NCBI GenBank assembly: GCA_028281635.1
Contig: JANQJM010000224.1
Location: 1-64,000 of the forward strand
Source: Pseudomonadales bacterium
GTDB taxonomy: Bacteria; Pseudomonadota; Gammaproteobacteria; Pseudomonadales; Pseudohongiellaceae
Direction of reading: 5' to 3'
DNA length: 64,000 nt
Notes under the pieces: generated by a model
What the model saw: the letters and a program-made list of their open reading frames with translations, nothing else
Told to the model about the DNA's origin: nothing
The model's database searches: none
Position numbers and translations under genes: made by a program
In this document: positions 1 to 64,000 of the stretch, one piece after another
Layout of the letters: each line of letters begins with the position of its first letter
Numbering within the stretch: position 1 is the stretch's first letter

Positions 1-1104
1 AAGTGGTGCCCACACATCGAGGCAAAACAGGGTTGCTGCACTATTCAGTAAGGAGTTGAACGAACTGAACACGGCGCCCAACAAAACTGCCAGAAAAAAC
101 CCTGCGGCATAGACCGGCAACACATCGCGAATCAGTGTGGGGTAAGCCAGATCAATGGATTCCAAGCCTTCACCATACATATGAAAAGCAATCACACCGG
201 GCAGCATCATGAAGAACGGTACCAGCACTTTAAAGAAGCCGGAGAACAAAACACCCTTCTGACCTTCGGCCAGGTTTTTAGCGCCAAGAGTCCGTTGAAT
301 CACGTATTGATTTGTGCACCAATAGAAGAGATTGGCAAACACCATACCAGTAAACAGGGTGGCAAAAGGTGTGGGATCTTCCGGGCCACCGATTGCGTTT
401 AGCTTCTCGGTGTTGTTGCTAGTAATGATCTGCCAGCCCGTGGCGATACTGCCGTCGCCCAGTGCAGAAAGCCCAAGCAGGGGCACCATAACACCCACGA
501 TGAGTAGACCAATGCCATTGATGGTATCGGAGATAGCGACTGCTCTAAGACCACCGAAAATTGCGTACAGCGCTCCGATGCAGCCAACGGAAATAATGGT
601 AATCAACAAACCAAGGCTGTAACTCACATTAAGCAGAGATGGCACATCGAAGAGTTGCAGCACAGCGATAGAACCGGAGTACAGCACGCCAGGAATCGTA
701 ACCAGGCCATAACCCACCATGAACAGGATCACCGTCATCCGGCGCACGCTGTCATCGAAGCGGTCACAGAGAAACTGTGGCAGTGTAGTGAAAGCGCCAG
801 CCAGATACCTGGGCAAAAAGATAAAGGCCATACACACGGTAGCAAAGGCCGCAGTCACTTCCCAGGCCATACTGCTGAGATTGAAGCCGTAAGCGCTGCC
901 ATTTAGACCAATCATCTGCTCCGCGGAGAGATTGGTTAACAACAGGGAGCCAGCAATAAACACCGCGCTCAAGCCTCGCCCCGCTAGAAAGTAACCTTCC
1001 TGTGTGTCCACCTCGCCCCGGGTTTTACGCCAGGAAATGAAGGCGACCAGCGCCATAAAGAAGGCACAGCTGGCTAGAGTTAAACCGATATCGTTGGAGT
1101 TCAA
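1..1104 (-). CDS. Sodium:solute symporter (SSS family), C-terminus cut by window edge
   Basis: Reverse-strand translation is open to the window edge (so absent from the ORF track): ...[83 protein letters not shown]..., typical SSS/SglT-like N-terminal region. Start (TTG) uncertain. Confidence 0.85.
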
Positions 1105-1151
1105 GGTAGCGACTTACTGTTTTTTGACAGGAATTATGTCACATGCAGGGG

Positions 1152-2318
1152 CTAGGAGATGACTTTCTCATCTCTTAGTTGTTGGATTTCTTCTGCTGCC
1201 ATATTTAGCAGACTGCTAAGTACCTCGTCGTTATGCTGCCCCAACTCTGCAGCCCAGGCTGCGGGTTTATTGCACATGGACTGAAAACGAACCGGCAGGG
1301 TTTGAATCAGAAACTCACCAAATTGTTCGACGCTAACCTCGGAGAAAGATTCTCGCTCCAAAGACTGCGGGTGAGAAAACAAATCATTGAGTTCAGCATA
1401 GTCGCTGCATGGAATGCCCGCAGCGTTGAATGCTTCTACGCACTCTGAACTTGTTAACTCCCGTGACCACTTCTCAACTTCAGCCGCCAGCTCGCGATAG
1501 TGCCTGGTACGTGGACCGAAAACGAATCGAGGATCTTCCAACAACTCGGGCCTTTGTAATAACTCACACAAACTCTGGAAGTTCTTATTGGAAATCGGCG
1601 TCACCATGACAAAGCCATCCTGGGTTTTTACCGGATAAAAACGCCCAATCGGCAATGATTCCTTCATCTGTGCCGCCTGCAGTTGAGCCGGGATCAAGGT
1701 CATCATCGCATCCATCATGCTGATATCGAGATGTTCTCCACCGCCAAATCTTTCCCTGCCCAGCAACGCAGTTTGAATCGCACCGAAAGCGTAAGCACCG
1801 GTGAGTATGTCAGCCACCATGATGTCCCAATTAGGTGGCCGTTTCTCTGCATCGTCCTGTCCAGCTGCGAATACTGAATCGAAGCCGCTGGCCGCATGCA
1901 CTATAGGTGCAAATGCGGCTCGATCCACCCATGGACCGCTTTGACCGAAACCAGAGATCGAGCAATAAATGAGTTCGGGTTGTTCTTCCTTGAGACTTTC
2001 GTAGTCCAAGCCAAATCGAGTCATGATACCGGGGCGAAAATTTTGCAGCACGATATCAGCACGGCGAATCAAATCCCTGGCGAGCCGCTGACCCTTAGCC
2101 GTCTTTAGGTCCATTGCAAGACTGCGCTTGCCCGCGTTGAAGTGAACAAATGCTGGAGTCATACCATCGGCGCCGCGAGTCAAATCACCGATGTCCGGTG
2201 GTTCGATCTTAATTACGTCGGCCCCGCAGTCGAGCAGAAAACGGGCACAGATCGGTCCCGCATAGACGGCAGAAAAATCGATGACTGTATAACCGGTGAG
2301 GGGTTTTTCCTTTTTCAT
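1152..2318 (-). CDS. CaiB/BaiF family (class III) CoA-transferase
   Basis: 388 aa; GYTVIDFSAVYAGPICARFLLDCGADVIKIEPP...DLKTAKGQ...ADIVLQNFRPG motifs. Confidence 0.9.
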   Translation of the reverse strand: MKKEKPLTGYTVIDFSAVYAGPICARFLLDCGADVIKIEPPDIGDLTRGADGMTPAFVHFNAGKRSLAMDLKTAKGQRLARDLIRRADIVLQNFRPGIMTRFGLDYESLKEEQPELIYCSISGFGQSGPWVDRAAFAPIVHAASGFDSVFAAGQDDAEKRPPNWDIMVADILTGAYAFGAIQTALLGRERFGGGEHLDISMMDAMMTLIPAQLQAAQMKESLPIGRFYPVKTQDGFVMVTPISNKNFQSLCELLQRPELLEDPRFVFGPRTRHYRELAAEVEKWSRELTSSECVEAFNAAGIPCSDYAELNDLFSHPQSLERESFSEVSVEQFGEFLIQTLPVRFQSMCNKPAAWAAELGQHNDEVLSSLLNMAAEEIQQLRDEKVIS

Positions 2319-2433
2319 TGCAAACTCTTCTTAAAGAGACTGTGTTTTACCACAGAATGCCTGCAGGGGCCTCTTTCGATGTATTGCACTATGAAGCTAC
2401 ACTGGGTCTACCAACAACAGCGCAGGGAATATC

Positions 2434-3057
2434 ATGTTTTACGAACCGAAGAACGGCGATCACGGACTGGCAAAAAATCCATTCAATAGTTTGGTTATCC
2501 CCAGACCTATTGGTTGGATTTCCACAGTGGACAAGGATGGGGTATTCAACCTGGCACCTTATAGTTTTTTCAATGCTGTGTGTTATCGGCCACCAACTGT
2601 TATGTTCTCCGCAGGAACAAGCAGCAATGATGACAGCTTGAAAGACTCAGCTCGCAACGCGGAGACAAGCGGTGAGTTTGTCTGCAATCTGGCGACCTGG
2701 GACACACGGGAACAGATGAATAAGTCCTCAGCTACTTTACCTCCTGCTGGCGACGAAATCGCGCTTACTGGACTCACTCCTATTGCTGGAAAACTGGTTT
2801 CCGCGCCGCGAATTGCCGAAGCACCGGTGCACCTTGAGTGCCGTTATCTCAAGACTACGGAAATCCCCGGCTGGGATTCTGGTGATAGTTATAAAGTGGT
2901 CTTTGGAGAAGTCATCGGTATACATATCTCCGATGAATTCATTACCGATAAAGGTTTGGTAGATGTAGCGAAAATGATGCCAATCGGCAGATTAGGTTAT
3001 AACGACTACACCAGGGTCAACGGGGATTCACTGTTTACCTTAAACCGACCGGACTGA
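2434..3057 (+). CDS. Flavin reductase family protein (FMN-binding split barrel)
   Basis: 207 aa; NSLVIPRPIGWISTVDKDGVFNLAPYSFFNAVCYRPPTVMFSAG. Confidence 0.85.
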   Translation: MFYEPKNGDHGLAKNPFNSLVIPRPIGWISTVDKDGVFNLAPYSFFNAVCYRPPTVMFSAGTSSNDDSLKDSARNAETSGEFVCNLATWDTREQMNKSSATLPPAGDEIALTGLTPIAGKLVSAPRIAEAPVHLECRYLKTTEIPGWDSGDSYKVVFGEVIGIHISDEFITDKGLVDVAKMMPIGRLGYNDYTRVNGDSLFTLNRPD

Positions 3058-3172
3058 TAGCCAATAAAGGAAGATTGAGGGCTGATTTTCCACCTCATCA
3101 ATGAATCATTTGGGCTGGTATAAGAAGAAGCTTTGAGTTCGATGTCTTTTTTTCGTTCCTGGTTTTTTCCAA

Positions 3173-4135
3173 TTAGTCTCTCTCTATGCGCCTGCTTCTA
3201 CTCGCTGGTAGCACTGTGTCTGAAAGCGACTCGTTGACGATCGCCTGAATTTGATCGGCGAGCTCTCTGTAAAAGTTCCTGACCGGCGACGTGTTTCGCC
3301 AAACCAGAGCATGGTTTCTCACCACGTTAATGCCCTCCACGTCGGTTACCCGCAGCTCCTGCGTGCTACGAATTTCAGATTTGGCATAGAGCGCAGGCAG
3401 GAACGCTATTCCCATGCCCATGACCACCATCTGTCTTAAGGTATCCAGACTGGTACCTTCATAGTCCCGACGTACCACTGCACCTACTCGTTCACATAGA
3501 TCGGTAATCTGTTTATGGAACAGGTGATGCTCACTAATGGTCAGTACCGGTTCACCCAGCAGGTCCATGCGATTAATTCGCTTCTTCGTGCCCAGACGAT
3601 GGTCGCGAGCAATGGCAAGTTTGAGGGGCTCCCTGAACAGAGGTGCTACAACCAGTTCATTGGACATGATAGGCAAGGTTGACAGGATCAGGTCGTGCTG
3701 GCCATTGATGAGCCCGGTTTCCAGATCGCTGGGGGCATCTTCCCGCACATAGAGTTTAAGTTCGTGATAGCGATCGTGAATAGGGCTGAGGATATGAGGT
3801 AAAAGATAAGGACCTAATGTTGGGGTGACACCCAGCCTGTAAGTACCCATTCCACCACCCGACAGCAGCGCTGCCTGGGTAGTGAAACCCTGCGCTTCTT
3901 CCAGAATCCGGCGGGCACTGAGCAGCAGTTCCCGCCCTTGAGGGGTCGTGGTAATCCCTTTTCGACTCCTCTCAAATAATTGAATTTTAAGAGTTTTCTC
4001 CATGGCAGCCACCTGATTGCTAAGGGTTGGCTGGGTGATGTTCAAGCGAAATGCGGCCTGTCGAAAGCTGCCATATTCAGCCACAGCGGCGAAGTATTGA
4101 ATCTGTTTGAGGGAGAGGCTTTCCAGGGTGTCCAC
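3173..4135 (-). CDS. LysR family transcriptional regulator (OxyR/CbbR-like), divergent from carbonic anhydrase
   Basis: 320 aa; N-terminal HTH LKQIQYFAAVAEYGSFRQAAFRLNITQPTLSNQVAAMEKTL plus LysR substrate domain. Confidence 0.9.
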   Translation of the reverse strand: MDTLESLSLKQIQYFAAVAEYGSFRQAAFRLNITQPTLSNQVAAMEKTLKIQLFERSRKGITTTPQGRELLLSARRILEEAQGFTTQAALLSGGGMGTYRLGVTPTLGPYLLPHILSPIHDRYHELKLYVREDAPSDLETGLINGQHDLILSTLPIMSNELVVAPLFREPLKLAIARDHRLGTKKRINRMDLLGEPVLTISEHHLFHKQITDLCERVGAVVRRDYEGTSLDTLRQMVVMGMGIAFLPALYAKSEIRSTQELRVTDVEGINVVRNHALVWRNTSPVRNFYRELADQIQAIVNESLSDTVLPASRSRRIERD

Positions 4136-4304
4136 AGAATGGTCCTAATCTGGCAAAAAAGTGTGATAGGCAAAATCTATAACGAATTAGGTATTCGCGC
4201 AATATTCTTATCATAAAAACATCTCTAGACTGGCACCCTCAAAATAAAGTCCCAGACGATTTCTGTCGTCTGTAACTTTGGACATTCCATTGAGGTGCTT
4301 GCAA

Positions 4305-4961
4305 ATGGAAAAGCTGATTACGGGCATCGCCCGTTTTCGCAGGTCTTCCTTTGAAGAAAGGAAGGCACTCTTCTCGGAGCTGGCTGACGGCCAGAGTCCC
4401 GAGGTTCTATTTATTACCTCCTCGGATTCACGCATAGACCCAAACCTGCTCACCAATTCTGAGCCAGGTGATCTATTCATCATCCGTAATGTGGGCAATA
4501 TCGTACCTCCTCATGTGCTAACGGCGGGAGGTGTGACCGCTTCAATCGAATTCGCTGTTGCAGCTTTAGGTGTCAAACACATCATTGTCTGTGGTCATAG
4601 TGACTGCGGCGCGATGAAAGGTGCATTGAACCCGGGAGCGTTATCTGATCTCCCCCATGTTCAAGACTGGCTGGAACACACTCGCGGTGCGGTGGAAGCA
4701 GTCCGTGCGCGGACTGGTGACATAACTTCATCTGCCCTGGCGCTGGTTATTGAAGAAAACGTCATTCAGCAGCTGCAACATTTGCGTACACATCCTGCGG
4801 TTTTAGCCAAGTTGGCTACCGGTGATATCGAACTTCACGGATGGGTATACAACATCGAGCACGGCACGATTTCTGCATTTGATGATGAGACTAAAGAGTT
4901 TGTTCCCATCGAGGAACGCTACGCAGAATTTCTTAACGTTGATCAATTGAGGTCTGCGTAA
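4305..4961 (+). CDS. Beta-class carbonic anhydrase
   Basis: CA motifs SSDSRIDP, IIVCGHSDCGAMKG; internal ATG at 4305 preferred over the TTG at 4278. Confidence 0.93.
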   Translation: MEKLITGIARFRRSSFEERKALFSELADGQSPEVLFITSSDSRIDPNLLTNSEPGDLFIIRNVGNIVPPHVLTAGGVTASIEFAVAALGVKHIIVCGHSDCGAMKGALNPGALSDLPHVQDWLEHTRGAVEAVRARTGDITSSALALVIEENVIQQLQHLRTHPAVLAKLATGDIELHGWVYNIEHGTISAFDDETKEFVPIEERYAEFLNVDQLRSA

Positions 4962-4987
4962 GCAGCACTCTCAAACGAGGAAAAATA

Positions 4988-6652
4988 ATGTTTGGTTTTA
5001 CGAAGGACAATCTAAAGGGCGATATTTACGGCGGCATCACTGCCGGCGTAGTGGCGCTTCCTCTGGCGCTAGCTTTTGGTGAGGCGTCGGGCGCAGGGCC
5101 TATTGCAGGTCTGTACGGCGCCATTATTGTCGGTTTCTTCGCTGCGCTGTTTGGTGGCACAGGCTCACAGGTTACGGGCCCAACCGGACCCATGGTGGTT
5201 GTCTTTGCCGGCGTGTTCGCAGCACTGGACGGCGACCCCTCCCTGGTATTCACCACCGTGGTTCTGGCAGGTGCTATTCAGATCGCATTTGGTGTAGCGA
5301 AGCTCGGGCAGTATATCCGCCTGGTTCCCTACCCTGTGATCTCAGGTTTTATGAGCGGTATTGGCTGCATCATCATCGCCTTACAGACCAGCCGCCTGTT
5401 TGGTCATGAGCCAGAAGGCAGCGGCACTATCCCGGCGCTGATTGAAATACCAGGTGCAGTGATGGATCCAAACTGGGTGGCTTTTGGCATCGGTGCCATG
5501 ACGCTACTCATCGTCTTTAAGTGGCCAGCCAATTGGGGCAAGATCGTGCCGCCGCCGCTGGCTGGTTTGATCATCGGCACGGTGACCAGCGTATTTGTAG
5601 TCGGGGCACCTATCCTTGGTGACATTCCAACAGGCTTGCCCAGTTTCATCATGCCATCTCTTACTCAGGATACTCTCCTGATTATTTTCGAAGCAGCATT
5701 TATTCTTGCACTGTTGGGTTCGATCGACAGCTTGTTGACTTCGCTGGTTGCCGACAATATGACCCGTACCCGACACAACTCCAATCAAGAGCTGATTGGT
5801 CAGGGCGTTGGTAACGTCATAGCAGGTCTGTTTGGTGGTATTGCCAGCGCGGGTGCCACCATGCGCACGGTGATTAATATTCGCACCGGTGGTAAAACCA
5901 AGATCTCTGGCATGCTGCACAGCGTCTTGTTACTGGCTATCGTAGTTGCTTTGGCTCCTCTGGCATCCAACATTCCGCACACTGTACTGGCTGCGATTCT
6001 GATCAAGACCGGTTGGGACATCATCGATCGAGCTTATATCCTCAAGGCGCACCGCGGTCCTCGTTGGGACCTCGGTCTGATGCTGTTGGTGCTGACTCTG
6101 ACGGTATTCGTCGATCTGATTACCGCAGTAATGGCCGGTGTGGTTATGGCTTCTCTGGCATTTGTGAAACAGATTGCTGACGAGCAGCTCAAGCAATTGC
6201 GTGACATCACCAGCGAAGGTCTGGCTCAACACTTTTCTGAAGAAGAAGCCGAGCTGATGACCCATTCACACGAGCGTATCAATATATTCGATTTCGGTGG
6301 TCCTCTTAGCTTCGGCGCTGCTGCCGATGTGGGTCACCAGGTGCGGGAAAAATCTGGCAAGCTAAGCCAGGTCACCATTCTCGATTTTTCGCAGGTGCCG
6401 TTCATTGATGTTTCCGCTGCACGTGCAGTTGAAACGATAGCCAACGACGGCAAGATTTCCAACAAGCTGGTGTACATCTCCGGTATGAATAAGGACTCAC
6501 GCGGGGTGCTCGAAGGACTGATGGGCGATGTGGTGCCTAAAGAACACTACTTCGATGTACGTCGCGACGCCATCGCCGCGGCGGTGGAGTATGTGGAGTC
6601 CACTGAATTGGAAAAGCCTGAACAGGTTAGCGGCGAACCTGCCCTGGCCTGA
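4988..6652 (+). CDS. SulP family anion/bicarbonate transporter with C-terminal STAS domain
   Basis: 554 aa; GGITAGVVALPLALAFGEASGAGPIAGLYGAI, C-terminal STAS (VTILDFSQVPFIDVSAARAVE); 26 nt after carbonic anhydrase. Confidence 0.92.
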   Translation: MFGFTKDNLKGDIYGGITAGVVALPLALAFGEASGAGPIAGLYGAIIVGFFAALFGGTGSQVTGPTGPMVVVFAGVFAALDGDPSLVFTTVVLAGAIQIAFGVAKLGQYIRLVPYPVISGFMSGIGCIIIALQTSRLFGHEPEGSGTIPALIEIPGAVMDPNWVAFGIGAMTLLIVFKWPANWGKIVPPPLAGLIIGTVTSVFVVGAPILGDIPTGLPSFIMPSLTQDTLLIIFEAAFILALLGSIDSLLTSLVADNMTRTRHNSNQELIGQGVGNVIAGLFGGIASAGATMRTVINIRTGGKTKISGMLHSVLLLAIVVALAPLASNIPHTVLAAILIKTGWDIIDRAYILKAHRGPRWDLGLMLLVLTLTVFVDLITAVMAGVVMASLAFVKQIADEQLKQLRDITSEGLAQHFSEEEAELMTHSHERINIFDFGGPLSFGAAADVGHQVREKSGKLSQVTILDFSQVPFIDVSAARAVETIANDGKISNKLVYISGMNKDSRGVLEGLMGDVVPKEHYFDVRRDAIAAAVEYVESTELEKPEQVSGEPALA

Positions 6653-6665
6653 TTTCGATTTACAA

Positions 6666-6690
6666 GTGAGTAGTCGTCAAGACTACTCAC
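6666..6690 (+). terminator. Perfect 10-bp hairpin downstream of the SulP gene
   Basis: GTGAGTAGTC-GTCAA-GACTACTCAC; no strong T-run, so terminator function is uncertain. Confidence 0.5.
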
Positions 6691-6834
6691 ACAAAGCACA
6701 AGCCATGCTGGTTAATCCTCTTTAGAAATCAACCAGCCTGCACTGCAAGCAAGACCAACCATAGAGCTTAAGCAGACGACTGGAAAGTTATCTGCTTTTT
6801 TTTGCCTGCTAATCGGAAAGAAAAATACAGACAA

Positions 6835-6869
6835 AGAAAAGCCGGACTCTGAACTGCAAGAGCCCGGCT
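6835..6869 (-). terminator. Rho-independent-like terminator of the TorF-like porin gene
   Basis: AGCCGGACTCT-N8-AGAGCCCGGCT (one mismatch); followed by TTTTCTTTG when read on the minus strand. Confidence 0.7.
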
Positions 6870-6904
6870 AGTAAGAAGAAGATTAGTTAATGCAGTGATT
6901 TCGA

Positions 6905-7645
6905 CTACAGTTCGAAATCCATACCGTATCCGATAACAAACTTAATCTCGTCATTGTCGCGAGTTCCAATGCTGGCATAGTCCTCGATACCGTCACCGTT
7001 ATCATCGTCACCCAGGGTAGTTGCGGTAACCATGCCAAAGAACCCATCCTTGGAAACGCTGATATTGAAATCCCAGTAGTCATCAGTGGCACCGTTAAAA
7101 GCATACATGAAGTCGCCTTCGTGAAAACCAGCATGGAGACCGATTTCAACGCCACTATCCAGGGGAATGGTGTAGTCCAGTGAGGTGTAGGAAGCTTGTG
7201 CGAAACCGAAATCTTCACCTGGACCTTCATCAGGTTCAGCATAGGCTAGCAGTGACAATTGTGCACTGAAGTTGCCGTAGCCGATTGAGGCATAGACCTC
7301 ACCAAAGTCGAAGCCAGCGTTTTCATCGTAGTTGTAGTACAGGTAACCAACATCGTAGCTGATATCGCCAGCTTCACCTGCGTAACCAAAATAAATATCG
7401 TGTTCATAGGAGTAAACGTCATCGGAATCGTACGACACGTTGCTGGCCCAGGTTCCTACATAGAAACCGCTGTCCGATGCGTAGTCGATGCCACCCTGGA
7501 TGGCGCCTTCATTGATTGACTGAGTCAGGCCACGCCAAATGTAATTGTTAGTCGCGGTGAAGTTCGCGGACCATTCCTGAGCCTGAACGGCGCTGGCGGA
7601 CATCAGCAGTCCTGCAAAGATCAGCGAAGCAATTCGAGTTTTCAT
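6905..7645 (-). CDS. TorF family putative porin (TIGR02001/Gcw_chp-like)
   Basis: 246 aa; signal peptide then EWSANFTATNNYIWRGLTQSINEGAIQGGIDYASDSGFYVGTWASNV. Confidence 0.85.
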   Translation of the reverse strand: MKTRIASLIFAGLLMSASAVQAQEWSANFTATNNYIWRGLTQSINEGAIQGGIDYASDSGFYVGTWASNVSYDSDDVYSYEHDIYFGYAGEAGDISYDVGYLYYNYDENAGFDFGEVYASIGYGNFSAQLSLLAYAEPDEGPGEDFGFAQASYTSLDYTIPLDSGVEIGLHAGFHEGDFMYAFNGATDDYWDFNISVSKDGFFGMVTATTLGDDDNGDGIEDYASIGTRDNDEIKFVIGYGMDFEL

Positions 7646-7868
7646 ATCTTGTCTTGTCCCTTCATTGGTTCAAATGTTAAAGGCGGCGCATGCCACCTGG
7701 AACAGAGTTGAGCAAGAACTGAGCCAAGACGCTTAAGGCCAGTAAAGAAGGGGCTTGGGGCTATTTTTGAAGAATTGCGGGCGACTCGGTTACTCGACAA
7801 TGCGCACCAATACGGTGCGACCGTATCGAGCTTCGCCCTCAAATAATGCGACAATTTAGTGCAGGGGA

Positions 7869-8645
7869 TTACTGCGGTTTATGGGCTAGAAAAGGGTAGC
7901 CGAATACTTCGAATGCTCTGGCATTTTCCTCACCTGAGGCGCCGCCAAACGTATCCACCGCAGGACCGATTTTGACATCGACAAATCCAGCGTCGGTCAG
8001 CATTTTTTCCCAGCCTGCGCACGGCAGGCCACCAGCGATTCAAGCAGTCCAAAGATCGATGTTGTCGACCGCCGTCTGCGGAACCGGTTTGCTATTGGCA
8101 ATATCCGCAAACTGCAGCACTCCCCCGGGCTTCAAGACACGCAGAATCTCGGCAAAGACTTTGCGCTTGTCGGGACAGAGATTGATCACACCGTTGCTGA
8201 TGACCACATCTACCGAATCGTCTGCAATGGGCAGATCCTCGAGATAGCCTTCCTTAAACTCCAATTGCCACATGTTTAGCGCCGCTGCTGTGGAACGGGA
8301 TTTTTCCAACATCTCTTCAGTCATGTCGATACCGATGACACGACCATCCCTGCCAACACGATTTGCGGCCACGAAACAATCGAAGCCAGCGCCACTGCCA
8401 AGATCCACAACGGTTTCACCTGCTTCCAGATCACGCAGTGCGAATGGGTTCGCCACGCCAGCAAAACTCTCAACTGCCGCATCGGGCAGCTCGGCATAGT
8501 CTTGTTTCGAGTAAGCACAGCGAGCTGCAGCGGCTCGGCCGGTATGAAAGTGATAGTCACCATCTGGACTCATGGCGACCTCTCGGTACTTATCCTTCAC
8601 TTGCTTACGCAGTGCTTTCACGTCGAGTGATGATTGAGATGCCAT
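7869..8645 (-). CDS. ArsM-like arsenite S-adenosylmethyltransferase, candidate selenoprotein (in-frame TGA at 8040-8042)
   Basis: Track ORF 8040..8645 ends ...VDNIDLWTA*(TGA). The same frame continues IAGGLPCAGWEKMLTDAGFVDVKIGPAVDTFGGASGEENARAFEVFGYPFLAHKPQ*(TAA at 7869), the expected C-terminus of the family, where IDLWT-x-C-IAG is typical. Hairpin directly after the TGA. Confidence 0.75.
8013..8029 (-). promoter_or_regulatory. Candidate bacterial SECIS element
   Basis: On mRNA sense: UGA-AUCGCUGGUG-GCCUGC-CGUGC-GCAGGC. 6-bp perfect stem, 5-nt loop with G as second loop nucleotide, loop 16 nt after UGA. Confidence 0.6.
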
Positions 8646-8705
8646 TATTCTTATCTCACTTTATTGATGTTTGAATGGGTGTCCTTTAAGTGTTGAACCC
8701 TCAAA

Positions 8706-9089
8706 CTACTGCGGCACTCGATGCAGGGCACACACTTTATTGCCCGCCGGATCACGCAGATAGGCTATGTAGAGTTGTACACCCGCGCCTTCTCGAATAC
8801 CCGGAGGGTCTTCACACTCGGTGCCACCACTAGCTAATCCTGCTGCGTGCCAGGCATCAACAGCTTCCGGGCTGGAAGCAGCAAATCCCAAAGTACTACC
8901 ATTGCCATGGCTTGCAGGCTCGCCATTGATTGGATCGGTAATACCAAACACACCTGATTGCGTGCGATAGAAATACCGACCTTTAGGATCCTGTACTGGT
9001 TCACCGTGGCCCAAAGCACCTAGTGTGGCATCGTAAAATTGTTTTGACGCCTCCAGATCGTTGGCTCCTAACATGACATGACTGAACAT
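8706..9089 (-). CDS. VOC family protein (glyoxalase/bleomycin resistance fold)
   Basis: 127 aa; MFSHVMLGANDLEASKQFYDATLGALG ... YIAYLRDPAGNKVCALHR. Confidence 0.9.
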   Translation of the reverse strand: MFSHVMLGANDLEASKQFYDATLGALGHGEPVQDPKGRYFYRTQSGVFGITDPINGEPASHGNGSTLGFAASSPEAVDAWHAAGLASGGTECEDPPGIREGAGVQLYIAYLRDPAGNKVCALHRVPQ

Positions 9090-9124
9090 GGACTACTCCT
9101 TCTTCTTTATATAGTGCGTTAATG

Positions 9125-9607
9125 TTAACTGGGATCTAAGCGCAGGAATCGACGGGGTGGGAATCCCGTGCGAAATCGAAAACTGAATCCAAACGAATAC
9201 TCTTCACTGACTCTGGCGAGCTCTTCTCCTTCCAGCGGCACAGCGACATGGGGTTCGAATGTTTCCTCCCCGGGCATCTTCACTTCTACATTGGGATTGT
9301 TTATTGCATGACGATACCAGCGTCGGGGCCAGTGATTGACTGCTATATAGTTATTGCCATCAATCTGTTCCAGGCGCAGAACACGTTCGTGGCGTTCGGC
9401 GTCGTTATTGAAGGTTGCTAACACCAAGGATGTGCTCCCCTGCGGTTGCAAATACCCAAGGCGCGCCTCGAAATAGGCCACATAGCCTGCATACACCAGA
9501 AACAGCCCAACTACTCCAATCAATCCCCATTTCACCACTTTGTTTGCAGCCATAGCGTGTCTCATATAGTCGATAGCTTGAATCTCAGGCGTTCGATTAT
9601 ACGACAT
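9125..9607 (-). CDS. Nitroreductase/quinone reductase-like split-barrel protein with N-terminal TM helix
   Basis: 160 aa; TSLVLATFNNDAERHERVLRLEQIDGNNYIAVNHWPRRWYRHAINNPNVEVKM. Confidence 0.5.
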   Translation of the reverse strand: MSYNRTPEIQAIDYMRHAMAANKVVKWGLIGVVGLFLVYAGYVAYFEARLGYLQPQGSTSLVLATFNNDAERHERVLRLEQIDGNNYIAVNHWPRRWYRHAINNPNVEVKMPGEETFEPHVAVPLEGEELARVSEEYSFGFSFRFRTGFPPRRFLRLDPS

Positions 9608-9853
9608 GTAGTAGGAGTGGAAAGCGGCAGAAGAGTAGTAACACTGCCATGGTTTTCACTGCTAATAAGCTCGAGCGGCTAACAAGAAGTTAAACCCAAC
9701 AGCACCGAGATCTGCCGACCGGAGTCCTCCTGCTCCAGGAATCTTCATCCAAACAAGTCTGTGGCTATGGCTATAATTATGGCTGGATTTAATCCAAATC
9801 AGGATTCTGGTTAAATGCAAGTAAGTAGATAACAAGCACCTGGAGAATACTCC

Positions 9854-11818
9854 ATGAATAAAGCTCTTGGCTGCACTGTTTACTCTCGTCCTGGCCTGCC
9901 AACTATTGTGCGTATGCGCTGCTTGCCATTGCTTGCTTTTGTCATCAGCACCATGGCTGCCCAGGCCCAGACTGACTGGACCTATTGGGGCGGTACCAAA
10001 GCATTTAATCGCTACTCTTCTGCGGATCAGATTAACGCGGGCAATGTAGACGAACTGGAAGTCGTCTGGCGGCGACCCGCTGTTGATAGCTCCATTTTCG
10101 ATACCTTTCCGAGACTAAGGATTTCCGGAAACCTGCGTGCGACACCTATTTACGTCAATGGAATTCTGTATGCCTCCAATGGTATTGGATTGGCTGAGGC
10201 TATCGATCCGGCAACCGGTCGAACTCTATGGACTCAACAACTGGATGCGGAAACATTTGATAATGCGCGAGGCACCAGTTCGCGCGGTGTTGAGTATTGG
10301 AACAATGGTTCACAGAGCCGCCTGTTCTCTGTGCGGCAGGGCAACTTATATGCCCTGGATCCAAAGACTGGTAACAAAGTTACCGAATTCGGGGAGGGTG
10401 GTGCCGTTAATCTCATTCCTGAAGGGGCCAACACCTTCAGTCTGGTCTCCAGCGGACCGTTAATCGTTAATGATGTCATCATCATCACTGGTACAGTAGA
10501 TGGTGCAGGTGATAGTGGAACGCAGTGGCGTGGTGTCGCATCGGAAGACGTTCGCGGTTTTGATGCCAATAGCGGCGAGCACCTCTGGACCTTCCATGCC
10601 GTACCAAGAGAAGGTGAATTTGGAACCGATACCTGGGGCAATGATTCCTGGCGTGAGTCGGGGGATCTTGGTTCCTGGTGTTGCCTCTCAGCCGATGCAG
10701 AACTCGGTTATGTCTATGTCCCATTTACCGCACCAACGGCAGCCTATTACGGAGGCCACCGACCAGGAGATAATCTCTACTCCAATAGTCTGGTGGCTAT
10801 CGATGTCAGTACTGGAGAGCGAGTCTGGCATTTTCAGATGGTGCATCATGATGTGTGGGAGTACGACAATGTCGGACCACCCATACTTGGTGATATCGTA
10901 GTCGAAGGCCGCCCAATTAAAGCCGTGATGCAAGCTAACAAGACCGGCTGGGTGTATGTGTTTGATCGCGTAACCGGTGAGCCGGTTTGGCCCATCGAAG
11001 AACTACCAGTACCGCAATCAGATGTACCGGGCGAACAACTGTCCCCCACGCAACCCTTTCCAACCAAACCGGCACCAATTGCCTCGCAGGGAATCACCGA
11101 AGCAGACATTATCGATTTTCCCGAGATTGGTCAGATTGCCCGCGCAACCGTGGCAAACTTTGTAATCGGGCCGATCTTTACTCCACCAACGGTAGTAAGT
11201 GATGAGCCTGGTGGCAACCAGGGAACACTCGCCTTGCCCGGATCATGGGGTTCAGCGAACTGGAACACTGGTGCGTTCGATCCAGAGACCGGCTACTACT
11301 ATGGTTTCACTAATGACATCCCTCGGGTCTATCGACTTGAAGCAACCACGGAACCGGATGCGCAGATGGACTACTGGAGCCCGAATCGCGAGGCACCCTA
11401 CCTTGATGGAATACCTCTCACCAAACCACCCTGGGGTCGCATCACTGCCATCGACATGAATCGTGGTGAGCATGTATGGCAAGTGGCGAACGGTGACTCA
11501 CTGAGTGATCATCCGGACCTCGATGAGCTGGACTTACCGACCCTGGGTATTGCCAGCCGTCCCGCCAGTCTGCTTACCAAGACACTGCTCTTCATGGGCG
11601 ATGGCAGTAACAACCATGGCGGAACCCAACCTAACATGTGGGGTAATTCGTTCAGAGCTTATGACAAGATGACTGGCGAAGTGATTTGGGAAACGCAGTT
11701 GCCTTCAGGCACTACTGGTGCGCCAATGAGCTATGTTCACGAAGGTAAACAGTACATTGTGGTTGCTGTTGGCAGTCTGGGGGATGATCCGGAGTTGGTG
11801 GCGCTGGCATTACCGTAG
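9854..11818 (+). CDS. PQQ-dependent dehydrogenase (glucose dehydrogenase-like quinoprotein)
   Basis: 654 aa with signal peptide; WTYWGGTKAFNRYSSADQINAGNVDELEVVWR, repeated W-motif blades, HHDVWEYDNVGPPIL. Confidence 0.9.
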   Translation: MNKALGCTVYSRPGLPTIVRMRCLPLLAFVISTMAAQAQTDWTYWGGTKAFNRYSSADQINAGNVDELEVVWRRPAVDSSIFDTFPRLRISGNLRATPIYVNGILYASNGIGLAEAIDPATGRTLWTQQLDAETFDNARGTSSRGVEYWNNGSQSRLFSVRQGNLYALDPKTGNKVTEFGEGGAVNLIPEGANTFSLVSSGPLIVNDVIIITGTVDGAGDSGTQWRGVASEDVRGFDANSGEHLWTFHAVPREGEFGTDTWGNDSWRESGDLGSWCCLSADAELGYVYVPFTAPTAAYYGGHRPGDNLYSNSLVAIDVSTGERVWHFQMVHHDVWEYDNVGPPILGDIVVEGRPIKAVMQANKTGWVYVFDRVTGEPVWPIEELPVPQSDVPGEQLSPTQPFPTKPAPIASQGITEADIIDFPEIGQIARATVANFVIGPIFTPPTVVSDEPGGNQGTLALPGSWGSANWNTGAFDPETGYYYGFTNDIPRVYRLEATTEPDAQMDYWSPNREAPYLDGIPLTKPPWGRITAIDMNRGEHVWQVANGDSLSDHPDLDELDLPTLGIASRPASLLTKTLLFMGDGSNNHGGTQPNMWGNSFRAYDKMTGEVIWETQLPSGTTGAPMSYVHEGKQYIVVAVGSLGDDPELVALALP

Positions 11819-11821
11819 CAG

Positions 11822-12190
11822 CTAGAGCGCAATAAGTTGTTGCAGAAACGGTATGACCAGAGCAGCCATCACTATTCCCAGCATCCATTGTAGCAGGGTA
11901 AATTTTGCATCTAATTTTGCGTTGAGTTCGGCAAATTTTGTTTCGTACTTTGCATCGTACTCAGCAAAACGTGCATCAATTGAAGCTGACTGTTCGAAAA
12001 AGCGTGCATCAATACCTGCTTTCTGCTCGGTAAGCTGGGTAGCAAGATAGTCTTTTGTAACCAATTCTTCCAAATTCACATTGAATGCCTCGGTTAACAC
12101 TTCGGCCTGCGCTTCAGCTAGTTTCAGTGGCATACCCGCTTCTTCTAACCTTCGTACAAACTTGTGAGTATCAAACGTCGTTATCGCCAT
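11822..12190 (-). CDS. Coiled-coil DUF1640-like protein with C-terminal TM
   Basis: 122 aa; FDTHKFVRRLEEAGMPLKLAEAQAEVLTEAF..., internal repeats (I/F)DARF..., hydrophobic C-terminus. Confidence 0.7.
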   Translation of the reverse strand: MAITTFDTHKFVRRLEEAGMPLKLAEAQAEVLTEAFNVNLEELVTKDYLATQLTEQKAGIDARFFEQSASIDARFAEYDAKYETKFAELNAKLDAKFTLLQWMLGIVMAALVIPFLQQLIAL

Positions 12191-12305
12191 GGGACTCTCC
12201 TTGTCACTCGCGACTCGATGATCTCAGTATAGTTAGGCCCAATTGCAGAATGCAAGAATCGCCGACATTCGAACCAGCCCCATGACTGCATCTGCGATCA
12301 TTCTT

Positions 12306-12767
12306 TCATGGCGCAAGACTGGATCTCGCTTGCGTTCCCCAGTGCCCTTCCTGCAGCGTCACAATATAGAGTGACTCATAGGTTCCAATAATTTCATCAT
12401 CGGCGTTATAGCGCTGAAACACGGTTTGCACATGCACTTTCCCTGCTGACGCCATGACCACATCCCGGCTTAGCCAGGCACTGTGATCCCAGCCGGTTCG
12501 CGGTAAGCGTTGGAAGGTAGCTCCCTGCGCAAACTCTTCCGCCGATTCCCATACGGTTACACTGCCACTGGCAAAACGCACATGGGGATAGTTCAGTGTG
12601 CCTGCCCAGGCTTCCATGTCTCGACTATTGAAATGCAGCATGAATTCATCCAGCGCTGTCATTGCACCAGCTATCGCTCGCTCGACATCAGCATTCTGTG
12701 CATGCAGAGGAGATTGTAAGATCAACATAGCCAAAAGACTAAGACCAAGTGTGCGCATTTGTTTCAT
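12306..12767 (-). CDS. Secreted NTF2/SnoaL-like protein
   Basis: 153 aa; signal peptide; FNSRDMEAWAGTLNYPHVRFASGSVTVWESAEEF. Confidence 0.6.
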   Translation of the reverse strand: MKQMRTLGLSLLAMLILQSPLHAQNADVERAIAGAMTALDEFMLHFNSRDMEAWAGTLNYPHVRFASGSVTVWESAEEFAQGATFQRLPRTGWDHSAWLSRDVVMASAGKVHVQTVFQRYNADDEIIGTYESLYIVTLQEGHWGTQARSSLAP

Positions 12768-12803
12768 AGTGATTCCCCGAGCAAGAATTTCCAGCTCTTG
12801 ATT

Positions 12804-13799
12804 TTAAAATATTGCCAGTGGATTCATGGGAGACCCGGTACCTCCTTCAACCCGCAAGGGAGATCCAACGAACAGGAACTCCCATCGATTCCTCTCGGCT
12901 GCTGCTACAGCCAGATCGTCCAGATCGAGGTTATCCAAAATAGGCATACCCAGTCCGACCAGTACCAGTTCATGCAGGGGATTAATCAAACCTTCAACAC
13001 CACTGGGCATTACATCACTCACCCCATCAGACCCTATCACGGCCACATCTCGCTCCTTTAGCCAGAGCGCCAGTGAGGCGTGAGATCCTGCGGCCCTGCC
13101 GATAAACATCCATTCACCCTGCTGCCGCACTCGTTCCCAGCGTCCAGTTCGTATGAGCAGCACATCACCACTACCGATCTGAACACCAGTGCGCGCCTCC
13201 CATTGTTCCAGATCTTGCGCGGTTATGGCCGTGCCTGGCTCCAGGTACTCAACACCACGCAACCAAGGAATATCGACCAAAATCCCACGTGTGAAGATAC
13301 CTTCAAAAGCATTATGTATCCCCAACCGATTGGCGCCAGTTTCCTCCAATTCATCCACGGAGAATCCATTGTACATTTGTCCTTTGTGGGCGAAGTGTGG
13401 GAGACCATCGATATGAGAGTGCGCGAAACCATGATACTGCACCGAGTACTCGTCGCCCGCTACTTCATGCTCACCAAATCGGGACACGGCGAGTGAATGA
13501 CGAAAAGGATTACCGTTCATGGGCCGTTGTTCCTTGTCGGCGAATCGTGACATGGAGACCGGAGTGCCGTCCTGCACCAGCTGCGATGCTTCAATGCGTT
13601 TTTGCGGTGTAATCAAATTCAAAGTCCCTTTCTCGTCCTCGGCGCCCCATCGACCCCAATTGGAAATATCCTGCATCCATTGATCGAATTGTGCCCGGGA
13701 AACAGGCTCGGCGGTTTGCGCATAGCTCGCACTCAAGGGGCAGAGCAGCAATGTGACAAATAGAAGGTAGTGGTAGCGTGCTGTCGACTCGAAGATCAT
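12804..13799 (-). CDS. Cyclase family protein (kynurenine formamidase-like)
   Basis: 331 aa; DELEETGANRLGIHNAFEGIFTRGILVDIPWLRG..., HSHIDGLPHF metal-binding-like motif. Confidence 0.88.
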   Translation of the reverse strand: MIFESTARYHYLLFVTLLLCPLSASYAQTAEPVSRAQFDQWMQDISNWGRWGAEDEKGTLNLITPQKRIEASQLVQDGTPVSMSRFADKEQRPMNGNPFRHSLAVSRFGEHEVAGDEYSVQYHGFAHSHIDGLPHFAHKGQMYNGFSVDELEETGANRLGIHNAFEGIFTRGILVDIPWLRGVEYLEPGTAITAQDLEQWEARTGVQIGSGDVLLIRTGRWERVRQQGEWMFIGRAAGSHASLALWLKERDVAVIGSDGVSDVMPSGVEGLINPLHELVLVGLGMPILDNLDLDDLAVAAAERNRWEFLFVGSPLRVEGGTGSPMNPLAIF

Positions 13800-14013
13800 G
13801 GCTCACTCCCTTTGGTTTTTGTTGGACTGTTGGAATGCCGTGATAGGTAAAGCCCAATTTAACACATCGGGCTCAGATTGCGCTGTAAGCCAGATGAAGC
13901 TCTGATTAGCGCACAACAGTGTTATTGCAAACTGGACAAACCTGTCCTTGCAGCATACCTTTGGAACTGCATCAAATTGACTCTATATAAGAAGCAAGAA
14001 TAAGAGGATTTCC

Positions 14014-15732
14014 ATGGTTTGTAGCTCCCACCCTACCCGTGTCTCTATTGCGGCATTGTTAATTCTTCTGCCCTTTTCAGTGCTGGCACAGGACGCCATC
14101 GAGAATTACAACCCGGTCAGCGATGAGCGACTGATTAATCCTGAAGAACATAACTGGCTCTCCTATCGGGGAAATCTGGAAGGTTGGGGATTCAGTACGC
14201 TGGATCAAATCACCGATAGCAATGTAGATGAACTTGAACCTGTGTGGTCTTTCTCCACAGGGATGTTAGGAGGTCATGAAGCGCCACCTATCGTCAATGA
14301 TGGCGTGATGTTCATTACTACGCCAGGCAACCTGGTATATGCCATCGACGCTGAAAGCGGTGATTTGTTGTGGCGCTACCAGCATGACTTGCTGGAAAAC
14401 TATATCGCTTTCCATCGTACGAATCGCGGTGTGGCCTTGTATGGCGACAAAGTTTATACGGCAACACTCGATGCTCGAGTCGTTGCACTTGATGCCAGCA
14501 CTGGTCGCAAGCTGTGGGATACCACGGTACAGGATAACTACTTTGGCTATTACATCACCATGGCACCACTGGCGATTGATGGAAAAATTCTGGTTGGCAC
14601 TTCCGGAGGTGAGTTGGGCATTCGTGGATTTGTTGTCGCGTTGGATGCCGAAACCGGTGAAGAAGTGTGGCGCACTTACACTGTTCCTGCACCTGGCGAA
14701 CCCGGGAACGATACCTGGCCTGGAGAATCCTGGCGAACTGGCGGTGCAGCCGTCTGGGTGCCGGGGCACTATGACGCCGAACGGCGCCTGGCTTATTTTG
14801 GAACGGGCAATCCAGGACCATGGATTGGCGACCAGCGCCCTGGAGATAATCTCTACACCAATTCTGTGCTCGCACTCAATATCGATACAGGCGCTATCGA
14901 GGCTCACCATCAATATCACTGGAATGGTTCCTGGGACTGGGATGAAGTATCCACGCCCATCCTGATGCCAGTGGAACGCAACGGGCGCAGGTTCGACGCA
15001 CTGGTACACGCCGGGCGCAATGGCTACTTGTGGACTCTGGAAAGACAGAATGACCGAATCGGTTTCATCGATGCCGAACCCTATGTTTATCAAAACGCCT
15101 TCGCCAGTATCGATCCTGAAACTGGCCGACCGACTTACGATCCGGATCACAAACCCACTACGGGATCGACCACGGATTTTTGCCCTTCATTGTGGGGCGG
15201 CAAAGACTGGCCTCCCGCTGCGTACAATCCAGAGACTGGATTAGTTTATATCCCTGCTAATGACAATCATTGCGGAGCCATCCAGGGCAGAGAAGTTACT
15301 TACATGCCGGGTAGTTCCTATACGGGTGCGCGCACTGAGTTCACCTTAAGAGAGGGCACCGATCATATCGGTGAGATCCAGGCCTGGAACATGAACACTG
15401 GCGAAAAAGTCTGGACCACAGAATTTGAAGACCACAATTGGGGTGGCATTCTCACTACCAGCGGCAATCTGATTTTTAGCGGCGGAACACCAGATCGCTA
15501 CTTCCGTGCTCACGATGCCAGCACTGGTGAAGAACTGTGGCGCTTTAAAACTAATTCGGGAATCATTGGTGTGCCCACCACTTTCGCTGTTGACGGCAAA
15601 CAATACATCGCAGTGCAGTCCGGATGGGGTGTCGACGCTGCATCAAAAACAGCTCGCATCGATCGGGAGCGCGGAACTCGAACCTTTGTACCCCAGGGCG
15701 GAGTAGTCTGGGTGTTTGCACTACCGGACTAA
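14014..15732 (+). CDS. PQQ-dependent dehydrogenase (methanol/ethanol dehydrogenase family)
   Basis: 572 aa; signal peptide; WLSYRGNLEGWGFSTLDQITDSNVDELEPVWSFSTG; GTGNPGPWIGDQRPGDNLYTNSVLALN; GSWDWDEVSTP. Confidence 0.92.
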   Translation: MVCSSHPTRVSIAALLILLPFSVLAQDAIENYNPVSDERLINPEEHNWLSYRGNLEGWGFSTLDQITDSNVDELEPVWSFSTGMLGGHEAPPIVNDGVMFITTPGNLVYAIDAESGDLLWRYQHDLLENYIAFHRTNRGVALYGDKVYTATLDARVVALDASTGRKLWDTTVQDNYFGYYITMAPLAIDGKILVGTSGGELGIRGFVVALDAETGEEVWRTYTVPAPGEPGNDTWPGESWRTGGAAVWVPGHYDAERRLAYFGTGNPGPWIGDQRPGDNLYTNSVLALNIDTGAIEAHHQYHWNGSWDWDEVSTPILMPVERNGRRFDALVHAGRNGYLWTLERQNDRIGFIDAEPYVYQNAFASIDPETGRPTYDPDHKPTTGSTTDFCPSLWGGKDWPPAAYNPETGLVYIPANDNHCGAIQGREVTYMPGSSYTGARTEFTLREGTDHIGEIQAWNMNTGEKVWTTEFEDHNWGGILTTSGNLIFSGGTPDRYFRAHDASTGEELWRFKTNSGIIGVPTTFAVDGKQYIAVQSGWGVDAASKTARIDRERGTRTFVPQGGVVWVFALPD

Positions 15733-15735
15733 GCA

Positions 15736-16068
15736 ATGAGCTTCGGTATTACTAAAACCATACCCGCTTCCCGCGGTCAGGAGGGCATCGATTGTCTATA
15801 CGATGGTTCCCGCTCTGAATTCGAATTTCATATGGCCGGTAGTCCTTCCAGGCTCAAAGTTGGTGACTACGTTTACACGATTTTTCAGGACCAGCTGGTT
15901 GGACGTTGCCAGATTACTGAGTTCATCGGCGGCGCCACAAACCCCAATTCAGGCAGAGCCCGTACCTTAATCATGGTTGCCTGTCCTGGGGAACGGTTAA
16001 AGAAGCCGATCTCTCGCAAAGGGCACCGCGGCACTCGCTACTTCGACGGTGAAGGCTGGCCTAACTAA
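15736..16068 (+). CDS. Hypothetical protein between two PQQ dehydrogenase genes
   Basis: 110 aa ORF, tight spacing (3 nt after upstream stop, 6 nt before next start). Confidence 0.7.
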   Translation: MSFGITKTIPASRGQEGIDCLYDGSRSEFEFHMAGSPSRLKVGDYVYTIFQDQLVGRCQITEFIGGATNPNSGRARTLIMVACPGERLKKPISRKGHRGTRYFDGEGWPN

Positions 16069-16074
16069 TTCGTT

Positions 16075-17832
16075 ATGAGAACAAGACTCTTACCCGCGTT
16101 CTTGTGTCTGGTTTTAAGTTGCTTAGAGAGCATTGCGCAAGTATCTCTGCGTGATGCAGTTACCGATGAGTTATTGCAAAGTCCGCCACCAGAGTCCTGG
16201 CTAAGTTGGCGCGGCGGCCCCGATGCCTGGGGTTATAGCCCACTGGATCAAATCAATCGCGACAATGTCGATGAACTCAGACTGGTCTGGTCCTGGGCCA
16301 TGGATGATACTGGCTCCGGCGAAGCCGCGCCTTTGGTACACGACGGTATCATCTTCCTTCCCAATCCCCGTGGAGTAATACAGGCACTTGATGCAAAAAC
16401 TGGAGACTTACTGTGGGAATATCGACCTGGACTGACTGCGGTCGCAGATGAAGCGAACCCGATAACAGCGGATGAACTGGGTGACAGTGCCATGTCAGCG
16501 ACAGCCTATGCCGGAGTCGGGCGAGGTGTGCAAAAGAATATTGCTCTATTCAGCGATCGCATTTTTGCTGCTACCGAGAATGCCAGCATCATCGCACTTG
16601 ACGCGAATGATGGCACATTGATTTGGGAACAGCGAGTTGCGGATCCGGCCCTGGGCTACCACTACACCGCAGGCCCGATCGTAGCTAATGGTGTGTTAGT
16701 TACCGGCATCACTGGTTGCACCCGCTACAAGGATGATGTGTGTTTCATTACCGGTCATAACCCTGATACCGGTGAAGAACTCTGGCGAACTTCAACAGTT
16801 GCCAGACCAGGAGAACCAGGCGGCGACAGCTGGGGAGACCTGCCCCTTCGCTTTCGTGCTGGTGGTGACGCCTGGGTTGCAGGTAGCTATGATGCTGAAA
16901 CTAATCTGGTGTATTGGGGTACCGCGCAGGCTAAACCCTGGGCTCGGGTCGTACGGAGAACTGACGGTGCAGCACTCTATACCAACTCAACACTGGCCCT
17001 TGATCCTGACACTGGTGACATGGTGTGGTACTACCAACATCTCCCCGGTGAAAGTCACGATATGGATGAGGTTTTTGAAAACGTCCTGATCAATATCGAC
17101 GGCAACCGGTCCCTATTCAAAATCGGCAAGCTTGGAATTCTGTGGCAAATCAATCGGGAGACTGGTGAATACATTCATGCCACTGATCTTGGTTATCAGA
17201 ATATAGTTGACCTTGATCCAGACACCGGCAATGTGCGCTACCGCGACGGCATGATCCCGCGCATCGGCGAACAATTAAATATGTGCCCCAGTACATCGGG
17301 ATTTAAGAGCTGGCGAGCAATGTCTTATGCGCCGGAACTCTCATTGCTCTATATTCCAATGACCTTGAACTGTGAACTTGCAACCTTTGGACCCGTGGAA
17401 CAAGTGTTAGGTGGCGGAGGCGAAGGCCCGGTAAGGCGCATTAATATTCCGCACCCCGATGCCGGCGACGATCTTGGTGAGATTTTGGCAGTATCCATTC
17501 CTGACGGCGAGGTTAAGTGGCGCTACCGATCCCGACCCACAGTTAACACTGCCACTCTAACTACTGGCGGCGGACTAGTATTCGCTGGAGACTGGGATCG
17601 CTATGTTTATGCACTGGATGCAGCAACTGGAGAGAAACTCTGGCAAACACGCGTTACAACTTCTGCACAGGGATTTCCCATCAGTTATGCGGTAGATGGT
17701 AAACAGTATATTGCGATACCGGCCGCCACCAGTGGAGCGAGTTGGGCTTCCATGGTGCCCAGGGATTTATCACCGGAGTTATCGCGTCCTCGCAATGGCA
17801 ACTCGCTGCATGTCTTTGCTCTGCCCGATTGA
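16075..17832 (+). CDS. PQQ-dependent dehydrogenase
   Basis: 585 aa; WLSWRGGPDAWGYSPLDQINRDNVDELRLVWSWAM; DAETNLVYWGTAQAKPW; C-terminal W-motifs. Confidence 0.92.
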   Translation: MRTRLLPAFLCLVLSCLESIAQVSLRDAVTDELLQSPPPESWLSWRGGPDAWGYSPLDQINRDNVDELRLVWSWAMDDTGSGEAAPLVHDGIIFLPNPRGVIQALDAKTGDLLWEYRPGLTAVADEANPITADELGDSAMSATAYAGVGRGVQKNIALFSDRIFAATENASIIALDANDGTLIWEQRVADPALGYHYTAGPIVANGVLVTGITGCTRYKDDVCFITGHNPDTGEELWRTSTVARPGEPGGDSWGDLPLRFRAGGDAWVAGSYDAETNLVYWGTAQAKPWARVVRRTDGAALYTNSTLALDPDTGDMVWYYQHLPGESHDMDEVFENVLINIDGNRSLFKIGKLGILWQINRETGEYIHATDLGYQNIVDLDPDTGNVRYRDGMIPRIGEQLNMCPSTSGFKSWRAMSYAPELSLLYIPMTLNCELATFGPVEQVLGGGGEGPVRRINIPHPDAGDDLGEILAVSIPDGEVKWRYRSRPTVNTATLTTGGGLVFAGDWDRYVYALDAATGEKLWQTRVTTSAQGFPISYAVDGKQYIAIPAATSGASWASMVPRDLSPELSRPRNGNSLHVFALPD

Positions 17833-17840
17833 TTGAATAG

Positions 17841-18266
17841 ATGCGTAACAACTTGTTTTTACTTTCCATAGGGATTATGAGTTTAACTTTGTCGCTGAAG
17901 CTAGTGGCACAAACCGATCACCCCATGCACCTGGGTATTTTCACCACTGAACAAGCTAATCGAGGTGAAGCCGCTTACAGATCCAACTGTGCTTCCTGTC
18001 ATGCCAATGACCTACGAGGTAACAGCAACAGCCCGGGCCTGGTAGGTATGAGTTTTTTGTTTCTTTGGGAACAGCGGCCTTTAGCTGAATTGTTCAATAC
18101 TATGCGCGTTGAAATGCCTACCGACCGGCCAGGGAGCCTTTCTACGGCAACTTACCTGGATTTGCTGGCCTTCATCCTGCAACAAAACGGATATCCTGCT
18201 GGCGATAACGGGCTGTCCGCTACAATCGGCGATGTACCGTCAATCCTCATCGTTGCACCCCCTTGA
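17841..18266 (+). CDS. Cytochrome c (class I, CASCH haem motif)
   Basis: 141 aa; signal peptide; AAYRSNCASCHANDLRGNSNSPGLVG. Confidence 0.88.
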   Translation: MRNNLFLLSIGIMSLTLSLKLVAQTDHPMHLGIFTTEQANRGEAAYRSNCASCHANDLRGNSNSPGLVGMSFLFLWEQRPLAELFNTMRVEMPTDRPGSLSTATYLDLLAFILQQNGYPAGDNGLSATIGDVPSILIVAPP

Positions 18267-18269
18267 AAG

Positions 18270-18285
18270 TGTGAGCTGCTTCACA
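18270..18285. promoter_or_regulatory. Perfect CRP/Vfr-like palindrome inside an 11-bp hairpin (18264..18291)
   Basis: TGTGA-GCTGCT-TCACA; overlaps cytochrome stop region and lies about 110 bp upstream of the moxR start. Confidence 0.4.
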
Positions 18286-18396
18286 CTTTCAGCTGAGTTG
18301 CTAATCTGGCAGACTGCTTCCCTGACGATTTTTCCGCCCCGCTGGCGGCAGAGACTGCTAAAATAGCCAACCCTGCTACTTGGCAGGTATCTGTAA

Positions 18397-19365
18397 ATGA
18401 GGGAACACATGCTGCAGGAAGCTACAGACGATTTCGGCGAACTCCTGGCCCTTTTGGAACAGTCACACAACACGCTGGCACAGTATTGGCTGGGCGACGA
18501 ATTTGTCATTGAAGTGCTGCTAACCAGTATTATTGCCAAGGGTCACGTCTTGTTGGTGGACGTGCCTGGGGTTGGTAAGACCACCCTTGCCAAGAGTATG
18601 GCACAAGTACTTGGACTCGATTTTAATCGCATCCAGTTTACCAACGACATCCTGCCTGCTGACATTCTTGGTGGAAGTATCTATAACGCTTCCGATGGCC
18701 AGTTCACTTTTACTCCCGGCCCTATCTTCACTGACTTCTTATTGGCTGATGAAATCAATCGCGGACCTACTCGAAGTCAGTCGGCATTCCTGCAAGCGAT
18801 GGAAGAAGGCTACGTAGCTGCCGAAGGAAAAAACTATCCGCTGTCCGATCTGTTCACTGTGATAGCAACCCAGAACCCCATCGATTTCGACAGCACCAAC
18901 CCGCTGCCGGAAGCACAACTGGATCGTTTCCTGACTTCGGTGAGTTTGGGATACCCGGACGAGACGGCTGAGCTTCATTTACTAAGTGACTACAGGAACA
19001 CAGCGCGCGAAGAACCCTCCGCGATTCTAAATAAGGAACTAGTGGCACGACTGCGTCAGACTTGTGATGAAGTCTTTATCCATGAAGATCTGATGCGCTA
19101 TATCATCGAGATTTCCAGAAAGACACGACAGGATCAACGGATTAAACTGGGAATCTCACCCAGGGGATCTATGCACCTGGCGACGGCCTGCAAGGCTTAT
19201 GCTCTCGTTAAAGGCAGGCAACAAGTGCTGGCAGAAGACGTGCAAAAACTGATTCCTCCAGTTTGGAACCATCGTGTGCTACCGCGTCACGGGCGAGATA
19301 ACGATAGCAGCCTCGCCCATGAAATCCTGCAGGACATTCTGCAGCAGGTTGCCGTGCCACGATAG
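18397..19365 (+). CDS. MoxR family AAA ATPase
   Basis: 322 aa; Walker A DVPGVGKTTLAKSMAQVL; Walker B ADEINRGPTRSQSAFLQAMEEG; ATQNPIDF. Confidence 0.95.
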   Translation: MREHMLQEATDDFGELLALLEQSHNTLAQYWLGDEFVIEVLLTSIIAKGHVLLVDVPGVGKTTLAKSMAQVLGLDFNRIQFTNDILPADILGGSIYNASDGQFTFTPGPIFTDFLLADEINRGPTRSQSAFLQAMEEGYVAAEGKNYPLSDLFTVIATQNPIDFDSTNPLPEAQLDRFLTSVSLGYPDETAELHLLSDYRNTAREEPSAILNKELVARLRQTCDEVFIHEDLMRYIIEISRKTRQDQRIKLGISPRGSMHLATACKAYALVKGRQQVLAEDVQKLIPPVWNHRVLPRHGRDNDSSLAHEILQDILQQVAVPR

Positions 19366-19637
19366 ACTGGTCAGCGCAGACTAGTTGCAGCCTTGGCCGG
19401 ACTACTAGTAGTTAGACTGTTTATTCCTGACAACGGGTATGAAGTCATGGTAACGCTGCGACAATTCTCAAATACGTTTTTTCTGTTCATCTTTTCTGTT
19501 CATCGCGCTTGCAAACACTACCGCCGTAAACGCCGATCCGAACGCGATGAATCCATGGAAAATCTTTCAGTGACCTACCACTACCCAACGCTTGACAAAG
19601 ATTGAGCAGTAAAATGTTCACCTCATAACACCAGCAC

Positions 19638-20972
19638 ATGAGTGAGTTAGCTGACCGACCTTTGCGAGTCCACGATGAGATTATCCTTATCCATTGGTGG
19701 CGCCTGTTTCGTTGGTTCGCCAATCTGCGACTGGTTCCGAGGTTAAAGGAACACACCGCACGACCACTAATGCGCCTGTATCGCATGGCGTTCTACGATG
19801 GGCTGACACGGACCGGCAAGATCATGCTGGTCAGTTCATTGCTGATCTTCTTGTTCAGCTACCGGGTCAACAGTGATTTTCTGTTACTCACTGCCGCAGT
19901 CTGTGCTGCTTTATTGTTCTGGAGTATTGCACTCGGCTTTGTATTCCGCCCCCGAGTGAAGATTCAAAGGCAAACCCCTGAATCGGCGGTGGCGGGTGAA
20001 TTATGTAATTCGCAAATCACCATTCACAATAACAGCAAGCGAACACTCTTTAACTTTTCTGTGCGAGAGCTGGTGATCCCCGATGGCCAATGGCCAAAAG
20101 AGTGGCAACGCCCTTATCAAGCGCAACTTCCTGGTCACCAGCAAACGACGCTAAGCGTCGGTTTCGTACCCCGCAAACGCGGTGTTATGCAGCTATCCGG
20201 ATTAGCCGTTCAAAGTTATTTTCCTTTCTTCCTAACGCGTTACACAGCAAGAGTAAGGCAAGATTCGACACTCTATGTATTACCGGAAACCCTGGACATA
20301 GCTCTGCCATCCTTGCGGCAACTTGCGGAACAGGCCAGCAAGCAGCTCACTCTCGGATACGAGAACACGCGTCAGGGGCCAGCCCTGGAATACAGCTACT
20401 CGCGTCCCTATCAAACAGGTGATTCACTGCGCCGCCTGGATCACCGTGCCAGCAGTCGCTATGGCGAACCCATGAGTAAAGTATTCGAAGGCTCAGAAGA
20501 GATCCGGCGTGACCAGGTCTACTTGATGGTAGACCTGACTCTGGAAGATTTTCAGCTTTGGCAGCGCCGCCCTGTGCACACGAAATCCCTCGATCAACGT
20601 CTAGCTCTGGCTGTCGAAATTGGGCTGTCTGCGCAGAACGAAGGCTTTAGTCTTGCGGCTCTATCCACCGGTGCCCAATGGCATGAGATAGAGAACATTT
20701 CCAAACTCTATCAGCACATAGCCACCTGCCAGCCAGAACGAGCGGTAGCGCATCCAGACTCTGCTCTACCCAGCGCTATAAGCAATGAGAATGGACTTTA
20801 TGTCATCGTGACCGGTCGCTGGACTGATGAGGTCGCATCCAAAGTTGAGAAGTGGCAACGTGCCGGTATCGTGGTATTGGTGTTTCTGCTTGCAGAAGCG
20901 GAACAGCATAAGGATAGCCTGCCTACTGGTAAGCAATTCATCGAAGTCCAACTGGGTGGTATCGATTCATGA
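19638..20972 (+). CDS. DUF58 domain-containing protein
   Basis: 444 aa; GPALEYSYSRPYQTGDSLRRLDHRASSRYGEPMSKVFE is characteristic of DUF58. Confidence 0.88.
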   Translation: MSELADRPLRVHDEIILIHWWRLFRWFANLRLVPRLKEHTARPLMRLYRMAFYDGLTRTGKIMLVSSLLIFLFSYRVNSDFLLLTAAVCAALLFWSIALGFVFRPRVKIQRQTPESAVAGELCNSQITIHNNSKRTLFNFSVRELVIPDGQWPKEWQRPYQAQLPGHQQTTLSVGFVPRKRGVMQLSGLAVQSYFPFFLTRYTARVRQDSTLYVLPETLDIALPSLRQLAEQASKQLTLGYENTRQGPALEYSYSRPYQTGDSLRRLDHRASSRYGEPMSKVFEGSEEIRRDQVYLMVDLTLEDFQLWQRRPVHTKSLDQRLALAVEIGLSAQNEGFSLAALSTGAQWHEIENISKLYQHIATCQPERAVAHPDSALPSAISNENGLYVIVTGRWTDEVASKVEKWQRAGIVVLVFLLAEAEQHKDSLPTGKQFIEVQLGGIDS

Positions 20973-22930
20973 TGTCATTAGGTACCGCATGTCTCACTTT
21001 GTTTATTTCGGTGCTGTCATGGCATCTCTCCACTTCGATGGAGTTGCCAATCATTGCCTATGCGGGGATGACATTGAGTCTGCTAGCGGGATTGAAACTG
21101 TTAATAATAGAGCGACCAACCTGGGGGCTGGTTTTTGTGTTGCTGGCAACCGGCGCTTTCATGGGTAATCAGATAATTGAAGATTGGGCCATCGAAGGAT
21201 CGTGGCCGCAAGACAACGGTCTCGGTGCTGGCCTGGTTATCGGATTGCTGATTTATCTGCTATGGGTTTTCGCCGCCCGTCAGAGTGAAAAAATTGAATT
21301 GGCTTTGGATCGTGATACCCAAACGATACTTGTTATCGGCTTATTGTTACTCCTGCTCATGGCTCCCGCAGAGCAAACAATCATATTCGTTGCCGATGAG
21401 CGAATTGGCCTACTCACACTGCTTGGAATTGTGCTCGCCAGTTTAACTTTGCTTGCAGATAGGGTTGGTACACAGCTAGTGTCACGCTTACTTCTGTTTA
21501 TTCCTGTTTTGCTAACGGTCCCACTGTTCAATAGCCTGCTGGAACTCGGACAACGACCTGTGATCACGGCTATTGGAACTCTGATGCCGAGCTCGAGTAA
21601 CTTCACACCCACAGGTTTTTCTCCCTCGCAACAACTGTCCTCACGATCCTTTCTGCGGCCTTCAAGCCGAGCAGTAATGCGAATTCGAGGAGAGCAATTT
21701 CCGGGCCGGTATCTGGTAGGCAATCGTTTGAGTATTCTGGATGACGAAATGTTTTGGCTGCCAACTGTAGGCACAACACAATTACTAACTACCCTGGATG
21801 CTGAACTAACTGATGATAATGAATGGCGTTACCCAATCGAAAATAACGTCGTATCGAATTATCCCGCTGGCGACTACACGGTTTACAATCTGAACAGCGA
21901 CTACTTTGTGTTTATGAGCCCAGGCACAACACACGTTAGTGGTCGATTTGAACAATTGAGTCGGGACCCAACCTATTCCTACGTCTGGACCGCTGAGTTT
22001 GACCGCGGAACTGATCGACGCTGGCGCATAGAAACCGGCAGTAATCCGCAACCGTCGGAATTTGAGCGGCAGCATCTGCTGTTACCAGAATTTTGGGACG
22101 ATAGTTTGCAATCAAAAGCAGAGGAATTTCGAGCGCCTCAACGAGCCGCCACAGTAAGTAATTTAGTCAACTACTTTACTTCCCGTCGCTACTCACTGAG
22201 TACTAATTTTGATCCTGCCCAACCATTTCACGACTTCTTTCTTAATGATGGCGCAGCCTATTGTTTTTGGTTTGCAACAGGGGCAACACTAGCGCTGAGA
22301 GCAAACGGTATTCCAAGCCGGTTGGTGAGTGGGTATGTCATCAACGAACAGATCTCACCAGATATGTGGCTGATCAGAAATCGTGATGCTCATAGTTGGG
22401 TGGAATGGCAAGATGAGACAGGCTATTGGCATAGCGTCGATCCCACACCAGCCAGCATTGAGTCCTTTTTCGGTGGTTACCAATCGTCGCCAGTGAGTCA
22501 GTGGTATCACTATCTCGCTGGGCAATGGCAGGCGCTGATTGATTGGGTATTGGAAGATGCGCTGATTGCCAATCTGGTTCGCTATGGCGGTGTGATGATT
22601 CTGATCTTCCTGTTTGCGCGGGAATACCGACGCCTGCAGGGAGAGCGAAAGAGTCTCAATAACCGCGCTCGTCGCTGGCAAAAGATCTGGTTGCGATTCA
22701 TTCAGAAATCCAATCTGCCAATTCAACCCTCCTGGACTGCCGCAACTTATGCAGCGAATCTTCCAGGTAGCTGGTCCGGTGATGCCCGCAGCGCAGTACT
22801 TCAATTCCTCGATACCTACAGCAGCAACCGACTTTCAGCCGACGACGAGGCCTCTATAGAAAACGTAGAAAAGTCGCTGGATAGCTGCATCAAAGCATTG
22901 TCTGAATCCAAACCACGGTCATCCACGTAA
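20969..22930 (+). CDS. Transglutaminase-like membrane protein (TgpA/DUF3488 type)
   Basis: 653 aa; multiple TM segments, then AAYCFWFATGATLALRANGIPSRLVSGYV...RDAHSWVEW transglutaminase core; overlaps upstream stop. Confidence 0.9.
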   Translation: MMSLGTACLTLFISVLSWHLSTSMELPIIAYAGMTLSLLAGLKLLIIERPTWGLVFVLLATGAFMGNQIIEDWAIEGSWPQDNGLGAGLVIGLLIYLLWVFAARQSEKIELALDRDTQTILVIGLLLLLLMAPAEQTIIFVADERIGLLTLLGIVLASLTLLADRVGTQLVSRLLLFIPVLLTVPLFNSLLELGQRPVITAIGTLMPSSSNFTPTGFSPSQQLSSRSFLRPSSRAVMRIRGEQFPGRYLVGNRLSILDDEMFWLPTVGTTQLLTTLDAELTDDNEWRYPIENNVVSNYPAGDYTVYNLNSDYFVFMSPGTTHVSGRFEQLSRDPTYSYVWTAEFDRGTDRRWRIETGSNPQPSEFERQHLLLPEFWDDSLQSKAEEFRAPQRAATVSNLVNYFTSRRYSLSTNFDPAQPFHDFFLNDGAAYCFWFATGATLALRANGIPSRLVSGYVINEQISPDMWLIRNRDAHSWVEWQDETGYWHSVDPTPASIESFFGGYQSSPVSQWYHYLAGQWQALIDWVLEDALIANLVRYGGVMILIFLFAREYRRLQGERKSLNNRARRWQKIWLRFIQKSNLPIQPSWTAATYAANLPGSWSGDARSAVLQFLDTYSSNRLSADDEASIENVEKSLDSCIKALSESKPRSST

Positions 22931-23030
22931 TAAAATAGGGCCGGCTCTAAGCGATTGCTTTTACATGCAGCCTTTGCCTAAGAGCGCTACGACTGCCAAA
23001 ATTGCTACTGATTAACAGGAGAAGAAGTTA

Positions 23031-24806
23031 ATGCCTGAGTACAGAGCTCCCATCCGCGATATCCAGTTTGCACTTTTTGATGTACTGGATTCTGAAACCC
23101 ACTACCAGCGCATCCAGGCCGAAGAGGCCAGTCGTGATCTGGTGGAAGCCATCATCAATGAAGGGGCGAAGTTTTCTGAGGAAGTACTGGCGCCTCTCTA
23201 TCAGTCTGGTGATGAAGGCTGTAGTTTCGATAATGGCAAGGTCACCACACCAGCCGGTTTCAAAGAAGCTTATCAACAATATGTAGAAGGCGGCTGGCCC
23301 GCTCTATCCGGCGACCCAGCCTATGGTGGTCAAGGCTTGCCAGAATCCTTGTCTCTCGCTCTGAATGAAATGATCAACACCGCCAATTGGGCCTGGGGCA
23401 TGTACCCTGGTCTAAGCCACGGCGCCAAACTTACTCTGTCGGCCTATGGCACTGAACAGCAAAAACAAACTTATCTGAGCAAACTCACCAGCGGTGAATG
23501 GACCGGCACCATGTGTTTAACGGAACCACACTGCGGTACCGATCTCGGTCTTTTAAAAACCAAAGCCGAACCCCAGGCCAATGGTAGCTATCGAATTAAC
23601 GGCACCAAGATTTTTATCTCAGCGGGTGAACACGACATGGCGGAAAACATCGTGCATATCGTGCTGGCACGCCTACCTGACGCCCCGGGCGGAACCAAAG
23701 GCATTTCACTATTTATCGTGCCACGTAACGAAGCAGAGTCACTCAATCATAACAACGTGAATTGTGGTTCCATCGAACACAAGATGGGCATCCATGGCAA
23801 CGCTACTGCGGTTCTCAACTTTGACGATGCACAAGGTTTTCTTATCGGCCCTGAAAACGAAGGCTTGCGTTGTATGTTCACATTTATGAACTTCGCACGC
23901 CTGGGCACTGCGCTGCAGGGAATGGTTGCGGCGGAGCTGAGTTACCAGGGCTCATTAGCCTATGCGAAAGATCGTCTGGCAATGCGTGCACTTTCTGGAC
24001 CAGTCTTTCCAGAAAAACCTGCCGACCCCATTATCGTTCACCCTGACGTACGTCGCATGTTGCTGACTCAGCGCGCCATTTCTGAAGGTGGCAGAGCGAT
24101 GATCTACTACTGCTCGCAATTAGGAGACGTGGTCCATGCCAAGAATAGTAGTGAGGAAGATATTGAAGAAGCAGACGCGATCATGAGTGTGCTGACACCA
24201 ATCGCCAAGGCTTTCCTCACCGAAACTGGATACGAAGCCGCAAACCTTGGATTGCAGGTGTTTGGTGGTCATGGCTACATTCGTGAATGGGGCATGGAAC
24301 AGATCGTGAGAGACACGCGTATCAGTACCTTATACGAAGGCACCACTGGCATTCAGGCACTGGACTTAATCGGTCGTAAAGTACTCGCAGACCGCGGAAC
24401 CATGTTGCGCTTCTGGACCCGTATCATTCACCGCTTCTGTCGCGACAATGATAAACGTAAGATGCAGGAGTTTATAAGACCTCTACGCCGGTACTATCGG
24501 GAATGGGGGGGCTTTACCAACAAGATTGGTCTTAAAGCGATGAAGAATCGTGATGAAGTTGGTGCTGCAGCCTATGACTACCTTATGTATTCCGGGTATG
24601 TAAGTCTCGCGTATTTCTGGGCCAAGATTGCAGATGCGGCTTATGATCAACTCGAAGCAGGAACTGAAGATCCGGATTACTACCAGGCGAAAATCAAAAC
24701 TGCCAGATTCTATTACAAGAAACTACTACCCCGCGCCAAAATGCACAAAGAAGTCATGATGAGTGGTGCAAAAACGCTGCTTGAGCTAAAGCAGGAAGAG
24801 TTTTAG
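23031..24806 (+). CDS. Acyl-CoA dehydrogenase with extended C-terminal domain (DmdC-like size class)
   Basis: 591 aa; GEWTGTMCLTEPHCGTDLGLLKTKAE, QVFGGHGYIREWGMEQIVRDTRISTLYEGTTGIQALDLIGRK. Confidence 0.92.
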   Translation: MPEYRAPIRDIQFALFDVLDSETHYQRIQAEEASRDLVEAIINEGAKFSEEVLAPLYQSGDEGCSFDNGKVTTPAGFKEAYQQYVEGGWPALSGDPAYGGQGLPESLSLALNEMINTANWAWGMYPGLSHGAKLTLSAYGTEQQKQTYLSKLTSGEWTGTMCLTEPHCGTDLGLLKTKAEPQANGSYRINGTKIFISAGEHDMAENIVHIVLARLPDAPGGTKGISLFIVPRNEAESLNHNNVNCGSIEHKMGIHGNATAVLNFDDAQGFLIGPENEGLRCMFTFMNFARLGTALQGMVAAELSYQGSLAYAKDRLAMRALSGPVFPEKPADPIIVHPDVRRMLLTQRAISEGGRAMIYYCSQLGDVVHAKNSSEEDIEEADAIMSVLTPIAKAFLTETGYEAANLGLQVFGGHGYIREWGMEQIVRDTRISTLYEGTTGIQALDLIGRKVLADRGTMLRFWTRIIHRFCRDNDKRKMQEFIRPLRRYYREWGGFTNKIGLKAMKNRDEVGAAAYDYLMYSGYVSLAYFWAKIADAAYDQLEAGTEDPDYYQAKIKTARFYYKKLLPRAKMHKEVMMSGAKTLLELKQEEF

Positions 24807-24828
24807 TTTCCTTCAATTCTCGACGACA

Positions 24829-24866
24829 TTGCTCCAACCGTAACAAGCTATATTTGGTTGGAGCAA
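24829..24866 (+). terminator. Hairpin downstream of the acyl-CoA dehydrogenase gene
   Basis: TTGCTCCAACC ... GGTTGGAGCAA, 11-bp perfect stem 22 nt after the stop. Confidence 0.65.
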
Positions 24867-25122
24867 CTAAAAACTATTCTTCAAGAATACAGCCTGCTCC
24901 CTAACGCCTGTTCTTCGACTGTTTGCTGCTAGTGGCAGTGGTAAATTCCCAAAAAACGGTCATCTCAAATCAAGCTTAGTTTGAAAGCCATCTGGCTATA
25001 CCGCGCTGTTTTTCTGAGTTCGCATAATTCACTATCCCACAGTAACAAATCTCGCCAACTCTTCGTCTAACTCCCCATAAACTATCCGCCCATATCACCA
25101 AACCTGTCTGAAAGCCCCGTAA

Positions 25123-25148
25123 CACGGGCCCTCTGGAGTTGGCCCGTG
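25123..25148. other. Perfect GC-rich hairpin in a long intergenic region
   Basis: CACGGGCC-CTCTGGAGTT-GGCCCGTG; function unknown. Confidence 0.4.
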
Positions 25149-25280
25149 GTTTGCTGTAGTTAGACTTGAAAGACACTTTAGTTACGCTCTAAAGACTATG
25201 GGTTATAGTGGTTTTAGCCACAAACGATTCGATAACAAAGAAAACAGAATTGAGGCCAGAAAACCGGCCGCCGGGTTTAC

Positions 25281-26285
25281 ATGTTGCAACAAACCAAAGT
25301 AAACAACGCGATCACAGTCGAGACTCGGGACCTCCGGCTCGACTACGGTGAACTCACCGCCGTCAACAACGTTAATCTGCAAATCACCGCTGGCGAAATC
25401 TATGGCCTGGTTGGACCCAATGGTGCGGGTAAGAGTAGCCTGCTCAAGATGCTGGCAAACCTGAATCGTCCTACCTATGGAGAGATCTTCATCAATGGGA
25501 TCGACCTGGCCGAGGATCCGTGGAGCATTCATCGCGACGTGGGATACATGCCAGACCTTTCTCCGGTAGCACCCGAATTAAAAGTCTGGGAGTTCCTGGA
25601 ATTTTTCGCAGCTGCCTATGGCATACCCGCAAACGAACGAAAACCTCGAGTCGAGGAATGCCTCGAGCAGGTGAAGATGGCCGAACACCGTGAAGCCTAT
25701 GGCAAGGGATTGTCCCGCGGCATGATGCAGCGAGTAGTATTAGCCAAGACTTTGATTCCACGCCCGAAGATTTTACTGCTTGATGAACCTGCCAGCGGCA
25801 TGGATCCAATTGCTCGCATCAATTTGAAAAATATTCTGGTCGATCTCAGTCGTCTGGGCGTCACCTCCATTGTGTCATCCCACATCCTCACCGAACTCGG
25901 TGATATGTGTACTTCCCTGGGCATTATGCACAAAGGGGAATTAGTGAAGACTGGCGACAAAGCCAGCCTTCTGGTGGAGCACCCTGTGCACACCCGTTCC
26001 CTGACAGCGCTGTTAGAAGACTTCACCATCGATGGTGGCAGAGTAATAACGGTACTGGAGGCCAATGAGCATGTGTCAGAGATTGTCCATGAAGGTGGTG
26101 CATTCGTAATTGGTTTTGGCGGAGACGAATTAGCGGAAGCAGAATTACTTCGAGAGCTGATCGAGGCCGGTGTCAAAGTGACTTCCTTCAGTCGGGAATC
26201 TGCCAGCATGGAAGATGTATTGGTGAAACTGGTAGCACCGGAACAGCAAGACGAGCCGGGAATAGCGGGAGAAGAAAATGACTGA
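25281..26285 (+). CDS. ABC transporter ATP-binding protein
   Basis: 334 aa; Walker A GLVGPNGAGKSSLLK, signature LSRGMMQRVVLAKTL, Walker B ILLLDEPASGMDP. Confidence 0.95.
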   Translation: MLQQTKVNNAITVETRDLRLDYGELTAVNNVNLQITAGEIYGLVGPNGAGKSSLLKMLANLNRPTYGEIFINGIDLAEDPWSIHRDVGYMPDLSPVAPELKVWEFLEFFAAAYGIPANERKPRVEECLEQVKMAEHREAYGKGLSRGMMQRVVLAKTLIPRPKILLLDEPASGMDPIARINLKNILVDLSRLGVTSIVSSHILTELGDMCTSLGIMHKGELVKTGDKASLLVEHPVHTRSLTALLEDFTIDGGRVITVLEANEHVSEIVHEGGAFVIGFGGDELAEAELLRELIEAGVKVTSFSRESASMEDVLVKLVAPEQQDEPGIAGEEND

Positions 26286-27960
26286 TGCAAGCTTGGGGAA
26301 TACACCGTGGCTTCCAAGTTCTTCACGTTTGGCAGAGTACCTGGCAGTCTGGAACAATCCCATTGTCTGGAAAAACTTTCAGTCGCGCATGCGGATGCAG
26401 TCAGTGTTCAGTTTTCTCCTGGTATTTGTTCTAGCCACCTTTATGACTTTTACCACCTATGGCGGAATAATGCGTTTGCAAGGCGATCCAGTCGCTGCTG
26501 CCCGCAGTGCCATCGTACCACTGGCCATCTTGCAGTGGATAATTCTCATGCTGTCCGCCACCGGTCGAATCACTTCCGGCATCATTCATGAGCGTGTAAC
26601 TGGAACCATCGAATACACCCGGCTTACACCACTAAGCCCACTGGATAAAGTAATCGGCTACTTGTTCGGACTACCAGTCCGTGAGTACCTGCTGTTTCTT
26701 CTCACCATGCCATTTATGATTTTCTTGCTGGTGGTGGGTGAGATTCCGATATCGGTAGTCATCCCCGTTTATCTGGTATTTTTCTCATCGGCAATAATGT
26801 TCCACATGCTAGGAATGGTATTGGGATTGGTGCTTAAAGAGTGGCGGTTGTCTGTGGTGTTTACCATCGGTCTGGTAATCGCCGTCAACTGGGTGCTCCC
26901 ATTCTTTTCCTATCTCGGATTTCCATTCCTGCAATATTTAACGGTGCGGCCAGTTTTTGCAGAAAAAATTACTCCGCTGCTACCGTTAGATGCGGTTCCC
27001 CGGATGGAAGACGCTCCAGCACTCATCACTGATCTTACGGCGGGTGTAGATTTTTATGTGTGGGAAGTGTCGACAACGGCTTTCTGTCTGATTCTGCAGG
27101 GCCTTATCATCTTTACTTTAGCGCTTATGGTATATCGAAAGTGGGAAAACGATTTCGGTCATTCCTTGAGCAAAAGCTATGCGCTGTTTTTCTACATCGC
27201 ATTACAGCTATTTTGCATCGGCACTCTCTGGCCTAATCTGGTGTTCGATACAGAGTCTATCATTGCAGCAGGTTTGATGGATGACGATTCTCTGATCGAA
27301 GAATTCGCCTTTATCATCCCCCTGATCTACGGATTCTTCTCCATTGGTGTGGTGTTCTGGTTGGTATATGTCATTACACCAAGCCACGAAGACTATCGCA
27401 GCGGCCTGTTGCGCTCTCAGAAGCTTGTGCAAATGGGCCAACAGCCCTTGTCGCGCTTTGATGATCAGGCTGACGGACTGCTTGCGACCTCGGTTTTAGC
27501 CGTTGCCACATTCCTGTTCTTGCTGACAGTAGAGATTGTGATGACAGAGATGGGTCCTTTAGGTGAAGTATCCCCCGACACCTTTGGATTATTGCGACTA
27601 CCAATAATTGCCATGTTAGTGATCTTTTACTTTGCCGTATCGTTGGAATATCTACAGTTGAGCCGTTTCGCCCTGTTATTTCTAATGGTGTGGATCGTCC
27701 CCATTTTACTAGCGGTTTTTCTTGGCGTGGCCCTGGAAATGGAAGAAGAAGTTCTCTACATTGCCAGTGGTTCGCCACTGACCATGGTCATACTCGCCGC
27801 CCAGGGTCTATTAAACGACTGGATGGATGAGGGACAAATTGCCATAGTTCGCAACTCCTTCTGGACTGGTACGATTTTCATTTTCTCCATCACTGCCTTC
27901 CTCGGTTATCAATTGCAGAAACAACAGAAGCGAGTAAAACAGCTCGTGTCATCGCAGTAA
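26278..27960 (+). CDS. ABC-2 type transporter permease
   Basis: 560 aa polytopic protein overlapping the upstream ATPase stop (8 nt). Confidence 0.85.
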   Translation: MTDASLGNTPWLPSSSRLAEYLAVWNNPIVWKNFQSRMRMQSVFSFLLVFVLATFMTFTTYGGIMRLQGDPVAAARSAIVPLAILQWIILMLSATGRITSGIIHERVTGTIEYTRLTPLSPLDKVIGYLFGLPVREYLLFLLTMPFMIFLLVVGEIPISVVIPVYLVFFSSAIMFHMLGMVLGLVLKEWRLSVVFTIGLVIAVNWVLPFFSYLGFPFLQYLTVRPVFAEKITPLLPLDAVPRMEDAPALITDLTAGVDFYVWEVSTTAFCLILQGLIIFTLALMVYRKWENDFGHSLSKSYALFFYIALQLFCIGTLWPNLVFDTESIIAAGLMDDDSLIEEFAFIIPLIYGFFSIGVVFWLVYVITPSHEDYRSGLLRSQKLVQMGQQPLSRFDDQADGLLATSVLAVATFLFLLTVEIVMTEMGPLGEVSPDTFGLLRLPIIAMLVIFYFAVSLEYLQLSRFALLFLMVWIVPILLAVFLGVALEMEEEVLYIASGSPLTMVILAAQGLLNDWMDEGQIAIVRNSFWTGTIFIFSITAFLGYQLQKQQKRVKQLVSSQ

Positions 27961-28087
27961 TAAAATTGCCCGTTTGAAGAGTTTTATTCAGTTCAGCTTT
28001 GATTAAGCTGTACAACGTCAAGCTGCATCCAGCTAATCAGAAAAAGTCCGATACCAGATGCAAAGTCTGCATTACCCGGGGGTAACA

Positions 28088-28435
28088 ATGAGAGGTCTAT
28101 TTTTGTTGGTGGTACTGTTTGCCAGTGCCTGTACCAGCTCAACCGTAATTCGCTCCTCTGATCCAGAATCACGGATCTATGTGAATGGCGAGTACATGGG
28201 AACAGGTGAAGCGTTTTACTCTGATGAGAAAGTTGCTTTCTCACGAAACAAAGTCGAGATTAGAAAGGACGGATGTCGATCGGAATACCATAGTTTCCGT
28301 CGCAATGAGGAGGCGGATGTTGGTGCGATCGTAGGAGGTATTTTTCTAACGTTCCCATTTCTCTGGGTCACTGAATACAAATCCTCCCACAACTATGATT
28401 TTCAGTGCCAGCCAAACAGCAACAGCTCTGACTAG
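28088..28435 (+). CDS. Small PEGA-like lipoprotein
   Basis: Lipobox FASAC; RIYVNGEYMGTGEAFYSDEKV. Confidence 0.65.
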   Translation: MRGLFLLVVLFASACTSSTVIRSSDPESRIYVNGEYMGTGEAFYSDEKVAFSRNKVEIRKDGCRSEYHSFRRNEEADVGAIVGGIFLTFPFLWVTEYKSSHNYDFQCQPNSNSSD

Positions 28436-28472
28436 AGGCTGGTGCAAGGAAACTAACTAACGCTATTCTGGA

Positions 28473-29882
28473 TTACACAGCCGGGTGGCGTTGGTGCCAG
28501 TTGGTAGCCTGTTGGTAAGCAAATCCGATTCGACAGAGTGTCGCTTCACTCAGGCGCCGACCCAGGAACTGCATGCAATAGGGCCAGTTGGATTCGGTAA
28601 AGCCGCAAGGGACTGATAGAGTTGGTGTGCCAGCGAGGTCTGCAGGTATGGTGAATTGACCCTGGAAATTTTTTACGACGGCCTTCATGTCTTCCGCATC
28701 TCCGTACTGCGGTGCTTGCTCAACTGGAAACACCATGCCGCCTGAGGGGCAAACTACTGCATCTACCTTTTCCAGTTGCTCGACGAATTTTGCACTAAAG
28801 GCAGCCCGCTTTAACTCCGCTTCCTGATAGTCCGATTCGCTAATCTTGCGTCCCATTTCCAGTACGCTGCGCAAATAGCCGCCATATTCATCAGCACGTG
28901 CCGGATAATAGTCCTGATGCGCACGGTAGGCCTCATAACCAGTAAGTGGTAACCAGAGATTTCGATAATCCATGGGGCCTTCTGTCGGCATTTTAACTGC
29001 AACCAGTTTGGCACCCAAGGAAACCAACACATCCAACGCTTCCATAATTGCAGTGACCAGGCCTTCATCGGTTCCCCTGGTCAGGTACTCTTCATCGACA
29101 CCCAGTGTGACACCGGAGAGTTCATCCCTTAGCTGTTCTGAAACATTCTCTACAGGTTCGGTAAGAGAAGTGGGGTCACGTTCATCATGCCCGGCGATCA
29201 CTTCGAACATGGCAGCGGCATCTTCAACAGTCCTAGCCATTGGCCCCACATGATCTAGAGATTCAGCCAGTGCCAATACGCCGCGACGACTCACTCTGCC
29301 CCAGGTAGGTTTTAACCCCACCACGCCATTAGCCATAGCAGGATAGCGAATAGAACCGCCTGTATCGGTGCCAATTGCAGCGAAACACAGCCCTGCAGCA
29401 ACCGCAACTCCGGAACCGGATGAGGAGACTCCCGACCACAGACTTGAGTCCCATGGATTCACTGGAATTGGAAATCTGGGGTTATAGGCGGAAAGCGCAC
29501 CCTCTGTCAGATTGAGTTTGCCCAGCAATACTGCGCCCGCGGCGGATAGCCTTTCAACAACACTGCCATCAACGTCCGGAACAAAGTCACGCCTGACTTC
29601 CAGACCACCCATCGTAGGAACGCCTTTGGTATAGCAAAGATCCTTCACTGCCACGGGTATACCATGCAGAGGTCCGAGATTGCGGCCAGCCTGAATGGCC
29701 TGTTCTGCCGCCTCGGCTTGCTGCATTGCCAAATCAGCCGTCACAGTCGCATAACTCTTGAGATTGGGATCCACAACCTCGATGCGCTGCAACATCGCTG
29801 TGGTGAGTTCTACTGGCGAGAGTTGTTTGCTCTGTATTCTTTTGGCAAGGTCGGCCAGGCTTAGGTAATGAAGTTCATCCAC
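28473..29882 (-). CDS. Amidase (amidase signature family)
   Basis: 469 aa; PLHGIPVAVKDLCYTKG...GVSSSGSGVAVAAGLCFAAIGTDTGGSIRYPA. Confidence 0.93.
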   Translation of the reverse strand: MDELHYLSLADLAKRIQSKQLSPVELTTAMLQRIEVVDPNLKSYATVTADLAMQQAEAAEQAIQAGRNLGPLHGIPVAVKDLCYTKGVPTMGGLEVRRDFVPDVDGSVVERLSAAGAVLLGKLNLTEGALSAYNPRFPIPVNPWDSSLWSGVSSSGSGVAVAAGLCFAAIGTDTGGSIRYPAMANGVVGLKPTWGRVSRRGVLALAESLDHVGPMARTVEDAAAMFEVIAGHDERDPTSLTEPVENVSEQLRDELSGVTLGVDEEYLTRGTDEGLVTAIMEALDVLVSLGAKLVAVKMPTEGPMDYRNLWLPLTGYEAYRAHQDYYPARADEYGGYLRSVLEMGRKISESDYQEAELKRAAFSAKFVEQLEKVDAVVCPSGGMVFPVEQAPQYGDAEDMKAVVKNFQGQFTIPADLAGTPTLSVPCGFTESNWPYCMQFLGRRLSEATLCRIGFAYQQATNWHQRHPAV

Positions 29883-29934
29883 GAGTTAAATCAAACTTAT
29901 CGTTCGTAAACGTCAAGGCCTGGCACAGAACTAT

Positions 29935-30327
29935 TTACTGAGCCACCTGCTCACTAACAGGGACACCAACTGTTTTGATGAGATGCACGAGAATACGCGC
30001 GGGATCGGTATCACTGGCGTTAGCTGAAACCGCGTGAATATCGTCAGGGTTTTCGTAAAACATCTCCCCGGGCGACAAGGTTTGTAACTCACCCCCGGCC
30101 ACCTGCATGTTTACCAATCCTTCTAAAACGTAAACGAAAACATGTGCATTATGTCGATGCGGTGGCGATGACTGTCCGGGTTCCAGAGTAATTTCCAACA
30201 CCAGAATTTCCTTATCATCCCCAAGCTCCGGCAAAGGGAAATTCAATAGCGGACCATCCGCAGCATGAAGCGAATTGGCTGACACAAACAGAGTGAGTGC
30301 AGCCAGAGCTCTCAATAACTTAATCAT
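29935..30327 (-). CDS. Secreted cupin-domain protein
   Basis: 130 aa; signal peptide; EPGQSSPPHRHNAHVFVYVLEGLVNMQ. Confidence 0.85.
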   Translation of the reverse strand: MIKLLRALAALTLFVSANSLHAADGPLLNFPLPELGDDKEILVLEITLEPGQSSPPHRHNAHVFVYVLEGLVNMQVAGGELQTLSPGEMFYENPDDIHAVSANASDTDPARILVHLIKTVGVPVSEQVAQ

Positions 30328-30341
30328 CTTGGGTTTCCTCT

Positions 30342-30803
30342 CTAGGGCGCTGGCACCGCGTGTCCAATCATCGTGTTGCCTTCGAACACAGCCCGATCCA
30401 TCACGTTTTGTGCATCGACAAAAATGAAATCGAACTCACCGTTATCATTGCTGTCTCGGTGCAACATGACAATCATCATCTCACCAGCCTCGAGACCTTT
30501 ATAAACCTCGATGCTGACGTTACGGTTTACTCCGGATTTCAGAAACTGACGACCCACCACCCTGTCACCGTTTGGAGCACCGTTTTCAAAAGGATGAATC
30601 ACTAACCAACCATCGCCATCGATAGTAATCTCATCGATGATCAAGGTATTGCCATCACGCTTCATAGTCTCAATTTTGATCCAGTTGCTCTCACCATTTC
30701 CGATGCTGATCTGAGCATTGGTATCGTGCATGAGGCTAAATGGAATCAATAACACAACTGCGGCGAGTTGGCTAAGACGAGCAATTACTGAGCTAACTTT
30801 CAT
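30342..30803 (-). CDS. Secreted hypothetical protein (DUF7282-like)
   Basis: Signal peptide; DGWLVIHPFENGAPNGDRVVGRQFLKSGVNRNVSIEVYK. Confidence 0.55.
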   Translation of the reverse strand: MKVSSVIARLSQLAAVVLLIPFSLMHDTNAQISIGNGESNWIKIETMKRDGNTLIIDEITIDGDGWLVIHPFENGAPNGDRVVGRQFLKSGVNRNVSIEVYKGLEAGEMMIVMLHRDSNDNGEFDFIFVDAQNVMDRAVFEGNTMIGHAVPAP

Positions 30804-30854
30804 TCTGTGTCCCCCTATGTACACCTTTGGGATGCGCTATAAACCTGTGACAAA

Positions 30855-30890
30855 CAAAAAGGGCAGTGCTTAAACTCCAAAGCCTGCCCT
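30855..30890 (-). terminator. Terminator downstream of the Tat-aminotransferase gene
   Basis: AGGGCAG...CTGCCCT stem followed on the minus strand by TTTTTGTTTG. Confidence 0.65.
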
Positions 30891-30941
30891 CATGACACTC
30901 GTTATAGCTAACGAGTTCTGATTACTGTCTGGCGACAGTCT

Positions 30942-32306
30942 CTACACTTTGTTGACTGCGCCCGCCATGGCTTCCATGACTTCCGCAATCACTTTGCGTG
31001 ATGAAGCGATGTTCATACGCATGCGACCCTGGCCACCTTCTCCGTAGTCAACTCCCGGGTTGAGATACACCCCCGAGTTGTAAACCATCCAATCACGGAA
31101 ATAGTGCTCAGTGGATCGCGCACCTTTCTCTTTGGCTGCTTCTTCTGCGCCAATTGCAGCGATAGTCTTGCTGAAGTCCAGGAACGTCATGTAAGTTCCT
31201 TCGTTTCGCGTATAGCCGACTGTCGGCATGTGTTGCTTCACGTAATTTTCGATGAAGGTGTGGTTGTCATCCATGTAGGCATTGGCCTGATCAAACCAAT
31301 CACGTCCTTCCTGATACGCCGCAATGTTAGCCACCACTCCGAGGGTACTTAATTCCGCGCGATGATACTGGTTAACGCGCTGCAGCATGGTTGGCGACTT
31401 GGAATAGTAGTAAGCATTTTTCATACCGGCAAGATTGAATGTCTTGCTGATAGCCGTGAATGTCAGGCTATTATTCACCACCGCCTGATCAGGCAGGCTG
31501 GAAAAGGCAGTGAATTTCTGACCGCTACGAATCACGTCGCAATGAATCTCGTCTGATAACACAACGATGTCTCGTTCCAGAGCCATCCGACCCAGGCGCA
31601 GTAACTCATCTTCGTGCCAGACATTGCCGGTCGGATTTTGCGGATTGCAAACGATCAGGGCACGGACATCCGGCGTCATCTTCGCTTCCAGGTCATCCCA
31701 ATCGAAGGTGTAGCGACCATCCTTCTTTACCATCTGGCTGTCCACCGACTCGATGTTGGCAGCGCGAGCCATGGTGTAGAAACCAGAATAGGCAGGTGTT
31801 GGAATCAGGACTTTGCCACCCACCGGAATAAAGGAACGCATGGCGGCGATCATGCCAGGATAAACGCCGTCAGACAGAGTCACCATATCGGTGCTGATGT
31901 CGTTATTCAGGTAATTCCCGTTCCACTTAACAATTTCTTCGCGCAGCTCATTGGTGCTACTCATGTAGCCCCAGCTATGGTGCTTGATGCGGTCTTGCAG
32001 CGCCTCAGTAATGCAGGGGGCGCATTCGAAGTCCATAGACGCAACACCCATCCCATATTTGAATTCGCCATTGGGATAGCTGCGTGGAGGTGAATCCCAG
32101 CGGGAGCAGTTGCTTCCCACCCGGTTGTAGACAGTATCGAAATCGTATTTGCCGTTGGCCAATCTCGGATAGCTGTCGGAAGCACTCCGTCCTTCCTGCG
32201 CGCTTGCCTGGGGAGCGGCGGCCAGGGTTCCAGCTGCTCCCGCCAGCGCAGTAAAGCTGGCATTCTTCATGAAGGTTCTTCTGTTTAGACCTGCGTTTTT
32301 AGTCAT
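30942..32306 (-). CDS. PLP-dependent aminotransferase (PatB/MalY-like) with Tat signal
   Basis: 454 aa; NRRTFMKNASFTALAGAAGTLAAAPQASAQ Tat leader; CNPQNPTGNVW; AISKTFNLAGMKNA (PLP Lys). Confidence 0.9.
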   Translation of the reverse strand: MTKNAGLNRRTFMKNASFTALAGAAGTLAAAPQASAQEGRSASDSYPRLANGKYDFDTVYNRVGSNCSRWDSPPRSYPNGEFKYGMGVASMDFECAPCITEALQDRIKHHSWGYMSSTNELREEIVKWNGNYLNNDISTDMVTLSDGVYPGMIAAMRSFIPVGGKVLIPTPAYSGFYTMARAANIESVDSQMVKKDGRYTFDWDDLEAKMTPDVRALIVCNPQNPTGNVWHEDELLRLGRMALERDIVVLSDEIHCDVIRSGQKFTAFSSLPDQAVVNNSLTFTAISKTFNLAGMKNAYYYSKSPTMLQRVNQYHRAELSTLGVVANIAAYQEGRDWFDQANAYMDDNHTFIENYVKQHMPTVGYTRNEGTYMTFLDFSKTIAAIGAEEAAKEKGARSTEHYFRDWMVYNSGVYLNPGVDYGEGGQGRMRMNIASSRKVIAEVMEAMAGAVNKV

Positions 32307-32449
32307 CGCGGTGCCCTCTTACGACCTTTTATTGCTTGTTTTGTGTGATTTATTGGGAATTTGTGCGTTAGGCGAGTTTCCTCGTTAAAATTTGTTACAA
32401 ATCTGTAACCAGCTTATTCCGTTTAGAGGCTGAGATCAAAGGAAATGAT

Positions 32450-33460
32450 CTACAGCCCACCCTCCGCCTCCAGACGCTCCTGAACACGGGCGCCCCGGAG
32501 GATGTTCACCATGCCGTAGTTACCCTCATGGCAGGCATATTCGTAGAGCAGGCCACCCACTTTGGTCATTGGCACTACAGCGGTAAATTTATCTGTGTAG
32601 GTGGCTGGATCCTCTACCGTGAACTCATAGTCTACGGTGAATTCGTCCACCCGAGTGAAACGCTCACTCAAGGTCTTCTGCAGGGAGGTCCCGGAGCTGC
32701 CGAAGCTGGATGACAATCCGTTGAAATTCCTGGTCACTACAACCAGGGTGTCACCCTCCCAGTAGCCTTTGGAATCGCCAGTCCACAATCGGACATCATT
32801 GGACAAGGCGGCTATTTCGGCTGCGGAGTCATAAAGTGGAACGATGCGCGCATCATGAATCATCTCAGTCATCAGTACCGCAGTATTCTTACTTTGAAAG
32901 ATTTGCACATTGTTGTTGTACAGACTGGGAACAAAGGGTGGACCTGCGTTAAAGCCGATGAGGCAACGCTCACTCAATCCACGGTCCTCCGGTCCATCGG
33001 TTCCTATACCCCCGGCCGCAATGCGCACGGGTCGGGCTTCACCGGTTGTGTCGCCGCCATACATACCCTGGCGAGCTATTGCGCCTTCCACTAAGGGAGG
33101 CAACTGGCCATCCTCAGGATAGACGATGTGGGATGTCCTCACCGTATCGCCGATCCCGGCATTCTCAATCCAGAAATCATTATAGGACTCGTCCACCCCT
33201 TCAATGTTGAGGGCGGAATCTGAGGCTTCATCGATAGCCGCTCGCCTGGTTCGAATCTCTTCGATTTCTTCTGCCGTTAGAAACTGTCGGTCTCCAAATT
33301 GCCTTGGCCGTTGCATGGGAACATCGGACGAGAAATTCCAGACGCCTTGTAGATCAGGCTGGCCCCATTCGGTGCGCGGAGCAACATAATCGTCCTGAGC
33401 CGACACCGCTAGAGGCAGAAACCCTGCAAGCGTTAAAAGACAAACGTTCAATTTCTTCAT
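32450..33460 (-). CDS. Secreted hypothetical protein
   Basis: Internal ATG MKKLNVCLLTLAGFLPLAVSAQDD gives a clear signal peptide; upstream part of the track ORF is probably not translated. Confidence 0.75.
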   Translation of the reverse strand: MKKLNVCLLTLAGFLPLAVSAQDDYVAPRTEWGQPDLQGVWNFSSDVPMQRPRQFGDRQFLTAEEIEEIRTRRAAIDEASDSALNIEGVDESYNDFWIENAGIGDTVRTSHIVYPEDGQLPPLVEGAIARQGMYGGDTTGEARPVRIAAGGIGTDGPEDRGLSERCLIGFNAGPPFVPSLYNNNVQIFQSKNTAVLMTEMIHDARIVPLYDSAAEIAALSNDVRLWTGDSKGYWEGDTLVVVTRNFNGLSSSFGSSGTSLQKTLSERFTRVDEFTVDYEFTVEDPATYTDKFTAVVPMTKVGGLLYEYACHEGNYGMVNILRGARVQERLEAEGGL

Positions 33461-33641
33461 AACATTCCTATTATGTTGGGTGCTCCTGTTGCGTTTAAAA
33501 CATCCAGTTTTGAGATAAAGGCGAAGGGAGAAATTGATGGGAACTCTTTGACATCGAGGTGCAGATTCCTTGCTATCAGGAACCGGGATCACATTCGAGC
33601 GATACGCCCCAACAGAAAGCGTTGGGGCCTGCTCTGGTGCT

Positions 33642-34790
33642 CTAAGCCAGCACCTTACGGAACACATCCACCGCGACTTGCATCTCTTCCATGCTGCCTA
33701 GCGAAATACGGCAGTGAGTATGTTGCAACGGTGGAAAATCGCGACCAACAATCACTTTGTGCGGACTGCACAAATTTCTCACGTTGGCCGCAGGTTGTTT
33801 CAGGTTTGGAAAGATGTGGTTGGTATGCGACTCCGGCGTATCATAACCAAGATCAGCCAGGGCGCCAACGACGAAGTTACGCACGCGAGTATTCTCTTCG
33901 CGTTCCCACTCCAGATGCGCTACGTCTTCGAAAGCAGTTAATGCCGCCACCGCGCTGAGCATAGCCACATCACCCATACCCCAGGCACTGCGAATTTCCC
34001 TCAGCGTTTCTGGTTGCGCCAATGCATAACCAATACGCATACCCGCCAGGGCATGTGCTTTAGAGAAAGAGCGGGTGATGAACACGTTCTTGAATTCTTT
34101 CGTAAGCGGATGTCCGGTTTGCATCTTGGCCGGATCGGCATAGTCAATATAGGCCTCATCAAGATGAATATGAGTATCAGGCGATTCCGCCAGCACTGCA
34201 CGAACAGCTTTCTCGATAGCCTGTGGGCTATGTACAGTGCCCGAAGGATTGTTTGGATTACAGAAATACACCAGGCCAGCGCCTTTCGACACGGCAACCA
34301 TGGCGTCCAGATCCAACTTGGCATCTTTATCCAATGGTATTTGCTTGATGGGCGCACCGATCTGGCGGGCAGTGCCTTCACTGGTAGAAAAAGTCGGACC
34401 CGCTGTTACTAATGGTTTGTCAGCATTACAGTAAGCTCTGGTTGAAGCCTGCAATAACCAGGTAGAACCTGAAGCCAACAGTACATGGCTACGAGGTACA
34501 TCGAAGCGGGAAGCAATCGCATCCTGTAGTTCGGGCACAAAGTCCGGGGCATAACCTCGACCCACCCTATAGTTGGTGTACTTACGAATTGCCTCAAGCG
34601 TCTTCGGACCAGGGCCACGGCCACTCTCATTCTGATTGAGATGAATCTCACCCCGATCGTAAACACCGGCGTGGTGGTCAGAACGGGCCTGAGCGAATAC
34701 TGGACTGCTGATAATGGTGGAGCCACCGATCAATCCGGCGGCGGTGCCGAATCCTGCTGATTTGACGAATCCACGACGACTAATTTTCAT
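33642..34790 (-). CDS. Histidinol-phosphate aminotransferase-like enzyme with Tat signal
   Basis: 382 aa; SRRGFVKSAGFGTAAGLIGGSTIISSPVFAQ leader; FCNPNNPSGTV; RSFSKAHALAGMRIGY. Confidence 0.9.
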   Translation of the reverse strand: MKISRRGFVKSAGFGTAAGLIGGSTIISSPVFAQARSDHHAGVYDRGEIHLNQNESGRGPGPKTLEAIRKYTNYRVGRGYAPDFVPELQDAIASRFDVPRSHVLLASGSTWLLQASTRAYCNADKPLVTAGPTFSTSEGTARQIGAPIKQIPLDKDAKLDLDAMVAVSKGAGLVYFCNPNNPSGTVHSPQAIEKAVRAVLAESPDTHIHLDEAYIDYADPAKMQTGHPLTKEFKNVFITRSFSKAHALAGMRIGYALAQPETLREIRSAWGMGDVAMLSAVAALTAFEDVAHLEWEREENTRVRNFVVGALADLGYDTPESHTNHIFPNLKQPAANVRNLCSPHKVIVGRDFPPLQHTHCRISLGSMEEMQVAVDVFRKVLA

Positions 34791-35080
34791 TATGCTTCTC
34801 CTGGTCCGGAGCGCCCGGAACCATGGTTCAGTGATTAGGACACGCTGCCAGCATCATAGCGCTGGCAGTCTCGAAATGCCACGGGAAATGGGGCTGTTCA
34901 GCGCTTATCTAGACCCTGTCAGCGTGCACAGATACGGTGAATTCAAGGATTTCCAAGGGCATTGACCCACCCCAAACAAGGGCACGCTCTGATGTTGGAT
35001 CAGGCAGCGTATCGACCTCGAATGTCGAGGGCAGCCCCGTTGCCAGCCGTGTTACGCTTACTGCTGCCGACTTGTAAATA

Positions 35081-35956
35081 CTAGATGGCTAACGGCGCAT
35101 CAAAACGAATTTGGTAACCTACCTTATCATCTGAAAACCCAGCCGATTTGTAAAATGCTTCCATTGCACGGGTACGCTGCTGGGTCATGAGGGCGATCTT
35201 GTAACAATCTTTGCTGACCGCAGTGCGGGCCGCCACCAGCAAGAGATTTTTCCCCACACCCTGGTTGCGTTCCGATTCGGTCACAATGATATTTTCGATG
35301 ATGCCAAATGGCCGGCCCGACCAGCTCAGGTTAGCGCAAATATTCAAAGTGCACGTGCCTATAAGTTCGCCACCTTTAAAAGCACCTAATACCACGCCGC
35401 CACTGCCAATGATTCTGCTATAGATTTCCCGGACATCGTTTTCGCTAAGGGCCTTGATATCAGGTAACTGGAATTCGTCCAGTAGCGACATGGCCTGCCA
35501 GATATCGCTGATCTGGATCGGTCTGACCTCTACCGCACTGAGTCGCTTCATCATGGTGACATTGGGTTCGGACTCTCGAATGCGCTCGAATCGCTCGCGC
35601 AAAAAGTCCGGCGCTGTCAAACCACCGATCTCCTGCATGCCAATTTTTTCAAACAGCCCGCATTGTGATTTGAAACACAAACAAAAGGCTTCTGCGATAC
35701 CCAGCTCGGCTTCGACCGCAGCCAACAATGAAGTAGCCACTCCTTGTTCACGCGCATCGGATTTGACGTAGAGAGAACGAATGACAAAAACGGGATCGTC
35801 GAAGGCAAGATTGGCTACCCCAACAATCTCATTCTTCCATTCGGCAACGAAGTAGAAGTCGTTGCGGGAGTTGCCAAAAGCTCTCCCCCACTCCGCGTAG
35901 AGTGCTTCTATTGCCGGGTGGTCTACTTCGATCGCGACTCGGGCCAGCGGTTTCAT
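35081..35956 (-). CDS. Tandem GNAT N-acetyltransferase
   Basis: 291 aa with two acetyl-CoA-loop-like segments (DAREQGVATSLL and ERNQGVGKNLL). Confidence 0.85.
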   Translation of the reverse strand: MKPLARVAIEVDHPAIEALYAEWGRAFGNSRNDFYFVAEWKNEIVGVANLAFDDPVFVIRSLYVKSDAREQGVATSLLAAVEAELGIAEAFCLCFKSQCGLFEKIGMQEIGGLTAPDFLRERFERIRESEPNVTMMKRLSAVEVRPIQISDIWQAMSLLDEFQLPDIKALSENDVREIYSRIIGSGGVVLGAFKGGELIGTCTLNICANLSWSGRPFGIIENIIVTESERNQGVGKNLLLVAARTAVSKDCYKIALMTQQRTRAMEAFYKSAGFSDDKVGYQIRFDAPLAI

Positions 35957-36292
35957 CGTAAATCAGCCTTTGCTCAACCAGTGTGAGGAGCCAGTTCAGT
36001 GTGCTGCGTAAACACCTGCCTGTTAAGTGACCGCGGCTCCAGAATATATCCAGACCTTAGTAAACGCCTGACAGATATCCATGCCTCTTCAATCTAAATC
36101 TCCGACTCGAGTCGGTCAATCTTGGTGCGGAAAAGGTTCATCCCAGGGCAAAAAGGCGCAGTCGGAAAAGTTATGTCAGTTTGTAACAGGGGCGAGGAAT
36201 TTCGGGACGATGACAGTAAAATCCCTTCTCGTAAATTCTCGCGCCTGGTCCCTGTTCGGACCGTTCCAGAAATAACTAAAAATTAGAACAAC

Positions 36293-38527
36293 ATGCTTCG
36301 ATCTTTGACTCGTCATTCGCCTCGACAGCGCTTTGGTTTTTCCAAGCTGATACCGTCCACACTGATTCAATGCAGCGCTATGCTGACTGTACTGTGTGTC
36401 ATCCCGATGACAAGCCAGGCTCAAAACACTGTTGGCGATGGCTCAACAGTCGTCTATCCCGCGGAGTACTTCACTGAGTGGCAGCCAATCACGGCCCAGG
36501 ACATGCTGGCGCGAATTCCTGGTCAGGATAACCAGGGACCTGGTCGCGGAGGGCGCGGTGGCCCGCCTGGTGGCTTCACTGGCAATCCAACTAGTGGTGG
36601 ACGCGGGCTTGGTGCGGGTAACACCGGCACCGAAATCATGATCAACGGCAAACGCACAGCCGGCAAAAACAATTCCACCGATCAGCTACTCAGCCGAATC
36701 GCCTCTTCCCAAGTTCAGGAGATTCAGATTATTCGCGGCACTTCCGGTGATCTCGACGTACGTGGGAGTGGACAAGTGATCAATGTCGTCTTGTTGGACG
36801 CTCTGGCCTCAACCAGTTTCTCTTACGGAGCGACAGTAAATTACGCCCAAGACGACACTGTGTTACCCGGCGGCAATATCGCGCTCAATGGTCAACAGGG
36901 TGCTCTGGATTATCTGCTAACCCTGCGTAGTTCCCCCCGCTACTCGAATAGTCTTAACAACGAAAGCAGTGTATTGGGAGACTTCACACCCAATGACACG
37001 GTACTGGAAGAAGTCACTCGCGACGGCGAGAATCACGAGTTAAGTTTCAATCTTGGCTATGCCTTCGCCAACCTGGGTACGCTGCAGGTCAACGGCCTTT
37101 ATGCGCAACGGGATGCGCCCACCGAAATCGATCGTGTTACTACAAATCTGTTAACCGACCCGGTGCAGTATCTTGTGGAACGCGAAGACAACCCCAATGC
37201 ACGAGACAATTGGGAGTTGGGATTCGACTATGAGTATTCATTCGACAATGGTGCACGCTTCAAACTCCTGGGTATTGCCAATCAGGACAATAACGATTTC
37301 ACGCGCCAACGTTTCGAACGCTTTCCTGATAACGGTGATGAACTAAATCTGTTTCTGAATCTGAACGCCATTACCGAAGAGAAAATTCTCAGAGGTTCCT
37401 ACACCTTTGACATGTTCGATAGCCAAAGTGTCGAGATTGGAGCTGAGCGTGCGCAAACTACCCTGGATTCATCTTTACGTTTGGGTTCGCTAACAGCGGA
37501 AGGAACACCGTCGCCTGAGGTAGGTGGTCTGGTTCCGGTAGCGGTGCCCAATAACGCCAATTCTGTGGTTGAAGAAATTCGCTACGAACCGTTTGCCATT
37601 CACAACTGGCGCATCAACTCACAGCTCACTCTCGAGTCCTCATTGTTGTACGAAACTTCCGAGATAACTCAATCGGGCAGTGTGACCAACCAACGCGATT
37701 TTGACTTTATTAAACCCAAGGTCGATCTTCGCTATGACATTACACCAATGTTACAGGTTCGTGGCACCATCGAGCGCATCGTCAATCAGTTAAGCTTTTC
37801 AGATTTTGTTGCTGCTAACGACGAACAAGACAACGACTCCAACACCCTGGGAGGCAATGCCAACCTGAGGCAGCAGACTCAATGGCGTTATTCCTTCAAC
37901 GGTGAATACCGATTACCGAATGATGTCGGCGTGTTAAACGCACTGTTCTGGTACGCCGATCATACCGACGTCATCGACTGGATCGATGTCACCACGTCCG
38001 AAGACAATCTGGCTTCGGTTAATGGCAATATCGGTGATGGCCGGGAGTTTGGCACTAACCTTAACGCCAGTTTACGCATGGGTATGATTGGACTACCCGA
38101 TTTATTGGTCAATGTGGCCCTGGATCTCCAGGACTCTGAAGTTATCGATCCGTTTCTGGGTGTTGAACGCCGTTTTCGGTTCTTTAACCGGGGTCAATTC
38201 AGGTTAACCACACGCCACGATATTCCTCAATGGCGCTTCAACTGGGGCATACAGTATTTTGATCGCATCGATGGCGGCATGTTCATGTATGACTTACAGG
38301 ATTTTGAGTTTACTGTGGGTGAACCATTCCATGGCATCTTTGCCGAATATCGGGATCGCCGTGGCACGACTTATCGATTGGATATCGGTGCTTTCACCGA
38401 TGGCGCTCAGTGTCGGGAACGCTGGCGCTATGTAGGCAGACTTTCTAACAACATTCTGGAAGAGCTGGAATACCGATGTACCCAAAGTGGCGTGCGGCCT
38501 TCATTCAGTGTCACCGGTACCTTTTAA
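36293..38527 (+). CDS. TonB-dependent receptor-like outer membrane protein
   Basis: 744 aa; plug region TEIMINGKRTAGKNNSTDQLLSRIASSQVQEIQIIRGTSGDLDVRGSGQVINVVL, beta-rich C-terminus ending SVTGTF. Confidence 0.85.
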   Translation: MLRSLTRHSPRQRFGFSKLIPSTLIQCSAMLTVLCVIPMTSQAQNTVGDGSTVVYPAEYFTEWQPITAQDMLARIPGQDNQGPGRGGRGGPPGGFTGNPTSGGRGLGAGNTGTEIMINGKRTAGKNNSTDQLLSRIASSQVQEIQIIRGTSGDLDVRGSGQVINVVLLDALASTSFSYGATVNYAQDDTVLPGGNIALNGQQGALDYLLTLRSSPRYSNSLNNESSVLGDFTPNDTVLEEVTRDGENHELSFNLGYAFANLGTLQVNGLYAQRDAPTEIDRVTTNLLTDPVQYLVEREDNPNARDNWELGFDYEYSFDNGARFKLLGIANQDNNDFTRQRFERFPDNGDELNLFLNLNAITEEKILRGSYTFDMFDSQSVEIGAERAQTTLDSSLRLGSLTAEGTPSPEVGGLVPVAVPNNANSVVEEIRYEPFAIHNWRINSQLTLESSLLYETSEITQSGSVTNQRDFDFIKPKVDLRYDITPMLQVRGTIERIVNQLSFSDFVAANDEQDNDSNTLGGNANLRQQTQWRYSFNGEYRLPNDVGVLNALFWYADHTDVIDWIDVTTSEDNLASVNGNIGDGREFGTNLNASLRMGMIGLPDLLVNVALDLQDSEVIDPFLGVERRFRFFNRGQFRLTTRHDIPQWRFNWGIQYFDRIDGGMFMYDLQDFEFTVGEPFHGIFAEYRDRRGTTYRLDIGAFTDGAQCRERWRYVGRLSNNILEELEYRCTQSGVRPSFSVTGTF

Positions 38528-38547
38528 GGCGATTCTTGTTTTTAGGG

Positions 38548-40968
38548 TTACGGCGCAGTACCGAACACTGCGCTGCGCACTTCGCCTTCGTGTACGTAAA
38601 ACACTGCATCGTTGACTAATACCGAACGATCACCGAAGCTGCTGAAGAATGGAGCAAATGCGCCAAGTTGTTCGGTAGAATCCCCTTCCACATAACCCGT
38701 CTCAGCAACACCTGCGTCCGTCACTTCAAACATATAGAGGCCTTTGTTGGTAAAAGAATACCAGGTGCTGGGCGAGCCCGGGTCGAATCCTTCATAGTCC
38801 GGTTCGCTCTCGTTGACTTGTATTGGAATGGCGAACCGAAAAGGTGCAGCCGCTGTTGTAGGTAAAAATGAAATACCGTGATGATCGGCCAATACCTCCG
38901 ACTGAGAGCCACGCTTGCCGTAGATTAGCGCGTTGATTTCCTCCGGTGCTTGCGGATCTGACACATCGAACAGACTGAGCTTAACGCCTTGATACCAGGC
39001 GCCACGGGCAAAGCCAAAATCCGAGGAGCCATCGTCAGGAATGGCGTCCTTGCCAAATCCCAGCAACAGGTTTTCTCCCACGGGATGCAAGTAATCCGAA
39101 TACCCTTCAATCTCCAGCTCGCCCGCTATAACTGGCTCGTCCTGATCTGAAAGATCAACCACGTAGAGCGGATCGATTACCCGAAAAGTCACCAGATAAG
39201 CGCGATCTCCAACAAATCGTGCTGCAAATAATTGCTCGCCAGGTTTGCCAATACCGTCGATATAGTCCACCAATTCCAGTTCATCGCCATCTTCCTTAAG
39301 CACGGTAAGGCGAGTGCTGGAGGTAGCGTTCCAGGTTGATCCAATGGACGTGACCACATTCAGGTATTCGCCGTCGTCGCCGCCTGCTCCCATTCGAAAC
39401 GAGCGTTTATCTTCCGCCCATCCCAGATGCCCACGCACCTCACCGGACGCTGCATAGTCCACACCGTCTTCCGTTAATGAGAATTTGTGAATGGCCGTAG
39501 TGTGCTCTGGATCGTAGAACAGTGCATCGACGGCAAAGACTTCATATTCGTATTGCGTGGTCGCCAGATACAAAGCTTCCGTTGTCATGTATACGGTTTC
39601 GGTATTGCCCAGGAAACAAGTGCTGCTAAAGTCCGCAGGGTCAGCAAGAGGAATTGTGGCCACCGTGACGATGCTTGGATTGCGACTCTCCTCCAGCGCA
39701 TTGGTAGCGATGTAACAGTCCTTACTTTCGATCAAGTCACGCGGATCCACATCAGGCATTTCAACTTTCGGTAGCAGCGTGGTTAGTGAAGCAGTTTCCA
39801 GGGCAGCCGCATTACTCTGCTGAGATTCTTCATCGAACGCATAGGGAATGAAACCATCGAAGCCAGGCGAATATCGGGTAACAATATAGAGAAGGTCGCC
39901 AACCCGCCGACTGGAAATCAGTGTGCCATCGATAACCATGCGCTCAGAGAGGCTCAGGTTTGTCGGGTCCGAGGCATTCAGGAACTCGAGTTCCACTTCA
40001 TTGCTTCCCCAACCCCAAATATCGAGCCAGGCAACGTAAGAATTGAAACCCGAAAGAGTGACAATCATGTCGTCACCACTTGGGCTATCCTGAATCAGAT
40101 ACATACTGTCGGTAGCGCTGGAGAGGTCATTAATCTCGGTTAGCGGCTGATACAGACCTACTTCTTCGGCTGCGGGTGTCTCCGGGTCTAATCGAAAAGT
40201 TGCGATACAGTTTTCGAATCCACAGTTACGAAGTGCGTACAGGTACTCACCATCCGTTTTCACGATATCGGCTTCATCCACACCGAGTTCCTGGATATTG
40301 GTGGAAGAGACCTGCGCAACACTTGCGCCAGCGCTACTATCGGCTGTTCCTGCAACAGCAAAATCCAAAGTAACAAACCGATTGAATTCATCACTGGCTC
40401 CAGTGCTCATACCGAGTTTCAGATAGTCTTCCATCGCGGCATCAGATGAAAAGCGATGCAAGACATCCTTGCTTGCGTCGTGAACTGTGAAATTGACTGG
40501 AGTGTTCGCAATGCGAAGCGCATTGTCTCCTACCTGATAGGCAGTCCAGAATTCGTAGTCACCCGCGACCAGAACCTCATCTGAGAACAATTGGAAATCT
40601 ATAGAACTATCCAGTTCGACATTGGCAAACCCACGCAAAGAACCAGAGTCTCCATCCCATGGCTCCCAACCGAAAACTGTGCGCAAGTACCATTGGCTTC
40701 CATGCCTTGCAGCGAGGAACAATCGGGCGGTCTCACCCAAATCAGTGGCATCAACGGACATGGTAACGCGACCAGTAATTGCGTCACTGTTTAAATACAC
40801 TTCACTAAATCGATGCGGTTCGGCAGTCTGCAACTCAAGCGTAAGATCGGACGCACTATTGCCCACTGCTTGAAAAGAGATGGTGTAAGTCCAGACTGCA
40901 AGTGCAACGCCGCGCATTAAGTTTACTATTAGTGCATTGTTGTAGTTCAGTGACCGTAGGGACGCCAT
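38548..40968 (-). CDS. Secreted beta-propeller domain protein (PF09826-like)
   Basis: 806 aa; STNIQELGVDEADIVKTDGEYLYALRNC is the characteristic entry motif of this family. Confidence 0.85.
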   Translation of the reverse strand: MASLRSLNYNNALIVNLMRGVALAVWTYTISFQAVGNSASDLTLELQTAEPHRFSEVYLNSDAITGRVTMSVDATDLGETARLFLAARHGSQWYLRTVFGWEPWDGDSGSLRGFANVELDSSIDFQLFSDEVLVAGDYEFWTAYQVGDNALRIANTPVNFTVHDASKDVLHRFSSDAAMEDYLKLGMSTGASDEFNRFVTLDFAVAGTADSSAGASVAQVSSTNIQELGVDEADIVKTDGEYLYALRNCGFENCIATFRLDPETPAAEEVGLYQPLTEINDLSSATDSMYLIQDSPSGDDMIVTLSGFNSYVAWLDIWGWGSNEVELEFLNASDPTNLSLSERMVIDGTLISSRRVGDLLYIVTRYSPGFDGFIPYAFDEESQQSNAAALETASLTTLLPKVEMPDVDPRDLIESKDCYIATNALEESRNPSIVTVATIPLADPADFSSTCFLGNTETVYMTTEALYLATTQYEYEVFAVDALFYDPEHTTAIHKFSLTEDGVDYAASGEVRGHLGWAEDKRSFRMGAGGDDGEYLNVVTSIGSTWNATSSTRLTVLKEDGDELELVDYIDGIGKPGEQLFAARFVGDRAYLVTFRVIDPLYVVDLSDQDEPVIAGELEIEGYSDYLHPVGENLLLGFGKDAIPDDGSSDFGFARGAWYQGVKLSLFDVSDPQAPEEINALIYGKRGSQSEVLADHHGISFLPTTAAAPFRFAIPIQVNESEPDYEGFDPGSPSTWYSFTNKGLYMFEVTDAGVAETGYVEGDSTEQLGAFAPFFSSFGDRSVLVNDAVFYVHEGEVRSAVFGTAP

Positions 40969-41065
40969 GATGGTTCTCTCGAATTCGGGCTGCGCTCTGC
41001 TGCCTATATTACTCAGTCAAGTATACAAAGCTGTGGCCCCAAAACACTCACCAACCCCTGCCCCA

Positions 41066-41081
41066 TGTGATTTCACTCACA
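41066..41081. promoter_or_regulatory. Perfect CRP/Vfr-like palindrome upstream of the REC-EAL gene
   Basis: TGTGA-TTTCAC-TCACA, about 230 bp before the 41310 start. Confidence 0.5.
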
Positions 41082-41309
41082 GATTCGTTCGGCTGAAACA
41101 AGCGCAGAACTCGGAGTTGCGGGGCAGGCTGCTGCCAGCGGGTTTATTGCAGAAAATTACCTTATGTAAGTAATTCTCCTACAGGAGTGCTAGGCTTGTA
41201 GAGGTACTATTTGCCATGCCCACGGGGAGAATATTCTGAGAGCTCTGCAGTCTCAGAGCTGCCCGTGGACCTGCGTCATGGAAGACCGTACAAGCTGAAG
41301 GAGTAAACA

Positions 41310-42482
41310 GTGCTTAACAACAGAATCCTGATTGCCGATGACGAACCAGACTTCACCGAAATAATCGGCGCAGTTGCAGAAGACATTGGCTTTGAAGTGA
41401 TCACCGTGCACGAGGGCAACGAGGTTGTCAGCCGCGCATCTGCCGTGGACCCCGGCGTAATCATTCTCGATCTTCGTATGCCAGGCACCGATGGTGTCGA
41501 AGTGTTGAAACAGCTCGCTGAGATGGCCTGCACTGCCCAGATCCTGCTCATCAGCGGCCTTGGACAACGCACCCTGAATTCAGTGGAACTGGTGGGAAAA
41601 GAGCGCAAACTCAACGTGATCGGCTCCCTGACCAAGCCCATGACCCCGGACGAAATCGAGGAAACTCTCACGCCTTTATTGGGAACAGTTGAGGAAAAGT
41701 CTGCGGTTGAAATCACAGCTGATCAGGATGCGTTTTCAAGTTTTGGCTTGCAGACATTGTTTTTACCCCATGTCTGGTTGAATGATGACGCCCAAACAAC
41801 CCAACGCATTCTGCTGGAAGGTCGGTGGATACTGGACAATAAAGAGGAAGTGAGTGGTAAACAGCTGCAAAGCTGGTCACACGAAAATGGTTTCAGCAAA
41901 GGCCTGACGGATCTCGTTCTTCGCGATGCGATGTTCAGTTTTAATGCACTAAGCAAAGAAAGCGACCAACTCGAATTCGTATTACCGTTCATTCCCGAGC
42001 TGTTGCAAGACGAGGAAATCGCAGATCACCTGGCTGAGGTGTTTATGAGAAGCCGCTTTCCTGCCGAGAGAATCATTGTCGAAACAGATGAACAGGGCAT
42101 TCACCGCTATCAGTCAACTGCAGTCGAGGTCCTCTCACGGATGCGGATAAAAGGATTTCGCATTGCCATGATCACAGAAACCAACAGTGACGAGCTGTTG
42201 TCGATGATTGACAAGTTGCCTATGGATGAAATCATCATGGACATGTCCTTGTTGAACCGCAGCCAGAAACTCAATTCCGATATGGAGTTGGAATTTGCGT
42301 ATAGCTCATTAAATTCGATGGCTAAAAGAATGGGTATCCAAACCTGCGCTCACAATATCGACAGCACAGAACTACTGGAATTCGTCAAACGATGCAATTT
42401 TGACCAGGCCAGAGGCCGAGCAATAACTGGCCCTCACTCTATAGCCAAGCTTGAAGACTATCTGGCAGGTACATTGGATTAG
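41310..42482 (+). CDS. Response regulator with degenerate EAL domain
   Basis: 390 aa; REC (ILIADDEPDF, VIILDLRMPGTDG, GSLTKPM) plus EAL-like fold (RIIVETDEQG, MDEIIMDMSLL, FDQARGRAITGP). Confidence 0.85.
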   Translation: MLNNRILIADDEPDFTEIIGAVAEDIGFEVITVHEGNEVVSRASAVDPGVIILDLRMPGTDGVEVLKQLAEMACTAQILLISGLGQRTLNSVELVGKERKLNVIGSLTKPMTPDEIEETLTPLLGTVEEKSAVEITADQDAFSSFGLQTLFLPHVWLNDDAQTTQRILLEGRWILDNKEEVSGKQLQSWSHENGFSKGLTDLVLRDAMFSFNALSKESDQLEFVLPFIPELLQDEEIADHLAEVFMRSRFPAERIIVETDEQGIHRYQSTAVEVLSRMRIKGFRIAMITETNSDELLSMIDKLPMDEIIMDMSLLNRSQKLNSDMELEFAYSSLNSMAKRMGIQTCAHNIDSTELLEFVKRCNFDQARGRAITGPHSIAKLEDYLAGTLD

Positions 42483-42550
42483 CACCTGACCTAACACCTG
42501 TTTAAATCGGTTCAAAATCTTACTTATGTAAGCCGCTGGCATCCAAAATC

Positions 42551-44758
42551 ATGACAACGAATAAAGATGAGCCTGGTTTAACGACTGCCCAAATTCCGGA
42601 TGCAGAGACCAACTCCTCCCCAAATTCCAGTGAGCCCTTTCAGCATTCGGCCCGCCTACAGGGCAGTTCGGTCGCTCTCACATTATTGATACCGTGTCTT
42701 ATCAGTCTGACATTTGGGGCAGCCTCTTACCTTGTTGTAGTGAGCTATGAGCCTATCCAGTGGTCCGTTCAGGCGTTCCTGCTGGTAGCGGCAGTATTGC
42801 TTTCCATTGTTGGTAGCTGGTTGCTCGCAATCAATAGTATTAGAGCCCGCAAACAAGAGTTGCGTTTGCTGGACTTCAATCGGATGTTGAAGGTTTTCTT
42901 CGAGAAAAACCCGGAGATCATGTTCGTAAAGAATCTTGATGATAGCTTTGCACTCGCCAATGAAAAGTTTCATGAGATGGTTAGCGATCCCAGCAATATA
43001 TTGAAACAGATCGAGCGCGAAGACGACCTGCCCTCCTATGTGGCGGCTAATATTCACCAGCAAGACCTGCAGGTAATTCAGCGCGAAGAGCCCATGGAAT
43101 TTCAATCTCGTTACAAACGAGATGGCGCTATTCTTCATCTGAAAACCTTGAGATTTCCAGTCTTCAATGACGAAGGCGAAATGGTTGCCATCGGCGGCAT
43201 ATCCAATGACATAACAGATCAGGTGCAGAGTCGACGGGCACTTATTGAAAATGAGCGGCTGTTAAGAACCTTTATCGAATCTGCGCCAGACGCCGTGTTG
43301 ATTTGTAGTGCAGATGGTGAAGTAACGCTGGTAAATCAGGCAGCAGAAAGAGTATTCGGATATGAACGCGAACAGATGCTGTCCCAGAGCCTGTTCTCGC
43401 TGATTAAAGATCTTAGCAAGGAGTTGTTTCAGCACTCTTTCTCTAATGAAGAGAACACAGTTACTCACACCATAGGTGGCAATGGCAGACGAGCCGATGG
43501 CGACGAATTCCCCGTGGAGTTCTCCCTGGCACCAATCAATACGCAGGATGGATCTCTGATGATCTGCATACTGCGTGACGTTAGTGACAAGTCATTTATG
43601 GAATCCCAACTCAGACAAAGTCAGAAAATGGAGGCGATAGGAAAACTGACCGGAGGGATGGCGCATGATTTTAACAATTTACTTGGCATCATTATTGGCA
43701 ATATAGCCCTTGCTAAACGCCGCCTGGAAAGAAATGATCCGCTGAACAAGCGCCTCGATACCGCCATGAATGCAGCCCAGCGTGGTGCCGAACTGACCAA
43801 ACGCATGTTGGCAGTAGCACGCAGACAACCTCTACAACCCACTCCGGTCTTTCTTAATGAGGTAATCGACGAGCTTGCCAAAATCCTGCCACAGACCCTG
43901 GGTGCAGATATCGAAATCGAGTTGACACTGGAAGCCGATCTTCCAGCAATTTTGGTTGATGAGTCCGCCGTAGAAAGTATGCTTCTAAACCTCGCGATCA
44001 ACGCGAGAGATGCTATGCCCCACGGTGGCAAATTCACTATCTCCACCAATACCGAGAACAAAGACGCCATTGAAAAGGCACTGCCAAGTACAGTGGTTAG
44101 CGATACCACCTACGTGCACATGGCGCTGCAAGATACCGGCAGCGGCATGAACGAAGAAACCCTGAACCGTGCATTTGAACCATTCTTTACTACCAAGAAA
44201 AAAGGTAAAGGCACTGGACTTGGATTGGCCATGATCTATGGTTTCCTAAAACAATCCAGAGGTTATATCGTTTTAGATAGTACTCTGGGGGTTGGTACAA
44301 CCATTCACATCTACTTGCCTGCGAAAGCCAATGTCGACCTGAAAAAGTCGGCATCTGTTTCAAAAATATCGGTACCATTTCTGGCTGGGAAATCCCACAA
44401 GATTCTGGTGGTGGATGATGAAGTGGACCTTCTCGAGATAGCCCGGGACTACCTCACGGATTTGGGGCTGACAGTGATCACCGCGGATAGTGGTTCCGAG
44501 GCTCTGGACATAATTACCAACGATAGCAGTATCGAACTGCTGCTCACGGATGTGGTCATGCCCGGAATGACCGGCCCGGCGCTGGTTAAAAAAGTGCGGG
44601 CCATTCGAGAGGACGTTCAGATTCTGTATGCTTCCGGCTATCCGTCGGGATCTATCGAGGAAACCAGTGAAATACGGTTGGATGCACCCTTGATCCATAA
44701 GCCCTATACACGAGATACACTGGCGGAATCGATACTGAGCGCGCTCGCGAACAACTAG
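42551..44758 (+). CDS. Hybrid sensor histidine kinase (TM, PAS, PAS, HisKA, HATPase, REC)
   Basis: 735 aa; GGMAHDFNNLLGIIIGNI, MLLNLAINARDAMPHGG, GKGTGLGLAMIYGF, ILVVDDEVDL...LLLTDVVMPGMTG. Confidence 0.95.
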   Translation: MTTNKDEPGLTTAQIPDAETNSSPNSSEPFQHSARLQGSSVALTLLIPCLISLTFGAASYLVVVSYEPIQWSVQAFLLVAAVLLSIVGSWLLAINSIRARKQELRLLDFNRMLKVFFEKNPEIMFVKNLDDSFALANEKFHEMVSDPSNILKQIEREDDLPSYVAANIHQQDLQVIQREEPMEFQSRYKRDGAILHLKTLRFPVFNDEGEMVAIGGISNDITDQVQSRRALIENERLLRTFIESAPDAVLICSADGEVTLVNQAAERVFGYEREQMLSQSLFSLIKDLSKELFQHSFSNEENTVTHTIGGNGRRADGDEFPVEFSLAPINTQDGSLMICILRDVSDKSFMESQLRQSQKMEAIGKLTGGMAHDFNNLLGIIIGNIALAKRRLERNDPLNKRLDTAMNAAQRGAELTKRMLAVARRQPLQPTPVFLNEVIDELAKILPQTLGADIEIELTLEADLPAILVDESAVESMLLNLAINARDAMPHGGKFTISTNTENKDAIEKALPSTVVSDTTYVHMALQDTGSGMNEETLNRAFEPFFTTKKKGKGTGLGLAMIYGFLKQSRGYIVLDSTLGVGTTIHIYLPAKANVDLKKSASVSKISVPFLAGKSHKILVVDDEVDLLEIARDYLTDLGLTVITADSGSEALDIITNDSSIELLLTDVVMPGMTGPALVKKVRAIREDVQILYASGYPSGSIEETSEIRLDAPLIHKPYTRDTLAESILSALANN

Positions 44759-44794
44759 AGAATAGTTGGTACCTGCTTTTTCCGTTCCAGGTTT

Positions 44795-44810
44795 TGTGAT
44801 GTCTATCACA
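44795..44810. promoter_or_regulatory. Perfect CRP/Vfr-like palindrome upstream of the PilZ gene
   Basis: TGTGA-TGTCTA-TCACA; about 200 bp before the 45011 start and 37 bp after the kinase stop. Confidence 0.5.
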
Positions 44811-45010
44811 AGAAAGCATGGGTTACAGAAAAATTCTGACTACCCACCAGATTCCTTGTCAGGCATAGTTAATCGCAATTAGAGCCTGCTTGCTGTTTAG
44901 GAATTTTCCTACAAAAGCTTCTGTATGACCGCAATTGATCGAACTTCAGTGACGTAACGTAGTTTGTTTCAGAACCAGGCTCTAGTCTTGCCGGCAACAA
45001 GGGTAGTTTT

Positions 45011-45766
45011 GTGTTAGTTGTACATAAGAGCGGGAATATGGCATCGCCGACGAAAAGGAAAAACTTGATTCTGGATGATCCTGCGGAACTCAGAGAAGTT
45101 TTCAGGGTTGCCCATTCCCACCGTTGGCCAATCACCTACTCAGTCACGACTGGGCAACGGGTTAGTTCACACACTACCGAGTTACTAAAAGTAGAACCAA
45201 CCAAGGGCACGCTCACGGTGAGCAGCGAAATGAAGTACTCTGGCTTACAACCCAGTGTGCCAACTGGTTTTCGTTCACAGAGCGGTGGCATCGTTATTGA
45301 ATTCGAGTCCCAATTGCTGGGTGGCAACAATACCTTGTCAGACCGCCTGTTTTCAGAGTGCCGGATCAGATACCCAGCTACAATCAAATTCAGTCAGCTT
45401 CGGAACGCAGTTCGCATCGACTGCAACAGCATGGACGAGATCCTGGTTACCTTGTTTACCGAACAACTCAGGTTACAAGGCAAGGTCCAGGACATCTCTG
45501 CCACTGGCGTAAAGATAAGATTCTCTGGCAATCTTTCCTATCAGTTTAAGCACTCACGCATTGTTACCGATTGCCATATGCGCCTTCCTGACGGAACGAT
45601 CGTGGAGGCCCGCCTCAAAGTGCTGGGTTTTACCTACGATCAGGATCAGGATATTTCTTATATTCGCTGTTACTTCCTGGCCATCAAGGAAGACGAAGAA
45701 ATGAAACTGGAAGAGCTGATGCGTGAGGCTCTGGAACGAATTCCGCAGCGAATCGGCGGTTTCTAA
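45011..45766 (+). CDS. PilZ domain protein with YcgR-like N-terminal domain
   Basis: 251 aa; RNAVR followed by DISATGVKI matches RxxxR...D/NxSxxG. True start may be 45038. Confidence 0.85.
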   Translation: MLVVHKSGNMASPTKRKNLILDDPAELREVFRVAHSHRWPITYSVTTGQRVSSHTTELLKVEPTKGTLTVSSEMKYSGLQPSVPTGFRSQSGGIVIEFESQLLGGNNTLSDRLFSECRIRYPATIKFSQLRNAVRIDCNSMDEILVTLFTEQLRLQGKVQDISATGVKIRFSGNLSYQFKHSRIVTDCHMRLPDGTIVEARLKVLGFTYDQDQDISYIRCYFLAIKEDEEMKLEELMREALERIPQRIGGF

Positions 45767-45796
45767 GTTCAGTCATCGAATCCTCGCATTCCGCCT

Positions 45797-46534
45797 CTAA
45801 GCTGATCCCCTGTTCTCAAGATAGTCACCGTAAAGCGATTGTTTGCAGTCAGGGCAAACGCCATGACTAACCTGGTTTGCCCCCTGCGCTTCAATATAGT
45901 CTTCCACCGTCATCCACTCTCCCTGTTCATCACGGGTCTTCTTGCAGGCGGCGCACATGGGAATGATGGTTTCTAGAGACTCAACCCGGTTCTCCAGTTC
46001 ATAATTGTGATGCATCTGGCTGATGCGATTTCGTTGTAGCCAAAATCCTAATCCTCCCGCAATAACGCCCATGATCAGAGTAGCGAAATACTGCAGCGAG
46101 GTGATGTTTTGGAATACAACCAGCAACCAGAAAGTCATAGTGAATATCTGACTGATGAGGAGATAAGGTAGAGAGAGGAATATCAGCCCTGCGATGAAAA
46201 CAACCGTTGCCAGCACCAAAGTTCCTGGCGTGCTATCGATTACTACGATGACGGAGGGTTTGAGACTTACCGCAATCGTACACAGGAACAGGACGGTGTT
46301 GGAAAATCTCGGAGGTATTCGTTCCAGTGCAGCGAACACTCCAGCAACGATGATTACCAGCAAGCCTGCCGAGTTCAGAACAACTAACCAGCCTGGCGGT
46401 TGAAAATCGGTAAACACAAAATCCCGAAACGAAGAGAGCAGCAGCAGCACACCGATACACGCAAGCGCTACTGGCATATATGAAGTCTGGATGTCATCCA
46501 GATATCGCTTCCATTTTTCTTGCGACACAGTCAC
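45797..46534 (-). CDS. Membrane protein with C-terminal four-Cys (zinc-binding-like) module
   Basis: 245 aa; TM segments, coiled linker, then MCAACKKTRDEQGEWMTVEDYIEAQGANQVSHGVCPDCKQSLYGDY. Confidence 0.75.
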   Translation of the reverse strand: MTVSQEKWKRYLDDIQTSYMPVALACIGVLLLLSSFRDFVFTDFQPPGWLVVLNSAGLLVIIVAGVFAALERIPPRFSNTVLFLCTIAVSLKPSVIVVIDSTPGTLVLATVVFIAGLIFLSLPYLLISQIFTMTFWLLVVFQNITSLQYFATLIMGVIAGGLGFWLQRNRISQMHHNYELENRVESLETIIPMCAACKKTRDEQGEWMTVEDYIEAQGANQVSHGVCPDCKQSLYGDYLENRGSA

Positions 46535-46582
46535 CCCCTATTGCTGTGTTCTGAAAAACCGAACGCTGAAACAGTTTTTAGC

Positions 46583-48586
46583 CTATTTTAGAAATCGATT
46601 GTACCAATCCAGATATCGCTGATAACGATCCAGCACGAAACTGGGTCGACGAATTCCATGATGTTCATTGGGATATACCACCAACTGAGTTTCTCTGCCC
46701 AGGCGCTTGAGAGCCTGGTAAAGCTGCTCTGAATTCAGGATAGGGACATTCCAGTCGTGCTCACCACCCATTATCAAGGTAGGAGTCACGATGTTGGCCA
46801 CATCATTGAACGGAGAAATTCTTTCCCAGTTTTCTGGAGTCTCCCATGGCAGCCCCAATTCAGCTTCCCACTGGCGTTGATAGTGGTCGTGACCATAGTT
46901 GCTGCGATACAGCACCTCGCTGGCCCCAGTAATGGCAGCAGCGAAACGATCGCTCTTGGTAATGACATAGTTGGTGAGGATGCCACCATAACTCCAGCCA
47001 CCGACACCGAGTCGTTGTGGATCCGCATAGCCTTGGGCAATAGCATAGTCCACTCCCGCCATCACATCTTCGAAGTCCTTAACACCCCAGGCCGCCCACA
47101 GCTGTTTGGAAAAATCCTGGCCATAGCCTGATGATCCTCTCGGGTTCGTCATCACCACTACATAGCCATTAGCTGCAAACAGTTGTGCATCGAAATTGAA
47201 ATTGAAATCATACTGTGACACCGGGCCCCCATGAATACGTAGCAGAGTCGGGTACTGAAAATTTTCATTGAAGCCCGGTGGCTTATAGATGAAGCCTTCT
47301 ATCTCAGTGCCATCTTCACTCTGGAACTGCACATTTTCAACAGCTGCTATTTTTACTTTGTCGAGGAACGGTTTATTGGTGAAGGTAAGCTGTCGCAGGT
47401 TGCGCCCGGAACCGAAATAAACTTCGGTCGGTTGTTCGGCAGTACCGATTAGCGTGGCAATATCACCTTCGTCATTAATGGAGTAATCGCGCAGACTTAT
47501 ACTACCATCGATCAGACGCTCAAAATTTTCACCGCTGCGATCGATACTTGCCAGGTGGCGCTCACCGCTGTCTTCCAGGATAAACAAGATGTCATCGCTG
47601 TTCTCAGCGAACTGAGGAGAACTCACGTTCCTATCTATTCTGGAAGTCAGCACGCGAGCCTGACCGCCAGTCGCTGGCGATACTGCGAGATGCCCTGTGG
47701 CATACCAAATCAGTTCTGGTTCGGTGACTGTGACGTAAGTGATGTAGTTACCATCGGGGCTCCAGGCGGGAGAGGAATCAGAACCAGGATTTGTGGTTAC
47801 CTGCAGTAGCGTTGCACCCGCGTCCGGGTTTTCAACCGACACCACCCAGATATCGCTGTTGCTATTGCTATCGGGTTCATCCGTCCTATTGCTGGTGAAT
47901 GCAATGAGTTGTCCATCAGGACTCCAGGCAGGTTGCGAATCATCGTAGTCGCCGGAAGTGAGCTGGGTGACTTCATCAGTGGCCAGATCCTGCACATAAA
48001 GATGTGTGCGAAGTCGATCCAGATAACCTGCATAGTCCCGCTTAAATTGAAGTCGATCGATGACCCAGGGCTCAGGTTCGTCCTCGTCCTCATCGGAATC
48101 TTCCTCTGCATCAGTAATGAGCAAAGCCAGCTTGGAAGCATCAGGCGACCAGACATAATCTGATACGCCCTGTTCAATCTCAGTGAGTTGTACGGCTTCA
48201 CCTCCGCGTCGATCCAGGGCCCAAACCTGCGTTTCTCCGTCATTACGGGAAGCCAGAAAACTTAAGTATTTGCCATCCGGGCTCCAGGCAGGATTAGTGG
48301 CGGAAGTGCCGACTCCTGTCATTGGTAAAATTTCCTCATCCGAGGTAGACGCCATAAATAGGCGCGTTTCAGACGAGTTTTCCTCCAACGACGTTTCGCG
48401 CACAGTGTAAGCCACCCAGTTGCCATCTGGACTCAGCACTGGACTGCCCACTTGCTTGAGTGCGAAAAAATCCTCAGGAGTTATCAGACGTGGTTCGGAG
48501 TCTTGGGCAACTACAATGGGCGTTGACACAATGGCACACAGCAACGAGGCAATTGATATCTGGATGGTCTTCACGGTGGTCTCCAT
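46583..48586 (-). CDS. S9 family prolyl oligopeptidase/acylaminoacyl peptidase
   Basis: 667 aa; WSPDGK propeller repeats; GVGGWSYGGILTNY catalytic Ser motif; C-terminal NEHHGI. Confidence 0.95.
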   Translation of the reverse strand: METTVKTIQISIASLLCAIVSTPIVVAQDSEPRLITPEDFFALKQVGSPVLSPDGNWVAYTVRETSLEENSSETRLFMASTSDEEILPMTGVGTSATNPAWSPDGKYLSFLASRNDGETQVWALDRRGGEAVQLTEIEQGVSDYVWSPDASKLALLITDAEEDSDEDEDEPEPWVIDRLQFKRDYAGYLDRLRTHLYVQDLATDEVTQLTSGDYDDSQPAWSPDGQLIAFTSNRTDEPDSNSNSDIWVVSVENPDAGATLLQVTTNPGSDSSPAWSPDGNYITYVTVTEPELIWYATGHLAVSPATGGQARVLTSRIDRNVSSPQFAENSDDILFILEDSGERHLASIDRSGENFERLIDGSISLRDYSINDEGDIATLIGTAEQPTEVYFGSGRNLRQLTFTNKPFLDKVKIAAVENVQFQSEDGTEIEGFIYKPPGFNENFQYPTLLRIHGGPVSQYDFNFNFDAQLFAANGYVVVMTNPRGSSGYGQDFSKQLWAAWGVKDFEDVMAGVDYAIAQGYADPQRLGVGGWSYGGILTNYVITKSDRFAAAITGASEVLYRSNYGHDHYQRQWEAELGLPWETPENWERISPFNDVANIVTPTLIMGGEHDWNVPILNSEQLYQALKRLGRETQLVVYPNEHHGIRRPSFVLDRYQRYLDWYNRFLK

Positions 48587-48624
48587 TTATTCTTATCACC
48601 AAACCCTTAACCACCCTACCACCG

Positions 48625-49674
48625 ATGGCAAGTGCACAACAGCTTTTGCAATTGGATTACGAGTATCCAATCATTCAGGCACCCATGGCCGGTGTGCAAG
48701 ACAGCCGGTTGGCAATCGCTGTTGCCAAAGCTGGAGGTATCGGTTCACTTCCTTGCGCTATGTTGTCCAACGAAAAGTTGCGCTCGGAATTGTCAATTCT
48801 GCAACAGGAAACAAATACACCGATCAATCTCAATTTTTTCTGTCATGAATCTCCTATAGTCGATGCAGTAGCAGAGCAATGCTGGAGGGAATTGCTCAAA
48901 CCATACTATAAGAAATATGGCCTAGCTCAGAGCCTGATAGAACATGGCGCAGCAAGGATTCCATTCTCAGAAGAAATTGCAGAGCTTATCGAACCGTTCT
49001 GTCCTCAACTGATTAGTTTTCATTTTGGACTACCAGATGAAGAGCTCCTTACAAGAGTTAAGTCTTGGGGAAGTAAGATTATTTCTTCGGCAACAACCCG
49101 CGAGGAGGCAGAATGGCTGGAAGCCAATGGTGCGGATGGAGTGATCGCCCAGGGCATCGAAGCCGGAGGTCATCGCGGGATGTTCCTGACTGAAGACCTT
49201 GAGACGCAATCGAGTACTGTGTCTTTACTTGAGGATATCGTTGCGAGTGTAAACATACCGGTGATTGCAGCTGGTGGAATAGCCACGGCTGCAGATGTGA
49301 AATCATGCATGCAGTCAGGCGCCAGTGCGGTACAAGTAGGTACCAGCTATTTATGCTGTCATGAAGCCACTACGACAAAGGTACATCAATCCTTGCTGCT
49401 GCAAACCGAGCCACCAGAGACTGCAATCACGAATTTGTTTACGGGAAAACCTGCCAGGGGCATTGTGAATCGATTGATGAAGGAGCTTGGCCCAATGCAT
49501 TCTGCAGTGCCGAAGTTTCCATTGGCGGCGAATGCGATAGCACCATTGCGGGCCGCAACCGCTGCTTCAGATTCGGGAGACTTTATGTCACTGTGGAGCG
49601 GCACTAATAGAATCGGGTGCAAAATGTGTTCTGCAGCAGAAATTACAAACGAACTCGCCCAAGGCTTTAGTTAG
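48625..49674 (+). CDS. Nitronate monooxygenase (2-nitropropane dioxygenase family)
   Basis: IIQAPMAGVQDSRLAIAVAKAGGIGSLPCAMLS...GADGVIAQGIEAGGHRGMF...IPVIAAGGIATAADV. Confidence 0.93.
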   Translation: MASAQQLLQLDYEYPIIQAPMAGVQDSRLAIAVAKAGGIGSLPCAMLSNEKLRSELSILQQETNTPINLNFFCHESPIVDAVAEQCWRELLKPYYKKYGLAQSLIEHGAARIPFSEEIAELIEPFCPQLISFHFGLPDEELLTRVKSWGSKIISSATTREEAEWLEANGADGVIAQGIEAGGHRGMFLTEDLETQSSTVSLLEDIVASVNIPVIAAGGIATAADVKSCMQSGASAVQVGTSYLCCHEATTTKVHQSLLLQTEPPETAITNLFTGKPARGIVNRLMKELGPMHSAVPKFPLAANAIAPLRAATAASDSGDFMSLWSGTNRIGCKMCSAAEITNELAQGFS

Positions 49675-49683
49675 TTTTCGTTC

Positions 49684-50385
49684 TCACTTATCGAAAGCCT
49701 TATTTATCGCTGCTGTTACCGCAGCATGTGCGCCACTTTCCAGTAACGTGCCATGCGCAGAGAGTAGTTTGTTGAAATCCAGAGACAGCATCTCCCTGAA
49801 CTCCGATTCAAGACTCTCTCCTTCCGGAGTCATCAGTTTCAGCCAGAATGGGCCAAGGATTGTCCTCTTGGGGAAACCGATGAAGGGCATGATCAGCCGT
49901 GCAGGCAGATTGTTAAAACTATAGTCGCCGTAGTTTTGAATGGCATCGCAGGTGAACAACACACCGCCATCTCTCTCAATCAGTAGCACGCATTCTGGTT
50001 GCACTGTTTTCTTGAACAAGAACAAGCGCGCATCAGGAAAAGGCAGATTCGTATCATCAGATATAGGGTGATCAATTGCAGGTTCAGTATAGGTAGTACC
50101 GCCGGCCTGGCACCAATGACTGGCGCCGAATTTTTCGACATAGTAGGGATCATCCAGGCCGTGAAAGGCGCCAAGTCGGAGAATGTTTTTAATCTTGCCA
50201 AGTTCCTGCAGCTTCGCTTCGGTGGCGGGCTGCAGCCTGATGGGGTTGATTAGAGTGAGTTCCTTGTCGTGCCTGATGATTCCCATGTTTCTTGAGATAC
50301 GCAGCACGGCATTCATTTGAATACTGCCGCGCACCATAAAAAGATCCGGGGCTATGGATTCAACATCACCGTGGGGAAAGATCAT
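49684..50385 (-). CDS. DUF4336-like / metallo-hydrolase-fold hypothetical protein
   Basis: 233 aa; LGAFHGLDDPYYVEKFGASHWC...GGVLFTCDAIQNYGDYSF. Confidence 0.65.
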   Translation of the reverse strand: MIFPHGDVESIAPDLFMVRGSIQMNAVLRISRNMGIIRHDKELTLINPIRLQPATEAKLQELGKIKNILRLGAFHGLDDPYYVEKFGASHWCQAGGTTYTEPAIDHPISDDTNLPFPDARLFLFKKTVQPECVLLIERDGGVLFTCDAIQNYGDYSFNNLPARLIMPFIGFPKRTILGPFWLKLMTPEGESLESEFREMLSLDFNKLLSAHGTLLESGAHAAVTAAINKAFDK

Positions 50386-50520
50386 GAGTATTCACTCCTT
50401 AGCTGCACCTGTAGCCTGATTGGATTCTAGACTCGCCACAGCCCCCATGTCACGAGGCTGGCTAAATGGACATTCGTAAGCCCAACTCGTATTCTGTTTG
50501 CAATCGATGGAGAACACGAC

Positions 50521-51066
50521 ATGAAGATGGTGAAACTTTCCCTGCAGATGCTTAGTCTGGTGGCAATATTTATCGCGGTCGCCATGGCAACTTTGAGATT
50601 CAATCATCGCAATGACGATGGCCCATCTATTTTATTTCCTGGTGGTGCGCTGGTCTCCGGTGAATTGCACACGGGCCCTGAACCCAATTGGGACTTCACC
50701 GCAGATGTGCAAACAGTGGAATTGGAGCTGGATGATTCCGACAGCTCGCGCCTGATCTGGATTCAGAACGCTGATGGCAAAGCCTATGTAGTGTCTGGCT
50801 ATATGAACAACTGGCTGGGACGTCTCTGGAAGCACTGGGCGGTTGAAGCCGACGAAGGTAGTGGCCGTGCCGTACTGAGAATTGGAGATACGCGCTATGA
50901 ACGGCAATTGGTGCGCATCCACCAAGGAGATGAGTTAGATGGTATCGCCGAAAGCGTGATTCGCAAGTACGCTGGCGGCAACCCCACACCCGAATCCATT
51001 GCCGGGTTCCGTGCAGCAATTGAGTCTGGTGCCACCTGGGCCTTCGCCGTCTTACCAAGAGGATAG
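50521..51066 (+). CDS. Hypothetical protein with N-terminal TM helix
   Basis: 181 aa; single hydrophobic N-terminal segment. Confidence 0.7.
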   Translation: MKMVKLSLQMLSLVAIFIAVAMATLRFNHRNDDGPSILFPGGALVSGELHTGPEPNWDFTADVQTVELELDDSDSSRLIWIQNADGKAYVVSGYMNNWLGRLWKHWAVEADEGSGRAVLRIGDTRYERQLVRIHQGDELDGIAESVIRKYAGGNPTPESIAGFRAAIESGATWAFAVLPRG

Positions 51067-51071
51067 CCAGC

Positions 51072-51209
51072 ATGACTACCAAAAATTATCTAATCGCCTG
51101 CGGCGCAGTAGCCGTGGTTACCGCACTCTGCATGCTGTTTGTCCCACCTGTAGCACAGGCCTTCGAAGGCCTGGTCCTCCTCTTCCTGAGCACCTTCGCC
51201 ACCGGCTAA
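51072..51209 (+). CDS. Small hydrophobic protein (45 aa)
   Basis: MTTKNYLIACGAVAVVTALCMLFVPPVAQAFEGLVLLFLSTFATG; starts 6 nt after the upstream stop. Not in the ORF track because of length. Confidence 0.5.
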   Translation: MTTKNYLIACGAVAVVTALCMLFVPPVAQAFEGLVLLFLSTFATG

Positions 51210-51216
51210 GCACCCC

Positions 51217-51371
51217 ATTTAAAGGACACCCATCTAAATCACCCGCCGCAGCGGGACTTCTTCGTGCTCGCGGATTTCCAGAGTTTTCCAGTAAATGACC
51301 GGAAAATCAGCAGCTTATGCGACCAAGGACGCTGCTGATTTTGCCTAAATTCAAATGGGTGTCCTTTAAAT
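51217..51371. repeat. 155-bp inverted-repeat-bounded element (MITE/REP-like) upstream of arsR
   Basis: ATTTAAAGGACACCCAT (51217-51233) and ATGGGTGTCCTTTAAAT (51355-51371), perfect 17-bp inverted repeat. Internal 12-bp hairpin AAAATCAGCAGC...GCTGCTGATTTT and CCCGC-CGCA-GCGGG. Confidence 0.75.
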
Positions 51372-51420
51372 ATGTGAAAAAATGCTTGGCTTGAGTTTAT
51401 ATTTCCACTATATTGGAAAT

Positions 51421-51744
51421 ATGGAAATATTTGAGGCAACAGAATCGCTTGGGGCTCTGGCCCATGAGACTCGATTGGAGATTTTTCGCTATCTGATCCG
51501 AAAGGGTCCGCAGGGCGAGGCCGTTGGGGTGATCGGGGATGCGTTTGATCTGCCCGGAGCCACCCTCTCCTTTCATCTGCGTAACCTGAAGCAGGCCAAT
51601 CTCATTCAGGTGCGAAGAGAAGGACGCTCCCTCATTTACTCACCTAACTTTGACCACATTAACGCAACCCTGGCGTTTCTGGTGGAGGATTGTTGCCAGG
51701 GAAACTTCGATGCCAGTTCATGTGCAGGAGGACAATGCCAATGA
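51421..51744 (+). CDS. arsR: ArsR family metalloregulator
   Basis: MEIFEATESLGALAHETRLEIFRYLIRKG...GATLSFHLRNLKQANLIQVRREGRSLIYS, Cys-rich C-terminus EDCCQGNFDASSCAGGQC. Confidence 0.88.
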   Translation: MEIFEATESLGALAHETRLEIFRYLIRKGPQGEAVGVIGDAFDLPGATLSFHLRNLKQANLIQVRREGRSLIYSPNFDHINATLAFLVEDCCQGNFDASSCAGGQCQ

Positions 51745-52166
51745 AACGACTTCATCTTCATGTATCAGTTACCGATCTCGACCAAGCCATCACGTTTTAC
51801 AACACGCTGTTTGCTGCCAAGGCGGCCGTCATAAAGGATGACTACGCAAAGTGGATGCTCGACGATCCAGCCATAAATTTTGCTATTTCAAATCGAGGTC
51901 ATCCACCCGGCCTCAATCATCTGGGATTTCAGGTGGACAGTGATGAACAACTGGGGGAAATTTCCTCACGTTTGCAGAGCGCAGGTTTTGGCGGCAATCC
52001 CGAAGAAGACGCAAAGTGTTGCTACGCACACTCCAACAAATACTGGACCAAAGATCCCGCAGACATTCCATGGGAGAGCTTCCACACTTTAGGCGAAATA
52101 CCGACCTACTATAACGACCAACCCAAACCAGAAACAGGAGCGGCAGATGAACGCTGCTGTAGCTAA
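51741..52166 (+). CDS. arsI: ArsI/CadI family VOC metalloenzyme (C-As lyase-like)
   Basis: MKRLHLHVSVTDLDQAITFYNTLFAAKAAVIKDDYAKWMLDDPAINFAIS...DAKCCYAHSNKYWTKDPADIPWESFHTLGEIP...CCS; ATGA overlap with arsR. Confidence 0.85.
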   Translation: MKRLHLHVSVTDLDQAITFYNTLFAAKAAVIKDDYAKWMLDDPAINFAISNRGHPPGLNHLGFQVDSDEQLGEISSRLQSAGFGGNPEEDAKCCYAHSNKYWTKDPADIPWESFHTLGEIPTYYNDQPKPETGAADERCCS

Positions 52167-53731
52167 GCTGCTCGCTCTGTGGTGTCGTCGCTTTCAGTTG
52201 CAGGTGTATCGATACTGTCTATTGCACTGCCCAGGAATTGCAGGATGCCATCGTCCATCGGACCATGTCTTAACAACTTTTTGTCCAACAGATAGTTCTG
52301 AGTATTATGCCAGGGAGCATGATCACCCTGTCGCGGGAAAAGATGCAAAGCGCGTTTGAAATAGCCCGGATTAAAATCCGTTACCCAATCGCGCTTCTGC
52401 ATGTTTTGTTCATGCTCTCGGAGCACCGGAATCACACGGGTAGTATTGGTCGCATCCATCTTCTTCAAGACATCACAAACAAACTGTGAATTGAGATCTG
52501 CACGCAAGGTCCAGGATGCATTGATGTATCCGAATGTCTGTATCAGATTTGGAACCTCTGAAAACATCATACCCTGATACATATAGTGATCCGGAAAATC
52601 GATCGCCTCACCGTCCTGGGTAAATTGAACACCACCGAGTACCTCCAGCTGCAAACCGGTGGCAGTGACCAGGATGTCACACTCCACACTGGTGCCGTCG
52701 TCCAGTTGTACGCCGGTTTCCGTGATGCGCTCAATTTGAGCGGTGCGTACCTCCGCCTTACCAGAATTCAGTGCATGAAATAGATCTGAGTCTGGCACCA
52801 GACAAAGCCGCTGTGTCCACGGGTCATAGCTGGGAGTGAAGTGTTTATCGACATCAATGTCCTGCTTGAGCGCTTTGTGCACACGACGCAGTATCCACTC
52901 TTTCATTTTTTGTGGCTTGTTGCGTGAGCGTTTGTAAATCAGGCTCTGAAAGCGGATATTACGCCACCGAACCAGGGCATAGGCCCAGGTATCGGGAAGT
53001 ATCCTGCGCAAGAAATTGTATATGACATCTTTACCCGGCATAGAGACGATGTAAGTAGGCGAACGCTGAATCATCGTGATGTGCTCAACGGCGTCCGCCA
53101 TAGCAGGAACGATCGTCACGGCTGTTGCTCCACTACCAATAACGGCTACGCGCTTACCCTGATAGTCCAAATCTTCTGGCCAATGCTGCGGGTGCACTAG
53201 CGTACCCGAAAAGTTTTCCAAGCCCGGAAACTCTGGCGTATAACCAGTCTCGTAGTTGTAGTAGCCACTGCACATAAACAGCAGCCGGCCGCGGATTTGT
53301 TTCGCCTTTCCATCGCTATCCAGCGCACTAACCGTCCACAAAGCTTCCTTACTATCCCAACTGGCGGCGGTGACCTTCACACCAAACTGTATATGCTCTT
53401 GTACCGAGTATTCAGTCACCGCTTCTTGCAGGTAGCTAAGTATGGAGGGGCCGTCTGCCAGCGCTTTTGGATTAGTCCAGGGTTTAAAGCTGAATCCGAA
53501 GGTATGCATGTCACTATCGGATCGAATACCAGGGTAGCGAAACAGGTCCCAGGTGCCGCCAATAGAGTCTCTTGCTTCGAGTATGGTGTAACGTTTGTCC
53601 GGGCACTGTTCGTGCAAGTGGCAAGCGGCGGAAATACCCGATATGCCTGCTCCTACGATAACAACATCCTGAACTTCTGAATCTTTTAGAGTCATCGGAT
53701 ATTTCTCATTCTTAAGTGTTCGCATAAACAA
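52163..53731 (-). CDS. Flavin-containing monooxygenase / Baeyer-Villiger monooxygenase
   Basis: 522 aa; VVIVGAGISGISAACHL, GGTWDLFRYPGIRSDSDMHTFGFSF, VAVIGSGATAVTI. Start may be internal (53695). Confidence 0.93.
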   Translation of the reverse strand: MFMRTLKNEKYPMTLKDSEVQDVVIVGAGISGISAACHLHEQCPDKRYTILEARDSIGGTWDLFRYPGIRSDSDMHTFGFSFKPWTNPKALADGPSILSYLQEAVTEYSVQEHIQFGVKVTAASWDSKEALWTVSALDSDGKAKQIRGRLLFMCSGYYNYETGYTPEFPGLENFSGTLVHPQHWPEDLDYQGKRVAVIGSGATAVTIVPAMADAVEHITMIQRSPTYIVSMPGKDVIYNFLRRILPDTWAYALVRWRNIRFQSLIYKRSRNKPQKMKEWILRRVHKALKQDIDVDKHFTPSYDPWTQRLCLVPDSDLFHALNSGKAEVRTAQIERITETGVQLDDGTSVECDILVTATGLQLEVLGGVQFTQDGEAIDFPDHYMYQGMMFSEVPNLIQTFGYINASWTLRADLNSQFVCDVLKKMDATNTTRVIPVLREHEQNMQKRDWVTDFNPGYFKRALHLFPRQGDHAPWHNTQNYLLDKKLLRHGPMDDGILQFLGSAIDSIDTPATESDDTTERAA

Positions 53732-53776
53732 TCAAAAGCGAATAACCAGTCGCTTTGAATTGCTCTATTGTGACTT

Positions 53777-54877
53777 TTAATTAGGGTCAGTTGGAACAAA
53801 TTTTTGCACACGTCGCCCTTCTTGTTCAGCAACATAAACATTGCCCTGAGAGTCTACGCCAATGCCGTGAGGTAACGTAAATTGCCCGGGATAGCGACCG
53901 GGGCCCAGCCCGAAACTTTGAACAAACTCTCCAGACTGTCGATCTAATACTTCCACCTTAACTGAATTCTGATTGATGACGAACAGATGTTCCTGTTGTG
54001 GATCAGCAGAAAAGTCCAGCACTACTGCGCTACCGCGAGCGCCACTGCTCCGTCCTTGTACAGGACTTACAGAAGTAAAGCCCACCTCTATATCCTGTCT
54101 ATGGTTACCTTGTTTATCGAACACCTGGATACGATCCGCGCGGCGGTCACACACATAGACCAATCCATCATCCGAAAGGCGCAGACAATGCGGAAGTTCA
54201 ACAAGACTCCTCTCTTCGGAATAACGTCGTAGTCGCCACTGTCGCAGAAACTCTCCGTGGCGATTCACCACGGCGATACGAGAGTTCCCACCTGGCAACT
54301 CTCCATCCGCTACATAGATATCCCCGTTGTCGGGGTCGACATCGATGGCAGCCGGCAAAAAGAACTGTGCTCGATTCGAATTCAGGGCCCTGCCCTGCCT
54401 GGTTCCATCCGAGGAATCATATAAATCGGGCCTGCCAACTTGTAGCAACAAGTCGCTGCCATCAGGAGAGTACTTTTGAACATAGCCTGTGGCGGCGGCA
54501 ACAATCCAAACGTTGCCGTCATTGTCGACATGGCAATCATGCAGTCTGCCGCCCAATAACTCCGGATTTCCCCAGGCATTTACCACCTGGCCTGCTGGAT
54601 CTAATTCGATTACCGGCGGCGCCAGATTGGCAGCATCCAGATCATCCTCGACCACATTCTGGCGATTCAATAAAAACACATGGTCGCGCTGATCGACGCA
54701 CATGCCACCCAAGCCGCCGGTCAACCAGTTATCTCCCAGTGGCAGCTTAGGCCAGTCTCGGTCCAGCCGATAGTCTGGGAGGGATTGCGCATTAGCGGAC
54801 GGAACATCACACAAAACAACGACCAACATCAGCAGTGTGAGGCATTGCGGGCAAATCTGGGGAACGAATCGACGCAT
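53777..54877 (-). CDS. Secreted NHL-repeat / six-bladed beta-propeller protein (PAL-like)
   Basis: 366 aa; signal peptide; GRYPGQFTLPHGIGVDSQGNVYVAEQEGRRVQKF. Confidence 0.88.
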   Translation of the reverse strand: MRRFVPQICPQCLTLLMLVVVLCDVPSANAQSLPDYRLDRDWPKLPLGDNWLTGGLGGMCVDQRDHVFLLNRQNVVEDDLDAANLAPPVIELDPAGQVVNAWGNPELLGGRLHDCHVDNDGNVWIVAAATGYVQKYSPDGSDLLLQVGRPDLYDSSDGTRQGRALNSNRAQFFLPAAIDVDPDNGDIYVADGELPGGNSRIAVVNRHGEFLRQWRLRRYSEERSLVELPHCLRLSDDGLVYVCDRRADRIQVFDKQGNHRQDIEVGFTSVSPVQGRSSGARGSAVVLDFSADPQQEHLFVINQNSVKVEVLDRQSGEFVQSFGLGPGRYPGQFTLPHGIGVDSQGNVYVAEQEGRRVQKFVPTDPN

Positions 54878-55142
54878 ATTTGTATCAGTTTGTGTCGCCG
54901 GAATCCTGATTCTTACTCTATTGCGTAAAATAGTAAAAGCTTAATTTTCTTAGCTATCGCGAATGATCCCTGCGGGGAGCACGTGCTTTTCCAACGCTAT
55001 AGAACGGCTGTGATGCTGGGCTGGGACTAAAGCTGGGTCGTTTCTCCCGCGAATGCGAACTACTTCTATTCATTGAGTATGGGGATTTGTTAGCTTAGCT
55101 GGTTTAAGTAAACACGCCGTCAGCACCAGGGCCTGCACCACC

Positions 55143-55745
55143 ATGAAATGTCAGAATCATCCAAACGCCACTGCCATTGAGAAGTGCGCTCGATGCGATA
55201 TTCCACTCTGTGGAATGTGTGCGACCTTTACTGATTCTGAAGTTCTCTGCGAACCCTGTGTTGAAATTCGGGAGAACGAAAAAGCAGTAGCTGCACAAAC
55301 AAAAAAACTGGAGCAGCCCGAACCCGAGTCCATAGCCCAGGAGTACGATGAGGAGATACTTAAGGCTGCTCAGAAGAAAGACTCGATTGGCCCGGTTCTG
55401 CAGATCCTGACCATTGCAGCCTGTGCGGTCATTCTCATTGTCAGGGCTGTTTTCTTTTCAGGGCCTGATGCACAGCCACCCCCAACGACCTCACCTGAGG
55501 AAGCGGCACAACTGCAAACTCTCACCTTACTGGCTCAGTGCATGTTTGTGTTTCAGGGAGTGAGTGAGGCCTTGATTGCTGGTACGGCGATTGATCCGTT
55601 AACAGCATGTCCAGATAGCCCCGCCCCTCTGGTGATCAGACAGACTGAAGACGATCTTATCGTTTCTCACCCACGCCCGGAGAATCTGGGCTATTCTGAA
55701 ATTTCCATATCCAGAAGCAACCCCGTTCCTCGCTTGATTGAATAG
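55143..55745 (+). CDS. B-box-type zinc finger protein with TM helix
   Basis: 200 aa; MKCQNHPNATAIEKCARCDIPLCGMCATFTDSEVLCEPCVE. Confidence 0.8.
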   Translation: MKCQNHPNATAIEKCARCDIPLCGMCATFTDSEVLCEPCVEIRENEKAVAAQTKKLEQPEPESIAQEYDEEILKAAQKKDSIGPVLQILTIAACAVILIVRAVFFSGPDAQPPPTTSPEEAAQLQTLTLLAQCMFVFQGVSEALIAGTAIDPLTACPDSPAPLVIRQTEDDLIVSHPRPENLGYSEISISRSNPVPRLIE

Positions 55746-55773
55746 TGCATCCCTACTCTCACAGCACTATTCA
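55739..55773 (+). terminator. Perfect 10-bp hairpin overlapping the stop of the B-box gene
   Basis: TGAATAGTGC ... GCACTATTCA. Confidence 0.5.
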
Positions 55774-55847
55774 TGCAATAATTTTCGGACTTTCCGATCT
55801 GTTTAACTGAGCAAAGCAGACGCTTGGCTCTGAGCAATTTAGAACCT

Positions 55848-56357
55848 ATGAATAAAAGCTTCATTTATTGTGTGGTCACTGTATTTAGCCTGCCGCTTTT
55901 AGCAGCGGAAGACCAACCCAACATTGAAACCTTAATGACTAGCGAGGAATTAAGAGCCACCGGTGTGGGTGAACTTTCAGAGACACAAATCGAGGCTCTC
56001 AATGCCTGGCTCGAGCGTTATCGGGAAGGCGAAGTCACCGCTGCAATTGCCGAAGTGCCAGTTGACACAAATTCTACAGACTCGGATAGTGTGGCGCGGC
56101 AACAGCCGGTCGACGTTTATCCTCCCCCCAGGGAAAGGATCATCATCAATACCAGAATCGATGGTGAATTCAATGGTTGGACCGGCAGAACCCGCTTCGT
56201 CATGCAGAATGGTCAGGTTTGGGAACAGCGCCGTGGCAGACGCTGGAAAATAACCCTGGACAGCCCCGAAGTCCGCCTCAGCCAGAACTTCATGGGCGCC
56301 TGGGAAATGGAGGTCGTTTCCGAGGGTCGCAGCATTGGTGTGCGCCGCATCCGCTAG
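55848..56357 (+). CDS. Secreted hypothetical protein
   Basis: Signal peptide MNKSFIYCVVTVFSLPLLAAED; start assigned at internal ATG. Confidence 0.65.
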   Translation: MNKSFIYCVVTVFSLPLLAAEDQPNIETLMTSEELRATGVGELSETQIEALNAWLERYREGEVTAAIAEVPVDTNSTDSDSVARQQPVDVYPPPRERIIINTRIDGEFNGWTGRTRFVMQNGQVWEQRRGRRWKITLDSPEVRLSQNFMGAWEMEVVSEGRSIGVRRIR

Positions 56358-56488
56358 AGCGAAGCGGCCTTATCACGCGGCATTCCGGCTTTTACAGCAC
56401 CTTCTGTATTCATTACACTAGCTAATAAGAACAACACCACTTTCCCTCGGGCCTCGCCTCAAGCTATCCCGGATTTGGAGAATGTAGA

Positions 56489-57607
56489 ATGCGAAGACTA
56501 AGCATGGGTAAGTGCTTTTCGCGTCTGACATTGGCAATCGCCAGCCTCTCGCTCATGTCAGCCGTTTCAGCACAGATTACGCCAGAAGAAATCTCTGTGG
56601 AAACCATGCCAGAGCCTGGCGCGAATTGGTTTATTTCTAAAACTAACAATGGCGCCTATATATTCGATGCCGAATCGGGCGAGATGCAGGGACTGCTTTC
56701 TCTCTCGCGCCGCAGCCCAGCCGTAACTGCGTATTCCCCGCGCCAGGAATTCTACGCTGCCGAATCCTATATGGCACGGGAAGTGCGCGGCGAACGCACA
56801 GACCTGGTAGCCGTCTACGACTTTGACAACCTCAGTCCGGTTGCAGAAGTAATCATCCCCAATCATATGGCGCGCCTGCAGGTCCGTCGTCACCTGGGCC
56901 TGATGAACAACGGACGGCACCTGGCCGTACTCAACATGAATCCCGGTCATTCAGTTTCCATTGTGGACGTGGAAGACCGGGTATTCATCTATGAAGTATC
57001 CACTCCGGGTTGTGCGGTGATCATGCCAGTCGCCCAGAGCGATTTTCTGCAAGTCTGCGGTGACGGAACTTTGCAACTGATTCAGTTAGATCTCAGTGGC
57101 TTTGAGGAAAACCGCGTTCGTAGTGAGATTTTCTTCGACGTTATAGAAGATGCGGTATTTGATCGCGCCACACCCAGTGCCGATGGCTGGATATTAGTCA
57201 CCCATGCCGGTGTCATATTTGAAGTCAGCACCGATGATGATGAGATCAATATCGAAGACGGCTGGAACCTGGTGCAGGAAGGCGAAGAGAACTGGCGACC
57301 TGGCGGTGAAGAGTTCATCACGGCCCATGAAGACTACGGATTGCTTTATGTACTAATGCATCAGGGAGAGATCGATACCCATCATGAACCCGGCGAAGAG
57401 GTTTGGGTGTATGACATGGCGACTCAAAATCGAATCTTCCGCCTCGAACTGGAAGGTACTGCGCAGAGTGTCATGGTGACACAGGAAATAAATCCGAAAC
57501 TTATCTTGAACGGCGCGGACGGTGGCATCGATGTCTATGATGCCGTCAGCTTCAAGCACGAACGTCACATCGTCACGCCTGGTGCTTCACACTTCGAAGA
57601 CTTCTAA
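56489..57607 (+). CDS. mauB: Amine dehydrogenase heavy chain (MauB/AauB-like)
   Basis: 372 aa; signal peptide; seven-bladed-propeller-like secreted protein directly upstream of mauE-D-A; HLAVLNMNPGHSVSIVDVEDR, C-terminal GIDVYDAVSFKHERHI. Confidence 0.88.
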   Translation: MRRLSMGKCFSRLTLAIASLSLMSAVSAQITPEEISVETMPEPGANWFISKTNNGAYIFDAESGEMQGLLSLSRRSPAVTAYSPRQEFYAAESYMAREVRGERTDLVAVYDFDNLSPVAEVIIPNHMARLQVRRHLGLMNNGRHLAVLNMNPGHSVSIVDVEDRVFIYEVSTPGCAVIMPVAQSDFLQVCGDGTLQLIQLDLSGFEENRVRSEIFFDVIEDAVFDRATPSADGWILVTHAGVIFEVSTDDDEINIEDGWNLVQEGEENWRPGGEEFITAHEDYGLLYVLMHQGEIDTHHEPGEEVWVYDMATQNRIFRLELEGTAQSVMVTQEINPKLILNGADGGIDVYDAVSFKHERHIVTPGASHFEDF

Positions 57608-57626
57608 CAACCATAGTGAACTGATA

Positions 57627-58211
57627 ATGATCATTGATGCCGCCATACACAGTCTAATTAGCATGATCTTCATGCTGCTGTTGTTGTGGGCATCTATTCA
57701 CAAGTTTTCTGATCGCCTGCAGTTTCACGGAATCCTGGCGGCCTATCGACTATTGCCTGCTGCGCTGCTGCCTTTATTTACAGTGACTATTCCCATAATC
57801 GAACTTGGCCTGGGACTGGCCTGGCTCACAGGTATGCAAGGCACTGTCGTCGCACTGGCAACTGCAGCACTGCTGTCGGCCTATACCTTCGCCATGGGTA
57901 TCAATATCGTTCGTGGCAATACGGAAATCGACTGTGGCTGCGGCTTGAGTAGTGCCAAGCACAAGACCGCGGGTTATCAGCGTCTGTCTACCGGACTCTT
58001 GGTACGCAATGTAATTCTTATCTGTGCCGCCTTTGCTGCGCTTATTCCTTCCAATGAACGCTTGTTAGGACTAGTAGATTACTTTAGCGTGGGCTTGGCC
58101 TGCTTAGGATTGGTCTTGATGTACGCAGCATTTAATCAACTGCTCGCAAACAAGCAGATCATTGATAGCTGGCGCAAGGACCTGGTCAGCAATGGTGAGG
58201 CGCATGGTTGA
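57627..58211 (+). CDS. mauE: MauE-like amine dehydrogenase maturation membrane protein
   Basis: Multiple TM segments; INIVRGNTEIDCGCGLSSAK conserved in MauE. Confidence 0.88.
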   Translation: MIIDAAIHSLISMIFMLLLLWASIHKFSDRLQFHGILAAYRLLPAALLPLFTVTIPIIELGLGLAWLTGMQGTVVALATAALLSAYTFAMGINIVRGNTEIDCGCGLSSAKHKTAGYQRLSTGLLVRNVILICAAFAALIPSNERLLGLVDYFSVGLACLGLVLMYAAFNQLLANKQIIDSWRKDLVSNGEAHG

Positions 58212-58842
58212 AGCTCTAGTCGTCTCCAATATCGTCTTGTGGATCGTTGTAGTAGTACTGGCGCTACTAGTATTTGCTCTTACTCGTCAGGTTGGCATCC
58301 TGCATGAACGCGTTGCACCGGCAGGCGCTCTACAACCCACTAATGGTCCGAAAGTAGGTGAACTCACCACTGCCATGGAACTGCGCAGTGTGGATGGTAG
58401 CGATGTCACAATTGGCGGTGAGGACTCAACAGGCCTGGCAAACTTTGTCCTGTTTATTTCGCCCACCTGTCCGGTATGTAAATCTTTGGTGCCTACCGCA
58501 CAATCACTTATTCATTCAGAAAAAAACCGCATGCGTCTAGTGTTTGCGAGTGATGGCGCGGAGACTGAAGCAGATTTACAGCGGCACCGGGATTACGTTG
58601 ACGAATTAGAAATCACGGCCTATCCCTACATCATTTCCCAGGCTCTTGGTATGCACTACCAGGTCAGCAAACTTCCCTTTGCTCTGTTGATCGGTGCCGA
58701 TGGCACTCTAAAGAGCAAAGGACTGGTTAATACCAGAGAACATATGGAGAGCCTGATTGAATCCATGGACAGTGGTATTGGCACTGTGCAGGAGTTCGTT
58801 GGAAAAATTCAAACTGATAATGCAATGGAACAAACCCCATGA
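58204..58842 (+). CDS. mauD: MauD-like thioredoxin-fold maturation protein
   Basis: N-terminal TM; FISPTCPVCKSLVP CPVC motif; overlaps mauE and mauA. Confidence 0.9.
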   Translation: MVEALVVSNIVLWIVVVVLALLVFALTRQVGILHERVAPAGALQPTNGPKVGELTTAMELRSVDGSDVTIGGEDSTGLANFVLFISPTCPVCKSLVPTAQSLIHSEKNRMRLVFASDGAETEADLQRHRDYVDELEITAYPYIISQALGMHYQVSKLPFALLIGADGTLKSKGLVNTREHMESLIESMDSGIGTVQEFVGKIQTDNAMEQTP

Positions 58843-59375
58843 TGCTCGATAAGTTAGTTGATCGAACCTATTACTGGGTAGACGAAAAAGCACGAAATAC
58901 CAGTCTGGCATTCGCCCGCAGATTGTCCCGTAGAAACTTCCTCTCTCGACTGGGGGTGTTTCTCGCCGGTGCTGCTTCCTTCCCTCTTCTTCCCGTGGCT
59001 CGTTCCTTTGCCCAAGACTCAGTGCAGGAAGTGGGGGATCCACAGAGTTGTGACTACTGGCGCTATTGTGCGATGAGCGGAACACTTTGCTCCTGTTGCG
59101 GTGGCTCTTACACCTCTTGCCCACCGGGTTCGCAACCATCACCGATCACCTGGGTGGGTACCTGTCGTAATCCAGTAGACGGTCGGGACTATCTGATGTC
59201 GTACAATGATTGCTGTGGAAAGGCAGTGTGTTCTCGTTGTGGTTGCCACAACACCGAAGGTGATAAGCCGGTTTACTTCAACAGCAACAGCAACACAGTA
59301 CTGTGGTGTTTCGGCACCGAAGATACCAGTTACCATTGCACGGTTTCGCTGGTGCTCGGCGCCGCTGACGACTAA
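58839..59375 (+). CDS. mauA: Amine dehydrogenase light chain (TTQ-bearing beta subunit)
   Basis: 178 aa; RRNFLSRLG Tat-like leader; CDYWRYCAMSGTLCSCCGG...SPITWVGTC...DCCGKAVCSRCGC...VLWCFGTED...YHCTVS. Confidence 0.95.
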   Translation: MMLDKLVDRTYYWVDEKARNTSLAFARRLSRRNFLSRLGVFLAGAASFPLLPVARSFAQDSVQEVGDPQSCDYWRYCAMSGTLCSCCGGSYTSCPPGSQPSPITWVGTCRNPVDGRDYLMSYNDCCGKAVCSRCGCHNTEGDKPVYFNSNSNTVLWCFGTEDTSYHCTVSLVLGAADD

Positions 59376-59415
59376 AGAGATTCAATTAGATAAAAGAAAC
59401 AGCTCGCTTGCGGTC

Positions 59416-59826
59416 ATGCTCAGCATTAGAAACTTTAGTGTCATTATTCTGCTACTGGCTTTCAGCGCTGCCTCGCAAGCCGCCACGCCACGCACAAACT
59501 ATTTGCTGTACTGCAGCGGTTGCCATTTAGTGAACGGTGAGGGCAACCACCCTAACGTGCCTACATTGCACGGTGAGCTTGGGAGAATGATGACGGTCCC
59601 GGCAATGCGAGACTATCTGGTGCAGGTGCCTGGTGCAGCCCAGGCACCAATTGATGATGAAGAATTGACAGCTGTAATTAACTGGGTATTGGAACAATGG
59701 AATTCCGATACTCTGCCAGAGAATTTCAACGCGTTGACGCTGGATGAGGTTTCAGCGGCGCGTAAAGAAATTCTAGCCGACCCTTTGCGCTATCGAATTG
59801 AGAACTGGAAAGATTATCCTCATTAG
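59416..59826 (+). CDS. Small mono-haem cytochrome c
   Basis: Signal peptide; NYLLYCSGCHLVNGEGNHPNVPTLHG (CSGCH). Confidence 0.85.
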   Translation: MLSIRNFSVIILLLAFSAASQAATPRTNYLLYCSGCHLVNGEGNHPNVPTLHGELGRMMTVPAMRDYLVQVPGAAQAPIDDEELTAVINWVLEQWNSDTLPENFNALTLDEVSAARKEILADPLRYRIENWKDYPH

Positions 59827-59917
59827 CGCTTAGGTCGATACACCCCGCCAACAACTTTTGAAATCTCCTGTGATTTAGGGCAAAGTTTCCACCCTTTCAC
59901 TCTGTCAGGATAGCTCC

Positions 59918-60616
59918 ATGTCAGTCGCCTACAGCATAGCCCGTGCCGGAATGACCAAGGTCTATAACACCTTCGTCAAGACTCCGTCTGTGTTGTCAGA
60001 GCAGGATTTCTTCCCTGGAGCGCAAGCCTTTGTAGACAACTGGGAGACCTTACGCGAGGAAGCACTGTCGCTGACCGGTGAACTGGATCGCGTACCGCGC
60101 TTTCATGACCTGATGCCGGAACAATACAAACTCTCTGCCCATGGCGAGAAAGAATGGCGTATGTTTGTGCTGCGCGCCTATGGTCTGAATATTCAGGAAA
60201 ACCTGAACAAGTGCCCCAGGTTACGGGAACTGGTTAGCGCTAATCCATTAATCAAATCGGCTTCTCTGTCATTCCTGGCGCCTGGCAAACAAGTGCCTAC
60301 ACACACCGGACCTTTTAGAGGTATCACTCGCTTCTATATGGGTTTGGAAGTTCCGACAGATGCGACTGGAAAACCTGGCGTGGTACTGACAATTGATGAT
60401 GAAACCTATCGTCTCGGTAATGGCGAAGCCCTGCTGTGGGATGATACTTATCCCCATAGTGTGCAAAACAACACCGACCAGTGGCGCATAGCGCTATTGC
60501 TGGATGTCTACCGCGCCCATATGCCAGGACCACTGCGGGTATTTACCAACGCAATAATTGGTCTGGCCCGTATCTCCATCAAATGGCGAAAGATTTTTCC
60601 CGAAGAATTCGCCTAG
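59918..60616 (+). CDS. Aspartyl/asparaginyl beta-hydroxylase family (LpxO-like) dioxygenase
   Basis: 232 aa; SLSFLAPGKQVPTHTGPFRGITRFYMGLEVP...LLWDDTYPHSVQNNTDQWRIALLLDVYR. Confidence 0.9.
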   Translation: MSVAYSIARAGMTKVYNTFVKTPSVLSEQDFFPGAQAFVDNWETLREEALSLTGELDRVPRFHDLMPEQYKLSAHGEKEWRMFVLRAYGLNIQENLNKCPRLRELVSANPLIKSASLSFLAPGKQVPTHTGPFRGITRFYMGLEVPTDATGKPGVVLTIDDETYRLGNGEALLWDDTYPHSVQNNTDQWRIALLLDVYRAHMPGPLRVFTNAIIGLARISIKWRKIFPEEFA

Positions 60617-60651
60617 CAATCCAACGCTGACCTATCTGTCAGTTAACATCA

Positions 60652-60948
60652 CTAGCTTTTCTCATTTGCCCATAAATAGGCAGGCAGTGCACAGGACAGA
60701 CCAATAGTCAGATTGAGGGCGATGAATACCCAGGGTTTGAGCCCTTCATTCTGCCGATTAAACATAAACAGCCAAAACACAAAAGAGCTAATTAGCAGGT
60801 CGGCAGTGAATCCTCCCGCAGCGCCATTCGCAAAGAGCCCCCCTATGAACCCGAACAGATCGAAGCCTTCACTGTTGAAGAAGTTGATGAAGAATAAATA
60901 AGGCACCACGGCCCCGGCAATAGCTAACATCAGGTAAAGGGTTTTCAT
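60652..60948 (-). CDS. DUF2834-like small membrane protein
   Basis: 98 aa; GFIGGLFANGAAGGFTADLLISSFVFWLFM. Confidence 0.8.
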   Translation of the reverse strand: MKTLYLMLAIAGAVVPYLFFINFFNSEGFDLFGFIGGLFANGAAGGFTADLLISSFVFWLFMFNRQNEGLKPWVFIALNLTIGLSCALPAYLWANEKS

Positions 60949-61181
60949 AGGTTCTCTCCTGCCTCCTTGGATAAACGATAAACAGAGGCCTGGAGCTTAT
61001 TCTCCCCACCCCTCCGAGTAATACAATTACCTTCCAGGTAATTAAATTCAAACGTAGTGACCAGGAAAACGAATGAAGGGAGCTATCGGTTGCTGGCAGG
61101 TTTTCAGTGCTCTAGCGTCTACTACCGCCCGCACATCTGGGATTTGAAATTTAAGTTTAACCGGATTGTCAGTGCCGCTGA

Positions 61182-62066
61182 CTAGATGCGATGGGGAAGC
61201 ATCTCGGTGAGCTGGGTCAGCACATCGGCGCAGTCTTCAGTTAGTTTCATAGTAAACAAATTATCAGCGCGAGTGAGTCCCTGATTGATACATACCATCG
61301 GTATGTCTTGTTGTTGGGCAAGCTTGCAGAATCTAAAACTGGAGTAGACCATTAGCGACGTGCCTGTTACCAGCAAGGCATCCGCCTGCCTAAGCTTGTC
61401 GCAAAGGTAGTTAACAATCTCCTTCCCAACTGAGCCGCCATAAAACACCACATTCGGTTTTAGTAAGCCATCGCAGCGTTGGCAGCTGGGTATGCGAACC
61501 TGGCGAATCAGCTCATCCCGCACATGGGCATCACCGTCAGGAGCAAGCTCAATCTTGATGTCTTCCATATGAGGATTCTGTTGCCATAGCCACTGTTGAA
61601 TCTCATCTCTGGGGACCACCGACCCACAGTCCATGCACACCACCTGATCCAGGCGGCCGTGCAAATCAATGACCCGCTTGTGGCCGGCTTTCTGATGCAG
61701 GCGATCTATGTTCTGGGTGACCAGAGTATGGATGTAACCCAGTTTTTCCAGTTTTGCCAGGGCACGATGAGCCTGGTTTGGCTGCGCATTACCCACATTG
61801 GGCCACCCACCAAAGCTCCTCGCCCAATAGCGTTGACGAATGGCAGGGTCCTGTAGGAAATCGCCGTGCTGGATGGGTGTGTTGGTTTTCCAGGTTCCTA
61901 CTTCATCGCGGTAGGTTGGTATGCCCGAGGCGCGACTTATGCCAGCGCCAGTGATTACGAAGAGTTTTGGATGATCAGCTATAAACGCTTGCAGTTCACC
62001 AATGTTTGCCTCAGGCACTTCATTGCTGAGCAAGGGTTCTACATTCTTTAATGGCGCTGCACGCAT
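61182..62066 (-). CDS. SIR2 family NAD-dependent deacetylase (sirtuin)
   Basis: 294 aa; FVITGAGISRASGIPTYRDEVGTW...LVTQNIDRLHQKAGHKRVIDLHG; CMDC...CQRC zinc pairs. Confidence 0.95.
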   Translation of the reverse strand: MRAAPLKNVEPLLSNEVPEANIGELQAFIADHPKLFVITGAGISRASGIPTYRDEVGTWKTNTPIQHGDFLQDPAIRQRYWARSFGGWPNVGNAQPNQAHRALAKLEKLGYIHTLVTQNIDRLHQKAGHKRVIDLHGRLDQVVCMDCGSVVPRDEIQQWLWQQNPHMEDIKIELAPDGDAHVRDELIRQVRIPSCQRCDGLLKPNVVFYGGSVGKEIVNYLCDKLRQADALLVTGTSLMVYSSFRFCKLAQQQDIPMVCINQGLTRADNLFTMKLTEDCADVLTQLTEMLPHRI

Positions 62067-62614
62067 TCAAACTGCCCAACGTTGACCAAAAATTTTGCTA
62101 GTCCGGTATAACACAAGCTAGTTTATTTTTTACGACAAACATAGATCCTGCTTATTGCAAGGCTCCTGGGGGTACTTCAAATCCTAGATTGAATGTCGTC
62201 AGAATCGAAGCCAACTGAAGAAGTACCGCGGGATTTCCTTCTACTGCACCAATTCCTGTTTGCTTGTAATGAGCCGCTTGCTGAATCCACACAGCTCCCT
62301 ACTGATTATATCGAACAGTCTCAATTGACTGAGCCGCTTGCAATCGAGCTGGTGAGATTCACCAATAGTTAAGCTAAGCATACTTATGATTCAGGGGCGG
62401 CTCCAGGCGCTTTTCTCTAACCTATTGTAATTATTAGAGTTTTGTCTTGGCACGGTTCTCGCAAGTTGATAGCACTGATGACACAGAACGGCGAAGTAAC
62501 CAAATAGTCCCGGCGGCGTCTTACTAGCACGGCTCACACAAAAAACAGCCGCCGTTTTCGGCAGGCACACAAGGGGACATTGGGGCTGCCCCATTCTCCA
62601 GAGGATTAGTAGAA

Positions 62615-63346
62615 GTGATTAAGCTAAACAACCTAAGCAAGGTTTATCGAACAGCCTATATGGAGACTACTGCGCTCCATAACATCAATATCAATATTGC
62701 CAAGGGTGAGTTTGTCGCTGTCATGGGGCCTTCCGGCTGCGGCAAATCCACACTGTTGAATGTGGTTGGCATGATCGACAGTCCTTCCAGCGGCGAGTAT
62801 TTCTTCGACGGCACCGAGGTCGGCCACCGTTCCGAGAACGATCTGGTGGAGCTGCGCAAGCAGAACATTGGCTTTATTTTCCAGAACTTCAATCTGATCG
62901 ATGATCTATCAGTTGCGGAAAATGTTGACCTGCCTTTGTTGTATTTGGGTATCGCCAAGAAGGAGCGGCAAGCGCGCGTGCAGGAAGCCTTGGAACTGGT
63001 AGGGCTGGAAGCACGCTCGCGACACAAGCCACAGGAACTGTCTGGTGGTCAGCAACAACGGGTCGCTGTCGCTCGCTCGGTAGTCAGCCAACCTAAGCTC
63101 ATTCTCGCTGACGAGCCGACCGGTAACCTGGATACGAAAAATGGTGACGAAGTGATGGCCATGCTCGATCGACTTAAAGAAAAGGGCGTAACCATTCTTA
63201 TGGTGACCCACTCACCGGAACATGGCGAACGCGCGGACCGCATTATTCAGATGCTCGACGGTGAAGTAGTCAACGGTGACAGTGCAACCAGCTTGTCAGT
63301 CGTCGCCGATAATGGCTCAACAGAACAACAAGAAGTTCACGCTTGA
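62615..63346 (+). CDS. MacB/LolD-type ABC transporter ATP-binding protein
   Basis: 243 aa; VMGPSGCGKSTLLNVVGMIDSPSSGEYFFDG, LSGGQQQRVAVARSVVSQPKLILADEPTGNLD. Confidence 0.95.
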   Translation: MIKLNNLSKVYRTAYMETTALHNININIAKGEFVAVMGPSGCGKSTLLNVVGMIDSPSSGEYFFDGTEVGHRSENDLVELRKQNIGFIFQNFNLIDDLSVAENVDLPLLYLGIAKKERQARVQEALELVGLEARSRHKPQELSGGQQQRVAVARSVVSQPKLILADEPTGNLDTKNGDEVMAMLDRLKEKGVTILMVTHSPEHGERADRIIQMLDGEVVNGDSATSLSVVADNGSTEQQEVHA

Positions 63347-63364
63347 TCACTCAGGACTCCTAGC

Positions 63365-64000
63365 ATGTTTGCTCACTACACAAAAATGGCGCTGAAAGCG
63401 CTTATGCGATTCAAGCTGCATTCTGCAATTAGTTTAAGCAGTCTGACTATTGGTTTTATGTGTTTTCTGTCCGCAATTTTATTGTCCAACTATGCAGACA
63501 GTTTCGATCGGGGATTCGAAAACTCAGACAAGATATTCAACCTGATGATCAGATCAGTCGGCGATAGCCCGCTACCGGATCGATTTCCTATCGTTAATCA
63601 GCCTGCAGCAAGATACCTTCGCACGGCCTTTCCTGATGTGCCAAATATTGTACGTGGCAGCAGTGGTTTCCCTCAGGCAGTAAGTTACAACGGCCAATCG
63701 ATAACGCTCGATACGAAATACATTGAACCCCGATTCTTTGACATTTTTCCACTGGAAACGGTGTTTGGTATCGAACAAGGTGAAGATCTACCCCCCAACA
63801 CGGCTGCTGTTACTGAAGAAGGTGCCCAGCTAATTTTTGGTCGCACCAATGTGGTAGGTGAACGGATAATTGTCGAGAACGAATACGACGTCACTATTTC
63901 AGCCGTAGTTCGGCAACCGGACTTCCCCTCACACCTATCTTCCGGTGTCGCCTTTTTCAATACAGATCTTTACCTACCGATCGCAATGCCTGACGAATTA
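63365..64000 (+). CDS. MacB-like ABC transporter permease, truncated by window edge
   Basis: Open frame from ATG at 63365 to the window end: MFAHYTKMALKALMRFKLHSAISLSSLTIGFMCFLSAILLSNY.... Confidence 0.85.
   Translation, partial: MFAHYTKMALKALMRFKLHSAISLSSLTIGFMCFLSAILLSNYADSFDRGFENSDKIFNLMIRSVGDSPLPDRFPIVNQPAARYLRTAFPDVPNIVRGSSGFPQAVSYNGQSITLDTKYIEPRFFDIFPLETVFGIEQGEDLPPNTAAVTEEGAQLIFGRTNVVGERIIVENEYDVTISAVVRQPDFPSHLSSGVAFFNTDLYLPIAMPDEL

Follow-up and report, generated by a model that had tools for sequence, protein, structure and literature searches.

The window analysed here is a stretch of 64,000 nt, positions 1-64000 of contig C2 from a MAG of 4.24 Mb that is 86% complete. It carries an intact operon in the order B-E-D-A-cytochrome, in which all five genes were confirmed with family matches far beyond chance (Table 1). 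The mauE and mauD genes overlap by 8 nt and mauD and the light-chain gene by 4 nt, as expected from a preliminary description of the locus as a compact operon with overlapping genes, and its assignment to a TTQ amine dehydrogenase is borne out. The ATG at 59416 is the most likely start of the fifth gene, and the light-chain gene is the single PF02975 gene of the MAG.

Table 1. Genes of the operon, with the matches on which their assignments are based
Product	Position	Strand	Match
Heavy chain (MauB/AauB-like propeller, signal peptide)	56489..57607	+	PF06433, E=1.5e-32
MauE, membrane disulfide-relay protein, DCGCG motif	57627..58211	+	PF07291, E=6.3e-23
MauD, thioredoxin-like light-chain maturation protein, CPVC	58204..58842 (most likely)	+	TIGR02661, E=7.8e-51
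TTQ light chain, Tat-type signal SRRNFL	58839..59375	+	PF02975, E=1.4e-48
Small secreted monoheme c-type protein, one CSGCH, without distal-Met loop	59416..59826	+	PF00034, E=1.7e-4; c552 fold

The light chain retains Trp57, Trp108, Asp76, Tyr119 and Thr122 (MADH numbering), the two Trp residues being located in SPITWVG and VLWCFG, and the mature protein contains 14 Cys, corresponding to seven potential disulfides. Both TTQ-forming Trp residues and about 14 Cys had been noted in the preliminary description, as had the resemblance of the segment NTEGDKPVYF...WCFGTED to MADH, which agrees with our alignment to MauA and AauA. With both TTQ-forming Trp residues and the catalytic Asp76 and Thr122 in place, the operon is predicted to encode a TTQ amine dehydrogenase, in which TTQ itself would presumably be formed.

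The small heme protein encoded by the last gene matched cytochrome c552 of Thermus thermophilus (1C52) in a profile search (E=1.5e-22), and its AF2 prediction (pLDDT 92) gave 1qyz and 1c52 (TM 0.62) as the best Foldseek matches. It is like the Thermus protein in fold and C-terminal extension but lacks the loop with Met69: the profile covers residues 8-49 and 71-127 of 1c52, and the gap, residues 50-70, holds Met69, the distal heme ligand. In a joint alignment, 23 residues lie between a conserved Arg and a conserved Asn in 165 of the 166 family members, as against 41-42 residues in 20 of 24 paralogues that have the Met, most of which come from aau-type clusters. An 18-19-residue loop bearing the distal ligand Met is thus deleted in this family, and no conserved Met is present elsewhere in the alignment of 166. 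The distal Met expected of a class I electron-transfer cytochrome c is missing, although another residue may act as the ligand. An invariant Asn that precedes the helix Trp was considered as a substitute, Asn being a heme ligand in SHP-type cytochromes, but the idea is left without support because this residue is also common in Met-bearing relatives. Nor does the protein resemble MauG in build, having one CxxCH and a c552-like fold instead of two CxxCH and a bCCP/MauG fold. The group falls outside all NCBIfam families and is recognised, weakly, by generic Pfam cytochrome models only, and no paper describing it was found in the literature searched, in which aau clusters are not covered. The preliminary description had likened the gene to the small cytochrome c of aau clusters; the position agrees but the type does not, as this is the Met-less paralogue, equivalent to the second cytochrome of aau-type clusters and not an ordinary electron carrier.

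The Met-less heme protein accompanies non-mau TTQ enzymes one to one. Within the window's genus, genomes scanned with both queries harbor the heme protein if and only if they harbor the light chain. When the phylum was sampled evenly with 399 genomes, 10 of them contained intact light-chain loci, 12 in total and every one MauG-less, after fragmentary matches in G318 and G349 had been set aside as remnants. Together with the window, 13 of 13 loci carry the heme protein, which scores 104-175 bits at these loci, the next match anywhere being 47 bits. Among 72,556 plasmid records, 30 encode a TTQ light chain, and the heme protein is present in 15/15 non-mau and 0/15 mau records (Fisher p=1.3e-8, for records that are not phylogenetically independent); with the window's heme protein as the query, no plasmid record matched outside those 30. 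The mau side of the comparison comprises these 15 plasmids and three fully inspected mau loci. When 89 non-mau loci flanked on both sides by at least 6 kb were compared, the light chain and the heme protein were found in all 89, the heavy chain in 88, MauD in 82 and MauE in 81, with no further coding family common to them, the other recurrent "families" being antisense shadow ORFs. The aau-type clusters of Pseudomonas, Haematobacter, Chimaeribacter and Cupriavidus carry the Met-less heme protein in addition to a Met-bearing cytochrome. Burkholderia, described as being without conserved mau operons (PMC6405878), is represented by a plasmid locus (L116) with a non-mau TTQ operon that includes the heme protein. 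A single candidate gene for the building of TTQ, as universal as the structural subunits, makes the question of how the cofactor arises directly testable.

To our knowledge, the making of TTQ is understood in MADH alone, in which MauG finishes the cofactor, and we know of no established route in other TTQ enzymes. We propose that TTQ is formed here by the Met-less heme protein, standing in for MauG, a proposal for which we judge the chances to be even. As family membership suggests, the light chain would be exported by Tat to the periplasm, where its disulfides would be formed with MauE/MauD. The Met-less heme protein would then use peroxide or oxygen to oxidise the two tryptophans and cross-link them to TTQ. 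Because the distal-Met loop is deleted, the distal face of the heme would be open, so that reaction with peroxide or oxygen would be possible, the electrons being drawn from the pre-TTQ tryptophans. After assembly with the heavy chain, the enzyme would deaminate a primary amine, and the electrons would be passed on to an acceptor. The likeness to MauG would be confined to the role, which is to oxidise pre-TTQ tryptophans by means of heme in the periplasm; the heme protein has one heme against two, belongs to another fold class and shows no detectable sequence similarity. We know of no single heme that makes TTQ, MauG having two, which speaks against the proposed role.

Most of the co-occurrence evidence is also compatible with the role of a dedicated electron acceptor, since amicyanin fills that role in mau clusters. 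The heme protein would then take over from amicyanin or azurin, with an unusual heme pocket that tunes the potential or is completed by a residue of the dehydrogenase, and TTQ would be formed by another unlinked or autocatalytic route. The c552-like fold and the strict pairing with the structural genes are consistent with this role, as are the mau clusters of P. denitrificans and Methylobacterium, which have amicyanin and lack the heme protein. A PF00127 search found no cupredoxin in the window's genome, the 86%-complete MAG, and there is no Met-bearing cytochrome in the window's operon. However, the Met loop that electron-transfer cytochromes of this kind normally keep is lost in 165/166 members, and aau-type clusters retain the protein although a Met-bearing cytochrome is already encoded alongside. 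Moreover, a mau cluster of Indioceanicola with MauG has another small c-type cytochrome and no amicyanin, yet lacks the Met-less protein. In G457, whose operon is split, the heavy and light chains lie on one contig (L064) without the heme protein beside them, and mauE, mauD and the heme-protein gene form a trio on another (L193), so that the heme protein goes with the maturation genes and not with the catalytic subunits. This arrangement ties it to light-chain maturation more than to catalysis, but the association is suggestive and not general, since in other genomes where the heavy chain, light chain and heme protein have no mauE/mauD next to them, MauD is mostly encoded elsewhere. On balance, we regard a dedicated acceptor as the main alternative to the TTQ-forming role, a serious possibility but not a probable one.

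No bona fide MauG was detected: none of 80 genomes (41 of the genus, 13 from a wider range and 26 others, a few probably counted twice and some genus members being without the light chain) contained a match to TTQ_mauG (TIGR03791) above the curated cut-off. Weaker MauG/bCCP relatives are common, and one of 420-480 aa occurs in nearly all genomes of the genus. The window's genome encodes one such diheme MauG-family protein of 453 aa, unlinked to the operon (on C16) and below the cut-off, with identical residues at the aligned positions of MauG Trp93, Gln103, Glu113 and Tyr294, the last being the Tyr ligand of MauG. It could act in trans, a point against the TTQ-forming role of the heme protein; TTQ would then be made as in MADH, and the operon would otherwise be an ordinary aau-like one. 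This is improbable, as the scores of all copies fall well short of the TTQ_mauG cut-off, and the diheme relative is not tied to the TTQ enzyme because it is also present in the near-complete genus members G024 and G027, which have no TTQ light chain. Furthermore, at E<=1e-10 no relative of MauG was detected in 10 of 39 genomes, each of the ten carrying the operon (G114, G244, G053, G313, G463, G474, G478, G479, G481 and G482), and two of these, G114 and G244, are 100% complete single contigs.

A MauG-like gene at one locus (L197 in G462) also counts against the TTQ-forming role. Here, the genes for the heavy chain, the light chain and the heme protein are convergent with a gene whose product is 51% identical to P. 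denitrificans MauG and lacks Trp93 and Trp199. Strict mutual exclusion of the heme protein and MauG, which we had considered, is broken by this locus. Those MauG orthologues that come with evidence of a mau operon largely form one cluster (PMC6405878), and passages on tryptophylquinone maturation mention MauG in the case of TTQ and no substitute for it (PMC7876137).

The relationship of the operon to the known types was analyzed using a maximum likelihood tree of concatenated heavy and light chains (82 rows). The window falls within a separate gammaproteobacterial clade of 50 rows (support 100/100), MADH rows (L117, L119 and L121) form their own group (100/100), and A. faecalis AADH belongs to a group of seven rows (98/91) that excludes the window's clade. 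Despite several long branches and an uncertain deep order, the separation of the window from the MADH and AADH types is firm. The operon is therefore neither mau nor aau, and represents a third TTQ amine dehydrogenase lineage. The preliminary description had left the substrate class ambiguous between mau and aau; the ambiguity was real, but the phylogeny answers with neither. It had also reasoned that nesting inside one known clade with identical synteny would make the operon an ordinary one; no such nesting was found, and the synteny is aau-like without the orf-2-type cytochrome.

The operon shares with mau of Paracoccus denitrificans the heavy-MauE-MauD-light core, the TTQ tryptophans and the NTEG and WCFG motifs. 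In contrast, no mauF, mauJ, mauG, mauM, mauN or amicyanin gene was found near it, and mauF, mauG and further mau accessory genes, which are present in L117, L119 and L121, were not found around the window-type operons. The light chain has Ser at Asp32 and 14 Cys versus 12, and the heavy chain (TIGR02658, 117.5 vs 454 bits), the light chain (TIGR02659, 161 vs 197 bits) and MauD (TIGR02661, 172 vs 189 bits) all match NCBI's MADH equivalog models but score below their curated cut-offs. The likeness to aau of A. faecalis (PDB 2AGY family) comprises the B-E-D-A order with no mauF/G/J/M/N nearby, a light chain with 14 Cys and the TTQ tryptophans, and equivalents of Asp76 and Thr122. The best PDB matches of the heavy chain are AADH heavy chains (E=1.3e-37 vs 1.5e-23 for MADH). 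The A. faecalis aau cluster contains the orf-2 cytochrome and is not known to contain mauG. The window has the corresponding arrangement, B-E-D-A followed by a small c-type cytochrome without mauG, with the Met-less member only and no Met-bearing orf-2-type cytochrome. An ordinary aromatic amine dehydrogenase (aau) operon with lineage-specific drift would account for this gene order, for the heavy chain being nearer AADH than MADH and for the 55% identity of the light chain to A. faecalis AauA over 110 aa, but it is very improbable given the fully supported placement outside the AADH group, the MADH-like NTEG..WCFG segment, the missing orf-2-type cytochrome, the loss of Asp32/Asp84 and the replacement of the pocket Phe.

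The last two changes concern positions that are important in MADH and AADH. The site of MADH Asp32, equivalent to AADH Asp84, is Ser in the window's light chain and Ser or Gly in 48 of the 50 clade members, whereas 31 of the 32 other rows have Asp; parsimony requires three changes between Asp and non-Asp. Asp32, an active-site residue of MADH, is considered critical for TTQ biogenesis. We offer a broader picture tentatively and with somewhat more doubt than belief: most TTQ enzymes in nature would be MauG-independent and matured by a single-heme c-type protein that changed from an electron carrier to a heme oxidant when its distal Met loop was deleted. In this picture, the clade of the window would in addition dispense with the Asp considered critical in MADH.

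Of the 19 rows in the sub-clade of the window, 17 have Arg at the position aligned with MADH alphaPhe55 and AADH Phe97, and the remaining two have Lys and Gly. The window's heavy chain has Arg here, in the loop LSLSRRSPAVT, whose exact alignment is uncertain because of a one-residue insertion. These residues suggest that the substrate pocket is altered. Given the change of Asp32 to Ser or Gly and of the Phe55 position to Arg, methylamine and arylalkylamines are both improbable as the substrate; no clue to its identity was found among the genes flanking the operon. The analysis defines a widespread marine amine dehydrogenase lineage, which is a lead toward an unrecognised route for the turnover of dissolved organic nitrogen. 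The operon recurs at at least 80 other loci, and the best 80 relatives in the genome-collection scan are mostly from gammaproteobacterial MAGs and sphingomonads. Most of the genomes sampled from the window's genus carry this lineage, the relatives search detecting the light chain in 31 of its 36 other members.

Diheme MauG/bCCP relatives of the type encoded in the window's own genome (see table) are nearly universal in the genus. A MauG-like gene was seen as a neighbor at a single locus, L197 of genome G462 (1-3208), where it is convergent with the genes for the heavy chain, light chain and heme protein; its product shares 51% identity with P. denitrificans MauG and is devoid of Trp93 and Trp199.

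Genes outside the TTQ operon in the window's own genome
Location	Coordinates	Product	Remarks
Window	55143-55745	Zinc-ribbon-like protein	Upstream of the operon
Window	55848-56357	Probably secreted protein	Upstream of the operon
L165 (contig C16)	1022-2380	Diheme MauG/bCCP relative	Unlinked; MauG-type Tyr ligand position

The two upstream genes recur close to the operon in part of the genus, where their placement varies. Some genus members harbor a second, divergent type of TTQ operon (L164, L170, L171 and L172), which ends with two tandem Met-less heme proteins.

At ten heavy chain-light chain-heme protein loci (L053, L059, L060, L062, L063, L065, L074, L078, L081 and L084), mauE and mauD do not intervene, and most of the tested genomes carrying such loci encode MauD elsewhere. 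The operon is split in G457, with mauE, mauD and the Met-less heme protein gene at L193 (5031-6665) and the heavy and light chain genes on another contig (L064).

As the aau-type light chains of L113, L114, L118 and L133 contain only 10 Cys residues, two disulfides have apparently been lost. The mau cluster on the Indioceanicola profundi plasmid (L121) includes MauG, yet its light chain has 14 Cys, and amicyanin does not adjoin mauA; this cluster is possibly an intermediate. On Novosphingobium aromaticivorans pNL2 (L115), a non-mau TTQ operon is flanked by genes for a TonB receptor and the beta-ketoadipate pathway, which may hint at the substrate in this lineage.
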